Assembly: GCA_944326855.1 (NCBI GenBank)
Contig: CALVFO010000051.1
Span: 1-64,000, forward strand
Reading direction: 5' to 3'
From: an uncultured Alistipes sp.
Lineage (GTDB): Bacteria; Bacteroidota; Bacteroidia; Bacteroidales; Rikenellaceae
DNA length: 64,000 bases
Shown: positions 1 through 64,000 of the stretch, piece by piece
Layout: each line of letters opens with the position of its first letter
Numbering within the stretch: the stretch's first letter is position 1
Translations under genes and position numbers: made by a program
The notes under the pieces: model-generated
The model's database searches: none
Told to the model about the DNA's origin: nothing
The model's input: the letters and a program-made list of their open reading frames with translations, nothing else

Positions 1-120
1 ACGCACCCGTGCGCCGGTCGCCGGCAAAAGTAGCAAGCTACTTCCCCGATGCCCCTCGACTTGCATGTGTTAGGCCTGCCGCTAGCGTTTATCCTGAGCC
101 AGGATCAAACTCTCCATTGT
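1..120 (-). rRNA. rrs: 16S ribosomal RNA, 5' end (partial)
   Basis: The complement reads AGAGTTTGATCCTGGCTCAG from position 113 leftward, the universal 16S 5' primer site (E. coli position 8), so the mature 5' end lies near 120. The following bases match the Bacteroidales V1 region (GCGGCAGGCCTAACACATGC, then CACGGGTGCGT). The gene runs off the left edge, so only about the first 120 nt are present. Confidence 0.97.
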
Positions 121-301
121 ATAAAATATAAATAAATCGTTAGAGTCCTGACTACTTAAGTTCCTTAAAGGAATTGATAAATACTACATTTTCCTTGTTT
201 TTCTCTTGAAATACCAGTAATTCAAAGAACCGATTTTGTTCGCCGAAAACTCGACTTCCTCCGTTTTTTTCAGTGCTCCAATTTCAGAGCGAAACGGACT
301 G

Positions 302-332
302 CAAAGTTACGTAAGATTTTTGATTTTCCAAA
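302..332 (-). promoter_or_regulatory. rRNA operon promoter P2 (Bacteroidetes type)
   Basis: On the minus strand there is TTTG (332-329), exactly 19 bases, then TAACTTTG (309-302), a full match to the Bacteroidetes -33/-7 consensus. Transcription would start near 295 and give a leader of about 175 nt before the 16S gene. Confidence 0.85.
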
Positions 333-405
333 TTTCTTCGTCACTTTTTTGAAACTTCAGCGAGAACGTCTGCTAAACTATCTCTATCGTTCCGTTTAGC
401 GGGTG

Positions 406-436
406 CAAATGTAGCGACTTTTTCTTTCCCTCCAAA
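406..436 (-). promoter_or_regulatory. rRNA operon promoter P1 (Bacteroidetes type)
   Basis: On the minus strand there is TTTG (436-433), 19 bases, then TACATTTG (413-406). It lies 104 bp upstream of P2, giving the tandem arrangement expected for a strongly transcribed rRNA operon. Confidence 0.85.
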
Positions 437-782
437 CTTTTTGACGTTTTTTTTCATTTTTGATGCTTTTTTTTCGAAAACCTTAACTCCAGATATCCCA
501 AAAAATCACACAAAACATGATTAACCCCAAGAATAACAATCACCTGAAGTTCCCGGCACCTTCAACTCATTTCGCCCCCCCATTTTTCGATTCGTTGCAC
601 GATCTCAACCCCTCTCCCTGATCCCGACAACATCCCCCTTCCCTGCCCCACAATCAAATTTTCACAAATCATGCTCTCAAAAGTTTCTTTTTTATCCCCT
701 ATTTGCTATCTTTAGTAACGCTAAGAATCCTGACAGGGAATCGCAGGGATTCAAAAACTATGCTAAACTTAAGATTTAGGGT
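437..782. other. Intergenic region between the rRNA promoters and the M64 gene
   Basis: About 345 bp, AT-rich at 440-520, without a credible gene. The only signal is a weak plus-strand promoter, TTTC (684-687), 19 bases, TATCTTTA (707-714), which would start the mRNA of the M64 gene near 721. Confidence 0.5.
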
Positions 783-2570
783 ATGATGAAATGTATGAGC
801 CATTGGCCCACACCGGTTGTGTTGGCGTGTGCGTGCCTGTTTGTGTTGAGCGGATGCTCCAAAGATCCGAACAATCCGGATTCCGATCCGGGAAAAACGT
901 TGTCTGTCGACAAGGATGTCGTCGTTCTGTCCGAAAACAACCAACCTCAAACCATCCACATTACGGCCGAAGGGGAATGGAAGGTCTTAGGCGCTGAATC
1001 GCTTTGGTATACCGTAGAACCCCTGTCGGGAAGCGGAGATGGGACGCTCACCATCACGCCGATTGCCTCGGACTACCGGGAAATCAACAAAACCTATTTT
1101 TCAGTGATGAGCGGAAACTCGTCGGTGAAAATCGAACTGTCCCAAACCCAAAGCAATCAGCCTCCCGCCGCTCCGGAATTAACCCTGCCTCAAAATGAAG
1201 CGACGGATGTGGCTCCGTTGGTACTTTTCCAATGGAAAGAGGCCATCGATCCGGATGGAGACAAAGTGACCTACCGACTCGAATTTTCGACCGACCAAAC
1301 GAATTGGACCACCATTTCGGAAGAACGAATCAGTTCCAATACCGGATACATCGATTACGGCTCTCCACTCCAAAGTAATACGAAATATTACTGGAGAGTG
1401 ACGGCCATCGACATGCAGAATGCGGAAAATTCGGCCACCACCAGTGAAATTTTCTCGTTCACCACCGGTGACAACAGCGGGTCCTGGGCTGACGGCGAAG
1501 TTCGCGTCTACCAGGAAAATACCGTCGGCGGTGACGGAGCCTTCACCCTGATTGTGACCGGAGACGGATTTACGCAAGCCGATCTGGTGAACGGAGGCGA
1601 CTGGGAACAGGTCTCGGCCCAGGCCATCGAAGGATTGTTCGGCGTAGAACCGTTCAAAACCTACCGTTCCTATATCCGGGTACTGCGTATCGGAGCCGTA
1701 TCGGCCGACCAAGGCACTTCTTACAAAGCCAACGGAACGGCTGGAGCCTGCCTCGAGATCAAAAATACCCGTTTCGGTACCATCTACGATGTCACCAACA
1801 GCGCCTGGTGCGGACTCTATACGCAAGGCGATTACGAAGCAGAAAAGTATTGGCCCCCCATCGGACACCCCGGCAAGACGATCGAAGACGCCGACGCCCT
1901 GGTACGCAACTGGGTGATTCCGGACTATATCGCCAATGACGATGCCATGAACGATGTCGCCATCATCGTCCTGATGAACAACAAAACCTACAACGGCACC
2001 GTCAACTATTACAGCAGCGCCAATACCACCATGGGTTTCGTCTGCCGCTCCCCCGGATCGGGACAGACCGGGTTCATCAATACGTTCGTCCATGAAGTAG
2101 GAGGTCATGCCATCGGGCATCTGGCTGACGAATATATCAGTTCGACCGGAAGTCTTTCGGATGCAAAACGTACGCAAACACTCTCTTTCCAGCGGCGAGG
2201 GTTTTACGAAAACGTCGATGTAACCGGGTCCCGCGAAACCTCGGTATGGAAAGATTTCTTCACCGCCCCGGAATACAACGTCTATTACAGCAATGTCGGA
2301 TATATAGAAGGAGCCCGCTCCGTCGCCAAAGGCATCTGGAGAGCCGAATACAGCAGTTGCATGGTCAAAAATGAACTCTACTTCAACCCCGTACAACGAC
2401 GTTCCATCGTCAAACGACTGATGAAATGCGCCGGGGAAGAATACTCATGGAAAGCATTCGTATCCAAAGATTACGAACGTAATGCCGAAACCGGCACTCG
2501 TGCAATCCTCACCGAAGATCCCAACTTCGTGCCGCTGCCCGAACCGCAAGTCGTCTCGTTGAAACGATAA
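783..2570 (+). CDS. M64-family metallopeptidase lipoprotein with BACON domain
   Basis: Predicted surface or periplasmic zinc protease of 595 residues. Residues 1-25 form a lipoprotein signal with lipobox LSGC. A BACON-type beta domain (about 40-125) and an Fn3-like domain (about 126-230) precede the M64 (IgA-peptidase-like) catalytic region. The zinc site reads HEVGGH at 437-442, followed by HLADEY. This is one residue longer than a standard HExxH, a form I associate with Bacteroidetes M64 proteins. BACON domains usually bind mucin or glycans, so host glycoprotein attack is plausible but inferred. Start chosen at the first of ATGATG; nearby in-frame ATGs (786, 795) remain possible. It stands alone with its own terminator. 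Confidence 0.85.
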   Translation: MMKCMSHWPTPVVLACACLFVLSGCSKDPNNPDSDPGKTLSVDKDVVVLSENNQPQTIHITAEGEWKVLGAESLWYTVEPLSGSGDGTLTITPIASDYREINKTYFSVMSGNSSVKIELSQTQSNQPPAAPELTLPQNEATDVAPLVLFQWKEAIDPDGDKVTYRLEFSTDQTNWTTISEERISSNTGYIDYGSPLQSNTKYYWRVTAIDMQNAENSATTSEIFSFTTGDNSGSWADGEVRVYQENTVGGDGAFTLIVTGDGFTQADLVNGGDWEQVSAQAIEGLFGVEPFKTYRSYIRVLRIGAVSADQGTSYKANGTAGACLEIKNTRFGTIYDVTNSAWCGLYTQGDYEAEKYWPPIGHPGKTIEDADALVRNWVIPDYIANDDAMNDVAIIVLMNNKTYNGTVNYYSSANTTMGFVCRSPGSGQTGFINTFVHEVGGHAIGHLADEYISSTGSLSDAKRTQTLSFQRRGFYENVDVTGSRETSVWKDFFTAPEYNVYYSNVGYIEGARSVAKGIWRAEYSSCMVKNELYFNPVQRRSIVKRLMKCAGEEYSWKAFVSKDYERNAETGTRAILTEDPNFVPLPEPQVVSLKR

Positions 2571-2601
2571 CAGTCCCCTCCGTAATCACAATTCATAAAA
2601 A

Positions 2602-2629
2602 GACCGCCCGGTTTTCGGGCGGTTTTTTT
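2602..2629 (+). terminator. Rho-independent terminator after the M64 gene
   Basis: Stem CCGCCCG (2604-2610) pairs with CGGGCGG (2616-2622) and is followed by seven T residues. Confidence 0.9.
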
Positions 2630-2671
2630 ATGGATTAAAGGATGCCGGATATGACCTACTCCGACTTTTTT

Positions 2672-4156
2672 CTAATAAGCACGGGCAAAAATCACACGTC
2701 GGGAAGAGGGTTTCCCCGAAATCATATCCACCCCGGACTCTTCAGGGGCATCCACCGGAATACAACGAATGGTCGCTTTGGTCTCTTCCTTGATCTTCGC
2801 TTCGGTTTCGGGCGTTCCGTCCCAGTGAGCCAGAATAAAACCACCCTTCTCGTCGAGAACCCGCTTGAATTCGTCGTAACTGTCGACACGCGTAATCATC
2901 CCTTCACGGAACTTCAACGCCTTGTCATAAATATTTTGCTGTATTTCATCCAGCAGGGACACGATCCGATCGGTGAGTCCTTCCAAAGAAACGGTATCCT
3001 TATGCAAGGTGTCACGACGAACCAGTTCGATGGTCCCATTCGTAAAATCACGAGGCCCCATGGCCAAACGAACCGGAACCCCCTTGAGTTCATATTCCGC
3101 AAACTTGAAACCGGTACGCACATTGTCCCGATCGTCGATCTTGACACTGATGCCCCGGGCCTTGAGTTCGGAGGCAATCCCGTCCAGACGTTCCGTAATC
3201 CGACGCAATTCTTCCTCCCCTTTATATATAGGGATCATCACCACCTGAATAGGGGCCAGCTTAGGAGGCAATACCAATCCGTTGTTGTCGGAATGGGCCA
3301 TAATCAACGCTCCCATCAAACGGGTAGATACCCCCCAGGAAGTCGCCCACACATATTCGAGTTTCCCCTCCCGGTTCGTAAACTGCACGTCGAAAGCCTT
3401 CGCAAAATTCTGTCCCAGAAAATGCGAGGTCCCGCTCTGAAGCGCCTTGCCATCTTGCATCATGGCTTCGATCGTCAACGTATCTTCTGCCCCGGCAAAA
3501 CGTTCGCTGTCACTCTTATGACCTACAATCACCGGCAGACTCATCCACTTTTCCGCAAACTCCGCATACACACCGATCATCTTGCGGGCCTCAGCCAACG
3601 CTTCTTCCCGAGTCTCATGGGCCGTATGACCCTCCTGCCACAAAAATTCGGCCGTCCGCAAAAATAAACGCGTACGCATCTCCCAACGAACCACATTGGC
3701 CCATTGATTGCACAAAATCGGCAAATCCCGATAGGATTGAATCCAATTCTTATAGGTATTCCAAATAATGGTCTCCGAGGTGGGACGTACAATCAGCTCT
3801 TCCTCCAGTTCCGCATCGGGATCGACAACTACTCCCTTTCCTTCCGGATCGTTCTTGAGCCGATAATGGGTCACCACAGCACACTCTTTTGCGAAGCCTT
3901 CGACATGATGAGCCTCCTTGCTGAAAAACGACTTGGGTATGAATAATGGAAAATAGGCATTCTGATGCCCCGTAGCCTTGAACATGTCATCCAAAGCCCG
4001 CTGCATCTTCTCCCAGATGGCATACCCATAGGGCTTGATAACCATACATCCACGTACGGCCGAACTCTCGGCCAAACCCGCTTTGACGACCAAATCGTTA
4101 TACCACTGAGAATAATTCTCTTCCCGAGAGGTCAACTCCTTCAATTCTTTTGCCAT
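2672..4156 (-). CDS. proS: Proline--tRNA ligase, archaeal/eukaryal type
   Basis: Charges tRNA-Pro with proline in the cytoplasm. The 494-residue protein is a class II synthetase of the short archaeal/eukaryal type (ProS type 3), lacking the editing insertion of the E. coli type. Motif 2 region RPTSETIIW and the C-terminal ...ARAY ending are visible; type 3 enzymes typically end in Tyr. The start [15 protein letters not shown] matches the family. It is monocistronic, with a -7 element TAACTTTG about 50 bp upstream. Bacteroidetes commonly carry this form. Confidence 0.97.
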
Positions 4157-4207
4157 GAAGATTATCTGCTAAATAATAACGTCTTATAGTAACTTCGAAA
4201 ACTCTCG

Positions 4208-4215
4208 CAAAGTTA
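4208..4215 (-). promoter_or_regulatory. proS promoter -7 element
   Basis: TAACTTTG on the minus strand, a perfect TAnnTTTG box. The -33 element is poor (no clear TTTG at the 19-bp position). Confidence 0.55.
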
Positions 4216-4222
4216 AATTATT

Positions 4223-4253
4223 TTTCATAAATTTAAAGAAAAGAGTATCTTTG
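4223..4253 (+). promoter_or_regulatory. Promoter for the Trp/Tyr/Gly-rich lipoprotein gene
   Basis: TTTC (4223-4226), 19 bases, TATCTTTG (4246-4253). The predicted 5' leader to the ATG at 4451 is about 190 nt, long for a bacterial mRNA; I saw no recognisable riboswitch in it. Confidence 0.6.
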
Positions 4254-4450
4254 ACTACCGAAATACTCGTTCTGATAACCCCGCCGCCTCGGATGGAGAA
4301 CAAACGATGCAACGTTCGACATACAAAACGAATCTTATCCGTATAGCCGTCAACTCCGGAATATTTTCCCGGATCCGTTTATGCATACCGCATATAACTT
4401 TTCGGCATCATTTTCGTTATACAATAAATGAAGCATAAAACAACCGCACT

Positions 4451-5677
4451 ATGAATGACAAGCAATTCTTCAGCAGGTTCTTGGCTCTGACCGCAGCAGC
4501 GGCCTCCATGTGGGGATGCAGCACGCCTATGTTCTCCGCTTCATCTACGCCGACAGACGACCTGTATGCCACCCATAATACCGTCGAAATCCGAAACGCC
4601 GAACTCGACCGACGAGAACAAGAACTGGCCGCCCGGGAAGCCGAACTGAAACGGCAGGAAGCCGTCGGACATGTCGTCTATCAGGCTCACACCGAAGCCA
4701 ACGACAACCCCTATGAAGACATCCTCTCGGATAGCTATCAGGAATCCTACGAACGACGACTCCGAGGTATGAGCTCGGGCTCCTACAAAATGCCCAATAG
4801 CTACAGCGATGTGATCACCAGCGGAAAAATCCAATACCTCTCGGCTTATGACCCCGCTTTCTATAACGTCATGGTCATGGGCGACGAAGTGTGGGTCGAA
4901 CCCAAATACATCTCCTCCATGTTCGGAACCTGGGGAAGCTCATCTTCCGTGAATGTCAATATCGGACTGAACTTCGGATGGAGCGGATACTACCCCTGGG
5001 GATGGAACAGCCTCTGGGGATACCCCTATCGAAGCTGGTACGGCTATAACTGGTACAACTGGGGTTGGGATCCTTACGGATACTGGAGATATCCCTACTA
5101 CGGCTGGACCTGGAGCGGATATTGGGGTCCCGGATACTGGGGACCCGGGTATTGGGGCCCCGGATATTGGGGAGGCCCCGTCGGTGGTCCGGTATGGGGA
5201 CATCGTCCCTACAGACCGGGACATGTAACTTTCGGAAAACCGGGAGGCAGCAACTATCGGACCATCGGAGGCAGCAACTATCGACCGGGCAACAGTTCCT
5301 ATGTCGGCTCTTCCGCCTACTCGGGTAGCGGATATCGTCGAGGAAGTTCCAGCACCAACTCTTCCTATTCCCGCCCCGGATCATCCAGCAGTTCGGGATC
5401 CTCGTCAAGAGGAATCTCCTATCGCCGAGGCTCAACCTCTTCCTCGTCGGCTTCCAGCTTCGGAAACAGCTCGAACAGCTTCGGCGGAAGCAGCTATAAC
5501 AGCGGATACCGTCGCAGCAGCGGAAGCTCCTTCTCCAGCCCCAACAGCTCCTCGTACAGAAGTTCAGGCAGCTTCTCCGGAGGCGGAGGCGGCTTTTCCG
5601 GAGGCGGAGGCGGAGGCGGAGTATCCAGCGGCTCGGCCGGAGGTTCCGGTGGAGGCGGAGGCGGTTATCGCCGATAA
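4451..5677 (+). CDS. Trp/Tyr/Gly-rich repeat lipoprotein
   Basis: A 408-residue exported protein of unknown function. Residues 1-23 form a signal peptide ending in a lipobox-like MWGC. A short charged coiled-coil-like segment with AEL/REQEL heptads (about 48-75) follows. The middle (about 165-255) is extremely rich in Trp, Tyr, Gly and Pro, with the unit GYWGP repeated. The C-terminal 140 residues are low-complexity Ser/Gly/Arg/Tyr ending in Gly runs. Such aromatic and Gly/Ser-rich proteins tend to be envelope-surface or matrix-forming; that role is inference. It lies 51 bp before the FadL-like porin gene, so the two may be co-transcribed. Confidence 0.75.
   Translation: MNDKQFFSRFLALTAAAASMWGCSTPMFSASSTPTDDLYATHNTVEIRNAELDRREQELAAREAELKRQEAVGHVVYQAHTEANDNPYEDILSDSYQESYERRLRGMSSGSYKMPNSYSDVITSGKIQYLSAYDPAFYNVMVMGDEVWVEPKYISSMFGTWGSSSSVNVNIGLNFGWSGYYPWGWNSLWGYPYRSWYGYNWYNWGWDPYGYWRYPYYGWTWSGYWGPGYWGPGYWGPGYWGGPVGGPVWGHRPYRPGHVTFGKPGGSNYRTIGGSNYRPGNSSYVGSSAYSGSGYRRGSSSTNSSYSRPGSSSSSGSSSRGISYRRGSTSSSSASSFGNSSNSFGGSSYNSGYRRSSGSSFSSPNSSSYRSSGSFSGGGGGFSGGGGGGGVSSGSAGGSGGGGGGYRR
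5117..5172 (+). repeat. Tandem repeat encoding GYWGP units
   Basis: Three to four near-identical 18-bp units of the form GGATATTGGGGTCCC encode GYWGPG repeats within the lipoprotein gene. Third-position differences show the copies are not a fresh slippage event. Confidence 0.75.
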
Positions 5678-5728
5678 TCACCGCTCTCGGGTATAACCTT
5701 CTGATCTTCTCTATAACGATTCGACCTT

Positions 5729-7363
5729 ATGAAAACTATCAAAATAGCTTTGCTCGTTTTGGCATCCGCCGGGATATTGACCGCACAGGCCCAAACCCCG
5801 ACCGCCAATGACATGTTGATGCTCTCCCAACAAAATTATTCGTTCGCAACCGCACGCAGTGCCGCCATGGGTGGAGCCTTCACCTCCCTGGGGGCCGACC
5901 TCGCATCCATGTCTATCAACCCCGCCGGATTGGGTATGTACCGAAGCTCCGAATTCGGATTCTCCCCGATGATCTCCTCCTCGAACATGAAAACACAGTT
6001 CGGAGGAGCCAAGGGCTCCGCTTCACAAACCCAATTCGCCGTAGGAAACCTGGCCACAGCCCTCAACCTGTATCAAAGCAGCGGAACCCTGACCAGTTTC
6101 ACGCTGGGTATCGGATACAGCCGACTGGCCGATTTCAACACTTCATCCTTCGCCTATCAAAACGGGCTCTATAACTCGTATGCCGAAATCTTCGCCGAAC
6201 AATTATACGGCGTTAATGTCAGCGAATTCGGATATGACAACAACAATCCGAACGGCCCTTACCAAATTTTCAATAAACTCTCCCTGTTCCAATGGGGCGG
6301 CGCACTGGCCTATCAGGCCGGAGTCCTCGACCCCCTGGGCGAAAACGCCTACTCCCCTTGGGGCCCAAATGTCGAAAATCCAAATCGAACCGGTCCGCTC
6401 TCCGTCAATGCAACCATGAATCCCGCCCAGTGGATCCGGACCAAAGGAAGTATCGGAGAATATACCTTCTCCGGAGGATTCAACTTCAACAATAAATTAT
6501 ACATCGGGTTGACCATCGGACTGCAAGACATCTACTACCGCGGAGAAACCGACTTCCTGGAAACCTATAACAACAACGACCGCCGTCTCAACGGAATGAA
6601 TTATATCCAGGTACAACGATTCAATGGAACCGGCGTTAATTTCAAATTCGGGATGATCGCCCGTCCCACCGAAAACCTGCGCATCGGGGTCGCCGTTCAC
6701 ACCCCCACCTTCATCCACATGGAAGAACAGTATCAGGCTTTCATGAGCGCCGATTACAAAGGGGACGGATGGGGCGATCTGATCGACTCCAACCTGGCCG
6801 CCAACACATACGACATGAACGGTCCTACCCATCTGTTAGGGGGAATTTCATACACCATGCCCGGAATCGGACTCCTCTCTTTCGACTATGAACGTACCTG
6901 GTATAATGGCATGAGATTGAAAAATACCGGATATGTCTCCGTGGAAAACGACCTGAAATACGATGTCACCAACTTCTTCCAGGCGTCGAACAGCTATCGC
7001 GTCGGACTGGAACTGACTCCTACCAACAAATTCTTTGTCCGGGCCGGATATGCTTACTATGGAAATTGTATCAAACAGCAGGATTATCAGTTCTTTGCCA
7101 ACAACAACGTCCGCAGCGATCTGATCTATGTCCTGCCAAAACATACTGACATCGATTCTTATTACAACATCTCGGCCGGGTTGGGATATCGCTTCGGGAG
7201 TTTTTACGCCGATGTGGCCTACATATACTCCCAGTACAATCTCGTCGCCAATCCAATCTACTACTTTATGGATAAACCCGCCGATTTCGTGATCGATTCG
7301 GGAAACGTCAATTACGATCAAACCCGACATACGGTGATCCTGTCGCTGGGGGTAAAATTCTAA
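5729..7363 (+). CDS. FadL/TodX-like outer membrane transport protein
   Basis: A 544-residue protein with a cleavable signal peptide ending AQAQ (about residues 1-22). The mature N terminus is typical of the Bacteroidetes OmpP1/FadL/TodX family: an ARSAAMGGAF segment followed by SINPAGLGMYR. Many alternating aromatic beta strands follow, and the protein ends in LSLGVKF, fitting a beta-barrel C terminus. FadL barrels carry hydrophobic compounds such as fatty acids across the outer membrane; the substrate here is unknown. Likely in an operon with the preceding lipoprotein; a strong terminator follows. Confidence 0.85.
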   Translation: MKTIKIALLVLASAGILTAQAQTPTANDMLMLSQQNYSFATARSAAMGGAFTSLGADLASMSINPAGLGMYRSSEFGFSPMISSSNMKTQFGGAKGSASQTQFAVGNLATALNLYQSSGTLTSFTLGIGYSRLADFNTSSFAYQNGLYNSYAEIFAEQLYGVNVSEFGYDNNNPNGPYQIFNKLSLFQWGGALAYQAGVLDPLGENAYSPWGPNVENPNRTGPLSVNATMNPAQWIRTKGSIGEYTFSGGFNFNNKLYIGLTIGLQDIYYRGETDFLETYNNNDRRLNGMNYIQVQRFNGTGVNFKFGMIARPTENLRIGVAVHTPTFIHMEEQYQAFMSADYKGDGWGDLIDSNLAANTYDMNGPTHLLGGISYTMPGIGLLSFDYERTWYNGMRLKNTGYVSVENDLKYDVTNFFQASNSYRVGLELTPTNKFFVRAGYAYYGNCIKQQDYQFFANNNVRSDLIYVLPKHTDIDSYYNISAGLGYRFGSFYADVAYIYSQYNLVANPIYYFMDKPADFVIDSGNVNYDQTRHTVILSLGVKF

Positions 7364-7404
7364 AAAAACAAAACCGATCCAGACAATTTTCTATACCTTA
7401 TTAT

Positions 7405-7442
7405 AAAAGAGACTTCCCTTTCAACAGGGAAGTCTCTTTTTA
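7405..7442. terminator. Terminator between the FadL-like gene and the response regulator gene
   Basis: Stem AGAGACTTCCCT pairs with AGGGAAGTCTCT around a six-base loop, followed by T residues on the plus strand and preceded by A residues, so it can serve both converging genes. Confidence 0.9.
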
Positions 7443-7513
7443 GATTGTACGTACCGCAAAGCGACCGTCAGAGGAAGAATCGTATCTGTCAGCGGTTATC
7501 CCCGAAGGCGCCC

Positions 7514-8173
7514 TCAAATTTCCACCAAATTGTTCTTGATCGCGTAAACCACCAAATTGGCCGTATTCTTACAGCCCGTCTTGGCCAAAATATTGGAACG
7601 ATGCTTATCCACCGTACGTTTCGAGATAAACAACGCATCGGCAATCTCGCTGTTGGATTCGCCCCGGCAAATATGCAGCAAAATTTCTGATTCGCGTTGG
7701 GACAACTCTTCGCTATCCTCATCCGTTACGGTCGTTGGCGTCGATTTCAAATTACTAACCAGCGTGAACAACAGTTCCTGCGAAAAATAACTCCCGCCTT
7801 CAACCACCGTCTCGATGGCCGTAACCACCTCCTTGATCTCGGAATTTTTCAAAATAAAACCCTTGACCCCCAGAGAAACCATCTTAAAATAATAATCCTC
7901 ATCCCCGTACATGGACAGCGTGATGATCTTCAGATCGGGGTATCGCTTCAAAACCTCTTCCGCCGTCTGAATCCCGTTCATGCGGGGCATTTCGATGTCC
8001 AGCAAAATCACGTCGGGATGAAGCGTCGGCAACATCGCCAACAACTCCTCTCCATCCGAAGCCTCCCCAATCACCGAAAAACCTTCGATCCCATCCAACA
8101 GAATCCGCAAACCATTCCGAAAAAGCGTATGGTCATCCACCACCATGATCTTACAGTCCCGATTCTTTTCCAT
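7514..8173 (-). CDS. NarL/FixJ-family response regulator
   Basis: A 219-residue two-component transcription factor. The N-terminal receiver domain (about 8-125) has the acidic pair D13-D14, phosphoacceptor D59 in LLDIEMP, and Lys in the FILK motif. The C-terminal LuxR-type helix-turn-helix (about 155-215) has ELSQRESEILLHICRG and ISKRTVDKHRSNI. It lies 9 bp downstream of the sensor kinase gene and is surely its partner. Target genes are unknown; neighbouring GH127 or porin genes are possible but unproven. Confidence 0.93.
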   Translation of the reverse strand: MEKNRDCKIMVVDDHTLFRNGLRILLDGIEGFSVIGEASDGEELLAMLPTLHPDVILLDIEMPRMNGIQTAEEVLKRYPDLKIITLSMYGDEDYYFKMVSLGVKGFILKNSEIKEVVTAIETVVEGGSYFSQELLFTLVSNLKSTPTTVTDEDSEELSQRESEILLHICRGESNSEIADALFISKRTVDKHRSNILAKTGCKNTANLVVYAIKNNLVEI

Positions 8174-8182
8174 ATCCTCTAT

Positions 8183-9118
8183 TTATACCGGTACATCCAC
8201 CCTGGCCTCCATCCCCTGACCCGGACGACTCGTAATCGACAACCCGCCCTTCAGCGAACTGATGCGGGACGAAATGTTCGAAAATCCCATCCCCTGATCC
8301 GAAACCGCCTTGATGTCGAATCCACAACCATTATCCCGATAATGAATGCGAAGAAGACCCTCGGTGTAACTTAAATCAATGTCGATCCGCGATGCCCCGG
8401 AATGTTTGAGACTGTTGTTGATCAACTCACAAAGCACCCGATAGAGAATCACCTCCACATCCGTATCGAAACGTTCGCTTTTGAGATTGGTCTGAAATAC
8501 AATCCGAACATTACTGCGAGGTAACTTGTTAATAAAATTGGAAACCGCACGAGCCAATCCGAAATCGTTCAAAACATGGGGACTCAAATTGACCGAAATC
8601 TCCCGCAAACTCCGAATAGCCTCATCGATCACATAACGGGCATTGTGAATAATCTCCTGATTCTTGGGATCCATCTCGGCCGTAGACAAGGCCGAAACCG
8701 ACATTTTCGCCGACGATAGCAACGGACCCAACCCATCATGCAAATCTTTCGAAAAGCGTTGCCGCTCTTTCTCTTCCGTTCGCAACACCGTATTGAGAAT
8801 CCGACGTTCGGAAATGCGTCGTTGACGTTCGGCACTGTAAATATACTTGAAGATCCGCTTGACCAGCAACATCCCTACCGCAAAACACAACGACGTCACA
8901 ACCCCCATCCATACGAAAAATTCCGCCGGCAGACGCCACTCCCAAAACGAAGTCTGTTGAATGTATTCACCAAAACGCATGAATGCCATACAGCTCAACG
9001 CGATCGTAAACAAAATCCACGAAAGATTGTATTTAGTCTGACGCGTCAAACCGATCGCCACCGAAGCCGCACTCAGTTGCAAGACAATCGATATAATCAA
9101 AAGAATCTGAAGAACCAT
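8183..9118 (-). CDS. NarX/DegS-type sensor histidine kinase
   Basis: A 311-residue membrane kinase. There are four hydrophobic segments in the first 90 residues, then a short linker. The HisKA_3 dimerisation motif FSKDLHDGLGPLLSSAK carries the phospho-acceptor His. An HATPase domain follows with an N box (ELINNSLKHSG), a G1 box (DNGCGFD) and a G2-like GMGFSNISSR. There is no periplasmic sensor domain, so it probably senses a membrane or cytoplasmic signal. It is the first gene of a two-gene operon with the response regulator. Confidence 0.92.
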   Translation of the reverse strand: MVLQILLIISIVLQLSAASVAIGLTRQTKYNLSWILFTIALSCMAFMRFGEYIQQTSFWEWRLPAEFFVWMGVVTSLCFAVGMLLVKRIFKYIYSAERQRRISERRILNTVLRTEEKERQRFSKDLHDGLGPLLSSAKMSVSALSTAEMDPKNQEIIHNARYVIDEAIRSLREISVNLSPHVLNDFGLARAVSNFINKLPRSNVRIVFQTNLKSERFDTDVEVILYRVLCELINNSLKHSGASRIDIDLSYTEGLLRIHYRDNGCGFDIKAVSDQGMGFSNISSRISSLKGGLSITSRPGQGMEARVDVPV

Positions 9119-9158
9119 ATGCGTTTGTCCGAATCGTACCCAAAAAGATCCTTATCGA

Positions 9159-9166
9159 CAAAGGTA
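9159..9166 (-). promoter_or_regulatory. Promoter -7 element for the two-component operon
   Basis: TACCTTTG on the minus strand, 40 bp before the kinase start. No good -33 box is visible. Initiation here would give a short leader of about 34 nt. Confidence 0.5.
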
Positions 9167-9195
9167 CAAAGAATTTTGATGCCAACCGCATCCCG

Positions 9196-11655
9196 CTATT
9201 GAACCCAATCGAAACGAACCTCGGCCATGCCGACACTTTTCCCTTCCTGAGGGGTCATCTTCACCCGCAAGCCTTCACATGATAACGCGCCTCCGGCCGC
9301 ATGAACCAGGTTGTATTGATCAACCTGCGTTCCATAACGGTCCGTCATGTAAATACGGAACGGCTGCCACTGCCCGTTGCTCAGATATTCCAATTCCCAC
9401 GATGCGGGTACAGCCGTCGTCGTACGGGCATCGTCGATCCAATACACCGAAAACCCGTCCAAAGACTGCTCCCCGGTAAAGATAAATTCTGCCACCTGAG
9501 ATTCGTTCTCACAACCGCGACTCGTCCAATAAGGCATCCCCATATGATGCGATCGGGCCGGAGCCATGCCATCCAAAATGGCCAGTTTTTCCTCCTCCCC
9601 GTTGTTGCACGTAAAAGAAACTGCCTTCAACCAGGCCCGGTTCTTCACCGTAAGCGGCAACGACTCCCGTGCCAACGAATCCGTACGAGGCATCCAGATG
9701 ACCATGGTCGTCTCGCCCCGGTTGTCCCAGGCAAAATATGGAATCAACCGCAACGGAACCCGAGCCATCGTATCCAGCATAGATGCCGTCGTACGCAAAG
9801 CCGGTATCCCCTCTAACGGCCCTTCCGTAATCGTTTCACACTGAATGGACGCCATCTCCGGCAGATAATAACGTTGAACCAACCCATTATCAACCCCCTC
9901 GGCACAATAAACCAACGGGCCGCGAACCACCGCCCAGCGATCGATATCAGCCTCTACTTCCGGACGAGCCTGAACGTAACGTGGCTCCATCGGCAAATGC
10001 AACGTCACCCGATCACCCGGCTTCCAGCGACGGTCAATAACCGCAAAACCGTTTTCCAACGGAACATCCACCTCTTTCCCATTGACCTTAACCGTCCAAC
10101 CCGCTGTCGAACCCGTATCGGCATACGTATACAATCCTCCCGGCAGAAATTCTCCGCTGCGAGCCCAGGTGGGAATACGCAACCGAAGGGCAAATTTCAT
10201 CGGTTTCTCCGGTGTCAACACAAATTCGGAAAGGCCCGAGAAGGGATAATCCGAATGTTGTTCCACACCCACTTTCCCCGCCGACAAGGGAATTTCGGTC
10301 GTACTACCCGCATACAACGTACAATAAATATCCCGATCCGTATGAGAATAAAGATAACCGGCCGCTTTCATAATCAACCGGGAAATATTCGGCGGGCAAC
10401 ATGCACAGCCGAACCATTCGGCCCGTCCCTTGAGACCATGATTGAAGGGCGCTACCCCGTCCACTTCCAACGGATTGACATAGAAAAAACGATCCCCCGC
10501 CAAATTGATGCCCGCCAGAGCTCCATTGAACAGCGCACATTCGAGAACATCGTAATACCGTCCATCCCGTCGGTTCCGGAACATCCGATCGTTGAAAAAA
10601 ACATTGGCCACCGATGCACACGTCTCATTATAAGCCTCCTTGTTGGGCAGTACATACTCCGGCCCGAAGCCTTCGAAACTCCGCATGGCACCCAAACCGC
10701 CCGTAATGGCCATACGCGTGGAAACCATATTCGTCCAAATCGCCTCCAAAGCCTCACCATATTCATCCGTCCCACAAATGGCATCCACATCCGCCATCCC
10801 CGTATACATATAACAGGCCCGAACCGCATGACCCGCCGGCTCACGCTGTTCCCGCAACGGCATGTGCTGCTGGGCCTGGATCAGGCCGTAATCCGGATCC
10901 TCGGCCAAAGCCACTCCGCGCAAATCGAGAAATCGACGGGCCATCTGCAAGTACAATGAATCGGAAGTCACCTCAAACATCTGACACAAAGCCAACTCGA
11001 TCTCCTGATGTCCCGGAGGCAGATTGATCGGCTTGCCATCGTTATACGCCGGGTCACCTTCAAAAAAAGCCCGTTGGATATGGTGAGCGTTTTTCTCCGC
11101 CACCTTCAACAACTTATCTTTCCCCGTCGCCCGATAATAAGCCACGGCCGCTTCATACAAATGACCCATGTTGTATAACTCATGGCTGGCCCCCAAATGA
11201 GAATAAGGCCGGGTCCCCATCTGGGAAACCTGAGGCACCTTGCACGTATGACATTCATACAAATATCCGTCCGGCTGCTGAGCCGCCGCAATGATGTCGA
11301 CCAACGAATCGAGGCGAGCCTCCAACGCAGGATCGGGCGCTACCCGTAATGAATAGGCCGCACTCTCCATCGATTTGAATAAATCAGAAGCCAAAAAAGG
11401 AGGGGGAACCGGCATCGCATCGGGAATACCGGCCAGATAATGAGCAGTCCGTCGCAAATTTTCAACCGAAGACTCCGTATGATCCAAAAGAACAGGTATC
11501 GTCACCTGCTGCTGTCGTTGCTGCCAGGGAGCCCAAAACCGATCGCTCAAATGTACCTTTTCAAAGGTTACCGGCTCCAAGGTCTCGGCTACAGCAGTCG
11601 AGCCCCACAAAATCAGCCCCGACAACACGATAATGTCTCGAAATTTCATGCCCAT
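9196..11655 (-). CDS. GH127-type beta-L-arabinofuranosidase
   Basis: Predicted secreted glycosidase (819 residues) releasing beta-linked L-arabinofuranose from plant glycans. The signal peptide spans about residues 1-24. An (alpha/alpha)6-barrel region shows GH127 landmarks: HLGASHELYNMGHLYEAA, then ETCASV, then the Cys-rich metal site FGCACCPPN. GH127 enzymes use a zinc-bound cysteine nucleophile. C-terminal beta domains and a discoidin-like end follow. Start taken at the first ATG; the ATG two codons later (11649) fits the signal peptide equally well. Same strand as the GH3 gene upstream, but a terminator separates them. Confidence 0.9.
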   Translation of the reverse strand: MGMKFRDIIVLSGLILWGSTAVAETLEPVTFEKVHLSDRFWAPWQQRQQQVTIPVLLDHTESSVENLRRTAHYLAGIPDAMPVPPPFLASDLFKSMESAAYSLRVAPDPALEARLDSLVDIIAAAQQPDGYLYECHTCKVPQVSQMGTRPYSHLGASHELYNMGHLYEAAVAYYRATGKDKLLKVAEKNAHHIQRAFFEGDPAYNDGKPINLPPGHQEIELALCQMFEVTSDSLYLQMARRFLDLRGVALAEDPDYGLIQAQQHMPLREQREPAGHAVRACYMYTGMADVDAICGTDEYGEALEAIWTNMVSTRMAITGGLGAMRSFEGFGPEYVLPNKEAYNETCASVANVFFNDRMFRNRRDGRYYDVLECALFNGALAGINLAGDRFFYVNPLEVDGVAPFNHGLKGRAEWFGCACCPPNISRLIMKAAGYLYSHTDRDIYCTLYAGSTTEIPLSAGKVGVEQHSDYPFSGLSEFVLTPEKPMKFALRLRIPTWARSGEFLPGGLYTYADTGSTAGWTVKVNGKEVDVPLENGFAVIDRRWKPGDRVTLHLPMEPRYVQARPEVEADIDRWAVVRGPLVYCAEGVDNGLVQRYYLPEMASIQCETITEGPLEGIPALRTTASMLDTMARVPLRLIPYFAWDNRGETTMVIWMPRTDSLARESLPLTVKNRAWLKAVSFTCNNGEEEKLAILDGMAPARSHHMGMPYWTSRGCENESQVAEFIFTGEQSLDGFSVYWIDDARTTTAVPASWELEYLSNGQWQPFRIYMTDRYGTQVDQYNLVHAAGGALSCEGLRVKMTPQEGKSVGMAEVRFDWVQ

Positions 11656-11712
11656 TCAGATTAGGTTAGTAGATATTCGCAAGTAATCCCGGTCGCGGTG
11701 CCGGTTTCAAAA

Positions 11713-11720
11713 CAAAAATA
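11713..11720 (-). promoter_or_regulatory. GH127 promoter -7 element
   Basis: TATTTTTG on the minus strand, about 60 bp upstream of the GH127 start. The -33 region is only TATG at the 19-bp position. Confidence 0.45.
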
Positions 11721-11747
11721 CGAAAATTTTACATCTCCTCATAGCCA

Positions 11748-11783
11748 TAAAAAGACAGCGGGGCGATGGAGTCGTCCCGCTGT
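11748..11783 (-). terminator. Terminator between GH3 and GH127
   Basis: On the minus strand ACAGCGGGACGA (11783-11772) pairs with TCGCCCCGCTGT (11766-11755) with one mismatch, then CTTTTT. It lies 345 bp past the GH3 stop, so GH3 mRNA would have a long 3' untranslated region unless something else is encoded there. Confidence 0.75.
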
Positions 11784-12129
11784 AAAATCGCTCAATCAAT
11801 GGATCCGGTCCGTTTTCTTGAATTTGCGCCCCACACTACGAACCGTAGAAACACTTACCTCCCGGCCCGAAAAGGACAAATCTCTTATCATTTCCGGCAC
11901 GATCCCGTACAAGAGGTTCTCAAACCAGACGTCATTCATCGTCCGAGCGTATGTTCAAAACCACGCAGGCCCTGGAAAACAACCTCGAATCAAAATCGAT
12001 TGTCATCACGCGCTGTTCCAAACAACAGTCTCGTTCGATACGTCCCCCCATGCCCCGCACAAAGAGTTGGCAGGTTATCACGTCACCCCCGGTTGTTCGA
12101 CACACCCGTTCCAAGCCCCGTGCAAAAAG
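11784..12129. other. Long GH3 3' region with no recognised gene
   Basis: About 345 bp between the GH3 stop and the terminator. Short open frames exist on both strands, but none shows a start context, family resemblance or coding bias I trust. Confidence 0.4.
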
Positions 12130-14571
12130 TTATTCCCCCGAAGGAACTGTCGCTAAAGAATCCAAATCGGGAGGCAAGAGGACCGGATGAACCTCTCCGC
12201 AACAAGCCGCTTCGAGTTCAGCCGACGCCTTCAAACGAATATCCGCCGAAGAGGCACCCACCTGAAATGTGTAAGTTCCCCCTTCAAGTTGCCAACTGCT
12301 CGAACCGATATCGAACGACGCCAACATCTCCGTCGGCACATATAAACTCACCGACTGACTTTCTCCCGGCTGCAACAGACCGGTCTTGGCAAAGGCTTTC
12401 AACTCCTTAGCCGGTTTAGCCATATCATGACCCGGAGCCGACACATACAACTGAACCACCTCGCGGCCTGAATGTCCTCCCGTATTGGTCACCGTGCACT
12501 CGATACGAAAACCTGACCCCTCGCGACGAAGTGTCATATCGCTATATCCGAATGTCGTATAGCTCAACCCATACCCGAACGGATAGGAAACGGCCACATT
12601 CCGCGTATCGAAATAACGATATCCGACAAACACACCCTCTTCATAAACCGTATAATCCAAATTCCGGGTACCGGTATAAGGCAAAGTATGATTGGTCGAC
12701 AACGATTCGTGAAATACCTCAATATCCAAAGCCTCCCGATGAGGAAAATTAGCCGCCGTGGGATCGTCCTCATAACGCAATGCAAAACTCATCGGCAATT
12801 TCCCGGATGGTGACACCCGGCCGGTAAGCACATCGGCAATGGCATGTCCGCCCTCCTGACCCGGTAACCATGCCACCAAAATCGCATCCGGGAACGATTT
12901 CCACGATGCCGTTTCAACCGGCCCTCCGATATTCAATACCACAACCGACTTCTTGCCGACCGCATGAAACGCTTCACTGACACGACGAATCAAATCGACC
13001 TCCCGATCGGAAAGATAATAATCCGTTCCGACAATGCGATCGAACAACTCCCCGCAAATACGACCGATCGTAATGACCGCCACATCCTGCGTACGCGCCT
13101 GACGGGCAATCTCGGCATCCGAAACCTCCATCTGACGAGCCTGTGGCCGCAAATGATGCTCCCACCAACGTTTGGGTGCGGGAAGCGCCGCTTTGTCTGC
13201 CACGATATACTGGCGGTATGTCTGCTGCAATTTCTTTTCGGGTCGAATTCCTGCTGCGGACAACCCTTCATCCACCGAAACGGTATATGCACTATTGACC
13301 GTCCCGCTGCCGGTTCCGCCCGGCAACAAATCATAAGACGAAACCCCGAATACGGCCGCCTTACGAATCGAGGAGGACAACGGCAAAGTCTGATCCCGAT
13401 TGCTGAGCAACACCATCCCCTCAGCCGCTGCTTCTCGGGCTACGGACGCCGAGGCTTTCAAATCCGGAGCGTCCGAAAACGCATAACGTGCATAATGCGG
13501 TGTACGTAGAATCAACTCCAACACATGACGCACATTGCGGTCGACATCGCGCAACGATATTTCTCCCCGACGAATGGATTCCATCAATTCGGTCCGCTGC
13601 TTGGGCAGACCGGGCATCAACAGATCACAGCCGGCATACACATTACGAAACGTATGGTCGGCACCCAACCAATCGGAAATCACGGCACCCTTATACCCCC
13701 ACTCATCCCGCAAAACCGTCGTCAACAAATCGGCGCGCTCCGCCGTATATTCTCCGTTCAGCTTATTATACGAACTCATGATCGTCCAAGGATCAGCCTC
13801 CTTCACAATCATTTCAAACGGACGCAAATACATCTCCCTCAAAGTGCGGGGATCAACGATCGAACTGTTATTCAGCCGATTCGTCTCCTGGTTGTTCGCG
13901 GCAAAATGTTTGAGGGATACTCCAACCCCTTGCTGCTGAATCCCTTTTACCATCGCTATCCCAATACGTCCCGTCAACAGCGGATCCTCCGAATAATATT
14001 CGAAATTGCGTCCATTGAGCGGATTACGCTGCAGATTCATTCCAGGCCCCAACAACACATCTACACCATATTCATGCACCTCATGTCCCATGGCCTGTCC
14101 CACTCGCCGCACCATGGCCGTATCCCAGGTCGCCGCCAACTGAGTCCCGATCGGAAATTGCGTGGCATAAAATGTTTTCTCGATACTGTCCCGTTTAGGA
14201 GAAATACGAAGCCCGGCGGGCCCGTCCGCAAACACAATAGCCGGAATGCCCAGTCGGGCTATCGGGAAGGTCGTCCCCGCAGCCCCCGGAACCAACTTGC
14301 GGGTCTGCCCAATGATGGCCGCCTCCAAATCGGTGGCACTGGTACCGGCCCCGACCAACAAGTACACTTTCTCTTCGATCGTCATGGCATCGATCACCTC
14401 CTCCAGTGGATCAATGCCCAACTGTGGTACCCGAGAATCGCCCGACTGAACCGATGCCCCTTCCGAGCCCGATACCGAGCTCCCCGGGAAAGCCTGTGCC
14501 GTCCCCGTAACCGCTCCGATCATCACAAATACCAACACCCACCAACCAATTCTTCCTGTACTTGTTCTCAT
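12130..14571 (-). CDS. GH3-family beta-glycosidase
   Basis: Predicted secreted exo-acting glycosidase, 813 residues, with signal peptide ending AQA (about 1-27). The GH3 N-terminal barrel shows GPGMNLQRNPLNGRNFEYYSEDP, KHFAANNQE and the nucleophile motif VISDWLGA (Asp). The C-terminal domain shows NIGGPVE and LPGQEGG, and an Fn3-like domain closes the protein (TNTGGHSGREVVQLYV). Specificity (glucoside, xyloside or arabinoside) cannot be read. The adjacent GH127 gene suggests arabinose-containing plant glycans. It starts about 200 bp downstream of a weak TATCTTTA box (14773-14780). Confidence 0.92.
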   Translation of the reverse strand: MRTSTGRIGWWVLVFVMIGAVTGTAQAFPGSSVSGSEGASVQSGDSRVPQLGIDPLEEVIDAMTIEEKVYLLVGAGTSATDLEAAIIGQTRKLVPGAAGTTFPIARLGIPAIVFADGPAGLRISPKRDSIEKTFYATQFPIGTQLAATWDTAMVRRVGQAMGHEVHEYGVDVLLGPGMNLQRNPLNGRNFEYYSEDPLLTGRIGIAMVKGIQQQGVGVSLKHFAANNQETNRLNNSSIVDPRTLREMYLRPFEMIVKEADPWTIMSSYNKLNGEYTAERADLLTTVLRDEWGYKGAVISDWLGADHTFRNVYAGCDLLMPGLPKQRTELMESIRRGEISLRDVDRNVRHVLELILRTPHYARYAFSDAPDLKASASVAREAAAEGMVLLSNRDQTLPLSSSIRKAAVFGVSSYDLLPGGTGSGTVNSAYTVSVDEGLSAAGIRPEKKLQQTYRQYIVADKAALPAPKRWWEHHLRPQARQMEVSDAEIARQARTQDVAVITIGRICGELFDRIVGTDYYLSDREVDLIRRVSEAFHAVGKKSVVVLNIGGPVETASWKSFPDAILVAWLPGQEGGHAIADVLTGRVSPSGKLPMSFALRYEDDPTAANFPHREALDIEVFHESLSTNHTLPYTGTRNLDYTVYEEGVFVGYRYFDTRNVAVSYPFGYGLSYTTFGYSDMTLRREGSGFRIECTVTNTGGHSGREVVQLYVSAPGHDMAKPAKELKAFAKTGLLQPGESQSVSLYVPTEMLASFDIGSSSWQLEGGTYTFQVGASSADIRLKASAELEAACCGEVHPVLLPPDLDSLATVPSGE

Positions 14572-15033
14572 ACAATCAATCCTTATATATTTCTGTTTGC
14601 CTTGTGAACCACGAAAAGAAATCCCGAATCTTCATCTGACCGACCTCCCAAACAATCTCTTCCCTCAACGAATCGGCCAAACAAATCCCTTTCAAACAGG
14701 CTTTCTAACCTGAATCCGACGGATCGAAACCGAATCTTCCAACTTCATTCTTTCCGTTTCCTGTTTCTGAGGTAAAGATACGAAAATAATAGCTCTTACC
14801 AGACCCCTTGTATCCGATTTATCGTCGGATTCTATCAGGGGAACCGTAGATGTGGGTTGAGTCGAAGGGTCATTTGCCGTAGATATTCCTACCTCTTCAG
14901 AAGAAGGGATGTGTGGTATATCGGAAAAAGGCAGCGCCAATTTTGTCGGACAGTTTGCCCGGTATCAAAAATATCGGGGAAAACGAGAAGAAGAATCCGA
15001 TGACTCTCCGCCACCGACATCCTTTTACCCCCA
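14572..15033. other. Gene-free stretch upstream of GH3
   Basis: Contains the probable GH3 leader and the -7-like TATCTTTA on the minus strand (14780-14773). Two overlapping 82-residue open frames on the minus strand have no recognisable features and are not called. Confidence 0.4.
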
Positions 15034-15070
15034 TAATAAAAATACAGCAGACCGAATGTCGGTCTGCTGT
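15034..15070 (-). terminator. rplS terminator
   Basis: Perfect 12-bp stem ACAGCAGACCGA (15044-15055) with TCGGTCTGCTGT (15059-15070) around a 3-base loop. On the minus strand it is followed by ATTTTTAT. Confidence 0.9.
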
Positions 15071-15123
15071 ACCTATGCTCCTGGAATGGAAATGAAAAAT
15101 CCTTCCTATACGAAACCAGCACT

Positions 15124-15486
15124 CTATTTGCTGGCAACCACTTTCTTTTCTTTGATACGGGCCTTCTTACCGGTCAACCCACGCAGATAGTAAATGCGTG
15201 AACGACGAACAATACCCACTCTATTCACTTCGATCTTGTCGATATGGGGAGAATACAACGGGAAAATACGTTCTACTCCGATACCGTCCGAAATCTTACG
15301 AATGGTAAACATCTTGGTCACACCATGACCCTTGATCTGAATCACCGTACCCCGGAAACTCTGGATACGTTCCTTGTTACCTTCCACGATCCGGTATGAA
15401 ACCGTAATCGTATCACCGCTCTTGAACGAAGGTACTTCCTTCTCGGGCCACATCGAGGCCTCAGCGATTTTAATTAAATTGTCCAT
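15124..15486 (-). CDS. rplS: 50S ribosomal protein L19 (bL19)
   Basis: 120-residue ribosomal protein at the 30S-50S interface. Hallmarks are [43 protein letters not shown] and [19 protein letters not shown]. The frame extends upstream to a TTG at 15495, but the ATG at 15486 gives [12 protein letters not shown], which aligns with Bacteroidales L19 starts. Monocistronic, with its own promoter and terminator; the usual rimM-trmD partners are not adjacent. Confidence 0.97.
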
Positions 15487-15564
15487 TTTTTTCAAAGGTT
15501 AAAATGAAGTGGGAATATTACGGGCTCCTGTGTCCTCATAAGAGATTCCTGCACTTTGGGAGGG

Positions 15565-15595
15565 CAAAGATAACGCTTTATCTCGAATATACAAT
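15565..15595 (-). promoter_or_regulatory. rplS promoter
   Basis: On the minus strand ATTG (15595-15592), 19 bases, TATCTTTG (15572-15565): near-consensus Bacteroidetes promoter. Confidence 0.7.
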
Positions 15596-15700
15596 ATCCT
15601 ACAACAACAAATCATTAATTTTCACCGCTCACACCCCTCAAAACAACCTTTTTACAGGGACTTTTTACTACCTTTGTCTCCAAAATCGACTAAAACTCAT

Positions 15701-16474
15701 ATGGGAAAACCCCTCATTTTCATCACAAACGACGACGGAGTACAGGCAAAAGGCCTGCGTTGTCTGATCGACGTCGTGCGTCCCCTGGGACGACTGCTGG
15801 TTGTGGCCCCCGAACAGGGACAAAGCGGTATGTCGCACGCAATCACCATGACTCAACCGCTCTTCCTGAAAAAAATCGAAGAAGATACCGATCTGGAAAT
15901 CTATTCTTGCAGCGGAACTCCCGTCGATTGCGTGAAAATCGCTTTCGACAGCCTGATGCTGGGAAAAGAAATGCCCACCCTGATCCTTTCAGGAATCAAT
16001 CACGGCTCGAACTCGGCTATCAACGTACTCTACTCCGGAACCATGGCCGCCGCCATCGAAGGTAGCTTCTACGACATCCCCTCCATCGGATTGTCCATCC
16101 TCAGCCATGACCCCCAGGCCGACTTTACAACCGCCCAAACCTTCGCTCCCCAAATCATCCGTCGCGTGCTGGAACAAAAACCCGATTGCCCGTTCTGCAT
16201 CAACGTCAATATCCCCTACCTGAAAGCCGAGGAAATCAAAGGCATTCTGCCCTGCCGACAGAACCGAGGCTACTGGCGGGAAGAATTCAATCGCCGGCAA
16301 GACCCCCGAGGCCGAGACTATTACTGGCTGACCGGCTATTTCCACAACATCGAAACCGAAGCCACCGATACCGATGAATGGGCCCTTAACAACGGCTATA
16401 TATCCGTCGTCCCCATCCAGGTAGACCTGACCAATTACAGACAACTCCAGGCCATGAAACAATGGGAGTGGTAA
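15701..16474 (+). CDS. surE: 5'/3'-nucleotidase SurE
   Basis: 257-residue cytoplasmic nucleoside-monophosphate phosphatase of the SurE family. Metal-binding ITNDDG lies near the N terminus, followed by VAPEQGQSGMSHAIT and SGINHGSNSAINVLYSGTMAAAIEG. The ATG at 15701 starts MGKPLIFITNDDG; an upstream in-frame TTG at 15674 falls inside a promoter-like TACCTTTG (15669-15676) and is not used. The next gene follows after 32 bp on the same strand. Confidence 0.96.
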   Translation: MGKPLIFITNDDGVQAKGLRCLIDVVRPLGRLLVVAPEQGQSGMSHAITMTQPLFLKKIEEDTDLEIYSCSGTPVDCVKIAFDSLMLGKEMPTLILSGINHGSNSAINVLYSGTMAAAIEGSFYDIPSIGLSILSHDPQADFTTAQTFAPQIIRRVLEQKPDCPFCINVNIPYLKAEEIKGILPCRQNRGYWREEFNRRQDPRGRDYYWLTGYFHNIETEATDTDEWALNNGYISVVPIQVDLTNYRQLQAMKQWEW

Positions 16475-16506
16475 TTGTCCCCAGTCCCTAATCGTCCGCA
16501 CATCAG

Positions 16507-17589
16507 ATGCCTACCGATCAAACATGGCTGTCCTCGACCCGCAGGATCAACCAACAACTCACCAATCCGGGATTCGAAAAACCGGGCGAGTTAGTCGCCT
16601 GGATGGGCGCCATGCAGGCCCAAGCCTATGATATGGCCCAATGGGCCGTCGGACTGAGACTCAAAAACGGCTCGCTCGCCACCGTCCATGAGGCGTTAAA
16701 CGCCGGCAGCATGCTGCGCATCCACTTGATGCGCCCCACCTGGCATTGGGTGGCAGCCCAGGATATCCGCTGGATGGTCTCCCTCTCGGCAGAGCGACTC
16801 CGTGCCGCCAATGATTCGTATGGAAAAAGTCGACACCGTCCGATTTCTCCGGCCTTATACAGCCGCGTAGACGACCTGCTCGGCCGAATGCTCGAAGGAA
16901 AAGAAGCGTTGACCAAACCAGAAATCGCCACTCGATTAGCGCAGGCAGGAATCGAAACCCAAAATAACGAAACCACCCGATATCTGCTTCAGGCCGAAAC
17001 CCGGGGATTGATCTGCAGCGGTCCGGACAAAACCGGCAAACCCACTTACGCCTGGATGGACGACCGTGTCCCCCCAACAAGGGAATTATCCCGATCCGAA
17101 GCATTAGGTACCCTGGCCTTGCGTTATTTCCAAAGTCACAGTCCCGCCACCTTGGCCGATTTTGTCTGGTGGTCGGGACTCTCGCTCCGCGAAGCCCGAC
17201 AAGCCGTCGGAGAGGCCGGTGCAGCACTGCTGCACGAAACAACCGACGGGACGGAATGGATGATCCATGAAAAGGCTCCCATACACCCAATCCCCCGCGG
17301 CCCCCACCGGGAGATGCTGCTCTTACCCCCTTTCGACGAATACCTGATCGGTTACAAAAACCGGACACACGTGCTGGATCCAGCCCATCAATCCAAAGCC
17401 TTCAATCGTTGGGGGACGTTCTATCCGGTAATTCTCCACCAAGGACGCATTATCGGAAGCTGGGGAAAAGGCCCGACCCGAAAAGCAGGGAACATCGACA
17501 TAGATTTTTTCCCCGGCATATCGCGACCCGACGAAAGCCAGATCCATCAGGCCATCGAACAATATCGTCACTTCCTGTCCGACAAATAA
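16507..17589 (+). CDS. Winged-helix DNA-binding protein, AlkZ-like (HTH_42 family)
   Basis: 360-residue protein of the HTH_42/AlkZ-like family, whose characterised members are DNA glycosylases unhooking interstrand crosslinks and alkylated bases. Residues about 35-50 include MQAQAYDMAQWA, containing the QxQ motif associated with AlkZ catalysis. Tandem winged-helix segments follow, and the C-terminal part carries LPPFDEYLIGYKNR, common in the family. Whether it resembles AlkZ or YcaQ more cannot be judged here. Probably co-transcribed with surE. Confidence 0.78.
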   Translation: MPTDQTWLSSTRRINQQLTNPGFEKPGELVAWMGAMQAQAYDMAQWAVGLRLKNGSLATVHEALNAGSMLRIHLMRPTWHWVAAQDIRWMVSLSAERLRAANDSYGKSRHRPISPALYSRVDDLLGRMLEGKEALTKPEIATRLAQAGIETQNNETTRYLLQAETRGLICSGPDKTGKPTYAWMDDRVPPTRELSRSEALGTLALRYFQSHSPATLADFVWWSGLSLREARQAVGEAGAALLHETTDGTEWMIHEKAPIHPIPRGPHREMLLLPPFDEYLIGYKNRTHVLDPAHQSKAFNRWGTFYPVILHQGRIIGSWGKGPTRKAGNIDIDFFPGISRPDESQIHQAIEQYRHFLSDK

Positions 17590-17590
17590 A

Positions 17591-17618
17591 GAGCGGCGCC
17601 CTGTTCCGAGCGCCGCTC
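17591..17618. terminator. Bidirectional terminator between the AlkZ-like gene and cysS
   Basis: Stem GAGCGGCGC (17591-17599) with GCGCCGCTC (17610-17618). On the minus strand it is followed by TTTATTTG; on the plus strand by TTCTAG. Two genes converge on it. Confidence 0.85.
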
Positions 17619-17643
17619 TTCTAGTATTAAGGTAAACTGTATT

Positions 17644-19110
17644 CTATTCGATTTCCCAATCGGACCCATCCTTGCGGTCCTTCACTTTAATCCCGATGGC
17701 TCCCAGTCCATCGCGAATCCGGTCGGACGTCGTCCAGTCTTTGGCCTGCTTGGCCTGCGTGCGAATGTCGAGCACCATGTCGATCACCTCGCCCAGCATC
17801 CGGCTATTGTCACCCGCCAGATCATCCCGCAGTCCCAGTACATCGAATACATAAAAGCGGAATACCCGACTCAATTCGGCAATATCGTCCGCCGTAAGCG
17901 TCTGATGTCCGTCATAAACCTGATTGATGATCCGAACGCCATCGAACAATTCGGCAATCACAACCGGGGAGTTCAAATCGTCATCCATGGCAGCACGACA
18001 ACGCGCTTCGATTCCGGAAATGTCCACCGACGATGTCGACGAAGGCTTCAGTTTATCCAACGTGGCTACCGCCTTCATCAACCGCTCGTACCCCTTCTCG
18101 GCCGCCTGCAACGCTTCGTTCGAAAAATCGAGCGTACTGCGATAATGAGCCTGAAGCACAAAGAAACGAATCGTCATGGCACTGTAAGCCTGTTCCAGCA
18201 GCGGATGATTGCCCGTCAGCAACTGCTCCAGGGTGATAAAATTCCCCAACGACTTACCCATCTTCTGTCCATTGATGGTAATCATGTTGTTATGCATCCA
18301 GTAACGGGCCGAATCATGACCGCAGGCCGCCGTACTTTGGGCAATCTCACATTCATGGTGCGGAAACATCAGATCCATCCCCCCTCCGTGAATATCGAAC
18401 CGTTCGCCCAAATAACGCGTGCTCATGGCAGAACATTCCAGATGCCATCCCGGGAAACCATCGCTCCACGGAGAAGGCCAACGCATGATATGTTCCGGAG
18501 AAGCCTTCTTCCACAACGCAAAATCATACGGATTGCGTTTGTCGCTCTGACCGTCCAAAGCCCGCGTGTTGGCCAACATGTCGTCCAACACACGACCGGA
18601 TAACTTCCCGTAATGATACTTCTTATTGTAGGCCTCCACATCGAAATAGACCGACCCGTTGCTCTCATAAGCAAACCCCCGATCCAAAATCCGACGAACC
18701 AACTCAATCTGCTCGATAATATGACCCGAGGCATGAGGCTCGATGCTGGGCGACAAAACATTCAACTCACGCATGGCATCGTGATAACGCTCCGTATAAT
18801 AGTGCGCTACCTCCATCGGCTCCAACTGCTCGAGACGAGCCTTCTTGGAAATCTTATCCTCCCCCTCATCAGCATCGTGCTCCAAATGACCTACATCCGT
18901 AATATTACGAACATACCGAACCTTATAACCCAAGGCCCGCAGGTAACGGAACAACAAATCGAACGTAATGGCCGGTCGCGCATGACCCAAATGTGGATCG
19001 CCATAAACCGTCGGACCACATACATACAACCCCACAAACGGAGACTGAAGCGGTTCGAAACGTTCCTTGCTGCGTGAAAGCGTATTGTAAAGTGTTAAGG
19101 TCGATTCCAT
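17644..19110 (-). CDS. cysS: Cysteine--tRNA ligase
   Basis: Class I synthetase charging tRNA-Cys; 488 residues, normal length. The HIGH-type signature reads HLGHARPA after [10 protein letters not shown]; the KMSKS-type loop reads KMGKSLGN. Zinc ligands are expected in [16 protein letters not shown] and [15 protein letters not shown], all present. The C-terminal DALR-like domain contains [12 protein letters not shown]. Monocistronic and divergent from the DUF2723 gene. Confidence 0.97.
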
Positions 19111-19233
19111 ATCCCTTGTCTGTTTGAAGGTGTAAAATTACAAACTTTCTCGGGATGTTCGTTTTTTTACCGCCATTGTCATGTTATTTTTTTACTTTTG
19201 TACGTTAATTTCACGAATCTTAACCGTTCTTAC

Positions 19234-22200
19234 ATGAACACTTTCAAAAAGTATAACCTGATCGTCGGGTGGTTCTCCTTCTTCTTCGCCGCCACGGTCT
19301 ACCTGATGACCATCGAACCCACAGCCAGCCTGTGGGACTGTAGCGAATTTATCGCCACCTCCTACAAACTCGAAGTGGGACACCCCCCCGGAGCCCCGCT
19401 GTTCATGATGATATCCAGACTCTTCGCCATCTTTGCGCCAAACCCGCAAAGCGTCGCCATCATGATCAACTCCATGTCGGCCCTCGCCAGCGCAGCAACC
19501 ATCCTGTTCCTGTTCTGGTCCATCACCCACCTCGCCAGACGTGCCTTCAATAAACGAGAAGAAGAACTGACCCTCTCGCAAACCGTCGCCATCATGGGTG
19601 CCGGACTGATCGGCGCCATCGCCTATACCTTTACCGATACATTCTGGTTCTCCGCCGTGGAAGGCGAAGTATATGCCCTCTCATCCATGTTTACCGCCGT
19701 GGTATTCTGGGCTATCCTCAAATGGGAAAACGTCGCCGACCAACCCCACGCTAACCGATGGATCATCCTGATCGCATACCTCACCGGTCTGGCTATCGGC
19801 GTTCACCTGCTCAACCTGCTGATCATCCCCTCGATCGTCCTGATCTATTACTTCAAAAAATACCCCGTCGTAACCAAATGGGGAATCCTTAAAGCCGTCG
19901 GCGTGGCTGCAGCCATTCTGATCGCCGCCATGTTTATCATCATCCCCGGAACCGTTCAACTCGGAGCATTCTTCGACCGAATCTTCGTGAATACCTTCGG
20001 CCTGCCGATCAACAGCGGAATCACCTTCTACGCTTTTGCCTTGCTGGCGCTACTGAGTTGGGGCGTCTACTATACCCACAAAAAAGGAAAAGTGATCGCC
20101 AATACCATCGTGCTCTGCACAACGGTCATCATCCTCGGATACGGCAGCTACGCATCCGTACTCATCCGGTCCTCCGTACAGCCGCCCATGAACAGCAACA
20201 ACCCCAGCAACCCCTACGGTCTGCTCTCGCTGCTCAACCGTGACCAATACGGCGCCCGGCCCCTGTTTAAAGGACCCTATTACTCGTCCCCGGCCATCGA
20301 CTACGAAGAAAAAAATACCTACTACGTCGGCGACGACAGCACCTACCACAAAGCCTCGGTCATCACCGGACTCAAATACCCGTCGCAATTCGAATTCTTC
20401 TTCCCGAGAATGTCCTCGGCTAAAGAATCGGATATCGCCGCCTACCACAACTGGGTCGACATCAAAGGACGACAAATCCCGTTCCAGGACCAGATGATCA
20501 CCGTGCCGACCTTCGCCGAAAACCTCCAGTTCTTCTTCGCCTATCAGCTGAATTTCATGTATTGGCGCTATTTCCTGTGGAACTTCGTGGGCCGACAAAG
20601 CGACGTACAGTCCACCGGTGAAATCACCGACGGAAACTGGCTCAGCGGAATAAAACCCATCGATGCCATCTTCCTCGGTCCGCAAGACGACCTGCCCTCC
20701 GAAATGGCTAATAACCGAGGCCGAAATACCTACTATTTCCTGCCTTTTATCCTCGGAATCATCGGCCTGGTATTCCAGCTCAACCGCGACGGGAAAAACT
20801 TCTCGGTGGTCATGACCCTCTTTATCATGACCGGTGTCGCCATTGCCGTCTACCTGAACTCGCCCCCCGCAGAACCTCGGGAACGTGATTATGTTTACGC
20901 CGGCTCATTCTATGCCTTCTGCATCTGGATCGGATTCGGCGTGCTGGCCTTCTATCGGGCCATCGAACGCTGGTTCAAAAAAGAAAACGTCTCGACCGCC
21001 ATTATTGCTACGGCCATTTGTGCCGTCGTCCCGGTCCTGCTCGGCGCCCAAAACTGGGACGACCACGACCGTTCACACCGCTATACCGCCAGGGATTTAG
21101 GTCATAACTATCTGAATCTGCTGCCGAATGCCATCATCATGAATTACGGCGACAACGATACCTTCCCGCTATGGTACGCCCAAGAAGTGGAAGGTGAACG
21201 AACCGACGTCCGCGTCATGAACATGAGCTATCTCGGCGGAGAATGGTATATCGACCAAATGAAACTCAAAAGCAACCATTCGGATCCCGTTCCCTTCTCC
21301 CTGCCGCGCAACAAATATACCTACACCAACGAGTTCGTGCCGGTACAAAATCTCTTCGAAAAACCGATCCCCATCAAACAAGCGATCGATTTCTTCAAAA
21401 GCGACGACCCCCGCACCAAAGCCTCTTTGGGGGCCAACGAAGTCGATTATATCCCCGCCAAACAGTTGATCATCCCGGTAAACAAACAAAATGTCCTGGC
21501 TGCCGGAATCGTCAAAGAAAAAGACGCGGACCTGATCCTGGATTCTATCGTTATCACCATCAACAAAAACAATATCGATCGAAGCGAACTCATGTTGCTC
21601 GACCTGTTGGCCAATTTCGATTGGAAACGACCGCTCTACTTCACCGGATATGAACCCATTGCCGGAATCGGATTGTGCGACTACCTGCAAATGGAAGGTT
21701 TCTCCTACCTGCTCGTTCCCATCAAAACCCCGTCCAAAAATGTCCTCAACGCCGGACGAATCGATACCGAATCCCTCTATCCGAAACTCATGGAAGAGTA
21801 CCGGTACGGAAACTTCAAAGACCCCAGAGTCTATGCCGACTATTTCGTCCAAAACATCATGAGCTCATCCCGTGTCCGCATTCAGTTCAACCGTCTGGCC
21901 GAACAACTGCTCGCCGAAGGGGATACCCTCAGAGCCATTGCCGTCCTGGATCGTTCCGCCGAAGAATTGCCGTTCTCCCAAATCCGGCATAATTACTACT
22001 CCATCGGTATGATCGAAGGTTATTACCGCGCGCAGGCTTTCGATAAAGGAAACGCCCTGCTGAACGAATATGCCCGAATCCTGGAAGAAAATACCGCCTA
22101 TTTCCTGCGATTCACCGGCAAAAAAGCCGATCTGGTGAATGACCGTCTCAGAAACGAAATCGGACTGCTGTATGAACTCTTCAAAGTCGCCGGAGAATAC

Positions 22201-22278
22201 GGTCAACATGATGAAGCCGAACAAATCCGACAATTCTTCGTCGCTCAGGGTCTGATGAACGAACACGAAGATGCTTAA
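19234..22278 (+). CDS. DUF2723 multi-spanning membrane protein (GT-C-like)
   Basis: 1014-residue inner-membrane protein with about 11-12 hydrophobic segments in the first 600 residues and a soluble C-terminal third. The DUF2723 signature is clear: [30 protein letters not shown] spans residues about 25-55 (acidic residues followed by HPPGAP). DUF2723 belongs to the GT-C/PMT-like clan, so a role in lipid-linked sugar transfer to exported proteins is likely, not proven. Start chosen at the ATG giving MNTFKKYN; an upstream TTG at 19198 overlaps a -7-like TACTTTTG. It overlaps rnhB by 8 bp. Confidence 0.88.
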
Positions 22279-22885
22279 AAGTTGTGCACAATACGAGCTC
22301 TTAGAAGCTGGCTGCGATGAAGCAGGACGGGGCCCCTTAGCGGGCCCCGTCTGCGCTGCCGCCGTCATCCTCCCCTCCGACTGGAAACATCCGCTGTTGA
22401 ACGACTCCAAAAAAATGAGCGAAAAAAATCGCTACCTCTTGCGAGATATCATCCAGAAAGAGGCCCTGGCCTGGGACGTCGAAATGATTATGCCGGAAGA
22501 AATAGACCGGATCAATATCCTCAACGCCTCGTTCGAAGCCATGAACCGTGCCGTACAACAACTCCGCATCACCCCTCAACTGTTGTTGATCGACGGGAAT
22601 CGATTCCGTACTCAACTGGATATTCCTTACCGGTGCATCGTTAAAGGCGATGGCATCTATGCCAGTATCGCCGCTGCTTCGGTGCTGGCGAAAACCGAAC
22701 GAGACGACTACATGAACCGCATCGACCAAGAATTTCCCCAATACGGATGGAAAAGAAACAAAGGATACCCGACCCGGGAACATCGGGAAGCCATTTTACG
22801 GTACGGTTTATCGCCTTACCACCGGCTTTCCTTCAACCACGAATATAACCAATTGTCGCTCTTCGACATAAATCCGAACGAATAA
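22271..22885 (+). CDS. rnhB: Ribonuclease HII
   Basis: 204-residue endonuclease that cuts RNA in RNA-DNA hybrids and removes misincorporated ribonucleotides. Active-site residues D16-E17 lie in [13 protein letters not shown]; others lie in LLIDGN and [21 protein letters not shown]. The start overlaps the DUF2723 stop by 8 bp, implying translational coupling. The phage-like island starts about 265 bp downstream. Confidence 0.97.
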
Positions 22886-22912
22886 ACGCTTTTTTATCTT
22901 TTTTCTGAATTT

Positions 22913-22957
22913 TCGAGGCTACCTCTTGACAAAGGGGTAGCCTCGATCGTATATTTG
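22913..22957 (+). promoter_or_regulatory. Promoter with overlapping 11-bp palindrome at the island's start
   Basis: TCGAGGCTACC (22913-22923) and GGTAGCCTCGA (22936-22946) form a perfect 11-bp inverted repeat with a 12-base centre. The centre holds TTG (22926-22928), and 21 bases downstream is TATATTTG (22950-22957), so the palindrome covers the -33 and spacer of a Bacteroidetes-type promoter. Without a T-run after it, an operator is more likely than a terminator for rnhB. The predicted leader to the first island gene is about 185 nt. Confidence 0.6.
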
Positions 22958-23054
22958 TCCCGGAAACGAACTCCCGTTTCTCCTTTTCGGATCCCTTTCC
23001 CGGAATCCCGATCCTTCTCCAATCAATTCCATCGTCCGCTTCTCTTCCCCGAAC

Positions 23055-23486
23055 TTATCAACAATTCGGAGAAACGATGTCCCCTCCCTTTATCAACACA
23101 ACACGCGGATCGGAAATCCCTCGACTAACACCTCAAATTCCTGTCAATTATGATAGAAAATACGTCTTCATCTTCCCCCAAACGCCGAGGAAGACCTCGG
23201 AAATCCCCCCTGACCGAAACGGTTCCTCAGCCTGGAACCCAACCTCAAAGCATTGAAAATCTAACTAAAACATGCATCGAAACCCTGCAAATCGCTTTAC
23301 AACAAACCAAAGCCCTCGCACGAGAACGCCTTCGCCAAAAACGATCCGATACCCGAATACGTAACGTCGGACGGGAAATCCAAGAACTGCTCAAAGTCAT
23401 GACCCGATATTGTCAAAATTAAATTATCAACAGCTATCCACACGACCGATGCCTTTATCAACACATGAAATCCATCATTATCAACA
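23055..23486 (+). repeat. Cluster of five TTATCAACA boxes (DnaA-box-like)
   Basis: Exact TTATCAACA occurs at 23055-23063, 23090-23098, 23424-23432, 23455-23463 and 23478-23486, all in the same orientation. CTATCCACA lies at 23434-23442. The classical DnaA box is TTATNCACA, so the repeat differs at one position. The boxes bracket the first island gene and run into the second. They could be a replication origin or protein-binding sites controlling the operon. Confidence 0.65.
23150..23422 (+). CDS. Small basic protein with AT-hook-like motif
   Basis: 90 residues, first gene of the capsid-tail island. The N terminus carries KRRGRPRKSP (about 11-20), an AT-hook-type GRP core flanked by basic residues, suggesting minor-groove DNA binding. 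Residues about 40-88 are predicted helical and rich in Arg, Lys and Gln. It could be a regulator of the island, a DNA-packaging accessory or a small-terminase-like protein; I recognise no family. Flanked on both sides by TTATCAACA boxes. Confidence 0.6.
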   Translation: MIENTSSSSPKRRGRPRKSPLTETVPQPGTQPQSIENLTKTCIETLQIALQQTKALARERLRQKRSDTRIRNVGREIQELLKVMTRYCQN

Positions 23487-24298
23487 ACCGGAACTTCTCG
23501 TATGCCGACAAACTGGATGAGCTATCCCTGGGCGAATGGCAAACCCTAATGCTCCTGAAACACAACCCCGACCTCCTATCTCCATCCGCCCCGGAAACAA
23601 ACTTCGAAATCCCAAAACTGAGAAACTCCCTCAACCTCAAATCCAATATTCTTCGAAAAACCGACCCGAACGACCGAAACCTCTTGCTAAAACACTGGAG
23701 CCATCTCATCGCCCAACAAAGTATCGAAAGACTCAATCACCCGCCATCCCCCCAACAGCCCCAACTTAACCCTGAAAATACTTCCCTCTTCCAGAAACAA
23801 ACCCTCCGAAATGCCCGTAACCGCTCCTTCCCCAATCGCCCGTTGGAAAAACTCTCCGCTCAAGCCTTCTGTGACGCTACGGACCTCTTCCTGGAAAACC
23901 CCGTAACACACGCCCATCTCATTAGCTGCATCCTGAGCCAACCCCAAAATTCGACATACAACGAAACCACCATCCTTCGACAGGCGCAGAAACTAAAACG
24001 ACACGCCCTCAAATACACCCTCGAACGATTCGATGAACTATGGAATGCCCATCGTGTGCTGAGAACCTACTTCCCGGCATGCTATCGAAAACCGCTTCAT
24101 GAATCCCTGCCCGCCCAAACAGACAACTCAACCCCCTCCCGATGGAACGATATCCTGCTGTGGGTGGCCAACTACCTCCCTTCCGAAATCCCCCATATCG
24201 CACAAACCCCCTGCTATGAATTCATGCGCATGGCCGACAGTAAAATCCGCATGCATAAAAACACCTTCTCCGTCCAAAACCCGATGAATCATGTTTAG
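23465..24298 (+). CDS. Tail-assembly-chaperone-like island protein
   Basis: 277 residues. The opening (ADKLDELSLGEWQTLMLLK) and the C-terminal part (WNDILLWVANYL ... YEFMRMADSKIRMH) resemble tail assembly chaperones of Bacteroidetes tailed phages, which coat the tape measure during assembly. The middle (about 60-110) is a variable Pro/Gln/Asn-rich linker. In phages this gene normally sits directly before the tape measure gene; here the next gene is only 141 codons and overlaps it by 8 bp. The assignment is by pattern only. Confidence 0.5.
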   Translation: MKSIIINNRNFSYADKLDELSLGEWQTLMLLKHNPDLLSPSAPETNFEIPKLRNSLNLKSNILRKTDPNDRNLLLKHWSHLIAQQSIERLNHPPSPQQPQLNPENTSLFQKQTLRNARNRSFPNRPLEKLSAQAFCDATDLFLENPVTHAHLISCILSQPQNSTYNETTILRQAQKLKRHALKYTLERFDELWNAHRVLRTYFPACYRKPLHESLPAQTDNSTPSRWNDILLWVANYLPSEIPHIAQTPCYEFMRMADSKIRMHKNTFSVQNPMNHV

Positions 24299-24716
24299 AA
24301 CCCGATTACGTTCCTTCATCCAACAAGAGGCCGAAAAGTCCGGCTACCATTTCCGAAACGGGTTTCTGTATCGTATCACCCGAAATGACCTGACATTCCC
24401 CGCCCTGTGGATGGAACCCCCCTCCCTGACGGATGCCATAGGACGACACGAAGGGAGGATCACCTATCATGTAACGCTGCACCTGATCACCTCCGGAAAA
24501 AATTATGACGAAGCCGAAAAAGAAGCACAGTGGGAAAACCTGGAAAAACAAGCCTTGACTTGGACCCAAAACCTCCTTGCCCATGACGATATCTTCTCGG
24601 TCGACAAAATCCGTTGCTCTCCCGCCGAATTCAGCCTGACAAACCGCGGAGAAATCTCCCTGAAAATCGAGTTCGATACCCATTTCATTTTCCCCCTCAA
24701 AACCTCCGAACCCTAA
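24291..24716 (+). CDS. Tail-terminator or neck-like small island protein
   Basis: 141 residues, alpha/beta pattern. Sequence features (hydrophobic strand ITYHVTLHLI, central helix KEAQWENLEKQALTWTQNLL, then two C-terminal strands ending LKIEFDTHF) fit the fold of tail terminator or tail completion proteins that cap the tail tube at the head end. No confident family match by eye. It overlaps the preceding gene and is followed after 30 bp by the next. Confidence 0.45.
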   Translation: MFRTRLRSFIQQEAEKSGYHFRNGFLYRITRNDLTFPALWMEPPSLTDAIGRHEGRITYHVTLHLITSGKNYDEAEKEAQWENLEKQALTWTQNLLAHDDIFSVDKIRCSPAEFSLTNRGEISLKIEFDTHFIFPLKTSEP

Positions 24717-24746
24717 CCCGACTCAGGCCTTAATCCTCAAAACTCT

Positions 24747-25751
24747 ATGGAAATCATCGCTACCCCCGCTCAACGTTCCTCCGCCTATCGGGACGCCATC
24801 TTCTCACTCTCCGCCCTCGAATCCGAACAAATCGACCTGGATATTCGAGATGAAACGCAAAACCTGTTGCTGGGGAAAAAAAGACTCTCCGGACAAACAT
24901 CCTACTCCGTCAACGTCAGTAATTACGCCCAACGTCTCCTGAATGTCACCCCCCTGAGAAACAATACGTCGTTCTTCTCCCATCCCGAACACAGAATGGC
25001 CTCCATCCAAATTCAGGCCGGCAACACCCAAGGAAGCGTCATCCTGACCAGCGGACTGGAAAAAATCATGTTCTTCGAAAAACTGTCCAAAGCCCCCGAC
25101 CCGCAACCAATCTCCCCCGAACACGGAGACGAACTCGCCCTCTATACCGACGACTCGGCCCTTTTTGCAGACATCATCCTGAACATCAACGGCCAACAAC
25201 AAAAAATCCGAATCGCCGAAAAAGAGAAGAAAATGGGACTCTGTGCACTGTACCTCAGCATGCCCCACGTCGCAAACAAAATCAGCGACGCCGGATTAGG
25301 TCTCCTCGAAAACTATCACGACCTGGAACTGCAAATCACAACCGAATACAACGAATTGGTCCTCAGCCGAAAATACACCCTCGAGGCAGCCTCCCCTAAA
25401 ACACTGAGACTCTGCTGGTGGAACTATTTCGGACAAATCGACTACTACAGCTTCAAATTGAACCGAAAATCCCTCCTCATCGACAAACAACGAATCTATT
25501 CCCAACAAGGATACAAAACAACCGGCTGCCAAACCGAAACCCTATACGAACTGATCTCCAATTGCCTGAACGAAGAAAATATGAACTGGCTGCAAGAACT
25601 GACCGCAGCCCCGAAAGTATGGATCGACGACGGAATCAACTTTATCCCCGTGGAAATCCTGACCCAACAAATCATCACCGGAGGAAACGAACTCGTAAAA
25701 ATGGAAATCAGTATGACCCCCTGTCAGAAAACCATATACCAGCACCTCTAA
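24747..25751 (+). CDS. Probable distal tail or tail-tip protein
   Basis: 334 residues, beta-rich, with no signal peptide or membrane segment. It precedes, by 4 bp, the 801-residue tail-hub-like gene, the usual pairing of a distal tail protein with a hub in tailed phages of Bacteroidetes. Conspicuous segments are LLLGKKRLSGQTSYSVNVS near the N terminus and LCWWNYFGQIDYYSF at about 215-230. Function is inferred from position and general composition. Confidence 0.5.
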   Translation: MEIIATPAQRSSAYRDAIFSLSALESEQIDLDIRDETQNLLLGKKRLSGQTSYSVNVSNYAQRLLNVTPLRNNTSFFSHPEHRMASIQIQAGNTQGSVILTSGLEKIMFFEKLSKAPDPQPISPEHGDELALYTDDSALFADIILNINGQQQKIRIAEKEKKMGLCALYLSMPHVANKISDAGLGLLENYHDLELQITTEYNELVLSRKYTLEAASPKTLRLCWWNYFGQIDYYSFKLNRKSLLIDKQRIYSQQGYKTTGCQTETLYELISNCLNEENMNWLQELTAAPKVWIDDGINFIPVEILTQQIITGGNELVKMEISMTPCQKTIYQHL

Positions 25752-25755
25752 ACCC

Positions 25756-28161
25756 ATGAAATGCTTTATCGATAACCGAGAAGCGGAAACCGATCCCGCC
25801 CAAAGCCTCGCCATCACCCTCTCCATCGCCTCGGTCTCGCAAATCGAAACCGGTCGAACCGGATACAGCAAAAACCTGAAACTCCCCATTACACTGCATA
25901 ACCGGGAAATCCTGAACGACGCCGGCGAAATCCTCTCTCCTCAACGGTTCAATCAAACTCCCCATACCGCCCGTATCGAAAAAGACGGATGTATCGTGAT
26001 GGAAGGAATCCCCATGATGACCAAACGGGAAGAATTCCCGGACAGATCGGGTTGGTACCACCTGTGTATCATCGGAGCCGGGAAAGAATGGATACAAACC
26101 GCTTCCGAACGCATGTTCAATGAACTGGATATCGATTTCGAATCCGTACTCAATGCCAATACCGTGCTCAACAGCTGGTCCGGAGAACAAATCGTGCGAT
26201 TTTTCCCCGTACAGCGAGACCGATTCTCCCTCCCAACCCAAACGCTCCAAAGCGGTGTCCGAATGATGACCTTCGAGGATTATCATCCTTTCCTGCATGT
26301 CCATTCCTTGATCCGGCAAATAGCCGCCCAAAGCGGATATACCATTCAATCTTCATTCCTGGAAAGCCCCCTCTTCGATGCCCTGTACATCAGCGGGAAA
26401 TATCCGGAACGAGACAGCACCCTGCTGAAAGAACGAATGGGGTTTCTGGCCGGACGATTCTCTTCGATATCGGCCACGGCAGATCACCTGGGTCGGATCT
26501 ATGCCGATCCGCTCAGCTCGATCGCCTCCCTGGGAAACCTGGTCGAAACAGCCGACCCTCATGAACAACAAAACGGAGTAAGCCTCCCGGATCTCTATAA
26601 CCACAACGAATGCTTCCGAAAAGAGGGCGATCGATTCGGGTTCTTCCCCGTAGAAAGCGTCGTGGCCGGTTTCGAATACGATATCCAGTATCAAAGCGAT
26701 TATATCATCAGCAACCGCCAGGAACTCTGCTGTTTCAATACCCTGTATCTGGACGACGGCCATGAACGGGAATACAAAGTCATGAATCGGAATACAGATC
26801 GCCGCCATGAATTCCGGGCCAACTGGAACTATACGCTCATCGTATTCGACCACCTCGACGGAAACTCCTATCAGTTCACCTATGACAAAATTACCAACCC
26901 GAATGCGGATCTCCAGAACCTGCAACCCTCAGATTATGTCACCCTGGTCCTGAAATCCTTTTCCGAACGATGCGTCAATATCTCAACCCCCACCGGTGAA
27001 ACCATCCTGAACCCTCAACTCCAGATACGATTCCCCGACAATACCTATCAACCCTATACCCAAGACTGGGCTCTATATGACGGATATGTCACTGAAACCG
27101 GACAAATCGACATCCGTATCACCGCACGAAGTACCGCCCGGGAAATCAAACCGTCTCAACCCCAATATTTCGATCAAATCTACTTCGGAGGAGCCCGAGA
27201 AGGCATGAAACTCACGCTCTCTGCTAAAACGACCCTGAAACCGATCTTCGTATCCCACCCGGGAGAGGGCAATAGCGTCAATTTCGCTCAGGTCGCAGCT
27301 CACGAAATCCGGCAAATCGAACTGATCAATGCCCTCAAACAAATGTTCAACCTCTACTTCTATACGGATACCCGAACCAAAACCATATACATCGAGCCGA
27401 GGGAAGAGTTTTATGGATCCCAACTTATCGACTGGAGCGATAAAATCGACCTGGAAAAACCCATTCAGGTCGAAGAACTGGGCGAAGAAACCGGAAACCT
27501 GTTTACCCTCCAATACCAAACCGGAGATGGAGCCGTTACCCGATGGAATCGAGCCAACAAACAAGTTCTGGGGGCCTGGAGTGCCGAAATTCAAAACCGA
27601 TTCACCCAACAAAAAGAAAAAACGTACGAAAACCCGCTCTTTACCGCCTCGATCAATCAGCAGAACGTCTATCCCGACGCGCCGTCCGCTTCCATCGTCC
27701 AAGCCGGAGATCGCGACGCAGACGGCGAAAATCCCGGGGTGGAAAATCTGAACTTCATGCCCAAAATCGTATGTTATGCCGGTGTGAAAACGCTCCCCGA
27801 AGGGGAATATTGGGGCTGGCCGGCCTACGGCAACCAATATCCGATGATCGCATTCCATGATCCGGACGGAAATACCCCCTCTCTCTGCTTCGAGGACCGA
27901 AACAACCAACAAGGACTGCACCGGTATTATGACAAAACAATCGAAACATACAACCAAGGCCTGAAAATCACCCTGTATCTCCACCTGACCCCCGACGAAA
28001 TCGAACCGTTCATCATCCCGAATGACATGCAACACGATTTTCGCGCCCGGTTCAAACTCCGAATCCACGGAGAAGAGATCATCTGCCGACTGGAAGAAAT
28101 TACCGACTACAACCCCGATCTCAACCAATCAACACGTTGCACCTTTCTGAAAACCGCCTAA
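25756..28161 (+). CDS. Large tail-hub-like protein
   Basis: 801 residues, the largest gene of the island. The N terminus contains ITLSIASVSQIETGRTGYSK followed by NLKLPITLHNREIL. That pattern (conflict with a resting state, 'SK', then 'LP.T..N') I associate with a tail/baseplate-hub family in Bacteroidetes prophages. The remainder is beta-rich with many Tyr/Asp/Gly turns. No catalytic motif, collagen repeat or receptor-binding repeat is evident, so host-binding fibres are absent or elsewhere. Confidence 0.55.
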   Translation: MKCFIDNREAETDPAQSLAITLSIASVSQIETGRTGYSKNLKLPITLHNREILNDAGEILSPQRFNQTPHTARIEKDGCIVMEGIPMMTKREEFPDRSGWYHLCIIGAGKEWIQTASERMFNELDIDFESVLNANTVLNSWSGEQIVRFFPVQRDRFSLPTQTLQSGVRMMTFEDYHPFLHVHSLIRQIAAQSGYTIQSSFLESPLFDALYISGKYPERDSTLLKERMGFLAGRFSSISATADHLGRIYADPLSSIASLGNLVETADPHEQQNGVSLPDLYNHNECFRKEGDRFGFFPVESVVAGFEYDIQYQSDYIISNRQELCCFNTLYLDDGHEREYKVMNRNTDRRHEFRANWNYTLIVFDHLDGNSYQFTYDKITNPNADLQNLQPSDYVTLVLKSFSERCVNISTPTGETILNPQLQIRFPDNTYQPYTQDWALYDGYVTETGQIDIRITARSTAREIKPSQPQYFDQIYFGGAREGMKLTLSAKTTLKPIFVSHPGEGNSVNFAQVAAHEIRQIELINALKQMFNLYFYTDTRTKTIYIEPREEFYGSQLIDWSDKIDLEKPIQVEELGEETGNLFTLQYQTGDGAVTRWNRANKQVLGAWSAEIQNRFTQQKEKTYENPLFTASINQQNVYPDAPSASIVQAGDRDADGENPGVENLNFMPKIVCYAGVKTLPEGEYWGWPAYGNQYPMIAFHDPDGNTPSLCFEDRNNQQGLHRYYDKTIETYNQGLKITLYLHLTPDEIEPFIIPNDMQHDFRARFKLRIHGEEIICRLEEITDYNPDLNQSTRCTFLKTA

Positions 28162-28173
28162 CCGCTCAAAGCT

Positions 28174-28647
28174 ATGTCTATCTTATACCGCATTCGATTC
28201 GACTCCCTCCTTCCCCTCGATCTAGATACACCCACTTCACGCTCTTCGCCTTCCTCTCCCGACATAAGCGCCAACCCTCCGGACAACAGCGCGACCGCCA
28301 TCTCCCCGCTCAGCGTCCTATCCGCTTCAGAAGACAAGCCCCAAAATACCTTCTCCATCACCTCCTCTCCCCTGTCCTTCGAGTCTCACCGCTCTATCGC
28401 AGACCTACAGCCGCTCTCTTTGTCCGGATCCCTCATCGACAAACAAACCTCGTCCCCATCTGCCTCGTCAAACCCGCCGACCACCCCTTCCTCAGCTTCT
28501 CCCAACGATTCGGCTCCCCTCGTCCGCGCTGAAGTACGTCAAATGATCGACGAAGCCCTGAACGGTCTGAAAGTCTATGTCCTGGAATCCGATATCACCC
28601 AAGCCCAACAAGCTGTCAAAAGCATCGTCGAACTAGCATCCTTCTAA
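28174..28647 (+). CDS. Ser/Pro-rich island protein, possible reduced tape-measure-region protein
   Basis: 157 residues. Residues about 15-115 are low-complexity Ser, Pro, Ala and Thr, predicted disordered. The last 45 residues form a helix and end VYVLESDITQAQQAVKSIVE-LASF. This resembles C-terminal ends I associate with structural proteins near the tape measure and tail tip in Bacteroidetes phages. The gene begins 12 bp after the hub-like gene and ends one base before the next. An overlapping open frame (28137-28532) lacks this conserved end and is rejected. Confidence 0.5.
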   Translation: MSILYRIRFDSLLPLDLDTPTSRSSPSSPDISANPPDNSATAISPLSVLSASEDKPQNTFSITSSPLSFESHRSIADLQPLSLSGSLIDKQTSSPSASSNPPTTPSSASPNDSAPLVRAEVRQMIDEALNGLKVYVLESDITQAQQAVKSIVELASF

Positions 28648-28648
28648 C

Positions 28649-28921
28649 ATGACTTCTTACGAGAAAGAACTCATCTCTCAATTGGAACAGCACTATCCCA
28701 GGCTGTCGACAACCCGATTGCTGGAAAAACTAATGGATATGGGTGTCATCGATTTCTCCCGTTGCAAAATCTTGGCCGTACGAAGTCGGGTCGAACAACT
28801 CGTCAAACAAGGATATAAAAAAATCGATGCCATGTGGGAAGCCGCCTCCCATTTCGCCTGTTCCTACGAATATGTGCGTAAATGCATGTACTACTACCAA
28901 GACGTAAACCTTTGTGATTAA
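28649..28921 (+). CDS. Small helix-turn-helix-like island protein
   Basis: 90 all-helical residues. The C-terminal half (KIDAMWEAASHFACSYEYVR then KCMYYY) has the spacing of a helix-turn-helix in which ACSY is the turn. It sits between tail-type and head-type genes, where a regulator or small-terminase-like DNA-binding protein might be expected. No family assigned. It is spaced 1 bp from the preceding gene, so it is translated as part of the operon. Confidence 0.5.
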   Translation: MTSYEKELISQLEQHYPRLSTTRLLEKLMDMGVIDFSRCKILAVRSRVEQLVKQGYKKIDAMWEAASHFACSYEYVRKCMYYYQDVNLCD

Positions 28922-28948
28922 CCTTTAAGCATCCTTATCGTCCACGCT

Positions 28949-29959
28949 ATGTTAACCGGAACCCTCGTATTGGTGAAACGTTCGGAACAAATCACCGAAC
29001 TGAACATCGACGGCATGATCGGCCTTTCGGAGGAAAACCCCTCCGAAACTCCGATAGACAGCCGGGAAAGTTATGCCGCCTTCCAAAAACAACTCGAAGC
29101 CATTCGACAAATTACGACCCCAGAAATCGTGGTCAATATCCGCTCCGCCGGAGGAAACGTCAATGACGCCCTGTTGATCCATGACATCCTGTGCGAATCG
29201 GGAAAACTAATCACCACCCGTTGCTACGGCTATGTCGCCTCGGCCGCCACCCTAATCGCCCAAGCCGCCTCAAAAGGACGTCGAGAAATGTCGGCTAACA
29301 GCCTGTATCTGATCCACCGTTCCACCTGCAGCGGAAGCGGAAATGTGGATACACTCTCCCAAACCGTCGACCTGCTCAACCAAACCGACCGACGAATCGC
29401 TGAACTGTATGCCGCCCGGGCAGGAAAAACCACCGACCATTTTCTACAGTTAATGGCCATGAACCACGGAAACGGGAAATGGTTGTGCGCCCGAGAAGCC
29501 AAAACGGCCGGATTGATCGACCGAATTATTCCGGCTCAGAAAATCAACGACGAAATCCCTTATTCCCTGCCAAACAGCCAACTCCCGGCTCTGCCCGAAC
29601 CCGCCTGTAAACTATCAGAAGTATGGATGGAAGCCGCCTTACGGCTTTTACAAAAAACCGTTGAAAAACTATCTGAAAAATGCAGAAACACCCTCAACCC
29701 TTCCCAACCTCCCTCAGAGAACAGCGCTCCGGCACGCTCTGCGGAGCCTCAAACCATCCCCAACAACACAACTAACGAACAGCCAGATCCGGTAGCCCCC
29801 TCTCCAAACACTCCCAAACGACCGCCTATCGACCCGCCCCTCCGCATGCAGGCCCGGGCCACCTCAACCGAAAAACAAGAAGACCCCGGATACGAAGAAC
29901 CGCTGGCATCCCCCAATGCCCGATCCTACCAACAAGACGCCGAACAATTCACCCTATAA
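28949..29959 (+). CDS. ClpP-type capsid maturation protease with proline-rich tail
   Basis: 336 residues. Residues about 15-200 are a serine peptidase of the S14 ClpP fold: NIRSAGGNV (oxyanion loop, about 63-71), catalytic S98 in GYVASAATLIAQAA, H123 in LYLIHRST, and the family-typical REAKTAGLIDRII ending. Residues 200-336 are a Pro/Ser/Asn-rich tail, as in phage proteases where it acts as a scaffold and is cleaved. The next gene is the capsid protein, 22 bp on, which fixes the role as head maturation rather than housekeeping ClpP. Probable catalytic residues are intact. Confidence 0.85.
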   Translation: MLTGTLVLVKRSEQITELNIDGMIGLSEENPSETPIDSRESYAAFQKQLEAIRQITTPEIVVNIRSAGGNVNDALLIHDILCESGKLITTRCYGYVASAATLIAQAASKGRREMSANSLYLIHRSTCSGSGNVDTLSQTVDLLNQTDRRIAELYAARAGKTTDHFLQLMAMNHGNGKWLCAREAKTAGLIDRIIPAQKINDEIPYSLPNSQLPALPEPACKLSEVWMEAALRLLQKTVEKLSEKCRNTLNPSQPPSENSAPARSAEPQTIPNNTTNEQPDPVAPSPNTPKRPPIDPPLRMQARATSTEKQEDPGYEEPLASPNARSYQQDAEQFTL

Positions 29960-29981
29960 CCCCTTATTCAAATTTATCATT

Positions 29982-30986
29982 ATGGCAAAAATCGAAAGTA
30001 CCAAAACCTACTCCGGACAGACCCTGGAAAACATCTTCTTCCGACCCATGCTCAGCGGCCCAAATGCCATCGACCTGGGCATCAAAGTCATGTACAACAT
30101 GCCGATGCCTACAACCCTGCAATTCTGGAAACGAGCCGGAGACATCCTGCAAAAACTGACGGCCGGAGGCTGGAATGGGTCCACCAGCACGTCCAAATTC
30201 CAAAAAACCATCGCGCTCTCAAAAGTCAAAGCCGAAATCAGCTACGGAGCCGCCGACTATTTCAGTATGGTATTCGAACTGATCACCAACCGACCGGATG
30301 TCAATATGGATGACCTCTCGGGAACCGAACTCGAAGCGGCTGAAACCGCCCTCTTCCGGGAAGCCATCGCTGAAAGTATTCGGGTAACAATGTGGCTGGG
30401 CGATACGGACCGCAGCGGAAGCTACAATACATTCGACGGTTTCATCAAACGCATGACCGAAGATGTTGGAAGTACCACAAACGATATCCGTAAAATCGAT
30501 ATCCCCGCCAGCTTCTCCGACGGAAGCGACCCCGAAGCCGGTGAAAACCTGCTCAAAAGCCTGTGGGATAACGCCACTACAGCCCTGAAAGCCTGCAAAT
30601 CCCAAGGAAACCTGGTCTACCTGGTCACCTCGGATATTTACGCAAAATACGAAGAAGAACTCGATAGCGCCAGCCTCGAAGCAGCCTACCTCGCCAAACA
30701 AAACGGCCGAGAAAGACTCTCGTATCGCGGTATTCCCGTCATTGATGTAGAACTCTCCTCCTACCTGAGCGCACTCTCCGACATGCCCAAATCCTTCGCC
30801 GTACTGACCGACCGCCGAAATCTGGCTCTGGCCGTCAATACCGCCGACTTCCCCGGATCGGAAATCCGAATGTGGTATAACCCCGACCTGATGGAAAACC
30901 GGCAACGGGCCGTCTTTATGGCCGGATGCGATTACCTGCTCCCCGAACTGATCTCGTTGGCTATACCGGCTACCTCTGAACCCTAA
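29982..30986 (+). CDS. HK97-fold major capsid protein
   Basis: 334 residues. The segment RGIPVIDVELSSYL, then FAVLTDRRNLALAVNT, MWYNPDLMENRQRAVFMAG and DYLLPELISLAI matches the C-terminal part of HK97-like capsid proteins of Bacteroidetes phages. The N terminus is short, consistent with a separate scaffold (the protease tail). The ATG at 29982 is preferred over an upstream in-frame start at 29916, which would overlap the protease gene. A perfect 14-bp hairpin follows, typical of a highly expressed capsid transcript end. Confidence 0.82.
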   Translation: MAKIESTKTYSGQTLENIFFRPMLSGPNAIDLGIKVMYNMPMPTTLQFWKRAGDILQKLTAGGWNGSTSTSKFQKTIALSKVKAEISYGAADYFSMVFELITNRPDVNMDDLSGTELEAAETALFREAIAESIRVTMWLGDTDRSGSYNTFDGFIKRMTEDVGSTTNDIRKIDIPASFSDGSDPEAGENLLKSLWDNATTALKACKSQGNLVYLVTSDIYAKYEEELDSASLEAAYLAKQNGRERLSYRGIPVIDVELSSYLSALSDMPKSFAVLTDRRNLALAVNTADFPGSEIRMWYNPDLMENRQRAVFMAGCDYLLPELISLAIPATSEP

Positions 30987-31001
30987 AATCATACCTCTCC
31001 C

Positions 31002-31034
31002 AATCCGGGTTTTGTCGAATACAAAACCCGGATT
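31002..31034 (+). terminator. Hairpin after the capsid gene (attenuator or mRNA stabiliser)
   Basis: AATCCGGGTTTTGT (31002-31015) pairs perfectly with ACAAAACCCGGATT (31021-31034) around a 5-base loop. No T-run follows, so it may partly stop transcription or protect the capsid mRNA 3' end, raising capsid yield relative to downstream genes. Confidence 0.7.
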
Positions 31035-31077
31035 CTCCTATCAATTACGTTTAACGCTTCCTTAAAACAAGTACAAC

Positions 31078-31611
31078 ATGGCATTATCCGGATACGCCCC
31101 CTTATACAACACCCGCAGAAACGGCGGAATTCAAAAACTCGCCCTGATCCAAACCAGCGATCTGGTGGAAACCCAGTATGACGCCGAATCCCGGGGATAC
31201 ACGAATATCACCCTCCAGTTAAGCCAAAAATTTTCGGTGTACAACTTCCGAGAAGATGAGGCGGAATACACCGAAAAAACAGAAATCCAACAAGGTGTCG
31301 TCGTCGTAACTCATGAGCTGAAATTTCTGCTCGACAAAATGTGCAACACAACAGCCATCGCCGTTTCCGAACTGATCAACAGCTCCTTCAGAGGACTCAT
31401 CGCCCTGATCAGAACGTTTACGAACGAAACTTACCTGATCGGATACTCCCAAGAATTCGAAAAACAACGCCCGCTGCATGTCGTACAAACCAATGCTACA
31501 ACCGGAAAGCGATTTACCGATCCCAGTTCGGAAATCATCGTCCTCCAAAGTACCGACACCGCTAAAGCCTGCAACGTATTCATGGACATCGACGAACTGC
31601 TGAACAACTAA
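31078..31611 (+). CDS. Tail-tube-like protein
   Basis: 177 residues. The pattern NGGIQKLALI, a central strand region, then TNETYLIGYSQEFEKQRPLH and TGKRFTDPSSEIIVLQS resembles tail tube proteins of Bacteroidetes siphophages (a '.. G..YLLG...G..+....TG....D..' motif before a final strand). It lies between the capsid and portal genes, an unusual place for a tube gene. An alternative is a head decoration or neck protein. Confidence 0.55.
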   Translation: MALSGYAPLYNTRRNGGIQKLALIQTSDLVETQYDAESRGYTNITLQLSQKFSVYNFREDEAEYTEKTEIQQGVVVVTHELKFLLDKMCNTTAIAVSELINSSFRGLIALIRTFTNETYLIGYSQEFEKQRPLHVVQTNATTGKRFTDPSSEIIVLQSTDTAKACNVFMDIDELLNN

Positions 31612-31622
31612 TCTTCTCCCCC

Positions 31623-32861
31623 ATGCATAAACCTCCCCTTCCTAACAAAATCCCCAACAAACTCTATCTGCCAACGAACCGGACAGATCCCTTTTTCCCC
31701 ACTCATTCCTCCCTCCCAAGCAGTAAACAACCCTTCTGGAAATGGGGAAACGACAACCTGTTCCCATACGCTCTGGCCCTGATGTCCCGCCATTCGACAA
31801 CCCATCGGCGAATTATCAACGACAAAGCCGACTATATCTCCGGAAAAGGATTCTCTTTCGATCCGGAAAACCAAATGCTGGAAGCATTTACACGCCGGGC
31901 CAACGGTTCCGGAGAAAGCCTCCGACAAGTCTTCAACAAACTGGCTTTCGACAAAGCCCTCTTCGGAAACGCCTTCCTGGAAATCGTCTCCGATCCCCAG
32001 CACTCGTTTCTCTCCCTTTTCCATCAAGACGCCTCCAAATGCCGGGTCGCCAAAGAAAATAACGCCATCCTGCTTCACCACAACTGGAAAGAATTCAAGC
32101 ACGATACGTGCCGGTCTCTTCCGCTTTACCCTCGGTTCGAATTGAGCGATGACGGAACCCTGCGCTCCATCATCCACTACAAAGATTATGAACCCATGTT
32201 CGAACACTATGGCGTACCGTCTTACATCGCCGGAATGAACGTGTCGGCCATCGCCTACAAAACCGATCAATGGAATATCAGCCGACTGGACAACTCGTTC
32301 CAATTATCCGGCATTATGGTGCTGGACGGAGAAGTCGACAACGAACTGGACGCCCACCAGATTATCCGAACCGCCGAAAAACGATTCGCCGGAAAACCCG
32401 GGCAAGTCATGTTCATGATCAAAAATACGGAAGAAGCCGACAACTCGAAATTCGTCCCCATCGCGTCGGATAACGAAGGGGACTGGAAACTCCTACATGA
32501 ACAGGCAACCTCGGATATCGTAGTCGCTCACTCCTGGTTCCGATCGCTGAGTGGATTGGATTATGCCAGCGGTTTCAACTCGGAACGCATCCTCCACGAA
32601 TACGAAATCGCCCTCAACACCCTCATTCTGGGAGAACAGCAAGAACTCTTGGAACCCATTCGCGATGCGATTGCCAACCTCTTGGGCTGTGATGCCTCCT
32701 CCCTGCAAGTCATCAACCGACCGCCTACCCGATCCAAACCGCTTTACATGAAAGTCTGGGAAGCCCGTAAAAACGACGGATTGGATTACGACCCGACCGA
32801 TCCTCAACAAAACCTGTTCCTGGCTCAGATCACCAAATACGCCCTGAAAAATATCGATTGA
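31623..32861 (+). CDS. Phage portal protein
   Basis: 412 residues. The N-terminal motif FWKWGNDNLFPYALALM followed by HRRIINDKADYISGKGF is characteristic of portal proteins from Bacteroidetes tailed phages. The portal is the dodecameric ring at one capsid vertex through which DNA passes and to which the tail attaches. Its presence implies that a portal vertex, not a plain shell, is built. The next gene starts one base after this stop. Length is near the usual 400-480. Confidence 0.85.
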   Translation: MHKPPLPNKIPNKLYLPTNRTDPFFPTHSSLPSSKQPFWKWGNDNLFPYALALMSRHSTTHRRIINDKADYISGKGFSFDPENQMLEAFTRRANGSGESLRQVFNKLAFDKALFGNAFLEIVSDPQHSFLSLFHQDASKCRVAKENNAILLHHNWKEFKHDTCRSLPLYPRFELSDDGTLRSIIHYKDYEPMFEHYGVPSYIAGMNVSAIAYKTDQWNISRLDNSFQLSGIMVLDGEVDNELDAHQIIRTAEKRFAGKPGQVMFMIKNTEEADNSKFVPIASDNEGDWKLLHEQATSDIVVAHSWFRSLSGLDYASGFNSERILHEYEIALNTLILGEQQELLEPIRDAIANLLGCDASSLQVINRPPTRSKPLYMKVWEARKNDGLDYDPTDPQQNLFLAQITKYALKNID

Positions 32862-32862
32862 C

Positions 32863-33351
32863 ATGAGCGCCCTTTTACTCGCCACTCCCGCAGAAATCTG
32901 GGAAATCGCCTTTCCGCAAAGCGGAAATACCCCTGACGAAAATATCAACGAAACCTTGATCGAAACCGCTCAGATACGCTATCTCAAACCGGTTTTGGGC
33001 CCTCTGTACGACAGTTTGGATGAAGCCCGGTATCAGGATTTCATCGGACGGTTTCTCAAAAAGCCTTTGGCTTATTATGTACGAAGTCTCTCTCTGGGTC
33101 TGATGAGCGCTTCCGTCGGAAGTTTAGGTATTCTGGAAGGAAAAACCGATTATGCTTCACCGGTTTCCATTCGCCAACTTCATGCCTTACGCAAAGAAGC
33201 CCGGCACCAGGCCGACATTTTGTTGGATCTGGCCGTGGAATACATCGAAAACAATCCCTCGCAATTCCCCGAATACGTCCCACAAAAAAACATCCGGCAC
33301 TACACCCGTATTCGAGGCGGTATCGTCATGAATACCCCTCCTAAACCCTGA
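32863..33351 (+). CDS. Head-tail adaptor-like protein (DUF6712-like)
   Basis: 162 residues, mostly helical, with ETAQIRYLKPVLGPLYDSL near the N terminus and a C-terminal FPEYVPQKNIRHYTRIRGGIVMN. This arrangement is typical of small adaptor/DUF6712-like proteins encoded after the portal in Bacteroidetes phages, comparable to HK97 gp6. It is the last gene of the island. No plus-strand poly-T terminator follows; the hairpin at 33383-33413 has its T-run on the minus strand. Confidence 0.7.
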   Translation: MSALLLATPAEIWEIAFPQSGNTPDENINETLIETAQIRYLKPVLGPLYDSLDEARYQDFIGRFLKKPLAYYVRSLSLGLMSASVGSLGILEGKTDYASPVSIRQLHALRKEARHQADILLDLAVEYIENNPSQFPEYVPQKNIRHYTRIRGGIVMNTPPKP

Positions 33352-33375
33352 TTCGCTCGATCCATCCCTACCCCC

Positions 33376-33413
33376 AAAAAGAAAGCGGAAACACCATCCC
33401 GGTGTTTCCGCTT
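33376..33413 (-). terminator. Terminator of the candidate small RNA
   Basis: Perfect 13-bp stem AAGCGGAAACACC (33383-33395) with GGTGTTTCCGCTT (33401-33413). On the minus strand it is followed by TCTTTTT; on the plus strand by CTGTATC, so it serves the minus-strand RNA. Confidence 0.88.
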
Positions 33414-33534
33414 CTGTATCATTATACGAATCCAATGTTTCCTTTTCAAAGGAAAACAGCAGAGAGACTGAATGTCTCTACTACCGTCTTTCCTTTTACT
33501 AACCTAAAACTACTAACCTAAATGAACCTAAACT
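33376..33534 (-). ncRNA. Candidate small RNA of about 160 nt, structured 5' part
   Basis: A promoter (33541-33572) and a strong terminator (33376-33413) define a free minus-strand transcript without a credible ORF. From 5' to 3' it has TTTAGGTTCATT (33532-33521), TTTTAGGTTAGTAAAAGG (33509-33492), and stem P1 AAAAGGAAA (33497-33489) with TTTTCCTTT (33456-33448). P1 encloses P2 GTAG/CTGC (33484-33481/33462-33459) and P3 AGAGAC/GTCTCT (33479-33474/33468-33463). The same design recurs at 43475-43571. The 3' strand of P1 could alternatively pair with AAAGGAAA just downstream, a possible switch. Confidence 0.6.
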
Positions 33535-33540
33535 TCTCCG

Positions 33541-33572
33541 CAAAGATAAGCACAAAAATTACGTTCTCCAAA
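33541..33572 (-). promoter_or_regulatory. Promoter of the candidate small RNA
   Basis: On the minus strand TTTG (33572-33569), 20 bases, TATCTTTG (33548-33541). The tRNA-Leu leader copy uses the same 20-base spacing. Confidence 0.8.
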
Positions 33573-33640
33573 TTTTTTAAAAATTTCTTAAAAAAATTTA
33601 ATAACAATTTTTGTATTTCATTCAGGTTAGGCCATATGGC

Positions 33641-35764
33641 TTACTGCATCGGAACGAAATTTTCGTACCGGACATTCCAATTTCCGTTTTTCGGGAAACC
33701 GGGAGCTTCGCCCTGAGAACCGGTCCATCCCTCGGCCATCATGGCTACCGCCGTCAACAAAGCTCCATTCGAGGGGAAATACGGGAACGGACCTCCGGTA
33801 GCCAAACCATGTTCATCGAACTGGAAACCCTGCGAGTCGTGCAACAGCAAATCCACAGCCAGTTCAGGCTGTCCGGTTCGGGCGGCCGCCATGGCCATCA
33901 TCGGGAAATCCCAGCCCCAAATCTTGTTGAACTGCCACTCATTCATCACTTTTCCCAATGTACGGACAAACGTGGTCGTATCGACTCCATCCCCCGGAAG
34001 CATTCCCAAAACCCCTGTCAAAGCCGGGTGTTCATAGGTATACCTCGTCCACATCTCGGGAATTCCTTCGTATGTCACATAGACACTGTCCTGAACGGGA
34101 AGCGGAGCCAATTTTTCATAAACATCCTGCCATTTTTCATTCCGAGGCAATCCCAATCGTTCACGCCACTGTTGAGCCGTCCGCAAGCCGTAACGAAAAT
34201 AACCCAGTTCGAAAATCGGATTGGTGGTAACCAGAGCATCGGTATTTTCAGAAACGATCACAACCGGAGGACCCAAAACATATTCGCCTTTCTGTTCATC
34301 GTAATAGGCATAATCGGCCATATAATCCGCCGAAGCAAATACCACCTCTTTCCACTTATCCAGGGTTTCCTGGGTCGGATGCATTCGATAATCCTGTTCT
34401 GCAAAATAGATCGGATGAGGCTGTTGCCAGATCAAGAATCCATGGGCCCAACAAGGCCATTCCCGGTCGAAATCGGCCGTACATTTGGGCCATTTGGCGC
34501 CTGAGCGACCCAAACGCTGTGCCCGCGCTATGGAGGTCGGCAAATAATCCTGGTAAATATGCAAACTCTTGTCGAAAAGCGGCCAGCGGTTCCATAATGC
34601 ATAATGCACGCCATGCCACCAAATCATTTCGAAATGGAAACGTCCGTACCATCCGTTATTGACCAGCCCACTCTCTTGAGGCGGCAGGCTGCCGGCTTCA
34701 TTCACCCGCATCACATACTGCGACAAGACTATCCGACGTTCGAGTTCTTCCCAACGAGGATCTTTGCTTCCCGAAAGGTCGATGGCCGCACCCGAATTCC
34801 AATAATTCACCCAGGCTTCACTGCTCTTGACAAAGACATCCGCCGCTACCGCCAGATCGCCTTCGGGACGAGTCTCGGAGAACGTACAGGTTAAAGCGAT
34901 CTTATCGGTTTCGCCCGGTCTGAAATAGAAACGATGAGGCAAGGAATCCACCGTCGAAGGCTCAAACTGACCGACCGAAGTCCATTTCACGCCTGTAAAA
35001 TATTGGGTCGTATCCAACATTCGTTCGATCATCACCGACTCGTTCGTCCGATCGACGATCTCGGCCGAATGCAATTCGGGTTTGGTATAATCCCCCAGGT
35101 AATCGGCAAACTGCTTGGTCGTGGGGTACGGAAAATCGAGAAATACGGAAATGCGCCCTTCGGCAACCAGATCCGACTCAACCATCACCCCTACCGCGTC
35201 CTGATCGGGATGACAGGCCGTACGAACCGTCACCGGCTTCCCGTCCAACGAGAAGGTGCTGGTGATGATTCCGCTCCAGAGATCGATTTCCTGACGGGTA
35301 TCCTGCAAATCGGACTCCTGCGCCGGTTGTCCGTCGGCTTTCAGGATTTCGAAACCGAGACGTCCCAGCGTAAAACGATGAGGATTTTCGGCCAACCATT
35401 GCGAAATTTCGGGATGAGCATCGTCGAACAACTCGTAACGAATCGGTTTCCCGTGCGTATCGTAAACCTTCCCCTGGTAATCCTCCAGACGAACCCCCTG
35501 GGGCAGCGGGAAAGTATGCCACCCCCAATGGGAGAGCGTATTGAAGGGCACGAAAGATTGCAAACCGGTAATATCTACCCCGATGGCAAACTCACCGTTC
35601 CCCACTTGAGCGGGACTTTTAGGATTGGTTCGGGTCGTCACCACTTTGTGACGATCGACAACCGCCCGGCGATCGATGGTCCCGGTCTTCGCGTCCGACT
35701 GACATGCGCTCAACAAAGCGACAAGCGACATCGCCAACAGACCGGCACATAACGCATTTCTCAT
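33641..35764 (-). CDS. GH65-like six-hairpin glycosidase lipoprotein
   Basis: 707 residues with lipoprotein signal ending LLSACQ (Cys about 21). An N-terminal beta-sandwich (about 45-310) precedes an (alpha/alpha)6 barrel. Landmarks are NGEFAIGVDITGLQ, LPPQESGLVNNGWYGRFHFE-MIWWHGVHYALWNR and NKIWGWDFPMMAMAAARTGQ. The HFEMIWWH segment is where GH65-like enzymes place their catalytic Glu. Related Bacteroidetes proteins are annotated as GH65-like; the substrate is unknown. Divergent from the rhamnosidase-like gene, sharing a 184-bp promoter region. Confidence 0.78.
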   Translation of the reverse strand: MRNALCAGLLAMSLVALLSACQSDAKTGTIDRRAVVDRHKVVTTRTNPKSPAQVGNGEFAIGVDITGLQSFVPFNTLSHWGWHTFPLPQGVRLEDYQGKVYDTHGKPIRYELFDDAHPEISQWLAENPHRFTLGRLGFEILKADGQPAQESDLQDTRQEIDLWSGIITSTFSLDGKPVTVRTACHPDQDAVGVMVESDLVAEGRISVFLDFPYPTTKQFADYLGDYTKPELHSAEIVDRTNESVMIERMLDTTQYFTGVKWTSVGQFEPSTVDSLPHRFYFRPGETDKIALTCTFSETRPEGDLAVAADVFVKSSEAWVNYWNSGAAIDLSGSKDPRWEELERRIVLSQYVMRVNEAGSLPPQESGLVNNGWYGRFHFEMIWWHGVHYALWNRWPLFDKSLHIYQDYLPTSIARAQRLGRSGAKWPKCTADFDREWPCWAHGFLIWQQPHPIYFAEQDYRMHPTQETLDKWKEVVFASADYMADYAYYDEQKGEYVLGPPVVIVSENTDALVTTNPIFELGYFRYGLRTAQQWRERLGLPRNEKWQDVYEKLAPLPVQDSVYVTYEGIPEMWTRYTYEHPALTGVLGMLPGDGVDTTTFVRTLGKVMNEWQFNKIWGWDFPMMAMAAARTGQPELAVDLLLHDSQGFQFDEHGLATGGPFPYFPSNGALLTAVAMMAEGWTGSQGEAPGFPKNGNWNVRYENFVPMQ

Positions 35765-35948
35765 AGATTTATCTTTTTGATTGATATTAACGCAGTGCCA
35801 AGATAATAAAAAAGACAGGGCTTACCAAAAGCAACTGATTTGGATCCGGATCAGACCGCGATCTTTCATTCGTCCCGAAATATTCGTATCTTGTACGTCA
35901 ATCGACGGATTAATCCCGTCAACGAACCGCTCTAAACCCATCCGAAGT

Positions 35949-38150
35949 ATGATCAAACGACTATTGGCCCTGTTTTTTTCCGCCCTCATGTGTCTGCAGG
36001 CTCAAGCAGAGAAACCCTGGAAAGCCGTATGGATATCCCACGAAGGCTGTCAAAGTTTTCCCAATCAATGGCTGTGCCTGCGTACCGATGTAAACATCGA
36101 CCAGGTACCCTCTCAGGCTCTGACCCGCATAGCGGCCGACAGCAAATACTGGTTGTGGATCAACGGTCAAATGGTGGTTTTCGAAGGCGGTCTCAAACGC
36201 GGACCCGCTCCCGGAGAGAGTTATTATGACGAAGTGGATATCGCCCCCTTCCTACGTCCGGGACAAAATACCGTCGCCGCTCTGGTATGGTATTTCGGCA
36301 AGAACGGATTTTCACACGCCAGCAGCGGTCAAGCCGCCTTTTTGTTCGACTGCCAGGCTCCCGGCGTCGAAATCCTGAGCAACAACAGCTGGAAATGCAT
36401 CACCTATGAGGCCTACCAAAACACCGAAGCGCCCCATCCCAACTATCGGTTATCGGAAAGCAACATCCGTTTCGATGCCCGTCAAGCCCTTGAGGGCTGG
36501 TATCTGCCGGAATCCGATCTGATCCGGGGCGGAGCCATGATGGCGGCCGACGTCGGCAAAGCCCCACACGGACGACTGGTAAAACGCCCTATCCCGTTGT
36601 GGAAAGACTCGGGCTTGCAAGCGTATGTGTCGGTCGAACGAATCGGCGATACGCTATTCTGCAAACTACCCTATAATGCCCAGGTCACGCCGTGGTTTCG
36701 CGTCCGCGCCCCCCACGCCGGGGATACCATCCACATGATCACGGACAACTACACGCCCGGTAACGGAAGCGCTCTTTCGGTTCGAGCCGAATACATCACC
36801 CGGAAAGGCGAGCAGACCTACGAAAATCTGGGGTGGATGAGCGGTCACATCGTAAAATACATCCTTCCGTCAGAGATCGAGGTTCTGGAAGTCAAATACC
36901 GCGAGACCGGATACGATACCGAAATAACCGGCACGTTCGAATGTAACGATCCGTTTCTGAACGAGCTTTGGAAACGAGCCGCCCGTACGCTGTACGTCAA
37001 CATGCGCGACACCTATTTCGATTGTCCGGAACGCGAACGGGCCCAATGGTGGGGCGATGTGGTCAACGAACTCGGACAAGCCTTCTATGCCCTCGACCCC
37101 CGGGGACAGTTGTTGGCCCGCAAAGGAATCCTCGAACTGATGAACTGGCAACGCAATGACGGAGTCATTTTCTCGCCGGTGCCTGCCGGAGGGTGGACGC
37201 GCGAACTGCCTTTACAGATGCTGGCTTCGGTGGGATGGTACGGATTCTACACACAATACTTTTTCAGCGGCGACGAGAGCTTCATTCCGCTGATTTACGA
37301 CCGGCTCCATCGCTACCTGCACGAAGTGTGGCAGATGGGCGAAAACGGACTGGTGGCCATGCGTCCCAGCGACTGGGATTGGGGAGACTGGGGTCCCAAT
37401 CAGGACATGGAGGTGATGACCAACGCCTGGTACTATCTGGCTCTGAAAGCCGAGCGGGAATTTGCCCGCATGCTCGACAAGCGTGACGATCTGACAGAAA
37501 TCACGGCTCGCATGGAAAGCATCGAGCAGAATTTCGATCGTCGGTTCTGGAACGGCAGCGCCTACCGTTCCCCCGACTATACGCTCCAAACCGACGATCG
37601 GGCCCAGGCTCTGGCCATTCTGAGCGGCTTGGCTTCCGAGGACAAATATCCGGCCCTGACGGAAACGCTCTGTCACGAATACCACGCCGGCCCCTATATG
37701 GAAAAATTCATTCTGGAGGCCTTGTTCCGCATGAACCGACCGGAACTGGCACTCCAACGCATGCACAAGCGTTACGCCAACATGCTGAGTTACGACTATT
37801 CGACGCTGTTCGAAGTCTGGCAGTTCAAAAGCACACCGACCGACGGGAACAGCAACAACCACGCCTGGAGCGGAGGTCCACTCACCTTGTTGAGTCAATT
37901 CGTCTGTGGCATACAACCCACTTCGCCCGCCTTCAAGACCTTCCGCATCGCGCCTCAACTGGGAACGCTCGACGAAGCCTCAGCCACCGTGCCGAGCCTC
38001 TGCGGGACGATCCGCGCCTCCGTCGTACGGCAGGGAAAGAACCTGAGCATTACCGCTACCGTCCCCGAAGGAACGTCGGCCGAAGTCGTTTTCCCGTCCG
38101 GCAAATGCATCCCGCTTGGTCCCGGAACCCATACCGTTCAGGGACGTTAA
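35949..38150 (+). CDS. GH78-type alpha-L-rhamnosidase-like protein
   Basis: 733 residues with signal peptide ending AQA (about 1-20). An N-terminal lectin-like beta domain (ADSKYWLWINGQMVV) precedes an (alpha/alpha)6 barrel. The motif YFDCPERERAQWWGDV corresponds to the GH78 'DCPqRdERlGWtGD' region, and DWDWGDWGP lies in the catalytic cleft. Likely removes terminal L-rhamnose from plant polysaccharides or glycosides. The long upstream frame from 35781 has no signal sequence; the ATG at 35949 gives MIKRLLALFFSALMC, a clear signal peptide. Confidence 0.85.
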   Translation: MIKRLLALFFSALMCLQAQAEKPWKAVWISHEGCQSFPNQWLCLRTDVNIDQVPSQALTRIAADSKYWLWINGQMVVFEGGLKRGPAPGESYYDEVDIAPFLRPGQNTVAALVWYFGKNGFSHASSGQAAFLFDCQAPGVEILSNNSWKCITYEAYQNTEAPHPNYRLSESNIRFDARQALEGWYLPESDLIRGGAMMAADVGKAPHGRLVKRPIPLWKDSGLQAYVSVERIGDTLFCKLPYNAQVTPWFRVRAPHAGDTIHMITDNYTPGNGSALSVRAEYITRKGEQTYENLGWMSGHIVKYILPSEIEVLEVKYRETGYDTEITGTFECNDPFLNELWKRAARTLYVNMRDTYFDCPERERAQWWGDVVNELGQAFYALDPRGQLLARKGILELMNWQRNDGVIFSPVPAGGWTRELPLQMLASVGWYGFYTQYFFSGDESFIPLIYDRLHRYLHEVWQMGENGLVAMRPSDWDWGDWGPNQDMEVMTNAWYYLALKAEREFARMLDKRDDLTEITARMESIEQNFDRRFWNGSAYRSPDYTLQTDDRAQALAILSGLASEDKYPALTETLCHEYHAGPYMEKFILEALFRMNRPELALQRMHKRYANMLSYDYSTLFEVWQFKSTPTDGNSNNHAWSGGPLTLLSQFVCGIQPTSPAFKTFRIAPQLGTLDEASATVPSLCGTIRASVVRQGKNLSITATVPEGTSAEVVFPSGKCIPLGPGTHTVQGR

Positions 38151-38175
38151 ATCCTGCAGCCCGACCCCGAAACAA

Positions 38176-38209
38176 CCGGGCCCGCTTCGTTTTACGAATG
38201 CGGGCCCGG
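38176..38209 (+). terminator. Terminator-like hairpin after the rhamnosidase gene
   Basis: CCGGGCCCGC pairs with GCGGGCCCGG, extended by CG/CG inside; very GC-rich, but the T-run is missing. Confidence 0.55.
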
Positions 38210-38293
38210 TCTGCGATTCGGCCCAACTGTTTTTCAGAGCAGACAGCGGCTCCGTCCCAAACACCCTGTCCGGGTCTTGCTTCCCATATTCCA

Positions 38294-38327
38294 CAAAAAA
38301 AGGGGAGGCTTGAGCCTCCCCTTTTAC
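38294..38327 (-). terminator. hpf terminator
   Basis: AAAAGGGGAGGCT (38298-38310) pairs with AGCCTCCCCTTTT (38313-38325); on the minus strand it is followed by a run of seven T residues. Confidence 0.92.
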
Positions 38328-38353
38328 AGCGGTCCGATAGGGTATCTCCTCGA

Positions 38354-38647
38354 TTATTTATATCGATCCTTCAGTTTTTCCACCTGCTTTTTAATGGCAT
38401 CCAGACACAGATCGATCGATTCTTCGAAACTTTTGCTCCGACGTTCGGCCACCAGATCGGCTCCCGGAACATCGAATTTTACGGTAGCCACCTTATTTCC
38501 TTGTTCGTGATCTTTATCGAGTTTCAGGATGACATCCGCCGAAATGGCCCTTTCGATAAACCGTTCCATCTTGTCTACTTTGGCCTGAATGAAATCGACG
38601 AGCTTTTTGTCGGCATCAAACTTAACGGATTGAATCTTCACTTGCAT
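38354..38647 (-). CDS. hpf: Ribosome hibernation-promoting factor HPF/YfiA family (short form)
   Basis: 97 residues. Binds the 30S decoding region and inactivates ribosomes in stationary phase. The sequence starts MQVKIQSVKFDADKKLVDFI and contains VKFDVPGADLVAER, the typical HPF fold. The ATG at 38647 is preferred over an ATG at 38653 because GAGGAGG lies at ideal distance before it and family members start this way. It overlaps or abuts the xerC-like stop, so the genes are co-transcribed. Confidence 0.93.
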   Translation of the reverse strand: MQVKIQSVKFDADKKLVDFIQAKVDKMERFIERAISADVILKLDKDHEQGNKVATVKFDVPGADLVAERRSKSFEESIDLCLDAIKKQVEKLKDRYK

Positions 38648-38649
38648 AA

Positions 38650-39630
38650 TCATTCCTCCTCATGCGATTTTTTGGCCCTGGGATGGGCCTGATTGTAAAC
38701 TCGTTTCAGTTGTTCTATGCTGTTGTGGGTATAAACCTGAGTCGCCCCCAGGCTACTATGCCCCAACAACTCCTGAATGGTGCGGATATCCACCCCGCCG
38801 TCCATCAGATGCGTGGCGAAAGTATGTCTCAGCACGTGGGGGCTACTCTTGCCCTGTACCCCGGCTTCCCGCAAAATACGATGAACGATCCGGTAGATTT
38901 CGCTACGGCTGATCTGCTTCCCCTCGCTTGTTAAAAATAAAAAATTTATGTCACATGTACAAATGTTTTGCTCCTGAATTATGTGCAAATAAACGGTAAT
39001 TTTATCGGCTACAGGAGCTATAACAGGGATTACCCGTTCTTTGTCTCCCTTACCCCGAACCTTCAGCCTCGTAAAGTGATCCGAAAAATCGCTCACCCGG
39101 ATATTTCTCAATTCATCCAACCGAATCCCCGTGGCGTAAAAAAGCAGAATGATCAAGGCATCGCGTTCGATCATAAAATCTTCGGTGGGCTGCATCAACG
39201 ACGCGGTCAGTCGCTTCATACGGCTCTGTTCCACAAACGAAGGCAGGCGCTTGGGCATCCGCAACGAAGAGACTTTTTGAAACGGATCGCCGGAAATCTC
39301 CCCATGAGAGCGCAAATAGCGATAAAAAGCTTTAACGGCAGAGAGTTTGCGGTTGATGGTGGTCGCTTTACGATGTTCTTTCCCCGAAAGGCTGATGATC
39401 CAGGCCCTCAGGTCGTTGGTTTCGACCAACAACGGATCGAAACGTTGAGCCGGATCACTCTCCGCCTCAGCGCCGCGATCTTCCCCCTCAGAAAACTCAT
39501 CCGGGATGTTCTGCAGGCAGAAGCGCATGAATTGCCGGATATCATCACCATAGACACGAACCGTCAGGGGCGAATAACGTTTCTCCGCCGCCAGATAGTG
39601 CAAAAAAGCCTCCAAATGATTCATATCCAT
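38650..39630 (-). CDS. xerC: Tyrosine recombinase XerC/XerD type
   Basis: 326 residues. An N-terminal SAM-like core-binding domain precedes the catalytic domain with Arg in ATGIRLDEL, the HxxR box SSPHVLRHTFATHLMDGG, the second His in LLGHSSLGATQVYTH, and nucleophile Tyr in VYTH. These enzymes resolve chromosome dimers at dif. The neighbours hpf and rpsU make it the conserved housekeeping Bacteroidales enzyme, not the phage-island integrase. An ATG two codons in is an alternative start. Confidence 0.92.
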   Translation of the reverse strand: MDMNHLEAFLHYLAAEKRYSPLTVRVYGDDIRQFMRFCLQNIPDEFSEGEDRGAEAESDPAQRFDPLLVETNDLRAWIISLSGKEHRKATTINRKLSAVKAFYRYLRSHGEISGDPFQKVSSLRMPKRLPSFVEQSRMKRLTASLMQPTEDFMIERDALIILLFYATGIRLDELRNIRVSDFSDHFTRLKVRGKGDKERVIPVIAPVADKITVYLHIIQEQNICTCDINFLFLTSEGKQISRSEIYRIVHRILREAGVQGKSSPHVLRHTFATHLMDGGVDIRTIQELLGHSSLGATQVYTHNSIEQLKRVYNQAHPRAKKSHEEE

Positions 39631-39734
39631 ACTTTATGGAAGAGAGCGGCCTCTTTCGGTCTCCTTTCGGTATTCCGGATCCGCACCCTTCGTTTTCTAA
39701 ACGATACCATACCGTCTGACCCTCTACATGCAAG

Positions 39735-39771
39735 AAGCCTGCTAAAATTACGAAAATTTCAGCAGGCTTCC
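39735..39771 (-). terminator. Hairpin between rpsU and xerC
   Basis: GAAGCCTGCTAAAATT and AAAATTTCAGCAGGCTTC form a long stem with a 3-base loop and one bulge. No T-run follows on the minus strand, so it may attenuate rather than end rpsU transcription. Confidence 0.5.
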
Positions 39772-39826
39772 ATTTTATTTTCGATTCGGTGGCACGCTTC
39801 CTCCGAAGCGGCATCCGTCGCAGGGA

Positions 39827-40018
39827 CTATTCTTCCCCTTTATCCATGTGTTCCACGTAGATGGCATGCAGTTTCTGTTCGCGAGCCACTACGGAAGGCT
39901 TGGTAAAATACTGACGACGACGCAGTTCTTTCAGCACACCGGTTCTTTCATATTTGCGTTTGAATTTTTTGAGGGCTCTTTCGATGTTTTCTCCCTCTTT
40001 TACGGGCATTACGATCAT
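39827..40018 (-). CDS. rpsU: 30S ribosomal protein S21 (bS21)
   Basis: 63 residues, normal for Bacteroidetes S21. Reads MIVMPVKEGENIERALKKFK and RKYERTGVLKELRRRQYFTK. S21 contacts the 16S 3' end and, in Bacteroidetes, is part of the machinery that hides the anti-Shine-Dalgarno sequence. It lies about 200 bp before xerC with a hairpin between, matching Bacteroidales gene order. Confidence 0.97.
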   Translation of the reverse strand: MIVMPVKEGENIERALKKFKRKYERTGVLKELRRRQYFTKPSVVAREQKLHAIYVEHMDKGEE

Positions 40019-40066
40019 GGTAATTAATTGATAAAGTTTGACAATTGAAATTCAGTTCAGGGTGGG

Positions 40067-41170
40067 CTATCGGGGCCCGAAATGTAAATACGGGGCCAGC
40101 TTCGCAGCTTGCTCCCGAGACAGGATATGTTGTTCAACTAACTCTCCGGTGTGGCTCCAACCCCCTTTCAATTGTCGGTGTTTAAGTATTCGGTCCAAAA
40201 CCCTGGGCGGCAGATAGGGATGTCCTGCCAACTGCTCAGGGGTTGCAAAGTTAATATCAATTTTTTGAATTTTACTACTATCCACAAAAATTTGTGTCGA
40301 AAACATCCGATAATTCTCTTCCCTCACGCCCTGCACCTCGAGCACTTGCTCGATTTGCACAAAACCGCCCAGTCGATCCCGATACTGCACGATGCGTCCG
40401 GCCGTCAAAGGACCGATACCCCGCAAAGCGACCAACGTAGCCGAATCGGCTCCGTTCAACTCCACCGGCCCGTCCGGAACAGGCGTCTCCGATCCCAATA
40501 CCCTGGATCCCGAACCCCCGGTACGGTCTTCAGAAACCGCAGCCTCCGTTTCGGGACTATCGGGCCCCCTGTCTGGAGTGGAAACCTCCGGCCCGGGAAC
40601 CACACGCTCGGGCTTTTCCTCAGGAATCCGATACGACTCTCCGATCCGGATATAGGGTTTCAATTCGGCAAATTTCCGGGCCGAAACCGTATAACAACGT
40701 GCAAAATCCTCCGGACGACGAAACACGGCTCCGGCCTGCCGATAGTTGAGAATCACCTGAGCCTGTTTGGGTGAAAAGCCCAGTGAAACCAGGCCTTCCA
40801 GCGTGATCGTATTGGGATCGAACGGGGAAAGGCTATACTCTCTCCTGGCTGAAAATTTCTTCGCAGACAAAGAATCGGTAGATTCTCCGGCCGACCCTGC
40901 CATCACCGGCTCCTTTTCTTCTTCCGGATTTAGACGTTTGTCCCGCGCAGGGTCTCTGTCGGTTCTCCGATTTTCGAGTACGGCATCGCTGTAAAGCGTA
41001 AAACTCCGTTCAAAGCGGGGCTTTCCTTGCCACAGAAACAACAGACACAGAGCTACCAGCAATGGTAACAACCACAAAATACGCCGTCTCTCACGAACCG
41101 AAGAGTTCAAGCCGGCCCGTAAGAAATCTTTCAAACGTCCCCATCCACCCAGGATTGACGAAGTATTCAT
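40067..41170 (-). CDS. ComEA-like helix-hairpin-helix membrane protein
   Basis: 367 residues. One transmembrane segment lies near residues 30-47 (WLLPLLVALCLLFLW), then a Pro/Glu-rich linker. Three helix-hairpin-helix-type DNA-binding segments follow: LEGLVSLGFSPKQAQVILNY, LVALRGIGPLTAGRIVQYRD, and a degenerate one near the C terminus (LAGHPYLPPRVLDRILKHR). ComEA proteins bind DNA during uptake, but Bacteroidetes homologues of this size are uncharacterised, so competence is only a possibility. It has its own promoter. Confidence 0.82.
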   Translation of the reverse strand: MNTSSILGGWGRLKDFLRAGLNSSVRERRRILWLLPLLVALCLLFLWQGKPRFERSFTLYSDAVLENRRTDRDPARDKRLNPEEEKEPVMAGSAGESTDSLSAKKFSARREYSLSPFDPNTITLEGLVSLGFSPKQAQVILNYRQAGAVFRRPEDFARCYTVSARKFAELKPYIRIGESYRIPEEKPERVVPGPEVSTPDRGPDSPETEAAVSEDRTGGSGSRVLGSETPVPDGPVELNGADSATLVALRGIGPLTAGRIVQYRDRLGGFVQIEQVLEVQGVREENYRMFSTQIFVDSSKIQKIDINFATPEQLAGHPYLPPRVLDRILKHRQLKGGWSHTGELVEQHILSREQAAKLAPYLHFGPR

Positions 41171-41223
41171 CCGATTCCCATTTATGCGCCACAGGTCGAT
41201 TCCCGAAACCGGCCCGAATGACT

Positions 41224-41231
41224 CAAAGATA
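41224..41231 (-). promoter_or_regulatory. Promoter -7 element of the ComEA-like gene, inside the hslR terminator zone
   Basis: TATCTTTG on the minus strand. The -33 position 19 bases upstream (41254-41251) is TTTT, which is the T-run of the preceding terminator, so terminator tail and promoter overlap. Confidence 0.6.
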
Positions 41232-41250
41232 ACAATTCCCGACAGATAGA

Positions 41251-41286
41251 AAAAGAAGAGGCCCCCGGATTCGGGTAGTCTCTTCT
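41251..41286 (-). terminator. hslR terminator
   Basis: AGAAGAG (41280-41286 strand pair with 41254-41260) and inner CCCG/CGGG form the stem; on the minus strand it is followed by TTTTT. Confidence 0.8.
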
Positions 41287-41327
41287 ATGATTTTCCGGTC
41301 ACCGAGGGCGGTTATCAGATTCTCCGA

Positions 41328-41750
41328 TCACTCCTCCGCCTCATCGATCTCATCGTAGAACTCTTCCATCAGCGTGTCGATCTGTCGCCGTTCGCGTTTG
41401 GTCGGACGTCCCGTTCCCCGATCTCTCTGAATGAAAATCGTCTCTCGCGGGATATTGAGTTTATCCCGTTCCGCCTGAGGCGTCAGGTCTTCGGCGTATT
41501 CAGGCACCAATTTGGCCCCTACCCGACTCGATACCGGAACCAATACCCGATAGGTATAGGTCACGATCGTCTTCCGTACGGTCACCACATCGCCGACCTT
41601 TACCTCGCGCGACGGTTTGGTATAACTGCCCGCAATGGTTACCCGGTTGGTCCGGCAGGCTTCGGCGGCGTCGCTGCGCGTCTTGAAAATCCGAACAGCC
41701 CACAACCATTTATCGATACGCACGCTATTTTCGACAACAGCCCCCATCAT
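41328..41750 (-). CDS. hslR: S4-domain RNA-binding protein, Hsp15 family
   Basis: 140 residues. An N-terminal S4 domain (VRIDKWLWAVRIFKTRSDAAEACRT spans about 9-33) binds structured rRNA; Hsp15 rescues stalled 50S subunits carrying peptidyl-tRNA. The C terminus is charged and acidic. It starts 7 bp after the pth stop, functionally apt because Pth also recycles peptidyl-tRNA. Either of the two first ATGs could be used. Confidence 0.9.
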   Translation of the reverse strand: MMGAVVENSVRIDKWLWAVRIFKTRSDAAEACRTNRVTIAGSYTKPSREVKVGDVVTVRKTIVTYTYRVLVPVSSRVGAKLVPEYAEDLTPQAERDKLNIPRETIFIQRDRGTGRPTKRERRQIDTLMEEFYDEIDEAEE

Positions 41751-41757
41751 GCAAAAT

Positions 41758-42402
41758 TTATGAACGGGTATTGAACTGATTCATCGTTCGCTCGATACCC
41801 ACCGTCACGAACGAAGGAATCGCCTCGGCCGCATGCCGGATACGTTCGGGCAGTTCCGCCTTTTCCTCGGGCGTCCAACTGCCCAGGACATAATCGACCT
41901 GATGTCCTTTGGGGAAATCGCCTCCGATTCCGAAACGCATCCGGGCATACTCGTTCGAACCGAGCATTTCGTTGATATTTTTCAAACCGTTGTGACCTCC
42001 GTCACTGCCTTTGGCCCGCAGACGGATAGTTCCGAACGGCAGTGCGATATCATCCACCACGACGAACAGGTTTTCCCGTGGAATTTTTTCGGTCTGCAAC
42101 CAATACCGAACCGCCTTTCCGCTCAAATTCATGTAGGTGGACGGTTTCAGCAACAACACGCTGTGTCCCCGCAAACGAATCTCCGCAATCGCACCGTAAC
42201 GGCCCGCAGAAAAAGAAGTATTGGACGCCTGTGCAAAAGCGTCCAATACCTTAAAACCTATATTGTGGCGGGTTTCGGCATATTCGGCACCGATGTTACC
42301 CAGACCAACGATCAGATATTTCACTTCGGTCGATTTTTCCCGGGTTTCGGATTCACCAGACCCACGCAAACGTTTGCCGAAGAATCGCAAAAACCCGAAC
42401 AT
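41758..42402 (-). CDS. pth: Peptidyl-tRNA hydrolase
   Basis: 214 residues. Releases tRNA from peptidyl-tRNA that drops off ribosomes. Family motifs: [22 protein letters not shown] (with the catalytic His of RHNIGF), [29 protein letters not shown] and [12 protein letters not shown]. The frame extends into rplY, but the ATG at 42402 lies 11 bp after the rplY stop and is the sensible start. The N-terminal 30 residues are a basic extension. Operon rplY-pth-hslR. Confidence 0.96.
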
Positions 42403-42413
42403 GACACCTCCGA

Positions 42414-42998
42414 TTACTTGCCTTCGGCAGCTGCAGCAGCAGCGGCACCACGAGCGGCACGAGTCATCTTCACGGCGCAAACAGCCGTCGTAGCCGGTGT
42501 CAACAACGTAATGTTGTCGAATTTCAGATCCCCTACGAAAATGCTCTTACCCAGGCCCAGCGAGGTTACATCCACTTCGAGGGTATCGGGCAGGTGTTCC
42601 ATATCGGCACTCACGCGGAGTTTACGTTTGCTGAGGATCAGTTTACCCCCTTGTTTCACCCCTTCGGAGTTTCCGACCAATTTAACCGGGATATCGATGG
42701 CGATCGGTTTGCCGGGAATCACATGGTAGAAATCGATATGCAACACGTTATCGGTTACGGGATGGTATTGAACTTCACGCATAACGCCCACTTCCTTAGC
42801 CCCTTCGATATCGAATTCGACCAGGTAAGACTGAGGAGTGTAGATCAACGGTTTGAGGGCTTTGGCATCCACGCTGAAGTGAATGGTTTCGCCTTTACCG
42901 TAAATGGTGCAAGGCACCAGGCCCTGTTTACGAACTGCTTTGCTCTCTTTTTTGCCAAAAGCGCTGCGTTTTACGCCAGCGATCTTAATGGTTTCCAT
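42414..42998 (-). CDS. rplY: 50S ribosomal protein L25, CTC form (bL25)
   Basis: 194 residues, the long general-stress (CTC) version binding 5S rRNA. Motifs: [20 protein letters not shown] at the N terminus, [27 protein letters not shown] and [13 protein letters not shown]. It ends in an Ala-rich tail. First gene of the rplY-pth-hslR operon, the common bacterial rplY-pth pair. A -7 box lies 125 bp upstream. Confidence 0.96.
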
Positions 42999-43122
42999 AC
43001 TTTTAATTTACTTAAAGATTTGTACTATAAACGCTACTCAGCGGCGGAAAGAGCCCGGGGTCATCATCCCGTTTCGGGACATGCGACCACCTCTCGTCGC
43101 CCCATTGCGTCTTTTCAGGGGG

Positions 43123-43130
43123 CAAAGATA
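43123..43130 (-). promoter_or_regulatory. rplY operon promoter -7 element
   Basis: TATCTTTG on the minus strand; the -33 position 19 bases upstream is a weak TTCG. Predicted leader of about 115 nt with a CCCGTTTCGGG hairpin. Confidence 0.55.
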
Positions 43131-43182
43131 GCATTATTCGGCGATAAAACGAAAATTCCATCAAAAATATCCGTCGGGAGTT

Positions 43183-43211
43183 TTGCAGTTCGGTAAAATT
43201 CGTTACCTTTG
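43183..43211 (+). promoter_or_regulatory. Promoter upstream of the degenerate tandem repeats
   Basis: TTTG (43182-43185 region, in GTTTTGC), 18 bases, TACCTTTG (43204-43211). A transcript from here would run through the repeat region toward the tRNA genes. Confidence 0.6.
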
Positions 43212-43254
43212 CACCACTTTCCGCATTCGGAAAGGCGTTCTTCTCTCCTGCCAA

Positions 43255-43425
43255 GGGGTCCGATGAAATTAACGAAGGGGCTAACAAAGGGGCTGTTGAA
43301 ATCAACGAGGGGTCCAGTGAAATTAAACGCGAAAACCCGGTGGAATCAAACGCGAAAACCCGGTGGAATCAACAAGGCCGAGCGGTCCGATGAGACTAAG
43401 AGGGCTCCGACGAATTTAAAAATTT
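43255..43425 (+). repeat. Degenerate 20-23 bp tandem repeats
   Basis: Seven to eight units resembling GGGGTCCGRTGAAATYAAACG. Two adjacent copies (43325-43347 and 43348-43370) are identical over 23 bp. Flanking units at 43255, 43289, 43309, 43371 and 43394 are diverged. A short open frame crosses it (a Lys/Thr-rich peptide from the ATG at 43263), but I do not call it a gene. Confidence 0.65.
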
Positions 43426-43436
43426 TTCGAAACAGG

Positions 43437-43468
43437 TTTGGAGAGTTCGAGATTAAGTCCTATATTTG
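43437..43468 (+). promoter_or_regulatory. Promoter of the tRNA-Leu leader transcript
   Basis: TTTG (43437-43440), 20 bases, TATATTTG (43461-43468), a full-consensus Bacteroidetes promoter with start near 43475. Confidence 0.85.
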
Positions 43469-43474
43469 CAACGA

Positions 43475-43571
43475 ATTTTTAGGTTCATTCAAGTTAGTGG
43501 TTTAGTTTTAGGTTAGTAAAAGGAAGACTCTGTAGAGGCGGATACGATTCCGATCTGCAGGTTTCCTTTGA
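43475..43571 (+). ncRNA. Structured leader RNA upstream of tRNA-Leu, second copy of the 33.5-kb element
   Basis: Shares TTTAGGTTCATT (43478-43489) and TTTTAGGTTAGTAAAAGG (43506-43523) with the small RNA at 33376-33534. The fold is preserved with different bases: P1 AAAGGAA/TTCCTTT (43519-43525/43563-43569), P2 CTGTAGA/TCTGCAG (43530-43536/43554-43560, one G-U), P3 CGGA/TCCG (43539-43542/43549-43552). Here it leads, 47 nt later, into tRNA-Leu. Compensated stem changes between copies argue for a real RNA structure. Confidence 0.6.
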
Positions 43572-43617
43572 ATCGAAAACAAGCTCTTTCCCCGTTGCAG
43601 CATAGATACATGATCGA

Positions 43618-43702
43618 GCCCAGATGGTGAAATTGGTAGACACGCTACTTTGAGGGGGTAGTGCCGGTTTACGGCGTGCAAGTTCGAGTCTTGTTCTGGG
43701 CA
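43618..43702 (+). tRNA. tRNA-Leu (GAG)
   Basis: Acceptor GCCCAGA pairs with TCTGGGC. Anticodon stem CTACT/GGTAG holds loop TTGAGGG with anticodon GAG, reading CUC and CUU. A long variable arm (TGCCGGTTTACGGCG) marks a class II leucine tRNA, and TTCGAGT is in the T loop. CCA is not encoded after discriminator A. Confidence 0.95.
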
Positions 43703-43766
43703 CCCAGCTAAACACCTGTTCTAACATGTATTGAAACGTACTTTTTACGGAAAAGTCACGATAAAG

Positions 43767-43850
43767 GCCCAGGTGGCGAAATCGGTAGACGCGCTCGTTT
43801 CAGGGGCGAGTGGCAGTGATGCCGTGAAGGTTCGAGTCCTTTCCTGGGCA
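43767..43850 (+). tRNA. tRNA-Leu (CAG)
   Basis: Acceptor GCCCAGG pairs with CCTGGGC. Anticodon stem CTCGT/GCGAG holds loop TTCAGGG with anticodon CAG, reading CUG. Class II variable arm present; CCA is not encoded. It lies 64 bp after the first tRNA and shares its transcript. Confidence 0.95.
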
Positions 43851-43853
43851 CTG

Positions 43854-43893
43854 AAAATCCGCAATCGTTCAAACAGACGGTTGCGGATTTTTT
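43854..43893 (+). terminator. Terminator of the tRNA-Leu transcript
   Basis: AAAATCCGCAATCG pairs with CGGTTGCGGATTTT (one G-U) around a 10-base loop, ending in six T residues. Confidence 0.9.
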
Positions 43894-44203
43894 ATATCCC
43901 CTGGTGATCCCTCCCGTTAGGATTTTACCCGCCACCGGGGAACTCCCTCCCGAACGGCTGTACTCCCTTTCATTTCTCCGTTCTCCGTTGGCAAGCCGAC
44001 TTATGGCACCCGATAAGGCTACGGCCGTCATCCATCCGAATATCACTCCTTCATAAACATTCCCTCGCCCCTTGCATTTTCTCGTCCCCGGCATTTCCAT
44101 ACCTCGGTTCCGGGGAGCGGAGACACTGGAGATTCTCCGCTCCGGACGAAGTGTTTTCCGAGAAAATATTATTTTTGTGGGACTAACCCTAAAACCGTTT
44201 CCC
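43894..44203. other. Intergenic region before the DUF4832 gene
   Basis: About 310 bp with no gene I can support. A -7-like TATTTTTG (44170-44177) lies 27 bp before the start at 44204, without a matching -33. Confidence 0.4.
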
Positions 44204-45775
44204 ATGAAAAAAATCAACCGCCGGTCATTTTTGCGCCAAGCCGGTCTGACTACCGCCGCTTTGGCTACCGGACTGAACGTTCCGTTGCAGGCTGCCGGTT
44301 TTTCCGAAGACAGGACCGAAACTTCCGCCGAAGGATCCTCCTACCCCGCCACCGAAGCCCGTCGCAAAGGCAAAGTGTTCGTAGCCAACCCGAATGACCA
44401 TGGCGGCGCCTTGGTCAATCCCAATATGGGCTGGACCATGCACTTCTATTCCAACATGTTGGAAAATTACGGTTCCAAACTGGAGCCTTCCGACACTTTG
44501 GAAGACTTTCCCGGCCTGGGTGCCGTCTATCTGAGACTGCCATGGGCCTTTATCGAACCCGAAGAGGGTGTTTTCGCCTGGGAAGTACTCGACACACCGG
44601 CTCAGCGCTGGATCGAACGGGGACGCCAGGTCTGCTTCCGCATCACCTCCATGGAAAGCTGGCTTTACAAGGCTACTCCGCAATGGGTCTTCGATGCCGG
44701 CGCTAAAGGATATGATATCGACAACGGACGGCTGTTCGAGCCCGATTACGACGACCCCATTTTCTTGGAAAAAGTCGAAAACTTCGTGGCCGCCATGGCC
44801 CGCCGTTATGACGGCAATCCCAACGTATGTTTCGTAGACATAGGCCATTACGGCATGTGGGGCGAAGGACACACGGTCGCCACCACCCCCAAACACGGTC
44901 ATGAATGGGGCCTGGAAACCCAGAAAAAGCATATCGACATCTATTGCCGCCATTTCAAACACACCCAGTTGTGCATGTCCGACGATTATGCCGGTCCGTT
45001 TTTACGGGGAGAACGTTTCCCGATCACCGACTACGCCTTGTCTCGGGGTGTAACTCTGCGCGACGACAGCATTCTGGTCTCCAAAGCTCCCGAACATTGG
45101 TATCACGACGAAATGGCCCAGATATTCTGGCCCACGATGCCCGTCATTCTCGAACACGAACATTACGGGCTGTCGAAAAAACGCGGCAACTGGGATTCCG
45201 AGCTGCTGGTCGAATCGATCGAAGCCTACCACGCTTCCTACATGTCGATTCACTGGTGGCCCCGGGAAGAGTTGGCCGAATGCCGCGACGCCATCGACCG
45301 CATCAACCGCCGTATGGGATACCGACTGAGGGTAAACGAGGTAAACTGGCCGGCGGAATACCGTATCGGCGATGAACTGGTGATCGAATCCCGCTGGAGC
45401 AATGCCGGCGTCGCACCCTGCTATCAGGGCGGATACCCCTGCTTCACGCTGAAGGACGAACGGGGAGGCATCGTTTCGGTACTGGTCGACAGCAACCTCG
45501 ATGTCAAAACGCTCCCGGTTGACGAACCGGAAAAAGCTTCTTCACAAACCCTCGTATCGCGTTTTCGCATCGCTCCGTCCTACCACATCGGCGGTCAGAC
45601 CTTCGCCCGGGCTTGCAAGGCGGGAACCTACGATCTGTATGTTTCCGTGGGCCGGGAAGACGGCACGCCGTTGTATGCGCTGCCCTATGGCGGAGACGAC
45701 GGACACAAACGCTACCGCATCGGTCAAATCACCCTTCAGGGAGAAAGACCGGCTCCGACAGAGCGACCTTATTGA
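44204..45775 (+). CDS. DUF4832-type glycoside-hydrolase-like protein with Tat-like signal
   Basis: 523 residues. The N terminus MKKINRRSFLRQAGLTTAAL has a twin-arginine (RRSFLR) export signal. A TIM-barrel-like region begins NPNMGWTMHFYSN and includes YLRLPWAFIEPEEGVFAWEVLD and VDIGHYGMWGEGH, whose acidic residues resemble clan-A glycosidases. The C-terminal beta domain (RWSNAGVAPCYQGGYPCFTL) fits DUF4832. Activity unknown. The start is the first ATG giving a signal. It lies 16 bp before the GH106-like gene, implying joint function on rhamnose-containing glycans. Confidence 0.72.
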   Translation: MKKINRRSFLRQAGLTTAALATGLNVPLQAAGFSEDRTETSAEGSSYPATEARRKGKVFVANPNDHGGALVNPNMGWTMHFYSNMLENYGSKLEPSDTLEDFPGLGAVYLRLPWAFIEPEEGVFAWEVLDTPAQRWIERGRQVCFRITSMESWLYKATPQWVFDAGAKGYDIDNGRLFEPDYDDPIFLEKVENFVAAMARRYDGNPNVCFVDIGHYGMWGEGHTVATTPKHGHEWGLETQKKHIDIYCRHFKHTQLCMSDDYAGPFLRGERFPITDYALSRGVTLRDDSILVSKAPEHWYHDEMAQIFWPTMPVILEHEHYGLSKKRGNWDSELLVESIEAYHASYMSIHWWPREELAECRDAIDRINRRMGYRLRVNEVNWPAEYRIGDELVIESRWSNAGVAPCYQGGYPCFTLKDERGGIVSVLVDSNLDVKTLPVDEPEKASSQTLVSRFRIAPSYHIGGQTFARACKAGTYDLYVSVGREDGTPLYALPYGGDDGHKRYRIGQITLQGERPAPTERPY

Positions 45776-45791
45776 TCAAACCTCTGCACGC

Positions 45792-48032
45792 ATGATACCG
45801 AAACCGAAACTTTTGAGAAGACCTTTGTTTTTAGGAATCGGCCTGCTTTTGACAATTTCATTGCAGGCCGCCGATCCGGACGTCACCGGATTTCGTAAAC
45901 CGGCCAACGAATACCGTCCCATGCCGTTCTGGCACCTCAACGGGCCGCTCAATCGGGATACGATCATTCGACAAATGACCCGAGCCAAACAGGAAGCGGG
46001 ATTCGGAGGCATCTCCATCCTGCCGGTTTCGAGCATGAGTCCGGCCTACCTGAGCGAAGAGTATTTCGACCGTTATCGCGACATGTTGGAATTCTCCCGC
46101 AAGAACCGTATGGAACTGATTCTTTACGATGACGTCGATTTCCCGAGCGGTTGGGCCGGGGGTAAAATCCTGAAAGAGTATCCCGAGTTGACCCGCAAGG
46201 TGTTGCGCAAGGACGAATATGTCATCACGGGACCCGCCACTTTCGTACAAAAGTTGCCCGATGCGGAGACCCAGCGGGTAATGACCATCACCGCCATGAA
46301 TGTCAACACCTACGAGATGTTCGACCTGCGCGACCGAGTGCAGGACAGTATCCTCACCTGGGAGGTTCCTCTGGGAGCCTGGCGGGTGATGTTCATCGGG
46401 CTGCAACCCAAGGCCCGTCCCGTGGTGGACTACATGGATACCGTAGCGGTAAACAAATTCATCGAACTGAATTACGACGAATACGGACGCCGGTTCGCGC
46501 CCTATTTCGGCAATGTCATTCAACGTGTTTTCTACGACGACATCGGCTTCAACGGCATGGAAAAGACCTGGACGGCCGCTATCACCGACATTTTCGAACA
46601 GCGAACCGGTAAAAATGCCGCACTCTATTATCCGGCCCTGTTCTACGACATCGGACCCGAAACCGAAGCTACCCGTGTAGCTTTCCACACCATCCGCAGC
46701 GAACTGATGGCCGAGGGGTATCCCCGACTGGTCGCCCGGTGGTGCGAGCAGCACGGCGTGAAGAGCATCGGCCACCCGCCCGGCAACTACACGATGAACA
46801 CGACCGAACTCCATGGCGACATTCTCAAGTTTTTCCGCCACACCCAGATCCCGCTGGCCGACTACATTTTCTATTACGGTTATGGCCGCAACGGGCATAA
46901 ACAGGTCAGCTCGGCCGCCGATCTTTACGACCGTCCGATGGTGGGAGCCGAAGTGAACGGCGCTTTCAAGGCCGACATGGATTCACTGATGCTCTATCGG
47001 GTGGCGATGGACATGTTTTCGCGCGGCATCAACTTTCTGGTGCCGCACGGCATGTGGTACGACAACCGGCCCGAAAAGGTCTATATTCCTCCGGTGATCT
47101 CGCCCTACAATCCGCGTCTGGCCGCCACCCTCCCCCGATACAGCGATTTCGTGGCCCGCAGTTGTTTTATGCTGCAGGGCGGGCGCCGGGTGTCGAAAAT
47201 CGCGATGCTCTACCCGATCACCTCGCTGCAGGGTCATCACAAATTCGACATTGCGGTCTATCGACCCTGGGGCGAATACGTTCCCCAGGAAGCCGACTTC
47301 CATCGGCTGAGCGACCTGCTGAGCAATTCTCTGCGGAGGGATTTCACCTTCATCCACCCCGAATCGCTGGTCGATGGGCGTGTTACGCATCAGGACGGGC
47401 AGCTGCGTCTGCTCAACGAGGTCAACCACCAGGAGTACGATCTGCTGATCCTTCCGGGCGGCAAGGTACTCTCGGCCGAAACCCTGCTCCAGATCAAAGA
47501 CTATTACGATCAGGGCGGGAAAATTCTGGCCACCACGATGCTGCCCGAAAAATCGGCCGAATACGGTCGGGACTCGCTGGTACAGGCCCTGGTCAACGAA
47601 TTGTTCGGACCGGCCAAACATCGCGATGAGGGAACGGTACACCGCAGTGCCGGAGGTGGCATGACCCTTTTTGTCCCCGAGCCCACCGACGCCACCCTGC
47701 GGGAGGCCCTCGAGAAACTGGATGTTCAGGCCGATCTCTACACCCTGGATCCCACCCCGCGCAACAGCGGCGGAGGGGTTTTCAACTACATCCACAAACA
47801 AAAAAACGGCAAGGAGATCTACTTCTTCTCCAATTCGACCGACGACACGTTTACGACACCGGTGGAACTGAGTGGCAAAATGAAACTGCAGGAATGGAAT
47901 CCCTATACGGGAGCCATCCGCGACTTGCCGTCCACGAGTTACGTCCAGCGGGAGGGCCGGGATTACACCCGTTTCGAACTGCAGATGCCGGCCGTACGCG
48001 CCACCTTCATCATCGGCACGCCGACCGAATAA
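45792..48032 (+). CDS. GH106-type alpha-L-rhamnosidase-like protein
   Basis: 746 residues with signal peptide ending LQA (about 1-26). The opening FRKPANEYRPMPFWHLNGPL and AGFGGISILPVSSM, YDDVDFPSGWAGG, then a GATase-like segment (YDLLILPGGKVLSAETLLQI and YYDQGGKILATT) match the Bacteroidetes GH106 family. GH106 enzymes cut L-rhamnose from pectin (rhamnogalacturonan) side chains. It is shorter than many GH106 proteins (about 1000 residues), lacking C-terminal beta domains. The in-frame extension upstream overlaps the DUF4832 gene and is not used. Confidence 0.78.
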   Translation: MIPKPKLLRRPLFLGIGLLLTISLQAADPDVTGFRKPANEYRPMPFWHLNGPLNRDTIIRQMTRAKQEAGFGGISILPVSSMSPAYLSEEYFDRYRDMLEFSRKNRMELILYDDVDFPSGWAGGKILKEYPELTRKVLRKDEYVITGPATFVQKLPDAETQRVMTITAMNVNTYEMFDLRDRVQDSILTWEVPLGAWRVMFIGLQPKARPVVDYMDTVAVNKFIELNYDEYGRRFAPYFGNVIQRVFYDDIGFNGMEKTWTAAITDIFEQRTGKNAALYYPALFYDIGPETEATRVAFHTIRSELMAEGYPRLVARWCEQHGVKSIGHPPGNYTMNTTELHGDILKFFRHTQIPLADYIFYYGYGRNGHKQVSSAADLYDRPMVGAEVNGAFKADMDSLMLYRVAMDMFSRGINFLVPHGMWYDNRPEKVYIPPVISPYNPRLAATLPRYSDFVARSCFMLQGGRRVSKIAMLYPITSLQGHHKFDIAVYRPWGEYVPQEADFHRLSDLLSNSLRRDFTFIHPESLVDGRVTHQDGQLRLLNEVNHQEYDLLILPGGKVLSAETLLQIKDYYDQGGKILATTMLPEKSAEYGRDSLVQALVNELFGPAKHRDEGTVHRSAGGGMTLFVPEPTDATLREALEKLDVQADLYTLDPTPRNSGGGVFNYIHKQKNGKEIYFFSNSTDDTFTTPVELSGKMKLQEWNPYTGAIRDLPSTSYVQREGRDYTRFELQMPAVRATFIIGTPTE

Positions 48033-48311
48033 AGAACCCGGAATCGGTCTGCCCCGCCATCGCGACGGATCGAAATGCCACTCCGATTCCTACGCTCTCT
48101 TAAAAAAAGAGGGCTCCATAATAATTATCTCCTTCGACTTTCAGGCTCCATCCCCCGGTTTCCCGACCGGGGGATGGCCTTTATCAGGGACCCGACAATA
48201 ATCCGTCCCGATCCGCGTTTATGCCAATGAACGGGAGCAGATCCGATCCTTCGGAATGAGAAAAGTAGAGACCCGGGCTCAAAAAAAATGAACCGCATCC
48301 GAAAAAAATCG
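48033..48311. other. Intergenic region between the GH106-like gene and the metK promoter
   Basis: Apart from the hairpin at 48148-48177 I see no gene or repeat here. Confidence 0.4.
48148..48177 (+). terminator. Terminator-like hairpin after the GH106-like gene
   Basis: CCATCCCCCGGT (48148-48159) pairs perfectly with ACCGGGGGATGG (48166-48177), followed by CCTTT. Confidence 0.7.
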
Positions 48312-48319
48312 TATCTTTG
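48312..48319 (+). promoter_or_regulatory. metK promoter -7 element
   Basis: TATCTTTG. The transcript would begin near 48326, placing the riboswitch at the extreme 5' end. Confidence 0.7.
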
Positions 48320-48336
48320 CGCCCGACATACCGTTA

Positions 48337-48384
48337 TCGTGGAAAGATTTGGCCGCTTGCAACCACTAAAAAAAATGCTAAAAT
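48337..48384 (+). promoter_or_regulatory. SAM-II riboswitch upstream of metK
   Basis: The stretch matches the SAM-II (metA motif) pattern: GTGG (48339-48342) and CCAC (48363-48366) form P1, enclosing GATTTGGCCGCTTGCAA with the conserved TTGCA. An A-rich linker and GCTAAA (48377-48382) follow and form the pseudoknot. SAM binding should lower expression of the SAM synthetase gene downstream, a direct product feedback. Confidence 0.85.
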
Positions 48385-48507
48385 CGCTCTAGTATTTGGT
48401 TTTCCCTCACAACAGCTAAGTTTTTCCCTATTTTATTCATTCGGTTCGTTTTCCGGGTGGGCTTTTACGGAAATTCCGCCTCGGACGAGCCCTAAAAAAG
48501 TAGTAAA

Positions 48508-49797
48508 ATGGGATATTTGTTCACTTCCGAATCGGTGTCCGAAGGACACCCCGACAAAGTGTCGGATCAGATTTCCGACGCCATTCTCGACGAATTTCTG
48601 CGCCAGGACAGCCACTCGAAAGTAGCGTGCGAAACCCTCTGCACCACCGGCATGGTGGTCGTGGCCGGTGAAGTGCGCTCCGAAGCCTATGTCGATGTGC
48701 AACAGATCGTACGCCGCGTGATCGAACGCATCGGCTATACCAAAGGAGAATATATGTTCGACGCCAATTCCTGCGGCGTTCTGTCGGCCATTCATGAACA
48801 GTCGCCCGACATCCACCGGGGCGTCGTGCGCGAAAGCGAAGAAACACAGGGTGCCGGCGACCAAGGAATCATGTTCGGCTATGCCTGCAACGAGACCAAA
48901 GAGTTCATGCCGGCCACGCTGATTCTTGCCCACGTCATTCTCAAAGAACTGGCCGTCATCCGCCGCGAAGGGAAAGTCATGACCTACCTGCGCCCCGACG
49001 CCAAAAGCCAGGTGACCATCGAATACGATGATCACGGCAAACCGCTGCGCGTGCATACCATCGTAGTCTCGACCCAACACGACGATTTCATCCGTCCGGG
49101 CGAAGGACTCAGCGCCGAAGAAGCCGAACGGCAGATGGGCGAACGCATCCGCGAAGACGTACGCACTATCCTGATTCCACGCACCAAGGCACGTCTGGAA
49201 CGGGTCGGTGACCAGTTGGCCGAACTCATCGGCGACGACTATATCCTGCATGTGAACCCCACCGGCAAATTCGTCATCGGGGGACCTCATGGCGACACGG
49301 GGGTTACCGGCCGCAAGATCATTGTGGACACCTACGGCGGTCGCGGAGCCCATGGCGGCGGTGCCTTTTCGGGGAAAGACTGCTCGAAAGTGGATCGCAG
49401 CGCGGCCTATGCCGCCCGCCACATCGCCAAAAACATGGTGGCTGCCGGGGTGGCCGACGAAGTCCTGGTACAACTCTCCTACGCGATCGGCATTGCCGAA
49501 CCGCTGAGCATCTATGTCGACACCAAAGGAACGAACCACCTCTCGATCAGCGAAGGCGAAATCGCCCGCCGCATCGGCAAGCTGTTCGATCTGCGTCCCG
49601 GCAAGATCGTTTCCCGCTTCGGCCTGCGCAATCCGATTTTCGAAGCCACCGCCTCCTACGGTCATTTCGGAGGCCGTCCCTACACGGCCCCCGTGGAAGT
49701 GATCGAAAACGGAAAGAAGATCACCAAAGAGGTGGAATTCTTCGCCTGGGAGAAGCTCGATGCCGTAGAAGATATCCGCAAGGAATTCGGTTTGTAA
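48508..49797 (+). CDS. metK: S-adenosylmethionine synthetase
   Basis: 429 residues. Makes SAM from methionine and ATP. Motifs: [20 protein letters not shown] (with ATP/metal residues), [32 protein letters not shown] and [20 protein letters not shown]. About 40 residues longer than E. coli MetK, as in other Bacteroidetes. Preceded by a 180-nt leader holding the SAM-II riboswitch; a GGGCT...AGCCC pairing near the start could hide the ribosome site. Confidence 0.97.
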
Positions 49798-50041
49798 GCT
49801 GGCGAAACAATCTTTTTATTTTTTCGTATACAATATTGGAAAGTTCGGAAGCGTTTGATTGGTGTTCTCCGGTACGACGGAATGCACGCCGATCGAACGC
49901 CTCGACGGACCGATCCGCAACCCGGAGAAGCGGAACCCCGAGTTCCGACCAACCGATAAACACCGAAAACACTGAAAAAAGATTGCATGAGATAATTTGA
50001 CCTTTTTACATCGATTAAAAATTTGTTTAACCATTAATTCT

Positions 50042-51535
50042 ATGAAAAAGGTTTCATTATTTGCCGGCGTCGTGGCTGCGGCCCTGCTGGCAGGCGGAGT
50101 CTCCGCTTACACCATCACCCGACTCACCCAGAAGGATCAGCCTTCGACTTATGCGCCCACTGAGGCCGGCGTATTTTCTTCCCAGGCCGGCAACCATTTC
50201 ACCTCCTATGAAGAAGGGAAATATCCCGACCTGACCTATGCCGCCGAAAACGCCGTCAAAGGCGTCGTCAATATCGAAGTACGTCAGGAAATTCCGGCCT
50301 CTTCGAGCCGAAGCCGAGGCGGTTTCGATCCGTTTTTCGAATTTTTCGGCATTCCGCAGGGCGGAGGCAGCTACCAGCAACAGCCTCAGGAACGTCGCAG
50401 CGGCGGTTCGGGTGTGATTATCAGCCCCGACGGTTACATCGTGACCAATAACCACGTGGTGGAAAATGCCACCGACGTCAAAGTGACCCTCGAAGACAAA
50501 CGCAGTTTTACGGCCAAGGTGATCGGGACCGATCCCACGACCGATATCGCCCTGATCAAAGTCGATGCTTCGGATCTGCCGAGCATTCCGTTCGGTAATT
50601 CCGACGACCTGCGGCTGGGCGAATGGGTTCTGGCCATCGGTAGCCCCTACGGTCTGCAGAGCACCATCACGGCCGGGATCATCAGCGCCAAAGCCCGTAA
50701 CCTGGGTGCCATTCCCAACCAGTTCGGGATCGAATCGTTCATCCAGACCGATGCGGCCGTCAATCCCGGTAACAGTGGGGGCGCACTGGTCAACACCCGT
50801 GGCGAACTGGTGGGAATCAATACGCTGATCCAATCGCCTACGGGCAGTTTCGCCGGCTATTCGTTCGCCGTACCGACCTCGATCGTCAAGAAAGTCGTCA
50901 TGGACCTCAAGGAATTCGGAGTAGTACAACGGGCCCTGCTGGGTGTTCAGATTCAGGAAATCAACGATGTCTTCCTCGAACAACGGGGCAAGGAAACCGG
51001 CATTAAGGAAGTCGGAGGCGTATACGTAGCCAGCGTCGAACCGGACGGAGCCGCTCATGCCGCCGGGGTTAAAGAAGGAGATGTCATCACCCACATTCAG
51101 GGCATTCAGATCGACAAATCGAGCCAGCTGCTCGAAGAAGTCGCCAAACACCGTCCGAACGACAAAGTAACGCTGACCTTAAAAAGAGACGGCCAAACGA
51201 AACAAATCGAAGTTACTTTGCGTAATAAAGCTGGGAATACTGACATTGTTAAGCAAGAGATCGTCTCTGCCTATGACGCGTTGGGCGGACAGTTCGGCGA
51301 AATCAACGACAGAGCGAAAAAAGAATTCAAGATCGACGGCGGTGTTCAGGTACTCTCCATCAACAACGGAGGGATCCTGGCTCAGGCCCGGGTTCGCAGA
51401 GGGTACATCATCACCCACATCAACGATCGCCCCGTGCGTTCGATCAGCGACCTGAACCGCATCACCACGCCCATCGAATACATCGACGGGGTTTATCCCG
51501 ACGGACGGGTGGTCAGCTATTCGATCGTGAAATAA
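50042..51535 (+). CDS. degP: Periplasmic serine protease DegP/HtrA
   Basis: 497 residues with signal or N-terminal membrane segment (about 1-25). The trypsin-like domain has triad H138 (TNNHVVENA), D168 (TDIALIKV) and S245 (GNSGGALV). Two PDZ domains follow (about 300-390 and 410-495). Degrades misfolded envelope proteins. Start chosen at MKKVSLFAGVV; 15 upstream codons would ruin the signal. No clear promoter seen in the 244-bp gap after metK. Confidence 0.95.
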   Translation: MKKVSLFAGVVAAALLAGGVSAYTITRLTQKDQPSTYAPTEAGVFSSQAGNHFTSYEEGKYPDLTYAAENAVKGVVNIEVRQEIPASSSRSRGGFDPFFEFFGIPQGGGSYQQQPQERRSGGSGVIISPDGYIVTNNHVVENATDVKVTLEDKRSFTAKVIGTDPTTDIALIKVDASDLPSIPFGNSDDLRLGEWVLAIGSPYGLQSTITAGIISAKARNLGAIPNQFGIESFIQTDAAVNPGNSGGALVNTRGELVGINTLIQSPTGSFAGYSFAVPTSIVKKVVMDLKEFGVVQRALLGVQIQEINDVFLEQRGKETGIKEVGGVYVASVEPDGAAHAAGVKEGDVITHIQGIQIDKSSQLLEEVAKHRPNDKVTLTLKRDGQTKQIEVTLRNKAGNTDIVKQEIVSAYDALGGQFGEINDRAKKEFKIDGGVQVLSINNGGILAQARVRRGYIITHINDRPVRSISDLNRITTPIEYIDGVYPDGRVVSYSIVK

Positions 51536-51570
51536 TACCGTGCGACACGAGGTCGCTCGCGACCTGATGG

Positions 51571-51602
51571 AAAGGCGGAACGGGTGTCCCGTTCCGCTTT
51601 CC
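51571..51602 (+). terminator. Terminator-like hairpin after degP
   Basis: GGCGGAACGGG pairs with CCCGTTCCGC (bulge), followed by TTTCCTT. A second small hairpin GGTCGC/GCGACC lies just before it (51551-51564). Confidence 0.7.
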
Positions 51603-51636
51603 TTACCCGGAAACAATAGATAAAGAGAAAAATACG

Positions 51637-52497
51637 ATGAGACAACTAAAAATCACCAAGTCTATCACCAACCGAGAAAGTGCATCCCTGGACAAATATC
51701 TGCAGGAGATCGGTAAGGAAGACTTGATTACGGTCGAGGAAGAAGTGGATTTGGCGCAACGCATCAAAAAGGGCGACAAGGAAGCGTTGGAAAAACTCAC
51801 CCGGGCCAATCTACGTTTTGTGGTTTCCGTGGCCAAACAGTACCAGAACCAAGGGCTTTCGCTGCCTGACCTGATCAACGAGGGGAACCTCGGACTGATC
51901 AAGGCCGCCGAAAAATTCGACGAAACCCGTGGTTTCAAATTCATTTCCTACGCCGTATGGTGGATTCGCCAGTCGATCTTGCAAGCACTGGCCGAACAGA
52001 GTCGTATCGTCCGTCTGCCGCTGAATCAGGTCGGATCGCTCAATAAGATCAACAAAGCGTTCGCCCGTTTCGAACAGGAACACGAACGCACGCCTTCTCC
52101 CGAAGAGTTGGCTCAGGAACTGGATATTCCCAAGGAAAAAGTCACCGATACGCTGCGGGTTTCGGGCCGTCACGTTTCGGTAGATGCCCCGTTCTCGGAT
52201 GGCGAAGACAACTCCCTGTTGGATGTACTGGTCAACAACGATTCGCCGATCGCCGATCGCGGTCTGATCAATGAATCGTTGGGAACTGAAGTTGAACGCG
52301 CCCTTTCGACATTGACCGATCGCGAACGCGACATCATCAAATATTTCTTCGGAATCGGCGGTTCGGAAATGACCCTCGAAGAGATCGGTGAAAAATTCGG
52401 GTTGACGCGCGAACGCGTCCGTCAGATCAAGGAAAAGGCCATCCGACGTCTGCGCCACAGTTCGCGAAGCAAATTGCTGAAATCCTACCTGGGCTAA
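51637..52497 (+). CDS. rpoD: Primary sigma factor (Bacteroidetes sigma-ABfr type)
   Basis: 286 residues, much shorter than E. coli sigma-70 because region 1.1 and the non-conserved insert are absent. Region 2 ([20 protein letters not shown] and [19 protein letters not shown]) and region 4 ([20 protein letters not shown]) are typical. This factor recognises the TTTG/TAnnTTTG promoters seen throughout the window. Follows degP with a hairpin between; followed by a strong terminator. Confidence 0.97.
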
Positions 52498-52521
52498 TTC
52501 ATCCCGAAAAGAACAAACCCT

Positions 52522-52556
52522 AAAAAAGCCGGCTTATGCAAAGCCGGCTTTTTTTA
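52522..52556 (+). terminator. rpoD terminator
   Basis: AAAGCCGGCTT and AAGCCGGCTTT around a 5-base loop with A-run before and seven T residues after; works in both directions. Confidence 0.95.
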
Positions 52557-52605
52557 TGCCTCGCCAGGTGCAGCGTCAACGACGCTCCGAGTCGCCGTCG
52601 CAACT

Positions 52606-52648
52606 CCACAAAACTCCGGCATCCGGAAAAATCTCCCGGTGCCGGAGT
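52606..52648 (-). terminator. Terminator of the metallophosphatase-TonB receptor operon
   Basis: On the minus strand ACTCCGGCA (52648-52640) pairs with TGCCGGAGT (52621-52613), then TTTTG. The long loop contains a further CCGG/CCGG pairing. Confidence 0.7.
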
Positions 52649-52665
52649 CCATCTCATACAGCGCT

Positions 52666-53643
52666 CTATTTCGAGCAATCCACCGTATGCAAAATACGGC
52701 AATCCTTATCCAGCATATACAGTTTCAACTCTTTGTCCGAGGCGGAAATCACCGAAAACCCGGTTTCCGGACTGCAGAACTGTGTACCCTCGATCGGAGC
52801 GACTTTCCGACTGAGCGAGCCCGAAGTGTTGACCACATAGTCCACGTCGCTGTCGGCGGGTTTGATGTGTTGGAAGTTGTGAATATGCCCGCACACATAG
52901 AGGTCCACCCCGTATTTACACAACAGCGGGTCGAGCCGTTGCTGCATATCCGTGCGTTCCTGATCGTCTTTCGAAGTCTGCGCATAGACGGGATGGTGAC
53001 CGATCACCACCTTCCAGGTTTCGGTCGAAGCGTTCAAGGTCGAGTCGATCCAACGCAACTGTCGTTGCATATCCTGATCCGCCACATCGGCATAGGATTC
53101 CTCGGCTTCCTGATGATACTTGTCGATCAGCGGTGTGGTGTCGATGAAAACCAGCTTCAGGGAAGCGCCGTTATCCAATTCGTACGACCGGGCATAGTAG
53201 CGGTCCGGCATGTTCCAGCGACGGCTGACCTGACCGTAATCGAGCACCGCCTGCGTATTGCCCCGATATTCGTGGTTTCCCAAAACCGGGAACCAGTCGA
53301 TCATCAATTCGGGATGGGCGTAGATCAGTTCGTAGTTGGTCATCCACAACGGATCGTCCACACTGGCCACTCCTTCGAAATGGTGTACGTCACCGGCAGC
53401 GGCCACGAACTCGATATCGGTATTCTCGGCCAGTTCCCCCATCCGTTCGGCGATGATTTTCTGATCGTAATAGCCGTTGCGTCCCAGGTCATTGGCAACG
53501 ATAAAATTGAAATGGTCATCCATCAGCGAATCGAGTTGTTCATAAGATACCTTCTGCACAGACTGAGTGTCCGTCTGAAGGCAGCCGCTGAGGGCTCCCG
53601 CACAAAACAGCGTGACGAAAGCGATCGTTTTTATTCGGTTCAT
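52666..53643 (-). CDS. Metallophosphatase lipoprotein (purple acid phosphatase-like)
   Basis: 325 residues with lipobox LSGC (Cys about 21). Calcineurin-like metallophosphoesterase motifs appear in order: VANDLGRNG, AAGDVHH, VLGNHEYRG, VVIGHHPVY and VCGHIHNFQH. These supply the bimetal site ligands. Likely releases phosphate from organic phosphates at the cell surface. It follows the TonB receptor gene by 30 bp, so the pair probably hydrolyses and imports a phosphorylated compound. Confidence 0.88.
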   Translation of the reverse strand: MNRIKTIAFVTLFCAGALSGCLQTDTQSVQKVSYEQLDSLMDDHFNFIVANDLGRNGYYDQKIIAERMGELAENTDIEFVAAAGDVHHFEGVASVDDPLWMTNYELIYAHPELMIDWFPVLGNHEYRGNTQAVLDYGQVSRRWNMPDRYYARSYELDNGASLKLVFIDTTPLIDKYHQEAEESYADVADQDMQRQLRWIDSTLNASTETWKVVIGHHPVYAQTSKDDQERTDMQQRLDPLLCKYGVDLYVCGHIHNFQHIKPADSDVDYVVNTSGSLSRKVAPIEGTQFCSPETGFSVISASDKELKLYMLDKDCRILHTVDCSK

Positions 53644-53673
53644 GATCGTGTTTTTAATTTAAATCAAGTTCTG

Positions 53674-56499
53674 TTAAAAATCCCATTTAACCCCCAAGTT
53701 AAAAGTTCCCTGGTAATATTCCAATTGAGCCATCCGGCTACGAATGCCCTGGTAGTAACGCAACGGCTGGTTGGTGAGGTTATTCGCTTCGGCAAATACG
53801 CGGAACCCTTTGAAGATACGATACGAGGCGTTGGCATCCAGGAAAAGTTGACGGTCGTAATAGCGGTCTTCGAAAGGATCGCCCCCCACTTCGTCGAGGT
53901 AGCCTCCGGTGTAGTTGAGTGAAATGCGGGCCGAGAAACGGCTGTTTTCCCAAGCCAACGAAGCGTTGAACATGTGAGGAGCCGTACCGGGCAGTTCCAC
54001 ATCGGTGCGTTCCTCGCCGTCTTCGTTATAAACGCCGTGGGTTTTGGAATAGGTATACGTATAGTTGAGCATCAGGCTGAAATTGCGCAGGAATTTCGAC
54101 TGGAAGAAATCAAACTTGCGTTGCAGAGCGACTTCCACCCCGAACATATCCACGTTGTCCCCGTTGAGCGGACGTACCATTTCCCACTGTTCTCCCTGAG
54201 GAACGGGATTGGGCAAGTCGGGGAAATCGGCCGCGAACTTATCGGCCGTATAGCTGGCATCCAAATAATTGTAAATAAAGTTGTTCAGATTCTTATAGAA
54301 AACCCCGGCCGAAAGAATCCCCACCGATTTGAAGTAATACTCACCGATCAGGTCGAAGTTATAGGAATAGGTCGCCTTCAGGTCGGGATTCCCGGCCTGG
54401 ATTTCCCGGTCTTCCGCTTTTACATCGGCGAAAGGAACCAGCGTGTAGTAATTCGGACGGGCAATGGCCGTTGAAAAAGCCCCGCGCACCACCATCCGAT
54501 CGCTGGCATTCCACATCAGCGTCAAACTGGGCAGCACATTGGTATAATCGTTTTTCATCTGATTCATGCCCGTATTGTCGTAATCGTCATTGAGCGAATA
54601 GGCTCCCTTGTAGTCGACCCGTGTATGTTCGACACGCGCTCCGGCGATAAACATCAGGTCGGTCGTGATGTTCTGGTCCCAACGCACATACCCGGCATAG
54701 ATCTGTTCGTTGGCCTTGTAGTTGCTGACCAGGTATTCCGAAGGATCGTCTTCGGCCTCGAAAGCCGACTTATCGTACAGGTCCACATTCCCCAGCCAAC
54801 GGTTCGACACAAACGTGCCCGGTACGTATTGAGGGCCCTGATTCAACGCTTTATCGTAAGTCACCGTACCCATGCCGCTCAGGTTGGGCAACCCATTCAC
54901 CGGCGTATATTCATAAAAGTTGTTGTTGCGCTCCTTGCTTTTGAGGCGTGCCCGCAACCCGAAATGCAAACGGCCCTTCTGACCCGAAATCGCCGTCAAC
55001 GGTACACGGGCATTGATTTTGGCCGCGTATTCGTCTTCATCGGTATAGTCGTGCTGCTCGGTCAGCTTGTCGAACACGAACTCATCGGGATTCTGACCCG
55101 GAGCCAAAATATAGGGCTTATACGTATTCGTCAGGTTCTGGGTCATGGAAACACCTTCCTGCAGGTACTCGATATAACGTTCATGGGGACGATCCTCGCT
55201 CGCTTTGGCATAACTGAGGTTCCAGTCGAGGTCGAACTTGGGCGAGATCAGGTGAGTCCCCGTCAAGGCATAACTCTGTACGCGCTGATCTTCCAGCCGG
55301 CGATTTTTGTTGCGGTTATTGTCGATCCCCCCTTTCGTTTCGCGCGAGATGGCCCCGGTATAACCCGAGATCGCCCCACTCTCGCCGTCGTAAACAGGTT
55401 CGATATCCTGGAACGTGGTCCGGTACCGGTTTTCCCGGTCGTCCCGCCAGTTGTACATGGCATCCAGGGCGATCGTATTGTTATCGTTGATCTTCCAGTC
55501 GGTATTCAGGGCCAGACTGCGACGGATACGCTGCACATCGTATTTGCGGATATCCATCTCTTCGAGGTACACATTGCCTTCGTCATCCTGTCCCCAGACG
55601 CCTTCGATATTATCCGAGCCGTAATCCTTGTTCATATAGGAGGCCGACAGCACGACGCCGACCCGTTCCTTGGCAAAACGATTCGAGTAGACCAGCGAAC
55701 CGGCTCCGGTAGCCCCTTCGCGAATGGGATTATAGCCCCCGTACGTGGTCAACGATATCCGCTGACGACCCGAGGCCGCACGCGTGACCAGATCGACCGA
55801 TCCCCCGATCGCGTCCCCGTCCATATCGGGAGTCAGGGTCTTGTTCACCTGGATGGTCTGGATCATGTCCGAAGGGATCAGGTCCATCTGTACCTTCCGG
55901 TTGTCGCCTTCGGCCGAAGGAATCCGGTTTCCGTTCAAGGTCACCGAGTTAAGCTCGGAAGCCAACCCTCGCACGATGATATTGCGGGCTTCGCCCTGGT
56001 CGTTCTGCATCGTAATCCCCGGCACCCGTTTGAGGGCATCTCCGATGTTGGCATCCGGGAAACGTCCCACCTGGTCCGCCGAGATCACATTGGTAATATT
56101 GCGATTGGTTTTTTGCTGGTTGAACGCTTTGGCCTGTCCCCGGATCATATCCCCCATCACGACGATCGCACCCAGGGTTTTCACGTCTTCTTCCATTTCG
56201 AAAACAATCTTCAGGTTTTCGCCGGTTTTCACCGACACCGCCTGCGAACTGGGATGATACCCCAGATACGATACCCCGATCTGGTATTCACCGGCCGGCA
56301 CGTTCAAAAACTCGAAATAACCGTTTTTGTCCGAGACCGTATAACGGTTCAGTTTGTCGAGTGTCAGCAACGCACCCGGCAAGGTGCGTCCCGAACTCTT
56401 TTCGGTTACCGAACCGGAAATCAGACCTCCGTCCTGCGCATTCAAACTCAGAACAGATAACATCAGAAAAAATAAAAGTAGAAATTTTCTCATAGCCAC
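53674..56499 (-). CDS. TonB-dependent outer membrane receptor
   Basis: 941 residues with signal peptide ending NAQ (about 1-21). A carboxypeptidase-regulatory-like domain (ISGSVTEKSSGRTLPGALLT) is followed by the plug (DALKRVPGITMQNDQGEARN-IIVRGL) and beta barrel; the C terminus ends in Phe (NLGVKWDF). No SusD partner follows, so this is not a Sus-type glycan system; the adjacent phosphatase suggests a phosphate- or phosphoester-linked substrate. First gene of a two-gene operon; ATG two codons later is an alternative start. Confidence 0.93.
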   Translation of the reverse strand: MAMRKFLLLFFLMLSVLSLNAQDGGLISGSVTEKSSGRTLPGALLTLDKLNRYTVSDKNGYFEFLNVPAGEYQIGVSYLGYHPSSQAVSVKTGENLKIVFEMEEDVKTLGAIVVMGDMIRGQAKAFNQQKTNRNITNVISADQVGRFPDANIGDALKRVPGITMQNDQGEARNIIVRGLASELNSVTLNGNRIPSAEGDNRKVQMDLIPSDMIQTIQVNKTLTPDMDGDAIGGSVDLVTRAASGRQRISLTTYGGYNPIREGATGAGSLVYSNRFAKERVGVVLSASYMNKDYGSDNIEGVWGQDDEGNVYLEEMDIRKYDVQRIRRSLALNTDWKINDNNTIALDAMYNWRDDRENRYRTTFQDIEPVYDGESGAISGYTGAISRETKGGIDNNRNKNRRLEDQRVQSYALTGTHLISPKFDLDWNLSYAKASEDRPHERYIEYLQEGVSMTQNLTNTYKPYILAPGQNPDEFVFDKLTEQHDYTDEDEYAAKINARVPLTAISGQKGRLHFGLRARLKSKERNNNFYEYTPVNGLPNLSGMGTVTYDKALNQGPQYVPGTFVSNRWLGNVDLYDKSAFEAEDDPSEYLVSNYKANEQIYAGYVRWDQNITTDLMFIAGARVEHTRVDYKGAYSLNDDYDNTGMNQMKNDYTNVLPSLTLMWNASDRMVVRGAFSTAIARPNYYTLVPFADVKAEDREIQAGNPDLKATYSYNFDLIGEYYFKSVGILSAGVFYKNLNNFIYNYLDASYTADKFAADFPDLPNPVPQGEQWEMVRPLNGDNVDMFGVEVALQRKFDFFQSKFLRNFSLMLNYTYTYSKTHGVYNEDGEERTDVELPGTAPHMFNASLAWENSRFSARISLNYTGGYLDEVGGDPFEDRYYDRQLFLDANASYRIFKGFRVFAEANNLTNQPLRYYQGIRSRMAQLEYYQGTFNLGVKWDF

Positions 56500-56535
56500 T
56501 TTCGTCAGTAAATTTTAACTTCTCAAATTCAGCGG

Positions 56536-56543
56536 CAAAAATA
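56536..56543 (-). promoter_or_regulatory. TonB receptor promoter -7 element
   Basis: TATTTTTG on the minus strand, 37 bp before the start. No good -33 box. Confidence 0.45.
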
Positions 56544-56566
56544 TTTTTCCCATGTTATCTGATCGA

Positions 56567-56910
56567 AAAGTTGAGGTTATCTAATGGAGACCATTCTCTT
56601 AAGAAAATGTTAAAATCCCCTTCCCAGCCTCGTTTGACGACCCTTTTCACCCTCCCGTACATTTTCCCGGACCTCCGAAGAAAAAAAAGTCTCGTTATCC
56701 AACCGATAACGAGACGATCACCCGAGACTGCACCGAGTCGGTTCATAAGACGACCCGCAGCTGCCATATTTCACAAAAAAACGACCCGACAAGAGCGGTT
56801 ACGAACCATCCGTTGCCGATTTTTCGGTTCTCTTCGTCATAAAGGGCGTACGGCTGCTCCCGAAAGCGCAGCGGTATTTTCTCCCCTACTTTCCGAACGG
56901 TCGGGATCCC
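56567..56910. other. Intergenic region between the TonB receptor and ispH
   Basis: Holds the ispH terminator at 56680-56715. The remaining sequence shows no gene, repeat or riboswitch that I recognise, although it is long enough to carry regulatory sites for the receptor operon. Confidence 0.4.
56680..56715 (-). terminator. ispH transcript terminator
   Basis: GTCTCGTTATC (56689-56699) pairs perfectly with GATAACGAGAC (56705-56715). On the minus strand it is followed by eight T residues. It lies about 195 bp past the ispH stop. Confidence 0.9.
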
Positions 56911-57789
56911 TCACTTTCCCGCGTCCGAATCCTTCATTTGTCCGATTTTATCCGCCACCCGCTGCATCAACCATTTCGGAGTCGAGGTCGCTCCGCAGAT
57001 TCCCACCGAACGGCAGTTCTCAAACCAGGCCGGGTCCAACTCCTGTTCGTCCTCAATGTTATAACTGCGAGGGTTCGTCTCCAGGCAACTGCGATAAAGC
57101 ACCTTCCCATTGGAACTCTTCTTGCCCGAGACGAAAATCACCGTATCGAACCGAGCCGCAAACTCCCGCAAATGGGGATTGCGATTGGACACCTGTCGGC
57201 AAATGGTATCATGTACCGTAACCTGTGCCGGATCGGCAGCCCGCTCCAGAATGGCCTGTTTGACCGATTCGAACAAGGCCAGACTCTGGGTCGTCTGCGA
57301 CAACAGATAAATTGGACGCGAAAAATCGATGGCCTCGAGATCCTCGATTCCTTCCACCACCCAGGCGTCCGAATCGACCTGACCGGTCAATCCCACCACC
57401 TCGGCATGACCTCTTTTCCCCAGGATCACCACCTGTCCTCCGCAGGCTTTCATGCGTTCGTGAGCCTTGACCACCAGATGTTGCAGATTGGCCACCACCG
57501 GACAGGTCGCATCGATCACCCGAATGCCGTGCTCCTCGGCCAGACGATACGTCGAAGGAGGCTCGCCATGCGCACGAATCAACACCGTACTGCCTGTCAA
57601 TTCCGGCAGCCGGGCATGAGAAATGGTTTCGAGGCCCAGTTCTTCCAAGCGCTGCACCTCCACCCGATTATGCACAATATCGCCCAGCGAATAGACCTTT
57701 TCTCCCGCTGCGAGCGACTCTTCGGCCTTGGTAATGGCCTTGACCACCCCAAAACAGAATCCCGATTGATCGTCGATTTCAATATGCAT
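56911..57789 (-). CDS. ispH: 4-hydroxy-3-methylbut-2-enyl diphosphate reductase
   Basis: 292 residues. Last step of the MEP isoprenoid pathway, forming IPP and DMAPP with a [4Fe-4S] cluster. Cluster Cys residues: C12 (GFCFGV), Cys in DATCPVV and Cys in GICGATSTP. Other motifs: LIRAHG, and the E-containing KKSSNG-type loop. Located after cmk on the same strand with a 207-bp gap. Bacteroidetes often place cmk and ispH together. Confidence 0.96.
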   Translation of the reverse strand: MHIEIDDQSGFCFGVVKAITKAEESLAAGEKVYSLGDIVHNRVEVQRLEELGLETISHARLPELTGSTVLIRAHGEPPSTYRLAEEHGIRVIDATCPVVANLQHLVVKAHERMKACGGQVVILGKRGHAEVVGLTGQVDSDAWVVEGIEDLEAIDFSRPIYLLSQTTQSLALFESVKQAILERAADPAQVTVHDTICRQVSNRNPHLREFAARFDTVIFVSGKKSSNGKVLYRSCLETNPRSYNIEDEQELDPAWFENCRSVGICGATSTPKWLMQRVADKIGQMKDSDAGK

Positions 57790-57996
57790 GATATTCCCTA
57801 TACGCTATATATGAAGGTTTCTCTCCCAGGAAGGTCTTTCGCACGACGGGCAGGTACTGCGAAGATGAACGGCATACGGCGGCGTGCCCGCCCCTGCCGA
57901 TCCGGCCATCCGCTCACCTCATTCGATTCATACTCCCCGTCACCATGAAGGCTCCTTGGGCAGAAGCTCCGTACCCATTCCTGTCCGTTGCTTTCG

Positions 57997-58695
57997 TTAC
58001 CGACACAATTTTTCGATGAGGTCCATCACCCAATCCATCTGTTGGGCGACACTCATCCGGCTGTTGTCCAGCACCCGGGCATCGGGAGCCTGACGCAACG
58101 GACTGATCGCCCGGTGTTCGTCGGCATAATCCCGCTCCCGCAGGTTGGCGGCGATCTCTTCGAGGGAGGGTTGTTGCCCTTTGGCTTTCAACTCGGCGTA
58201 ACGTCGCTGCGCCCGGACCTCCGGATCGGCCGTCATGAAAATTTTCAACTCGGCATTCGGGAAGACAACCGTTCCGATATCCCGACCGTCCATGACCACC
58301 CCTTTCTGTTCTCCCATACGTTGCTGCATATCGACCAATTTCTGGCGCACGGCCGCAATCTGGCTCACCCGACTGACATAGTCACTCACTTCGAGGCTCC
58401 GAATCTGAGTTTCCACATTTTCGCCATTGAGGATCACGTCGCTGGCCCCGCGATCCGGATTGAACGCGAACGTAATGTTCACTTCCGGCAACAGGGCAAC
58501 CAGGGCCGTTTCATCCACCCGATCGTCCCGAATGGCCCCATGCCGCAATCCATACAGGGTCACTGCCCGATACATGGCGCCGGTGTCGATAAAGATATAA
58601 CCGAGACGGGCTGCGATTTCACGAGCGAAGGTACTTTTTCCGCAGGCTGAATAGCCGTCGATGGCAATAATGATTTTTTTAGGCTGGCAAGACAT
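57997..58695 (-). CDS. cmk: Cytidylate kinase
   Basis: 232 residues. Phosphorylates CMP and dCMP. The P-loop is GYSACGKSTFAREI, then FIDTGAMYRAVTLYGL, VVMDGRDIGTVVFPNA and an RYAELKAKG lid region. Its start overlaps the end of the LysE-type gene by 17 bp, so translation is coupled. The following gene is ispH. Confidence 0.96.
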   Translation of the reverse strand: MSCQPKKIIIAIDGYSACGKSTFAREIAARLGYIFIDTGAMYRAVTLYGLRHGAIRDDRVDETALVALLPEVNITFAFNPDRGASDVILNGENVETQIRSLEVSDYVSRVSQIAAVRQKLVDMQQRMGEQKGVVMDGRDIGTVVFPNAELKIFMTADPEVRAQRRYAELKAKGQQPSLEEIAANLRERDYADEHRAISPLRQAPDARVLDNSRMSVAQQMDWVMDLIEKLCR

Positions 58696-59332
58696 GAATT
58701 ACAGGATATTGAATGAATATGGAAAGAATGGCCGCCGCTCCCAGCACCACGATCAAGGCGCCCGAGATACGATTGATCCAAAGCAGATGGCGCGGACGTA
58801 TTTTGTGACGGAACAACCCGATAACGAACGAAAGCGTTCCCCACCAGAACGAAGCTCCGCAAAATACCCCCAAGATCATGAGAGCTCCCTGACTCAGGGG
58901 CAATCCCGAAGAGCTCACCCCTACGGCCGCAAACAGGGCCACAAAAATCAGAATAAAGGCCGGATTGGCCAAGGTCACGAAAAACAACGACAGAAAGTCA
59001 CTCCAGAGGTTTCCTTTGCCGGCCCGATTACGTCGGATTTGGACCACGGGATTTTTCAGGAAGATGACCATTCCGACGATAATAACGGTAATTCCTCCCA
59101 CAGCCTTGACGATCACCATATTGTGTTCCACGAAGGACATCACCACCGACAACGAAAAAAAAGCGCCTGTGGCAAAAATCGAATCGGCCAACGCCGCACC
59201 CAACCCCGAGACGAAACCCGAACGACGGCTGTTGCACAGGGTTCGCTGGATGCACATCACCCCCACAGGTCCCAACGGAATCGAAGCCACGAATCCGATA
59301 AGAATACCTTTGATCAAATAAAAGAAACCCAT
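58679..59332 (-). CDS. LysE/RhtB-family exporter
   Basis: 217 residues with about six transmembrane segments. N-terminal IGFVASIPLGPVGVMCIQRT carries the LysE-family 'PGP' type signature as PLGPV. The family exports amino acids or related small molecules. First gene of the operon with cmk. A -7 TACTTTTG sits 32 bp upstream. Substrate not assignable. Confidence 0.85.
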   Translation of the reverse strand: MGFFYLIKGILIGFVASIPLGPVGVMCIQRTLCNSRRSGFVSGLGAALADSIFATGAFFSLSVVMSFVEHNMVIVKAVGGITVIIVGMVIFLKNPVVQIRRNRAGKGNLWSDFLSLFFVTLANPAFILIFVALFAAVGVSSSGLPLSQGALMILGVFCGASFWWGTLSFVIGLFRHKIRPRHLLWINRISGALIVVLGAAAILSIFIQYPVIHVLPA

Positions 59333-59363
59333 GAGAAAAGACGGGAGGTTTATATTATAAGGG

Positions 59364-59391
59364 CAAAAGTAACAATTATAATTTATCTTTG
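59364..59391. promoter_or_regulatory. Divergent promoter pair for lysE-cmk and lnt
   Basis: Minus strand TACTTTTG (59371-59364) and plus strand TATCTTTG (59384-59391) lie 12 bp apart, so the two promoters share upstream DNA and may compete. Neither has a strong -33 TTTG. Confidence 0.55.
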
Positions 59392-59412
59392 CGGGAACGA
59401 ACGCTTCAAATT

Positions 59413-60999
59413 ATGGCACGACGCATTCTATATGCCCTTTTGAGCACGCTGTTGCTGTCGATTCCCTGGTGGGGAGGCAGTGGAATCTCCTTATGGGTGG
59501 CTTTTGTCCCGCTGTTGATGCTCCAACAAAACCTCGAAGACCAAACCGGTCCTAAGGGAAAACCCCGGCGGCTATGGCCCTACCTGATACTGACTTTTTC
59601 CCTGTGGTGGTTGGCAACGACCTTTTGGGTGGGTTATGCCGCCTGGATCGGAATTATTGCCGCCGTGCTGATCGGGACCCTGCTCACCACCTGTGTCTGG
59701 ATGATCTATCACGCCGTATGGAAACGGGCCAAACGGCCCCTGGCCTATACGGTGCTGGTGAGCGGCTGGATCGGCTACGAATACCTGTATACCATCGGTG
59801 AAATCTCTTTCCCGTGGCTGACGCTGGGAAACGGTTTCGCCAACGATGTCTGGTTGATCCAATGGTACGAATACACCGGCGTATTCGGAGGTTCGTTGTG
59901 GGTACTCATCAGCAACCTGCTGATTTTCGAAGCCCTTCAAAAACGCCGTCGCTGGACAAGCTGGATCGCTCCGGTTTTATGGATCGGGCTGCCCGCCGGA
60001 TGTTCGGCCATCCTCTACCACCATTACGAAACCCCCTCGAAAACGGTCGGCGTAACGGTACTGCAACCCAACCTCGACCCCTATGAGGAAAAGTTCTCGC
60101 TGAGCGACCGAAAAGTCAGCGAGTTGTTATTGAACCTGACCTCCGAAGCCCCCAAAAACATCGACTTTATCGTCGCTCCGGAAACCGCCCTGCCCGATTA
60201 TCCTCAGGAAGGAGCCTTCTCTTTTTCCCCTTCGATACGCCTGCTGCAAAGCTATATCCGCACCCACTCGCCTCACAGCACCCTGGTGTGCGGAGCTTCG
60301 ACCTACCGCATCTACCCTTCCCGGAACGAAGCAACGCCGACCGCCCGACCGAGCGAGGACGGCAGCTATTGGTTCGACTATTTCAACAGCGCCCTGGCCA
60401 TCGATTCCACCGATTCGATCGACATCCACCACAAGGCGATTCTGGTGACGGGTGCCGAAAAAATGCCGTATTACCACCTGCTCCGACATCTCGATTTTCT
60501 GATCGTCGAGCTGGGCGGCATTTCGGGTCAACTGGGAGAAGGAACTCCCGGTAAAGTATTCATCACCACCCCCGACAGCCTCCGCTACGGAACGGCCATC
60601 TGTTACGAATCGATCTACGGAGCCTATTTCGCCCGATTCATCCGCCACGGAGCCCAATTGATGTTCGTCATCACCAACGACGGTTGGTGGGGCGATACCC
60701 CCGGCTACCGCAACCACTTCGCCTACGCCCGACTGCGCGCCATCGAAACGCGTCGCAGCGTAGTACGGAGTGCCAATACCGGCATTTCGGGATTCATTTC
60801 GCCCCGGGGCGATGTCAGCCAGACCCTGGGTTGGGATGTGCGCGGCACCCTGACCTCGGACGTTCCGCTGAACGATACGATCACCTATTATGTCCGTTAC
60901 GGCGACCAGATAGCCCGACTGTGCGTCTATGTATTTCTGCTCGGACTGCTCTACTTCATGGCCTACCGGGTTCGTAAAAAATTTCACATCGTCGACTAA
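59413..60999 (+). CDS. lnt: Apolipoprotein N-acyltransferase
   Basis: 528 residues. Adds the third acyl chain to lipoproteins in the inner membrane. Six or so N-terminal membrane segments (to about 200) precede a nitrilase-like domain: VAPETALPDYP (catalytic Glu), TGAEKMPYYH (Lys region) and GTAICYESIYG (catalytic Cys). The ATG at 59413 begins MARRILYALLSTL; an upstream TTG lies within the promoter. Relevant because the window encodes several lipoproteins. Confidence 0.93.
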   Translation: MARRILYALLSTLLLSIPWWGGSGISLWVAFVPLLMLQQNLEDQTGPKGKPRRLWPYLILTFSLWWLATTFWVGYAAWIGIIAAVLIGTLLTTCVWMIYHAVWKRAKRPLAYTVLVSGWIGYEYLYTIGEISFPWLTLGNGFANDVWLIQWYEYTGVFGGSLWVLISNLLIFEALQKRRRWTSWIAPVLWIGLPAGCSAILYHHYETPSKTVGVTVLQPNLDPYEEKFSLSDRKVSELLLNLTSEAPKNIDFIVAPETALPDYPQEGAFSFSPSIRLLQSYIRTHSPHSTLVCGASTYRIYPSRNEATPTARPSEDGSYWFDYFNSALAIDSTDSIDIHHKAILVTGAEKMPYYHLLRHLDFLIVELGGISGQLGEGTPGKVFITTPDSLRYGTAICYESIYGAYFARFIRHGAQLMFVITNDGWWGDTPGYRNHFAYARLRAIETRRSVVRSANTGISGFISPRGDVSQTLGWDVRGTLTSDVPLNDTITYYVRYGDQIARLCVYVFLLGLLYFMAYRVRKKFHIVD

Positions 61000-61104
61000 G
61001 CGTTCGCCCTCCGACCCCGGAGCGGTCCTCCCCGGCGGGACCTTGCTCGCTAAGGGGATACCGTTCTCCGGCTCGCAGGAGCGTGATTTCAAAGATTCCA
61101 TACC

Positions 61105-62394
61105 ATGACTTATTCCGAAACACTCGATTTTCTATACCATTCGCTGCCGGTTTTCCAGCATGTCGGAGGTTCGGCCTACAAGGCGGGACTGGACAATATC
61201 CTGAGTCTGGAAGCCGAATTGGGCGATCCGCATCGCCGTTTCGCCAGCGTCCATGTCGCAGGCACCAACGGGAAAGGTTCGGTCTCTCACATGGTTGCCT
61301 CCGTCCTGCAGGAGGCCGGTTACCGGACCGGTCTGTTCACCTCCCCGCACCTGCAAGACTTCCGGGAACGGATCCGGGTCAACGGAGAGATGATCTCTCA
61401 GGAAGCCGTGATCCGTTTCGTGGAACAGCATCGGGAAGCGATCGATCGGATCGGTCCTTCGTTCTTCGAGGCCACCACCGCCATGGCGTTCGACCACTTC
61501 GCCCGGGAAGAAGTCGATGTCGCCGTAATCGAAGTAGGAATGGGAGGACGGCTCGATTCGACCAATGTGATTCGTCCCCGGGTGAGCGTCATCACCAACA
61601 TCAGTCGCGACCACGCCCAGTTTTTGGGAAATACCTTGCCGGAGATTGCTGGCGAAAAAGCAGGGATCATCAAGGAAGAAACCCCGGTGGTAATCGGACA
61701 GAGTCAACTCGAAACCCAGATGGTATTCATCAGCCGGGCCAAAGAGCTGCATGCCCCGATTCTGTTCGCCGACCAACTCTATGAGGTGACGACCCAGACC
61801 CATCGCGATACGGACCAGTTGTTCACCGTCCGCAGCCGAATGGACGGCGAAGAATTTTCATTGCAGTTGGATTTACAGGGTGATTATCAACGGCTGAATC
61901 TGCTCACGGCCCTGACCACCCTGGATGTGCTCAACGGAGCCGGAGGATTACAGATCCCTCGACAGGCTGTTCGTGACGGATTGGCTCATGCCGCCCGTTC
62001 AACCGGACTGAGAGGGCGCTGGCAGATTCTCGACCGCCAACCCCTGACGGTCTGCGACACGGGACACAACGAAGGAGGATTGCGCGAAACCCTGGCCCAG
62101 ATTGCCCGTCAACCCTACCGGGAACTCTACATGGTTTTGGGGTTTGTTTCCGACAAGGAAATCGACCGAGTCTTGCCGATGATGCCCCACAAGGCGCATT
62201 ACCTGTTTACGCAGGTTTCCATCGAGCGCGCCATGCCGGCTCAGGAGTTGAGTCGATACGCTGCCGGTTACGGGCTGCATGGAGAAACCATCCCCGATGT
62301 AAAAAGCGCCGTTATTCGTGCCAAAGAATTGGCCGGTCCCGAAGATATGATCTATATCGGAGGCAGCACTTTTGTGGTGGCGGAATTGGGATAA
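61105..62394 (+). CDS. folC: Folylpolyglutamate/dihydrofolate synthase
   Basis: 429 residues, Mur-ligase fold. Adds glutamate to folates. The P-loop is HVAGTNGKGSVSHMVA; other motifs are GLFTSPHLQDFRERI, VIEVGMGGRLDSTNV and TVCDTGHNEGG. About 105 bp follow lnt. The next promoter starts inside its end. Confidence 0.95.
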   Translation: MTYSETLDFLYHSLPVFQHVGGSAYKAGLDNILSLEAELGDPHRRFASVHVAGTNGKGSVSHMVASVLQEAGYRTGLFTSPHLQDFRERIRVNGEMISQEAVIRFVEQHREAIDRIGPSFFEATTAMAFDHFAREEVDVAVIEVGMGGRLDSTNVIRPRVSVITNISRDHAQFLGNTLPEIAGEKAGIIKEETPVVIGQSQLETQMVFISRAKELHAPILFADQLYEVTTQTHRDTDQLFTVRSRMDGEEFSLQLDLQGDYQRLNLLTALTTLDVLNGAGGLQIPRQAVRDGLAHAARSTGLRGRWQILDRQPLTVCDTGHNEGGLRETLAQIARQPYRELYMVLGFVSDKEIDRVLPMMPHKAHYLFTQVSIERAMPAQELSRYAAGYGLHGETIPDVKSAVIRAKELAGPEDMIYIGGSTFVVAELG

Positions 62395-62416
62395 AACGTT
62401 TTATTGACTACCTTTG
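62385..62416 (+). promoter_or_regulatory. tyrS promoter
   Basis: ATTG (62385-62388), 20 bases, TACCTTTG (62409-62416); the -33 lies within the last codons of folC. Confidence 0.75.
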
Positions 62417-62482
62417 CGCGTTACGGGGATTCGCACGCCGGAAAAGCCGAAAACCCCGAACCTAAACACAAACTCTCATCCG

Positions 62483-63772
62483 ATGAATTTTGTAGAAGAA
62501 CTCAAATGGAGGGGCATGATTCAGGACATGGTGCCCGGAACCGAAGAACAACTCGCCAAAGAGATGACCACCGCCTATGTAGGGATCGACCCCACGGCCG
62601 ATTCGCTGCACATCGGCCACTTGGTGAGCATCATGATCCTGAAGCACTTTCAACGTTGCGGTCATAAACCCATCTTTCTGGTGGGCGGGGCCACCGGCAT
62701 GATCGGCGACCCTTCGGGCAAATCGCTCGAACGCAACCTGCTGGACGAAGAAACCCTGCGTCGCAACCAGGAAGGTATCAAGGCTCAGTTGATGCATTTG
62801 GTCGATTTCACCTCCGAAGCTCCGAATGCGGCCGAATTGGTGAACAACTACGACTGGATGAAAAACTATTCGTTTCTGGAGTTCATCCGCGATATCGGCA
62901 AACACATCACCGTCAACTACATGATGGCCAAAGATTCGGTCAAGAAACGTTTCAGCGGCGAAGGCGACGGAATGTCGTTCACCGAATTTACCTACCAGCT
63001 GGTACAAGGGTGCGATTTTCTGCACCTGTACCTGCACAAAAACTGCAAATTGCAGATGGGCGGTTCCGACCAGTGGGGCAACATCACCACCGGCACCGAA
63101 CTGATCCGTCGCAAAACCGGCGGTGAAGCGTTCGGGCTGACCTGCCCGCTGATCAAAAAGTCCGACGGCACGAAATTCGGAAAAACCGAATCGGGGAACG
63201 TTTGGCTCGACGCCCGCTACACCTCCCCCTATAAATTCTATCAGTTCTGGTTGAACGTCAGCGACGAAGATGCCGAACGCTACATCAAGATCTTCACCAT
63301 GCTCGATCGGGAAACGATCGAAAAACTGATCGACGAGCATCGCCAGGCCCCCCACCTGCGCGTATTGCAGAAAACTCTGGCCAAAGAACTCACCTGCATG
63401 ATCCACAGCGAAGCCGAATACGAAAAAGCGGTTGCCGCTTCGGGAATTTTGTTCGGCAACGCTACGGCAGACGCCCTGCGCAGTCTGGACGAACAGACCT
63501 TCCTGCAGGTATTCGAAGGGGTTCCCCGTTTCGACGTCTCCGCATCGGCGCTGGGAGGAGGCATCAGCTTCGTCAATCTCTGTACCGAACAGGCCGCCAT
63601 TTTTCCCTCTAAAGGCGAAGCCCGCAAACTGATCCAGGGCGGGGGTGTATCGCTCAACAAGGAAAAAGTGACCGGTGTCGATGCCACGGTCAGTGCTTCG
63701 GACCTGATTTCCGGCAAATACCTGCTGGTACAGAAAGGCAAAAAGAATTATTTTCTGATTACCGTTCAATAA
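62483..63772 (+). CDS. tyrS: Tyrosine--tRNA ligase
   Basis: 429 residues. Class I synthetase with HIGH motif SLHIGHLV and KMSKS-type [19 protein letters not shown] for tyrosine binding and a C-terminal S4 domain ([20 protein letters not shown]). Start chosen at the ATG giving [13 protein letters not shown]; the longer frame from 62414 lies in the leader. No T-box or tRNA-like leader seen. Confidence 0.97.
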
Positions 63773-63791
63773 TCGTAAAAACGTTCCGCCC

Positions 63792-64000
63792 ATGTCCCTG
63801 ATCAAACCTGCCGGATATCGCAACCTGCTCGGCAATGTCGAAAACACCGAAAAAGCGATCAAGCATGTCAAAGACATGTTCCAGGCCAACCTGTCGGCCC
63901 AGTTGGCCCTGTTACGTGTGACGGCACCGATGGTGGTTCTCACCGGGACGGGGATCAACGACGATCTGAACGGCATCGAACGACCCGTCACGTTTCCCAT
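63792..64000 (+). CDS. asnA: Aspartate--ammonia ligase, partial
   Basis: The visible 69 codons read MSLIKPAGYRNLLGNVENTE at the start and then LRVTAPMVVLTGTGINDDLN followed by GIERPVTFP, the class-II-synthetase-like AsnA family found in Bacteroidetes. It makes asparagine from aspartate, ammonia and ATP. Starts 19 bp after tyrS, suggesting an operon. The gene continues past the right edge. Confidence 0.9.
   Translation, partial: MSLIKPAGYRNLLGNVENTEKAIKHVKDMFQANLSAQLALLRVTAPMVVLTGTGINDDLNGIERPVTFP

What the first reader, a model, noticed from the sequence alone, without database searches (positions are those of the whole stretch)
22913..33351. Capsid-plus-tail operon without terminase, integrase, lysis or tape measure: possible domesticated particle or gene transfer agent
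Seen: twelve intact plus-strand genes include a ClpP-type maturation protease with its Ser and His, an HK97-fold capsid protein, a portal, an adaptor, a tube-like protein and tail-tip-like proteins. Terminase, tape measure, integrase, lysis and replication genes are missing, no attachment repeats were noticed, and composition matches the host. Known: gene transfer agents keep structural genes in a compact operon and scatter others; decayed prophages normally show broken frames. Inference: selection keeps a particle that may carry host DNA or a non-DNA cargo.
Basis: partly seen in the sequence, partly recalled or inferred. Interest (0 to 1): 0.88.

Follow-up and report, generated by a model that had tools for sequence, protein, structure and literature searches.

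The report
Gene transfer agent in gut Rikenellaceae
Gut bacteria of the family that includes Alistipes carry an old, carefully preserved set of virus-particle genes, with the DNA-packing motor kept elsewhere in the chromosome, which suggests that they make virus-like particles to move their own DNA between cells.

Summary
The island is real: 12 open plus-strand genes at 23150-33351, with a maturation protease, capsid, portal and DUF6712 protein. Named relatives are Rikenellaceae, mostly Alistipes. The portal is in 74 of 91 family genomes searched, with gene order largely kept. Portal, capsid and terminase distances follow gyrB (17 genomes); dN/dS of the 12 genes is 0.075-0.45. Fifteen related phage or prophage portals fall outside the family clade.

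The "missing" terminase exists. An intact large terminase lies on another contig behind a small-subunit gene and a divergent CI-type HTH/S24 repressor. It is in 78 of 91 family genomes and 0 of 59 others; 73 have both it and the portal. In six genomes of two genera it sits 2-3 kb from the portal, the likely ancestral state. A promoter upstream of the island recurs in 59 of 80 relatives and matches once in this genome. Holin and endolysin end the cluster in 59 and 49 of 80 relatives; neither was found in this genome. The cluster has no room for a tape measure.

Best reading: an ancient, vertically inherited gene transfer agent. Packaging and transfer are inferred, not shown.

The parts
22926..22957 (+). 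Cluster promoter TTGACA-N18-TATATTTG (Bacteroidota-type -7 box, recalled, with a conserved TTGACA element)
   Evidence: Same element upstream of the cluster in 59 of 80 related loci, spacing 17-19; only match in the whole own genome, reversed control 0
22958..23149 (+). Untranslated leader with repeated GTTATC(A/G)ACA-type motif (window copies at 23057 and 23092, further ones at 23426, 23457, 23480)
   Evidence: Leaders of 59 loci hold about 10.5 motifs per kb against 0.65 in the rest of the loci; strand-specific
23150..23422 (+). g1, 90 aa, unknown
   Evidence: ORF; no Pfam or PHROG match; dN/dS 0.29 against L033
23465..24298 (+). g2, 277 aa, unknown
   Evidence: ORF; no family; dN/dS 0.45
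24291..24716 (+). g3, 141 aa, unknown
   Evidence: same position in relatives where detected; dN/dS 0.35
24747..25751 (+). g4, 334 aa, possible tail or neck protein (by position)
   Evidence: same position in relatives where detected; dN/dS 0.33
25756..28161 (+). g5, 801 aa, likely tail or adsorption-apparatus protein
   Evidence: found in 77 of 93 loci L031-L123; local match to the protein next to the tape measure in L122; dN/dS 0.14
28174..28647 (+). g6, 157 aa, variable N-terminus and conserved C-terminus; sits where L122 has a 1015-aa tape measure
   Evidence: C-terminal motif in the window and 10 fetched loci; no family; dN/dS 0.37
28649..28921 (+). g7, 90 aa, small conserved protein before the protease
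   Evidence: dN/dS 0.107; homolog at the same place in L122
28949..29959 (+). g8, 336 aa, ClpP-type head maturation protease
   Evidence: phrog_94 1.9e-36, PF00574 2.6e-24; dN/dS 0.27
29916..30986 (+). g9, major capsid protein; start probably 29982
   Evidence: phrog_1623 7.3e-10; alignment A4; dN/dS 0.075
31078..31611 (+). g10, 177 aa, connector or tube candidate
   Evidence: homologs directly after the capsid gene in L118-L123; dN/dS 0.108; function not resolved
31623..32861 (+). g11, 412 aa, portal protein
   Evidence: phrog_11226 3.9e-19, PF04860 8e-8, under its cut-off, TIGR01540 2.7e-15, under its cut-off; dN/dS 0.084
32863..33351 (+). g12, 162 aa, DUF6712 protein in the adaptor position
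   Evidence: PF20459 3.4e-11; dN/dS 0.126

Best explanation
The island is the structural locus of a two-locus gene transfer agent (GTA) that was domesticated once, before the sampled Rikenellaceae genera split, and has been inherited vertically since. Shown by sequence: a head-portal cluster behind one conserved promoter; a second locus elsewhere (own genome contig C31) with a CI-type HTH plus S24-peptidase repressor facing away from a small gene, a terminase small subunit and an intact large terminase; co-occurrence and host-like phylogeny of both loci; purifying selection; holin and endolysin genes at the end of the cluster in most relatives. Inferred: when the repressor is relieved (S24 repressors usually respond to RecA/SOS, recalled), terminase is made; the structural operon is expressed from its own promoter; proheads mature through the ClpP-type protease; the terminase fills them with chromosomal fragments through the portal; particles leave by lysis and deliver DNA to relatives through a short or absent tail. 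No integrase or replication family is seen among the island genes and the loci are usually far apart, so the particle is unlikely to carry its own full gene set.
For: Portal in 74 of 91 family genomes; outside the family one weak match in 59 and 10 matches, 4 of them weak, among 392 order genomes of which 6 more are of the family. Terminase profile: 78 of 91 family and 0 of 59 other genomes; both in 73, terminase only 5, portal only 1, neither 12, Fisher 2.4e-10, genomes treated as independent. Own terminase: phrog_38 4e-83, PF03237 and TIGR01630 above cut-off, conserved ATPase and nuclease residues (roles recalled). Repressor within 3 kb of the terminase in 60 of 78; CI/S24 type; small subunit phrog_309 1.4e-7 in G002. 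Terminase 2-3 kb from the portal in six genomes of g8 and g13. Mantel r with gyrB over 17 genomes: portal 0.81, terminase 0.79, capsid 0.73, 0 of 2000 permutations each. Family portals one clade against 15 phage or prophage rows, 100/99. dN/dS 0.075-0.45 for the 12 genes. Promoter in 59 of 80 loci, once in own genome. Holin 59/80, endolysin 49/80.
Against: No particle, packaged DNA or transfer has been shown. No PF05105 holin or P5-type endolysin was found in this genome, 93% complete, so release here is unexplained. No tape measure is in the cluster (gap g5 to ClpP at most 832 nt in 66 relatives), and none was sought genome-wide. The repressor's palindrome is absent from the island promoter, so how the two loci are coordinated is unknown. 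The repressor type is not specific: 5 of 59 other-family genomes match it too, and in 18 of 78 terminase genomes it is not near the terminase. PMC12946183 names 23 of its 25 GTA-like events in faecal particles, all in Gram-positive families; Rikenellaceae was abundant in total faecal DNA but is not named among them. Genomes lacking both loci are often incomplete, which inflates co-occurrence. All sampled members of genera g9 (2) and g11 (4) lack both, so the system is dispensable. The promoter pattern misses the cluster in 3 of 14 cluster-bearing genomes checked whole.
Confidence: 0.72

Rival explanations
1. An ordinary prophage or decaying remnant whose other half lies elsewhere after rearrangement.
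For: Related phages and prophages exist: L118 ends in a phage integrase gene (PF13102, PF00589), and some other order genomes hold 2-4 portal copies.
Against: Usually one copy across a family, host-congruent trees, all 12 frames open with dN/dS below 0.5, no flanking repeat among those listed, separate conserved terminase locus.
Confidence: 0.07
2. A domesticated particle with another job: a killing particle, interference with incoming phages, or a non-DNA compartment.
For: No tape measure in the cluster and no confirmed tail; lysis genes not found in this genome.
Against: Tailocins keep tails and drop heads (recalled); here capsid, portal and terminase are kept. Invariant ATPase and nuclease residues of the terminase make most sense if DNA is packed or cut.
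Confidence: 0.14
3. A phage satellite of the capsid-forming type (cf-PICI) that borrows tails from helper phages.
For: Own capsid, portal and terminase with few tail genes is the cf-PICI pattern (recalled).
Against: No integrase or replication family recognised among the island genes, vertical inheritance, loci split apart in most genomes.
Confidence: 0.05

Closest known systems
Brachyspira GTA (BhGTA/VSH-1, Brachygtaviriformidae)
   Same: Structural cluster co-diversified with the host genus; single-copy conserved terL located outside the cluster (PMC9662315, passages seen)
   Different: Different phylum; sequence homology was not tested; here the terminase locus has its own CI/S24 repressor and the system spans a family
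Faecalibacterium FpGTA
   Same: Gut anaerobe, a 10.5 kb head operon plus a distant second operon, particle without identifiable tail (PMC12946183, section 9 read)
   Different: There the terminase is in the head operon and baseplate/lysis genes in the second; here head genes are in one locus and terminase plus repressor in the other; Bacteroidota host
Rhodobacter GTA (RcGTA, Rhodogtaviriformidae)
   Same: Vertical inheritance, scattered loci (five in R. capsulatus), phage-derived head genes (PMC9662315, passages)
   Different: RcGTA keeps DNA packaging in its 17-gene head-tail cluster (PMC7947584, passages) and has a tape measure (recalled); sequences were not compared here
Phage-like IMG/VR contigs L118 and L122
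   Same: Same order protease-capsid-g10-portal; adaptor next in both (by inspection in L122); L122 also has homologs of g5 and g7; L118 has a PF05105 holin and L122 a holin-like match
   Different: L122 has a 1015-aa tape measure (phrog_3336) and a terminase with no BLAST similarity to the family's; L118 has an integrase; both lie outside the family clade

Membership tests
Gene transfer agent | Derived from tailed-phage head/packaging genes | tested here: met
Gene transfer agent | Transmitted vertically, co-diversified with host | tested here: met
   Mantel r 0.73-0.81 with gyrB in 17 genomes, largely congruent trees; one family clade
Gene transfer agent | Genes scattered, no excision or replication genes with them | tested here: met
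   Terminase on another contig in 51 of 73 genomes and 166 kb or more away in 4; no integrase or replication family among the island genes. A whole-genome integrase search was not run
Gene transfer agent | Maintained by selection | tested here: met
   dN/dS 0.075-0.45 for the 12 genes; promoter conserved in 59 of 80 loci. dN/dS of the terminase itself was not computed
Gene transfer agent | Dedicated lysis or release genes | tested here: inconclusive
   holin 59/80 and endolysin 49/80 loci; neither found in own genome
Gene transfer agent | Packages random host DNA and delivers it to recipients | not testable with these tools
   needs particles and sequencing
Rhodogtaviriformidae, Bartogtaviriformidae, Brachygtaviriformidae | Homology to the named GTA genes | not tested
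   known GTA sequences were not compared
Prophage | Integrase and attachment repeats | tested here: not met
   no integrase family in the 12 proteins; no flank-to-flank repeat among those listed
Tailocin | Tail without head | tested here: not met
   capsid, portal and terminase kept
Capsid-forming satellite (cf-PICI) | Mobile element with integrase and replication genes | tested here: not met
   none recognised in the island; vertical inheritance

The most novel reading that the evidence does not exclude
A gene transfer agent of independent origin, the first in Bacteroidota, present through most of Rikenellaceae: a head operon and an unlinked terminase operon under an SOS-type repressor, packing chromosomal DNA into short-tailed or tailless particles that move genes between Alistipes-group bacteria in animal guts.
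Probability: 0.6. Interest if true: 0.92.

Novelty: new variant of a known kind. Interest (0 to 1): 0.86.

Why it matters
A 2022 classification evaluated three independently arisen GTA groups with an established genetic basis (PMC9662315, abstract passage); Faecalibacterium was added in 2026 (PMC12946183). Eight paper searches listed no GTA of Rikenellaceae or Bacteroidota; several lists were capped and mostly titles and abstract starts were seen. A family-wide system in Alistipes, some of whose records here bear strain names, would give a route for gene exchange in a major gut phylum that virus catalogues misread as phage. It would also be a new case for the question why bacteria keep GTAs, with a clear two-locus layout and a repressor to remove.

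Tried and rejected
A shared repressor operator in front of the structural cluster: exact palindromes near it in L044 and L064 turned out to lie inside the 3' end of rnhB, so this was dropped. g6 as a truncated tape measure: its conserved C-terminus recalls Bacteroidota tape measures from memory, but no phage match was found; not claimed. Competence linkage: comEC is near the cluster in 27 of 80 loci (plus strand in 25) and dprA in 2; one ancestral arrangement explains it. SPP1_portal in the own genome gave nothing; the portal belongs to other families. A ClpP query in IMG/VR found no relative. Profiles of capsid, g10 and portal against PDB gave no meaningful match. In one search short overlapping off-frame ORFs with dN/dS above 1 were also printed; I set them aside as wrong frames. 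Structure prediction could not be run.
Full report
What is there. Twelve consecutive plus-strand frames run from 23150 to 33351 between rnhB and a minus-strand gene. Four are recognised: a ClpP-type head maturation protease, a head protein, a portal and a DUF6712 protein in the adaptor position. The other eight have no informative family match in Pfam or PHROGs (the 90-aa g7 has weak sub-threshold hits); six of the eight were also tried in NCBIfam, without a match. No terminase, tape measure, integrase or lysis family was recognised in the island. Composition is close to the rest of the window, and no direct repeat among those listed joins the two flanks (the 20 largest of at least 60 families are shown).

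Distribution. The portal protein was sought in 150 genomes around the window's own: 74 of the 91 same-family genomes have it, 56-87% identical in the full-length hits, usually one match; one of 59 genomes of other families has a weak match. Titles of relatives show the family is Rikenellaceae, mostly Alistipes (168 related stretches found, best 80 kept, so the counts over 80 loci below favour the closer ones). Among 392 order genomes, chosen for completeness, 16 match: 6 of the family and 10 outside, of which 4 are weak and three hold two to four copies, as prophages do. The order g3-g4-g5-g7-protease-capsid-g10-portal-g12 is kept in relatives wherever these genes are detected; small fast genes are often below detection. 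Flanks differ: rnhB lies upstream in 10 of 80 loci, CorA-like genes in 40 and MqnA-like genes in 30. Seven IMG/VR contigs (L111-L117) are this island filed as virus.

The missing terminase. A Pfam search for Terminase_6N found a match, mostly single, in 42 of 55 family genomes and in 1 of 36 others; this model also rings in 6 of 14 control genomes, so it is not specific. The own copy is on contig C31 and is a full large terminase: phrog_38 at 4e-83, TIGR01630 nuclease domain above its cut-off, with invariant ATPase and nuclease residues in 18 aligned sequences (residue roles recalled). A profile of these finds it in 78 of 91 family genomes and in none of 59 others. Portal and terminase are both present in 73, terminase alone in 5, portal alone in 1, neither in 12. 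Several genomes lacking one or both are incomplete, and genomes are not independent, so the Fisher value of 2.4e-10 is optimistic. The two g9 and four g11 genomes sampled lack both. The terminase lies within 3 kb of the portal in 6 genomes, all of genera g8 and g13, 8-72 kb away in 12, 166 kb to 2 Mb in 4, and on another contig in 51. In G020 (g13) the order is a divergent repressor, then small genes, terminase, g7-like gene, protease, capsid, portal, adaptor, without g3-g5 nearby. Genera g8 and g13 are the sister branch of the other sampled genera in the portal tree with phage rows (98/90), so I take the joined arrangement as ancestral.

A regulated second locus. Upstream of the terminase are a small-subunit gene (phrog_309, 1.4e-7 in G002), a conserved 93-aa unknown gene and, facing the other way, a CI-type repressor with HTH and S24 peptidase domains. 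A repressor match is within 3 kb of the terminase in 60 of 78 genomes. The repressor type is found in 77 of 91 family and 5 of 59 other genomes at E 1e-20, so the type alone is not specific. Between repressor and operon lies a palindrome TTCAA-N3-TTGAA overlapping divergent promoter-like boxes; by eye it is exact in 7 of the 12 sequences printed. TTCAAWWWTTGAA occurs once in the whole own genome, at this place. It is not in front of the structural cluster. That such repressors respond to SOS is recalled knowledge of the family, not shown here.

A dedicated promoter. In 59 of 80 loci the cluster is preceded by TTGACA-N17-19-TAnnTTTG. Of the 21 without it, two (L062, L068) have the upstream DNA; in the other 19 the contig ends within or near the start of the cluster (positions). 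With TATATTTG required, the own genome matches once, at 22926-22957; across 17 genomes there were 27 matches, 11 of them at the cluster (11 of the 14 cluster-bearing genomes), and 4 matches of the reversed control. The leaders carry a strand-specific GTTATC(A/G)ACA-like motif about 16 times denser than the rest of the loci. Its role is unknown.

Inheritance and selection. Over 17 genomes, distances for portal, terminase and capsid correlate with gyrB at 0.81, 0.79 and 0.73, none of 2000 permutations reaching these values. Portal and terminase trees agree with gyrB in the main groups; the window's two-species group moves in the terminase tree (support 80) and the two g13 rows do not group in the portal tree. 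In a tree with 15 phage or prophage portals the 17 family rows are one clade with support 100/99. Pairwise dN/dS against the closest relative (L033) is 0.084 for the portal, 0.075 for the capsid, 0.11-0.14 for g5, g7, g10 and g12, and 0.27-0.45 for the other six; rnhB is 0.082. In six further pairs of loci the portal is 0.010-0.074 and the capsid 0.038-0.267. Some of these pairs are close to synonymous saturation, off-frame ORFs printed there with values above 1 were set aside, and the terminase was not computed.

Lysis and tail. A holin-type gene is found in 59 of 80 loci and an endolysin-type gene in 49 of 80; representatives match PF05105 (L098) and phrog_873 (L036). In this genome neither a PF05105 holin nor that endolysin was found. 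Between g5 and the protease the gap is at most 832 nt in 66 relatives, while the phage-like contig L122 has a 1015-aa tape measure there. The particle is therefore likely short-tailed or tailless, or the tape measure is elsewhere. L122's terminase has no BLAST similarity to the family's, so the packaging gene and the head genes may have different phage histories; L118, the nearest phage-like contig, carries an integrase.

How it most likely works. Shown: the two loci, their conservation and their parts. Inferred: release of the repressor turns on the terminase; the structural operon fires from its own promoter; the protease matures proheads; the terminase packs chromosomal pieces because no mobile genome is left to pack; cells lyse and particles deliver DNA to relatives. 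This is the working scheme of a gene transfer agent.

Against known systems. In Brachyspira the single-copy terL also lies outside the GTA cluster (PMC9662315, passages). Faecalibacterium has two separated GTA operons and particles without identifiable tails (PMC12946183, section 9 read). That study names 23 of its 25 GTA-like events, all in Gram-positive families, and does not name Rikenellaceae among them although the family was abundant in total faecal DNA (passages): this speaks against strong constant production in those three donors. Eight searches of the open library listed no GTA of Rikenellaceae or Bacteroidota; several lists were capped (for example 20 of 74 and 15 of 87), only three papers were opened, and subscription papers and preprints were not covered.

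Noticed in passing
L111-L117: Seven IMG/VR 'viral' contigs are this bacterial island (62-75% portal identity), so virus catalogues probably count it as phage.
   Followed up: partly
window 22914-22944 and rnhB-junction relatives: The promoter's TTGACA sits in the loop of an inverted repeat whose stem sequence differs between species while still pairing by eye; it may double as the rnhB terminator.
   Followed up: no
window 23057, 23092, 23426, 23457, 23480: Strand-specific GTTATC(A/G)ACA-type repeats in the leader, strongly enriched in 59 relatives; possible activator or antitermination sites.
   Followed up: partly
L098 12537-14000 and 26 other loci: The competence gene comEC lies near the cluster in 27 of 80 loci, on the plus strand in 25; dprA is near in L098 and L083.
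   Followed up: partly
L208 9040-9318: A conserved 93-aa family of unknown function between repressor and terminase small subunit.
   Followed up: partly
L290 (MT838805.1): An unannotated 4.9-kb 'Bacteriophage sp.' contig from human faeces encodes the end of a 73% identical portal.
   Followed up: partly

Follow-up and report, generated by a model that had tools for sequence, protein, structure and literature searches.

A two-locus, phage-derived head–tail system of the Rikenellaceae, probably a gene transfer agent

Overview

The operon described here is one locus of a two-locus, phage-derived system of the Rikenellaceae, which is largely vertically inherited. We read it as the head–tail locus of an old domesticated Rikenellaceae phage, most likely a gene transfer agent (GTA), and give this reading a probability of about 70%. 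The window, that is, the whole 64-kb stretch of DNA analysed, contains twelve open reading frames at 23150-33351, all on the + strand, between rnhB and a convergent gene; the identity of rnhB and of the other neighbours was assigned by eye. The terminase TerL and a repressor are encoded on a different contig of this draft assembly.

Gene content of the operon

The features of the operon are as follows:
22904..22961, + strand: operon promoter candidate, TTGACAA-17 nt-TATATTTG; 18 loci have the same element ahead of the operon
23150..23422, + strand: g1, 90 aa, role not assigned; HMM matches in 17 of 47 loci (operon and TerL loci pooled)
23465..24298, + strand: g2, 277 aa, tail-side protein, fast-evolving, dN/dS 0.51
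24291..24716, + strand: g3, 141 aa, tail-side protein
24747..25751, + strand: g4, 334 aa, tail-side protein
25756..28161, + strand: g5, 801 aa, predicted tail hub, Mu gp44/VgrG-like
28174..28647, + strand: g6, 157 aa, probable miniature tape measure
28649..28921, + strand: g7, 90 aa, small, conserved
28949..29959, + strand: g8, 336 aa, ClpP-type prohead protease with a C-terminal part
29982..30986, + strand: g9, 334 aa, major capsid protein, dN/dS 0.075
31078..31611, + strand: g10, 177 aa, predicted tail-tube-like fold
31623..32861, + strand: g11, 412 aa, portal
32863..33351, + strand: g12, 162 aa, head–tail connector candidate; the homologue in genome G020 is a DUF6712 protein

All twelve frames are open, the GC content of the operon is close to that of the surrounding DNA, and no direct repeats of at least 16 nt bracket the block; on these three points the initial annotation, which had described intact genes, host-like composition and a lack of attachment repeats, is borne out. 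No terminase, lysis or replication genes are found within the block, which therefore does not hold the gene set of a complete prophage. In an inspection by eye of the operon and of the surroundings of TerL, integration and replication genes were likewise not noticed; the XerC-like gene found at 38650-39630, adjoining an hpf-like gene, was judged by eye to encode the host enzyme. An Rfam scan of the region gave no match at the gathering score, and Pfam and NCBIfam found little in the tail-side genes.

Concerning the head, g8 matches PF00574 (E 2.6e-24) and the PHROG head maturation protease (E 1.9e-36), g9 is capsid-like with a PHROG head match (E 6e-10), and g11 has a PHROG portal match (E 4e-19) as well as a match to PF04860 that is below the cut-off of that family (E 8e-8). 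The protease, capsid and portal that had been proposed at first sight are thus all recovered, and the block is a structural cluster that stems from a tailed phage, as in GTAs. A tailocin is ruled out by the capsid, portal, protease and TerL. The C-terminal part of g8, which persists where the protease domain is lost, is possibly a scaffold. When viral sequences were scanned with one capsid sequence, zero relatives were returned, and a scan with the capsid alignment returned 13; the capsids of four relatives carry extra residues at the C-terminus.

Tail genes and the tape measure

The predicted folds are tail-tube-like for g10 and baseplate-hub-like for g5, the latter with a predicted insert at residues ~222-502 that resembles a TNF/C1q-like jelly roll; the tube-like and tail-tip-like proteins of the initial annotation fit these predictions. 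Four phage contigs (L305-L308: IMG/VR 3300017991_000226, 3300031673_000354, 3300031578_000122 and 3300017971_000650; G061 is the record of L307) have a capsid 30-34% identical to that of the window and a similar gene order, g2-g4-g5-tape measure-g7-(ClpP)-capsid-g10-portal-g12. Among them the g8 profile matched only L306 and L307, which appear similar to each other, and L305 went unmatched by the g4 profile. TerL is present in all four records, and they differ from the operon in a tape measure of 1003-1010 aa. G061, the one record viewed whole, has TerL upstream of the g2 side, a g2 counterpart of 273 aa, an amidase (PHROG) and replication genes assigned by eye.

The g6 gene is located between g5 and g7, where the phage contigs have their tape measure, and its only recognisable tape-measure part is a C-terminal VYVLESDITxAQ segment. 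This motif is found near the C-terminus in all 80 viral loci examined (from at least 120 stretches), and in 59 of the 80 the frame that bears it is at least 500 aa long. PHROG tape-measure families are matched by five of ten motif proteins scanned (L327 1e-18, L325 4e-11, L331 1e-8, L333 1e-4 and L330 1.4e-4) and not by the other five, some of which match profiles labelled endolysin or virion structural protein. When the g6 profile was aligned directly with the L305, L306 and L308 tape measures, the result was not significant (E 0.23 and 0.72), and these proteins are absent among the matches listed for g6's own profile. Based on the gene position and the C-terminal motif scan, g6 is most likely a tape measure shortened to 157 aa from the roughly 1000 aa seen in the similarly arranged phage contigs; the reduction is well supported. 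The earlier statement that a tape measure is missing is therefore most likely wrong.

The terminase–repressor locus

TerL is an open frame at G000:C31:6213-8246. A terminase is thus lacking from the window, as stated initially, but not from the genome, which contains the packaging terminase expected of a GTA. The motor and nuclease residues of TerL are unchanged in all eight sequences aligned. Beside it are a putative TerS and a small gene from which the gene of a CI/LexA-like S24 repressor diverges; apart from TerL, only these three look phage-derived by eye there. Matches to phrog_2 of ~20 bits were taken as ordinary ATPases and disregarded. With a packaging motor kept across relatives at a second locus, a GTA fits better than could be known from the window, and the suggestion of a non-DNA cargo loses its basis, since it had relied on the absence of both terminase and tape measure.

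A TerL on another contig would also be expected if the block were the structural half of an ordinary prophage, separated by a recent rearrangement. This alternative, which the initial annotation had raised against its own proposal, is extremely improbable: TerL and the portal lie apart in many relatives also, and few phage-like genes surround TerL.

Promoter candidate and operator

The TTGACA box of the promoter candidate sits within the loop of an inverted repeat whose arms differ between genomes; pairing is clear in 14 of 18 loci, weak in two and absent in two. Five of six genomes have a single match to the promoter pattern and G004 has two. Three of the 21 pattern rows were dropped as being away from the operon (L043 twice, L044 once), loci L060 and L051 were used for L037 and L031, which represent the wrong side of the operon, and the promoter alignment A1 contains the window promoter two times. 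The mean best mismatch to the repressor operator at the head promoter is 2.44 over 18 loci vs 3.13 over 60 mononucleotide shuffles. There is no good operator match in the promoter region of the window, where the best has 4 mismatches; therefore we claim neither a recurrence of the operator at the head promoter nor a link between the repressor and the head operon.

Conservation and inheritance

The portal is found in 28 of 36 other Rikenellaceae genomes and TerL in 29 (the match in G030 is a 73-residue piece); 27 of the 36 have both and six have neither (Fisher p 9.5e-5, kinship ignored). Relatives of the capsid are found in 227 genome stretches, and 79 of the 80 among the matches listed carry the title of a Rikenellaceae member. 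The operon is thus not an island of one strain, a possibility that had been set against the initial proposal. Two records from faeces, titled 'Bacteriophage sp.', also contain pieces of it, and one of them continues into comEC; such loci sit in IMG/VR and GenBank labelled as viruses.

The distances of the portal, capsid, TerL and g5 follow those of the host gene cysS (Spearman 0.51-0.65; 0 of 2000 permutations). In midpoint-rooted trees the genus is kept together by the capsid, TerL, g5 and cysS but not by the portal, where its eight members fall in a clade of 24; G004 and G008 are sisters in the cysS tree only, and G010 and G030 are in a clade of three in the portal tree.

Capsid-forming satellites (cf-PICIs) rely on a helper phage for missing parts. 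An incomplete gene set spread over two loci would suit such a satellite, or another mobile element that borrows helper-phage parts, but the trees are broadly vertical, the rnhB junction is common to 11 of the 28 relative loci fetched, and the block ends without repeats, which makes this origin very unlikely.

Selection and erosion

For one genome pair, dN/dS (NG86 values, rough because dS is near or above 1) is below 1 in all 12 operon genes (0.075-0.51; g6 over 67 codons only), 0.145 in TerL and 0.038 in the repressor. The capsid and portal have values of ~0.08, vs 0.026-0.079 for five neighbouring host genes in the same pair. Vertical inheritance, a normally single copy and purifying selection (in this pair), which are traits of GTAs, are thus all found here. 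Relaxed selection, also considered initially, is not seen in the pair tested, and domestication under selection is supported by the family-wide conservation and the broadly host-like trees together with these values.

Signs of erosion are found in some relatives. The portal of G033 is interrupted by an internal stop, the capsid, protease and hub frames of G013 are shortened (in a fragmented assembly), and four genomes of the same genus have lost the ClpP domain. G020, G015 and G034 have head genes without tail genes nearby, and the operons of some relatives leave no room for a tape measure. Holin (PF05105) and/or endolysin-like genes directly follow g12 in some relatives; holin and lysozyme profiles built from these have zero matches in the present genome (93% complete), so that its lysis genes are either lost or unrecognised.

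The erosion and the lack of a detected lysis gene here, which count against the GTA reading, are what a slowly decaying, functionless ancient prophage might show, with head genes that persist by chance. We consider this quite unlikely, given that every frame of the operon is open, that the capsid and portal are nearly as constrained as the five neighbouring host genes, that the promoter element is nearly unique to the operon, and that TerL and the portal are kept or absent together despite their separate places. The reduced or absent tail genes of several lineages and the loss of the ClpP domain also suggest that delivery and maturation may be unneeded in those lineages, as would be the case for a domesticated particle without a gene transfer role (for example one used for killing or altruistic lysis, or as a protein cage). 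This too is unlikely: TerL keeps its motor and nuclease residues in the eight sequences aligned and occurs in roughly as many genomes as the portal does, and a cage or tailocin needs no TerL.

Proposed function

In the GTA reading, particle production would begin upon loss of S24 repression. TerL would pack DNA through the portal into the capsid, which the ClpP-type protease would mature. The packed DNA is presumably that of the host, because the particle genes are split between two loci, around which a self-contained phage genome was not seen. The g10 tube-like protein, the g6 miniature tape measure and the g5 hub would together form a very short tail, which would deliver this DNA once the particle is released.

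A broader proposal, for and against which we see equal odds, is that this is the first GTA family of the Bacteroidota, in a common gut family, and that it is losing its tail stepwise. The series would start from a phage whose tape measure has 1000 residues, pass through miniature tape measures of 55-250 residues and operons in which none would fit, and end in operons that keep terminase, protease, capsid, portal and connector and have no tail genes. Control would be divided between the two loci, with an operon-specific promoter flanked by a covarying hairpin. Alistipes and related bacteria are frequent in the gut; if the proposal is true, they would have a built-in route of DNA exchange, the short list of GTAs would gain one more independent origin, and the loci would form a natural series for the shortening and loss of a phage tail while DNA packaging stays.

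Comparison with known systems

The GTA of Rhodobacter capsulatus (RcGTA) is inherited vertically and its genes are partly dispersed. Here, the terminase–repressor unit is apart from the head–tail operon, the protease is of the ClpP type, the hub has a TNF/C1q-like insert, and some relatives are without room for a tape measure or without nearby tail genes, all of which differ from RcGTA. Profiles of the capsid, portal, g4 and g5 found little among solved PDB structures: one weak match, of the portal to the RcGTA portal (E 0.32), which norovirus and other rows equalled or exceeded in score. The likeness, in our case known from genes, is in the phage-derived head, portal, adaptor and tube protein and in a drastically short tape measure, described for RcGTA as 113 + 83 + 20 residues in the part of the source considered (PMC7296036).

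We found no report of a GTA in Rikenellaceae or Alistipes at the level of titles and abstracts, in literature searched largely without subscription papers. In a study of gut virus-like particles (VLPs), 23 of 25 GTA events were assigned to named families, none of them Rikenellaceae in the sections considered, although the Rikenellaceae were among the three most abundant families in total DNA (PMC12946183); this counts against the GTA reading. The Faecalibacterium GTA (FpGTA) described there has its capsid and portal in a compact operon of 10.5 kb, a second operon elsewhere, and particles of ~40 nm for which the same sections report no identifiable tails (PMC12946183). The present system, as read from its genes, resembles FpGTA in its gut host, compact capsid–portal operon and second locus, and differs in that FpGTA has TerL within the FpGTA I operon and lysis genes in FpGTA II (PMC12946183). 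The host of FpGTA belongs to the Ruminococcaceae (PMC12946183), and we assume that it and the Rikenellaceae system have separate origins.

By its parts, the system to which the operon belongs is a domesticated, DNA-packaging one, and it most likely serves gene transfer. The main points against this reading are that the particle is unobserved; that the lysis genes of the window genome were not found; that some lineages show signs of erosion; and that Rikenellaceae are absent among the gene transfer agent (GTA) events named in the consulted part of PMC12946183. Our literature searches found no report of a GTA of Rikenellaceae.

Terminase locus and repressor

The initial annotation listed the terminase as missing; the gene of its large subunit is found elsewhere in the window's own draft genome:

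Contig 31 (L107), 6213-8246, minus strand: TerL, terminase large subunit

The C-terminal 525 residues of TerL match the PHROG terminase large subunit (E 1e-81). The Walker A motif PPQHGKS is invariant in 8/8 aligned sequences, as are a DD pair and several aspartates of the nuclease part. A terminase domain is found in 19 of the 20 family genomes searched (single copy in 18 of those), and a protein search found the terminase in the twentieth, G006. Among the 36 other family genomes, TerL is present in 29 and accompanied by the portal in 27; two genomes (54-57% complete) contain TerL without portal, one (79% complete) portal without TerL, and six lack both. The portal-TerL distance in finished relatives is 19 kb (G008), ~216 kb (G004) and ~750 kb (G006), and in G020 TerL lies ~4 kb from the portal.

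A putative small subunit, TerS (PHROG E 0.005), lies 5' of TerL, as do a gene of 93 aa and, in divergent orientation, an HTH-S24 repressor (PF00717, E 9e-14). Of the TerL loci compared (18), 16 have a repressor relative and 14 the 93-aa gene. Upstream of the repressor, 15 of 17 regions contain a TTCAA-n-TTGAA palindrome with at most one mismatch (mean mismatches over the 17: 0.71 vs 2.80 in shuffles). By eye, at least 14 of the 17 repressor proteins retain the Ala-Gly, Ser and Lys positions of self-cleaving repressors.

Distribution, inheritance and selection

The portal is found in 28 of the 36 other family genomes, in single copy except in G033, and in one of 24 genomes from other families of the order, as a weak match of 24% identity. 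The second portal of G033 (C39, ~13-22 kb) is distant (25% identity) and accompanied by a weak hub match and a terminase frame interrupted by five stops; this region is probably a broken prophage in its own right. Scanning named genomes with the capsid profile gave 227 stretches that encode a relative; among the 80 listed, titles name Alistipes, Tidjanibacter, Rikenella, Millionella or Rikenellaceae with one exception, titled just 'Bacteroidales bacterium'. The rnhB junction, at which the initial annotation proposed seeking the operon in relatives, is shared in part: 11 of 28 loci compared have rnhB ahead of the operon, the arrangement of the window, and at the others it was not found within the stretch examined. 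Distances of portal, capsid, TerL and g5 (predicted hub) correlate with those of host cysS (Spearman 0.51-0.65; 0/2000 permutations as high); disagreements with the host tree exist, most of all in the rooted portal tree.

The selection proposed earlier agrees with dN/dS values (NG86) from one pair, the genome of the window and that of its nearest relative (dS ~0.7-1.8): capsid 0.075, portal 0.084, TerL 0.145, protease 0.26 and 0.51 for g2, a tail-side gene and the fastest of the operon. Five host neighbour genes gave 0.026-0.079 in the same pair.

Promoter candidate

A promoter candidate, also present in 17 related loci, lies upstream of the first gene, g1:

Window 22904-22961: TTGACAA-17-TATATTTG

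Of six genomes examined for the pattern with a spacer of 14-20, five have a single match and G004 has two, the operon site being included in each case. Complementary arms, differing in sequence between genomes, flank the TTGACA box in most of the 18 loci. Their pairing score is at least 18 in 14/18; L041 and L059 pair weakly, at 13-14, which is close to the swapped-arm mean of 12.1, and the arms of L032 and L042 have no stem. The own-arm pairing sum is 408 vs a swapped mean of 228 (SD 19; 0/20000 permutations; kinship not corrected). At a protein-binding site sequence conservation is expected; because such a site would retain its sequence, a hairpin in DNA or transcript is the favoured explanation of the covarying arms.

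Reduction across relatives

Of 29 operon loci, 13 yielded the small gene g6, in ORFs of 55-250 aa; seven loci have no room for it, since the gap between g5 and g7 is at most 25 nt. At least four (L040, L043, L047, L049) have no room between capsid and portal for g10, the predicted tube-like protein. Concerning g5 itself (window 25756-28161), residues ~222-502 of this predicted tail hub are predicted to form a TNF/C1q-like jelly-roll insert. TerL, protease, capsid, portal and the connector candidate g12 form one block lacking tail genes in G020 and G015, and are spread across ~10 kb in G034; a genome-wide search for the hub yielded two short, weak matches in G034 and none in the other two genomes.

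The ClpP protease domain is lost in G002, G004, G005 and G008, where the 88-114 aa that remain match the C-terminal third of the g8 (protease) profile only:

L033, L034, L035, L036, between g7 and the end of g9 (capsid): ClpP-less remainder

Elsewhere in these genomes the best ClpP matches have 24-28% identity and resemble the host enzyme. The capsid ORF of the four loci has ~86 additional C-terminal residues; that of L038 has them too, yet ClpP is kept there.

Lysis genes and virome records

The initial annotation listed lysis genes as missing. In the window genome, holin and lysozyme profiles both found no match; five relatives (G004, G008, G012, G019, G022) contain a holin and/or lysozyme-like gene 3' of the operon. 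Each profile search covered 37 genomes, among them 23 of the 37 of the family (own included); the lysozyme profile also matches three genomes from other families. In locus L053 and the faecal record MT838805 (L163), two genes stand directly 3' of g12: a holin (PF05105) and one that is endolysin-like (PHROG E 2e-42 and 5e-44; no Pfam match).

MT838805 also contains comEC (PF03772, 1775-3250) directly 3' of the lysis genes and, by eye, a methyltransferase-like gene; it is titled 'Bacteriophage sp.'. This neighbourhood is suggestive because DNA uptake of the Rhodobacter capsulatus GTA (RcGTA) relies on competence homologues, according to part of PMC7296036. MT838736 contains g3-g5, and g7 through part of g11. 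Each of the two carries the label human faecal, Mexico, unverified. Linking them to the DNase-treated VLPs from Mexican children of PMC8361208 is a guess, since the consulted part of that paper does not name the accessions, and bacterial contamination would explain them as well. The two GenBank records and the IMG/VR contigs L296-L304 (capsid 42-69% identical) resemble pieces of this chromosomal operon; these public collections catalogue them as viruses.

Phage relatives and the tape measure

Capsid identity to the window is 30-34% in four viral contigs (L305-L308), whose lengths are 28.8-42.4 kb. Their homologues share the relative order of the operon, the gene set not being full everywhere: g8 was matched by its profile only in the similar-looking L306 and L307, and L305 has no match to the g4 profile. 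In the record of L307, TerL and (by eye) TerS are upstream of the g2 side. Phage order minus TerS-TerL would give the window layout, and phage order minus the tail block between TerL and ClpP that of G020, which suggests such derivations.

Between its g5 and g7 homologues, L307 encodes a 1003-aa tape measure (PHROG E 5e-44), and the 157-aa g6 (28174-28647) occupies this position in the window. At its end g6 reads LKVYVLESDITQAQQAVKSIVELASF, in agreement with a motif for which viral contigs were scanned at the DNA level; among the matches listed, this motif is at most 60 residues from the stop in 80/80 viral loci, and 59/80 of the ORFs bearing it have at least 500 aa. Ten motif-bearing proteins were scanned, of which half match tape-measure families with E of at most 1.4e-4; the other five have no such match. 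The earlier view that the tape measure is missing is most likely wrong, given the position and C-terminal motif of g6; the direct profile comparison of g6 and three phage tape measures was not significant. The RcGTA has a short tape measure, described in part of PMC7296036 as a helix of 113 residues, 83 further residues and a helix of 20; a short tape measure, for which g6 is the candidate, would likewise be present in the window.
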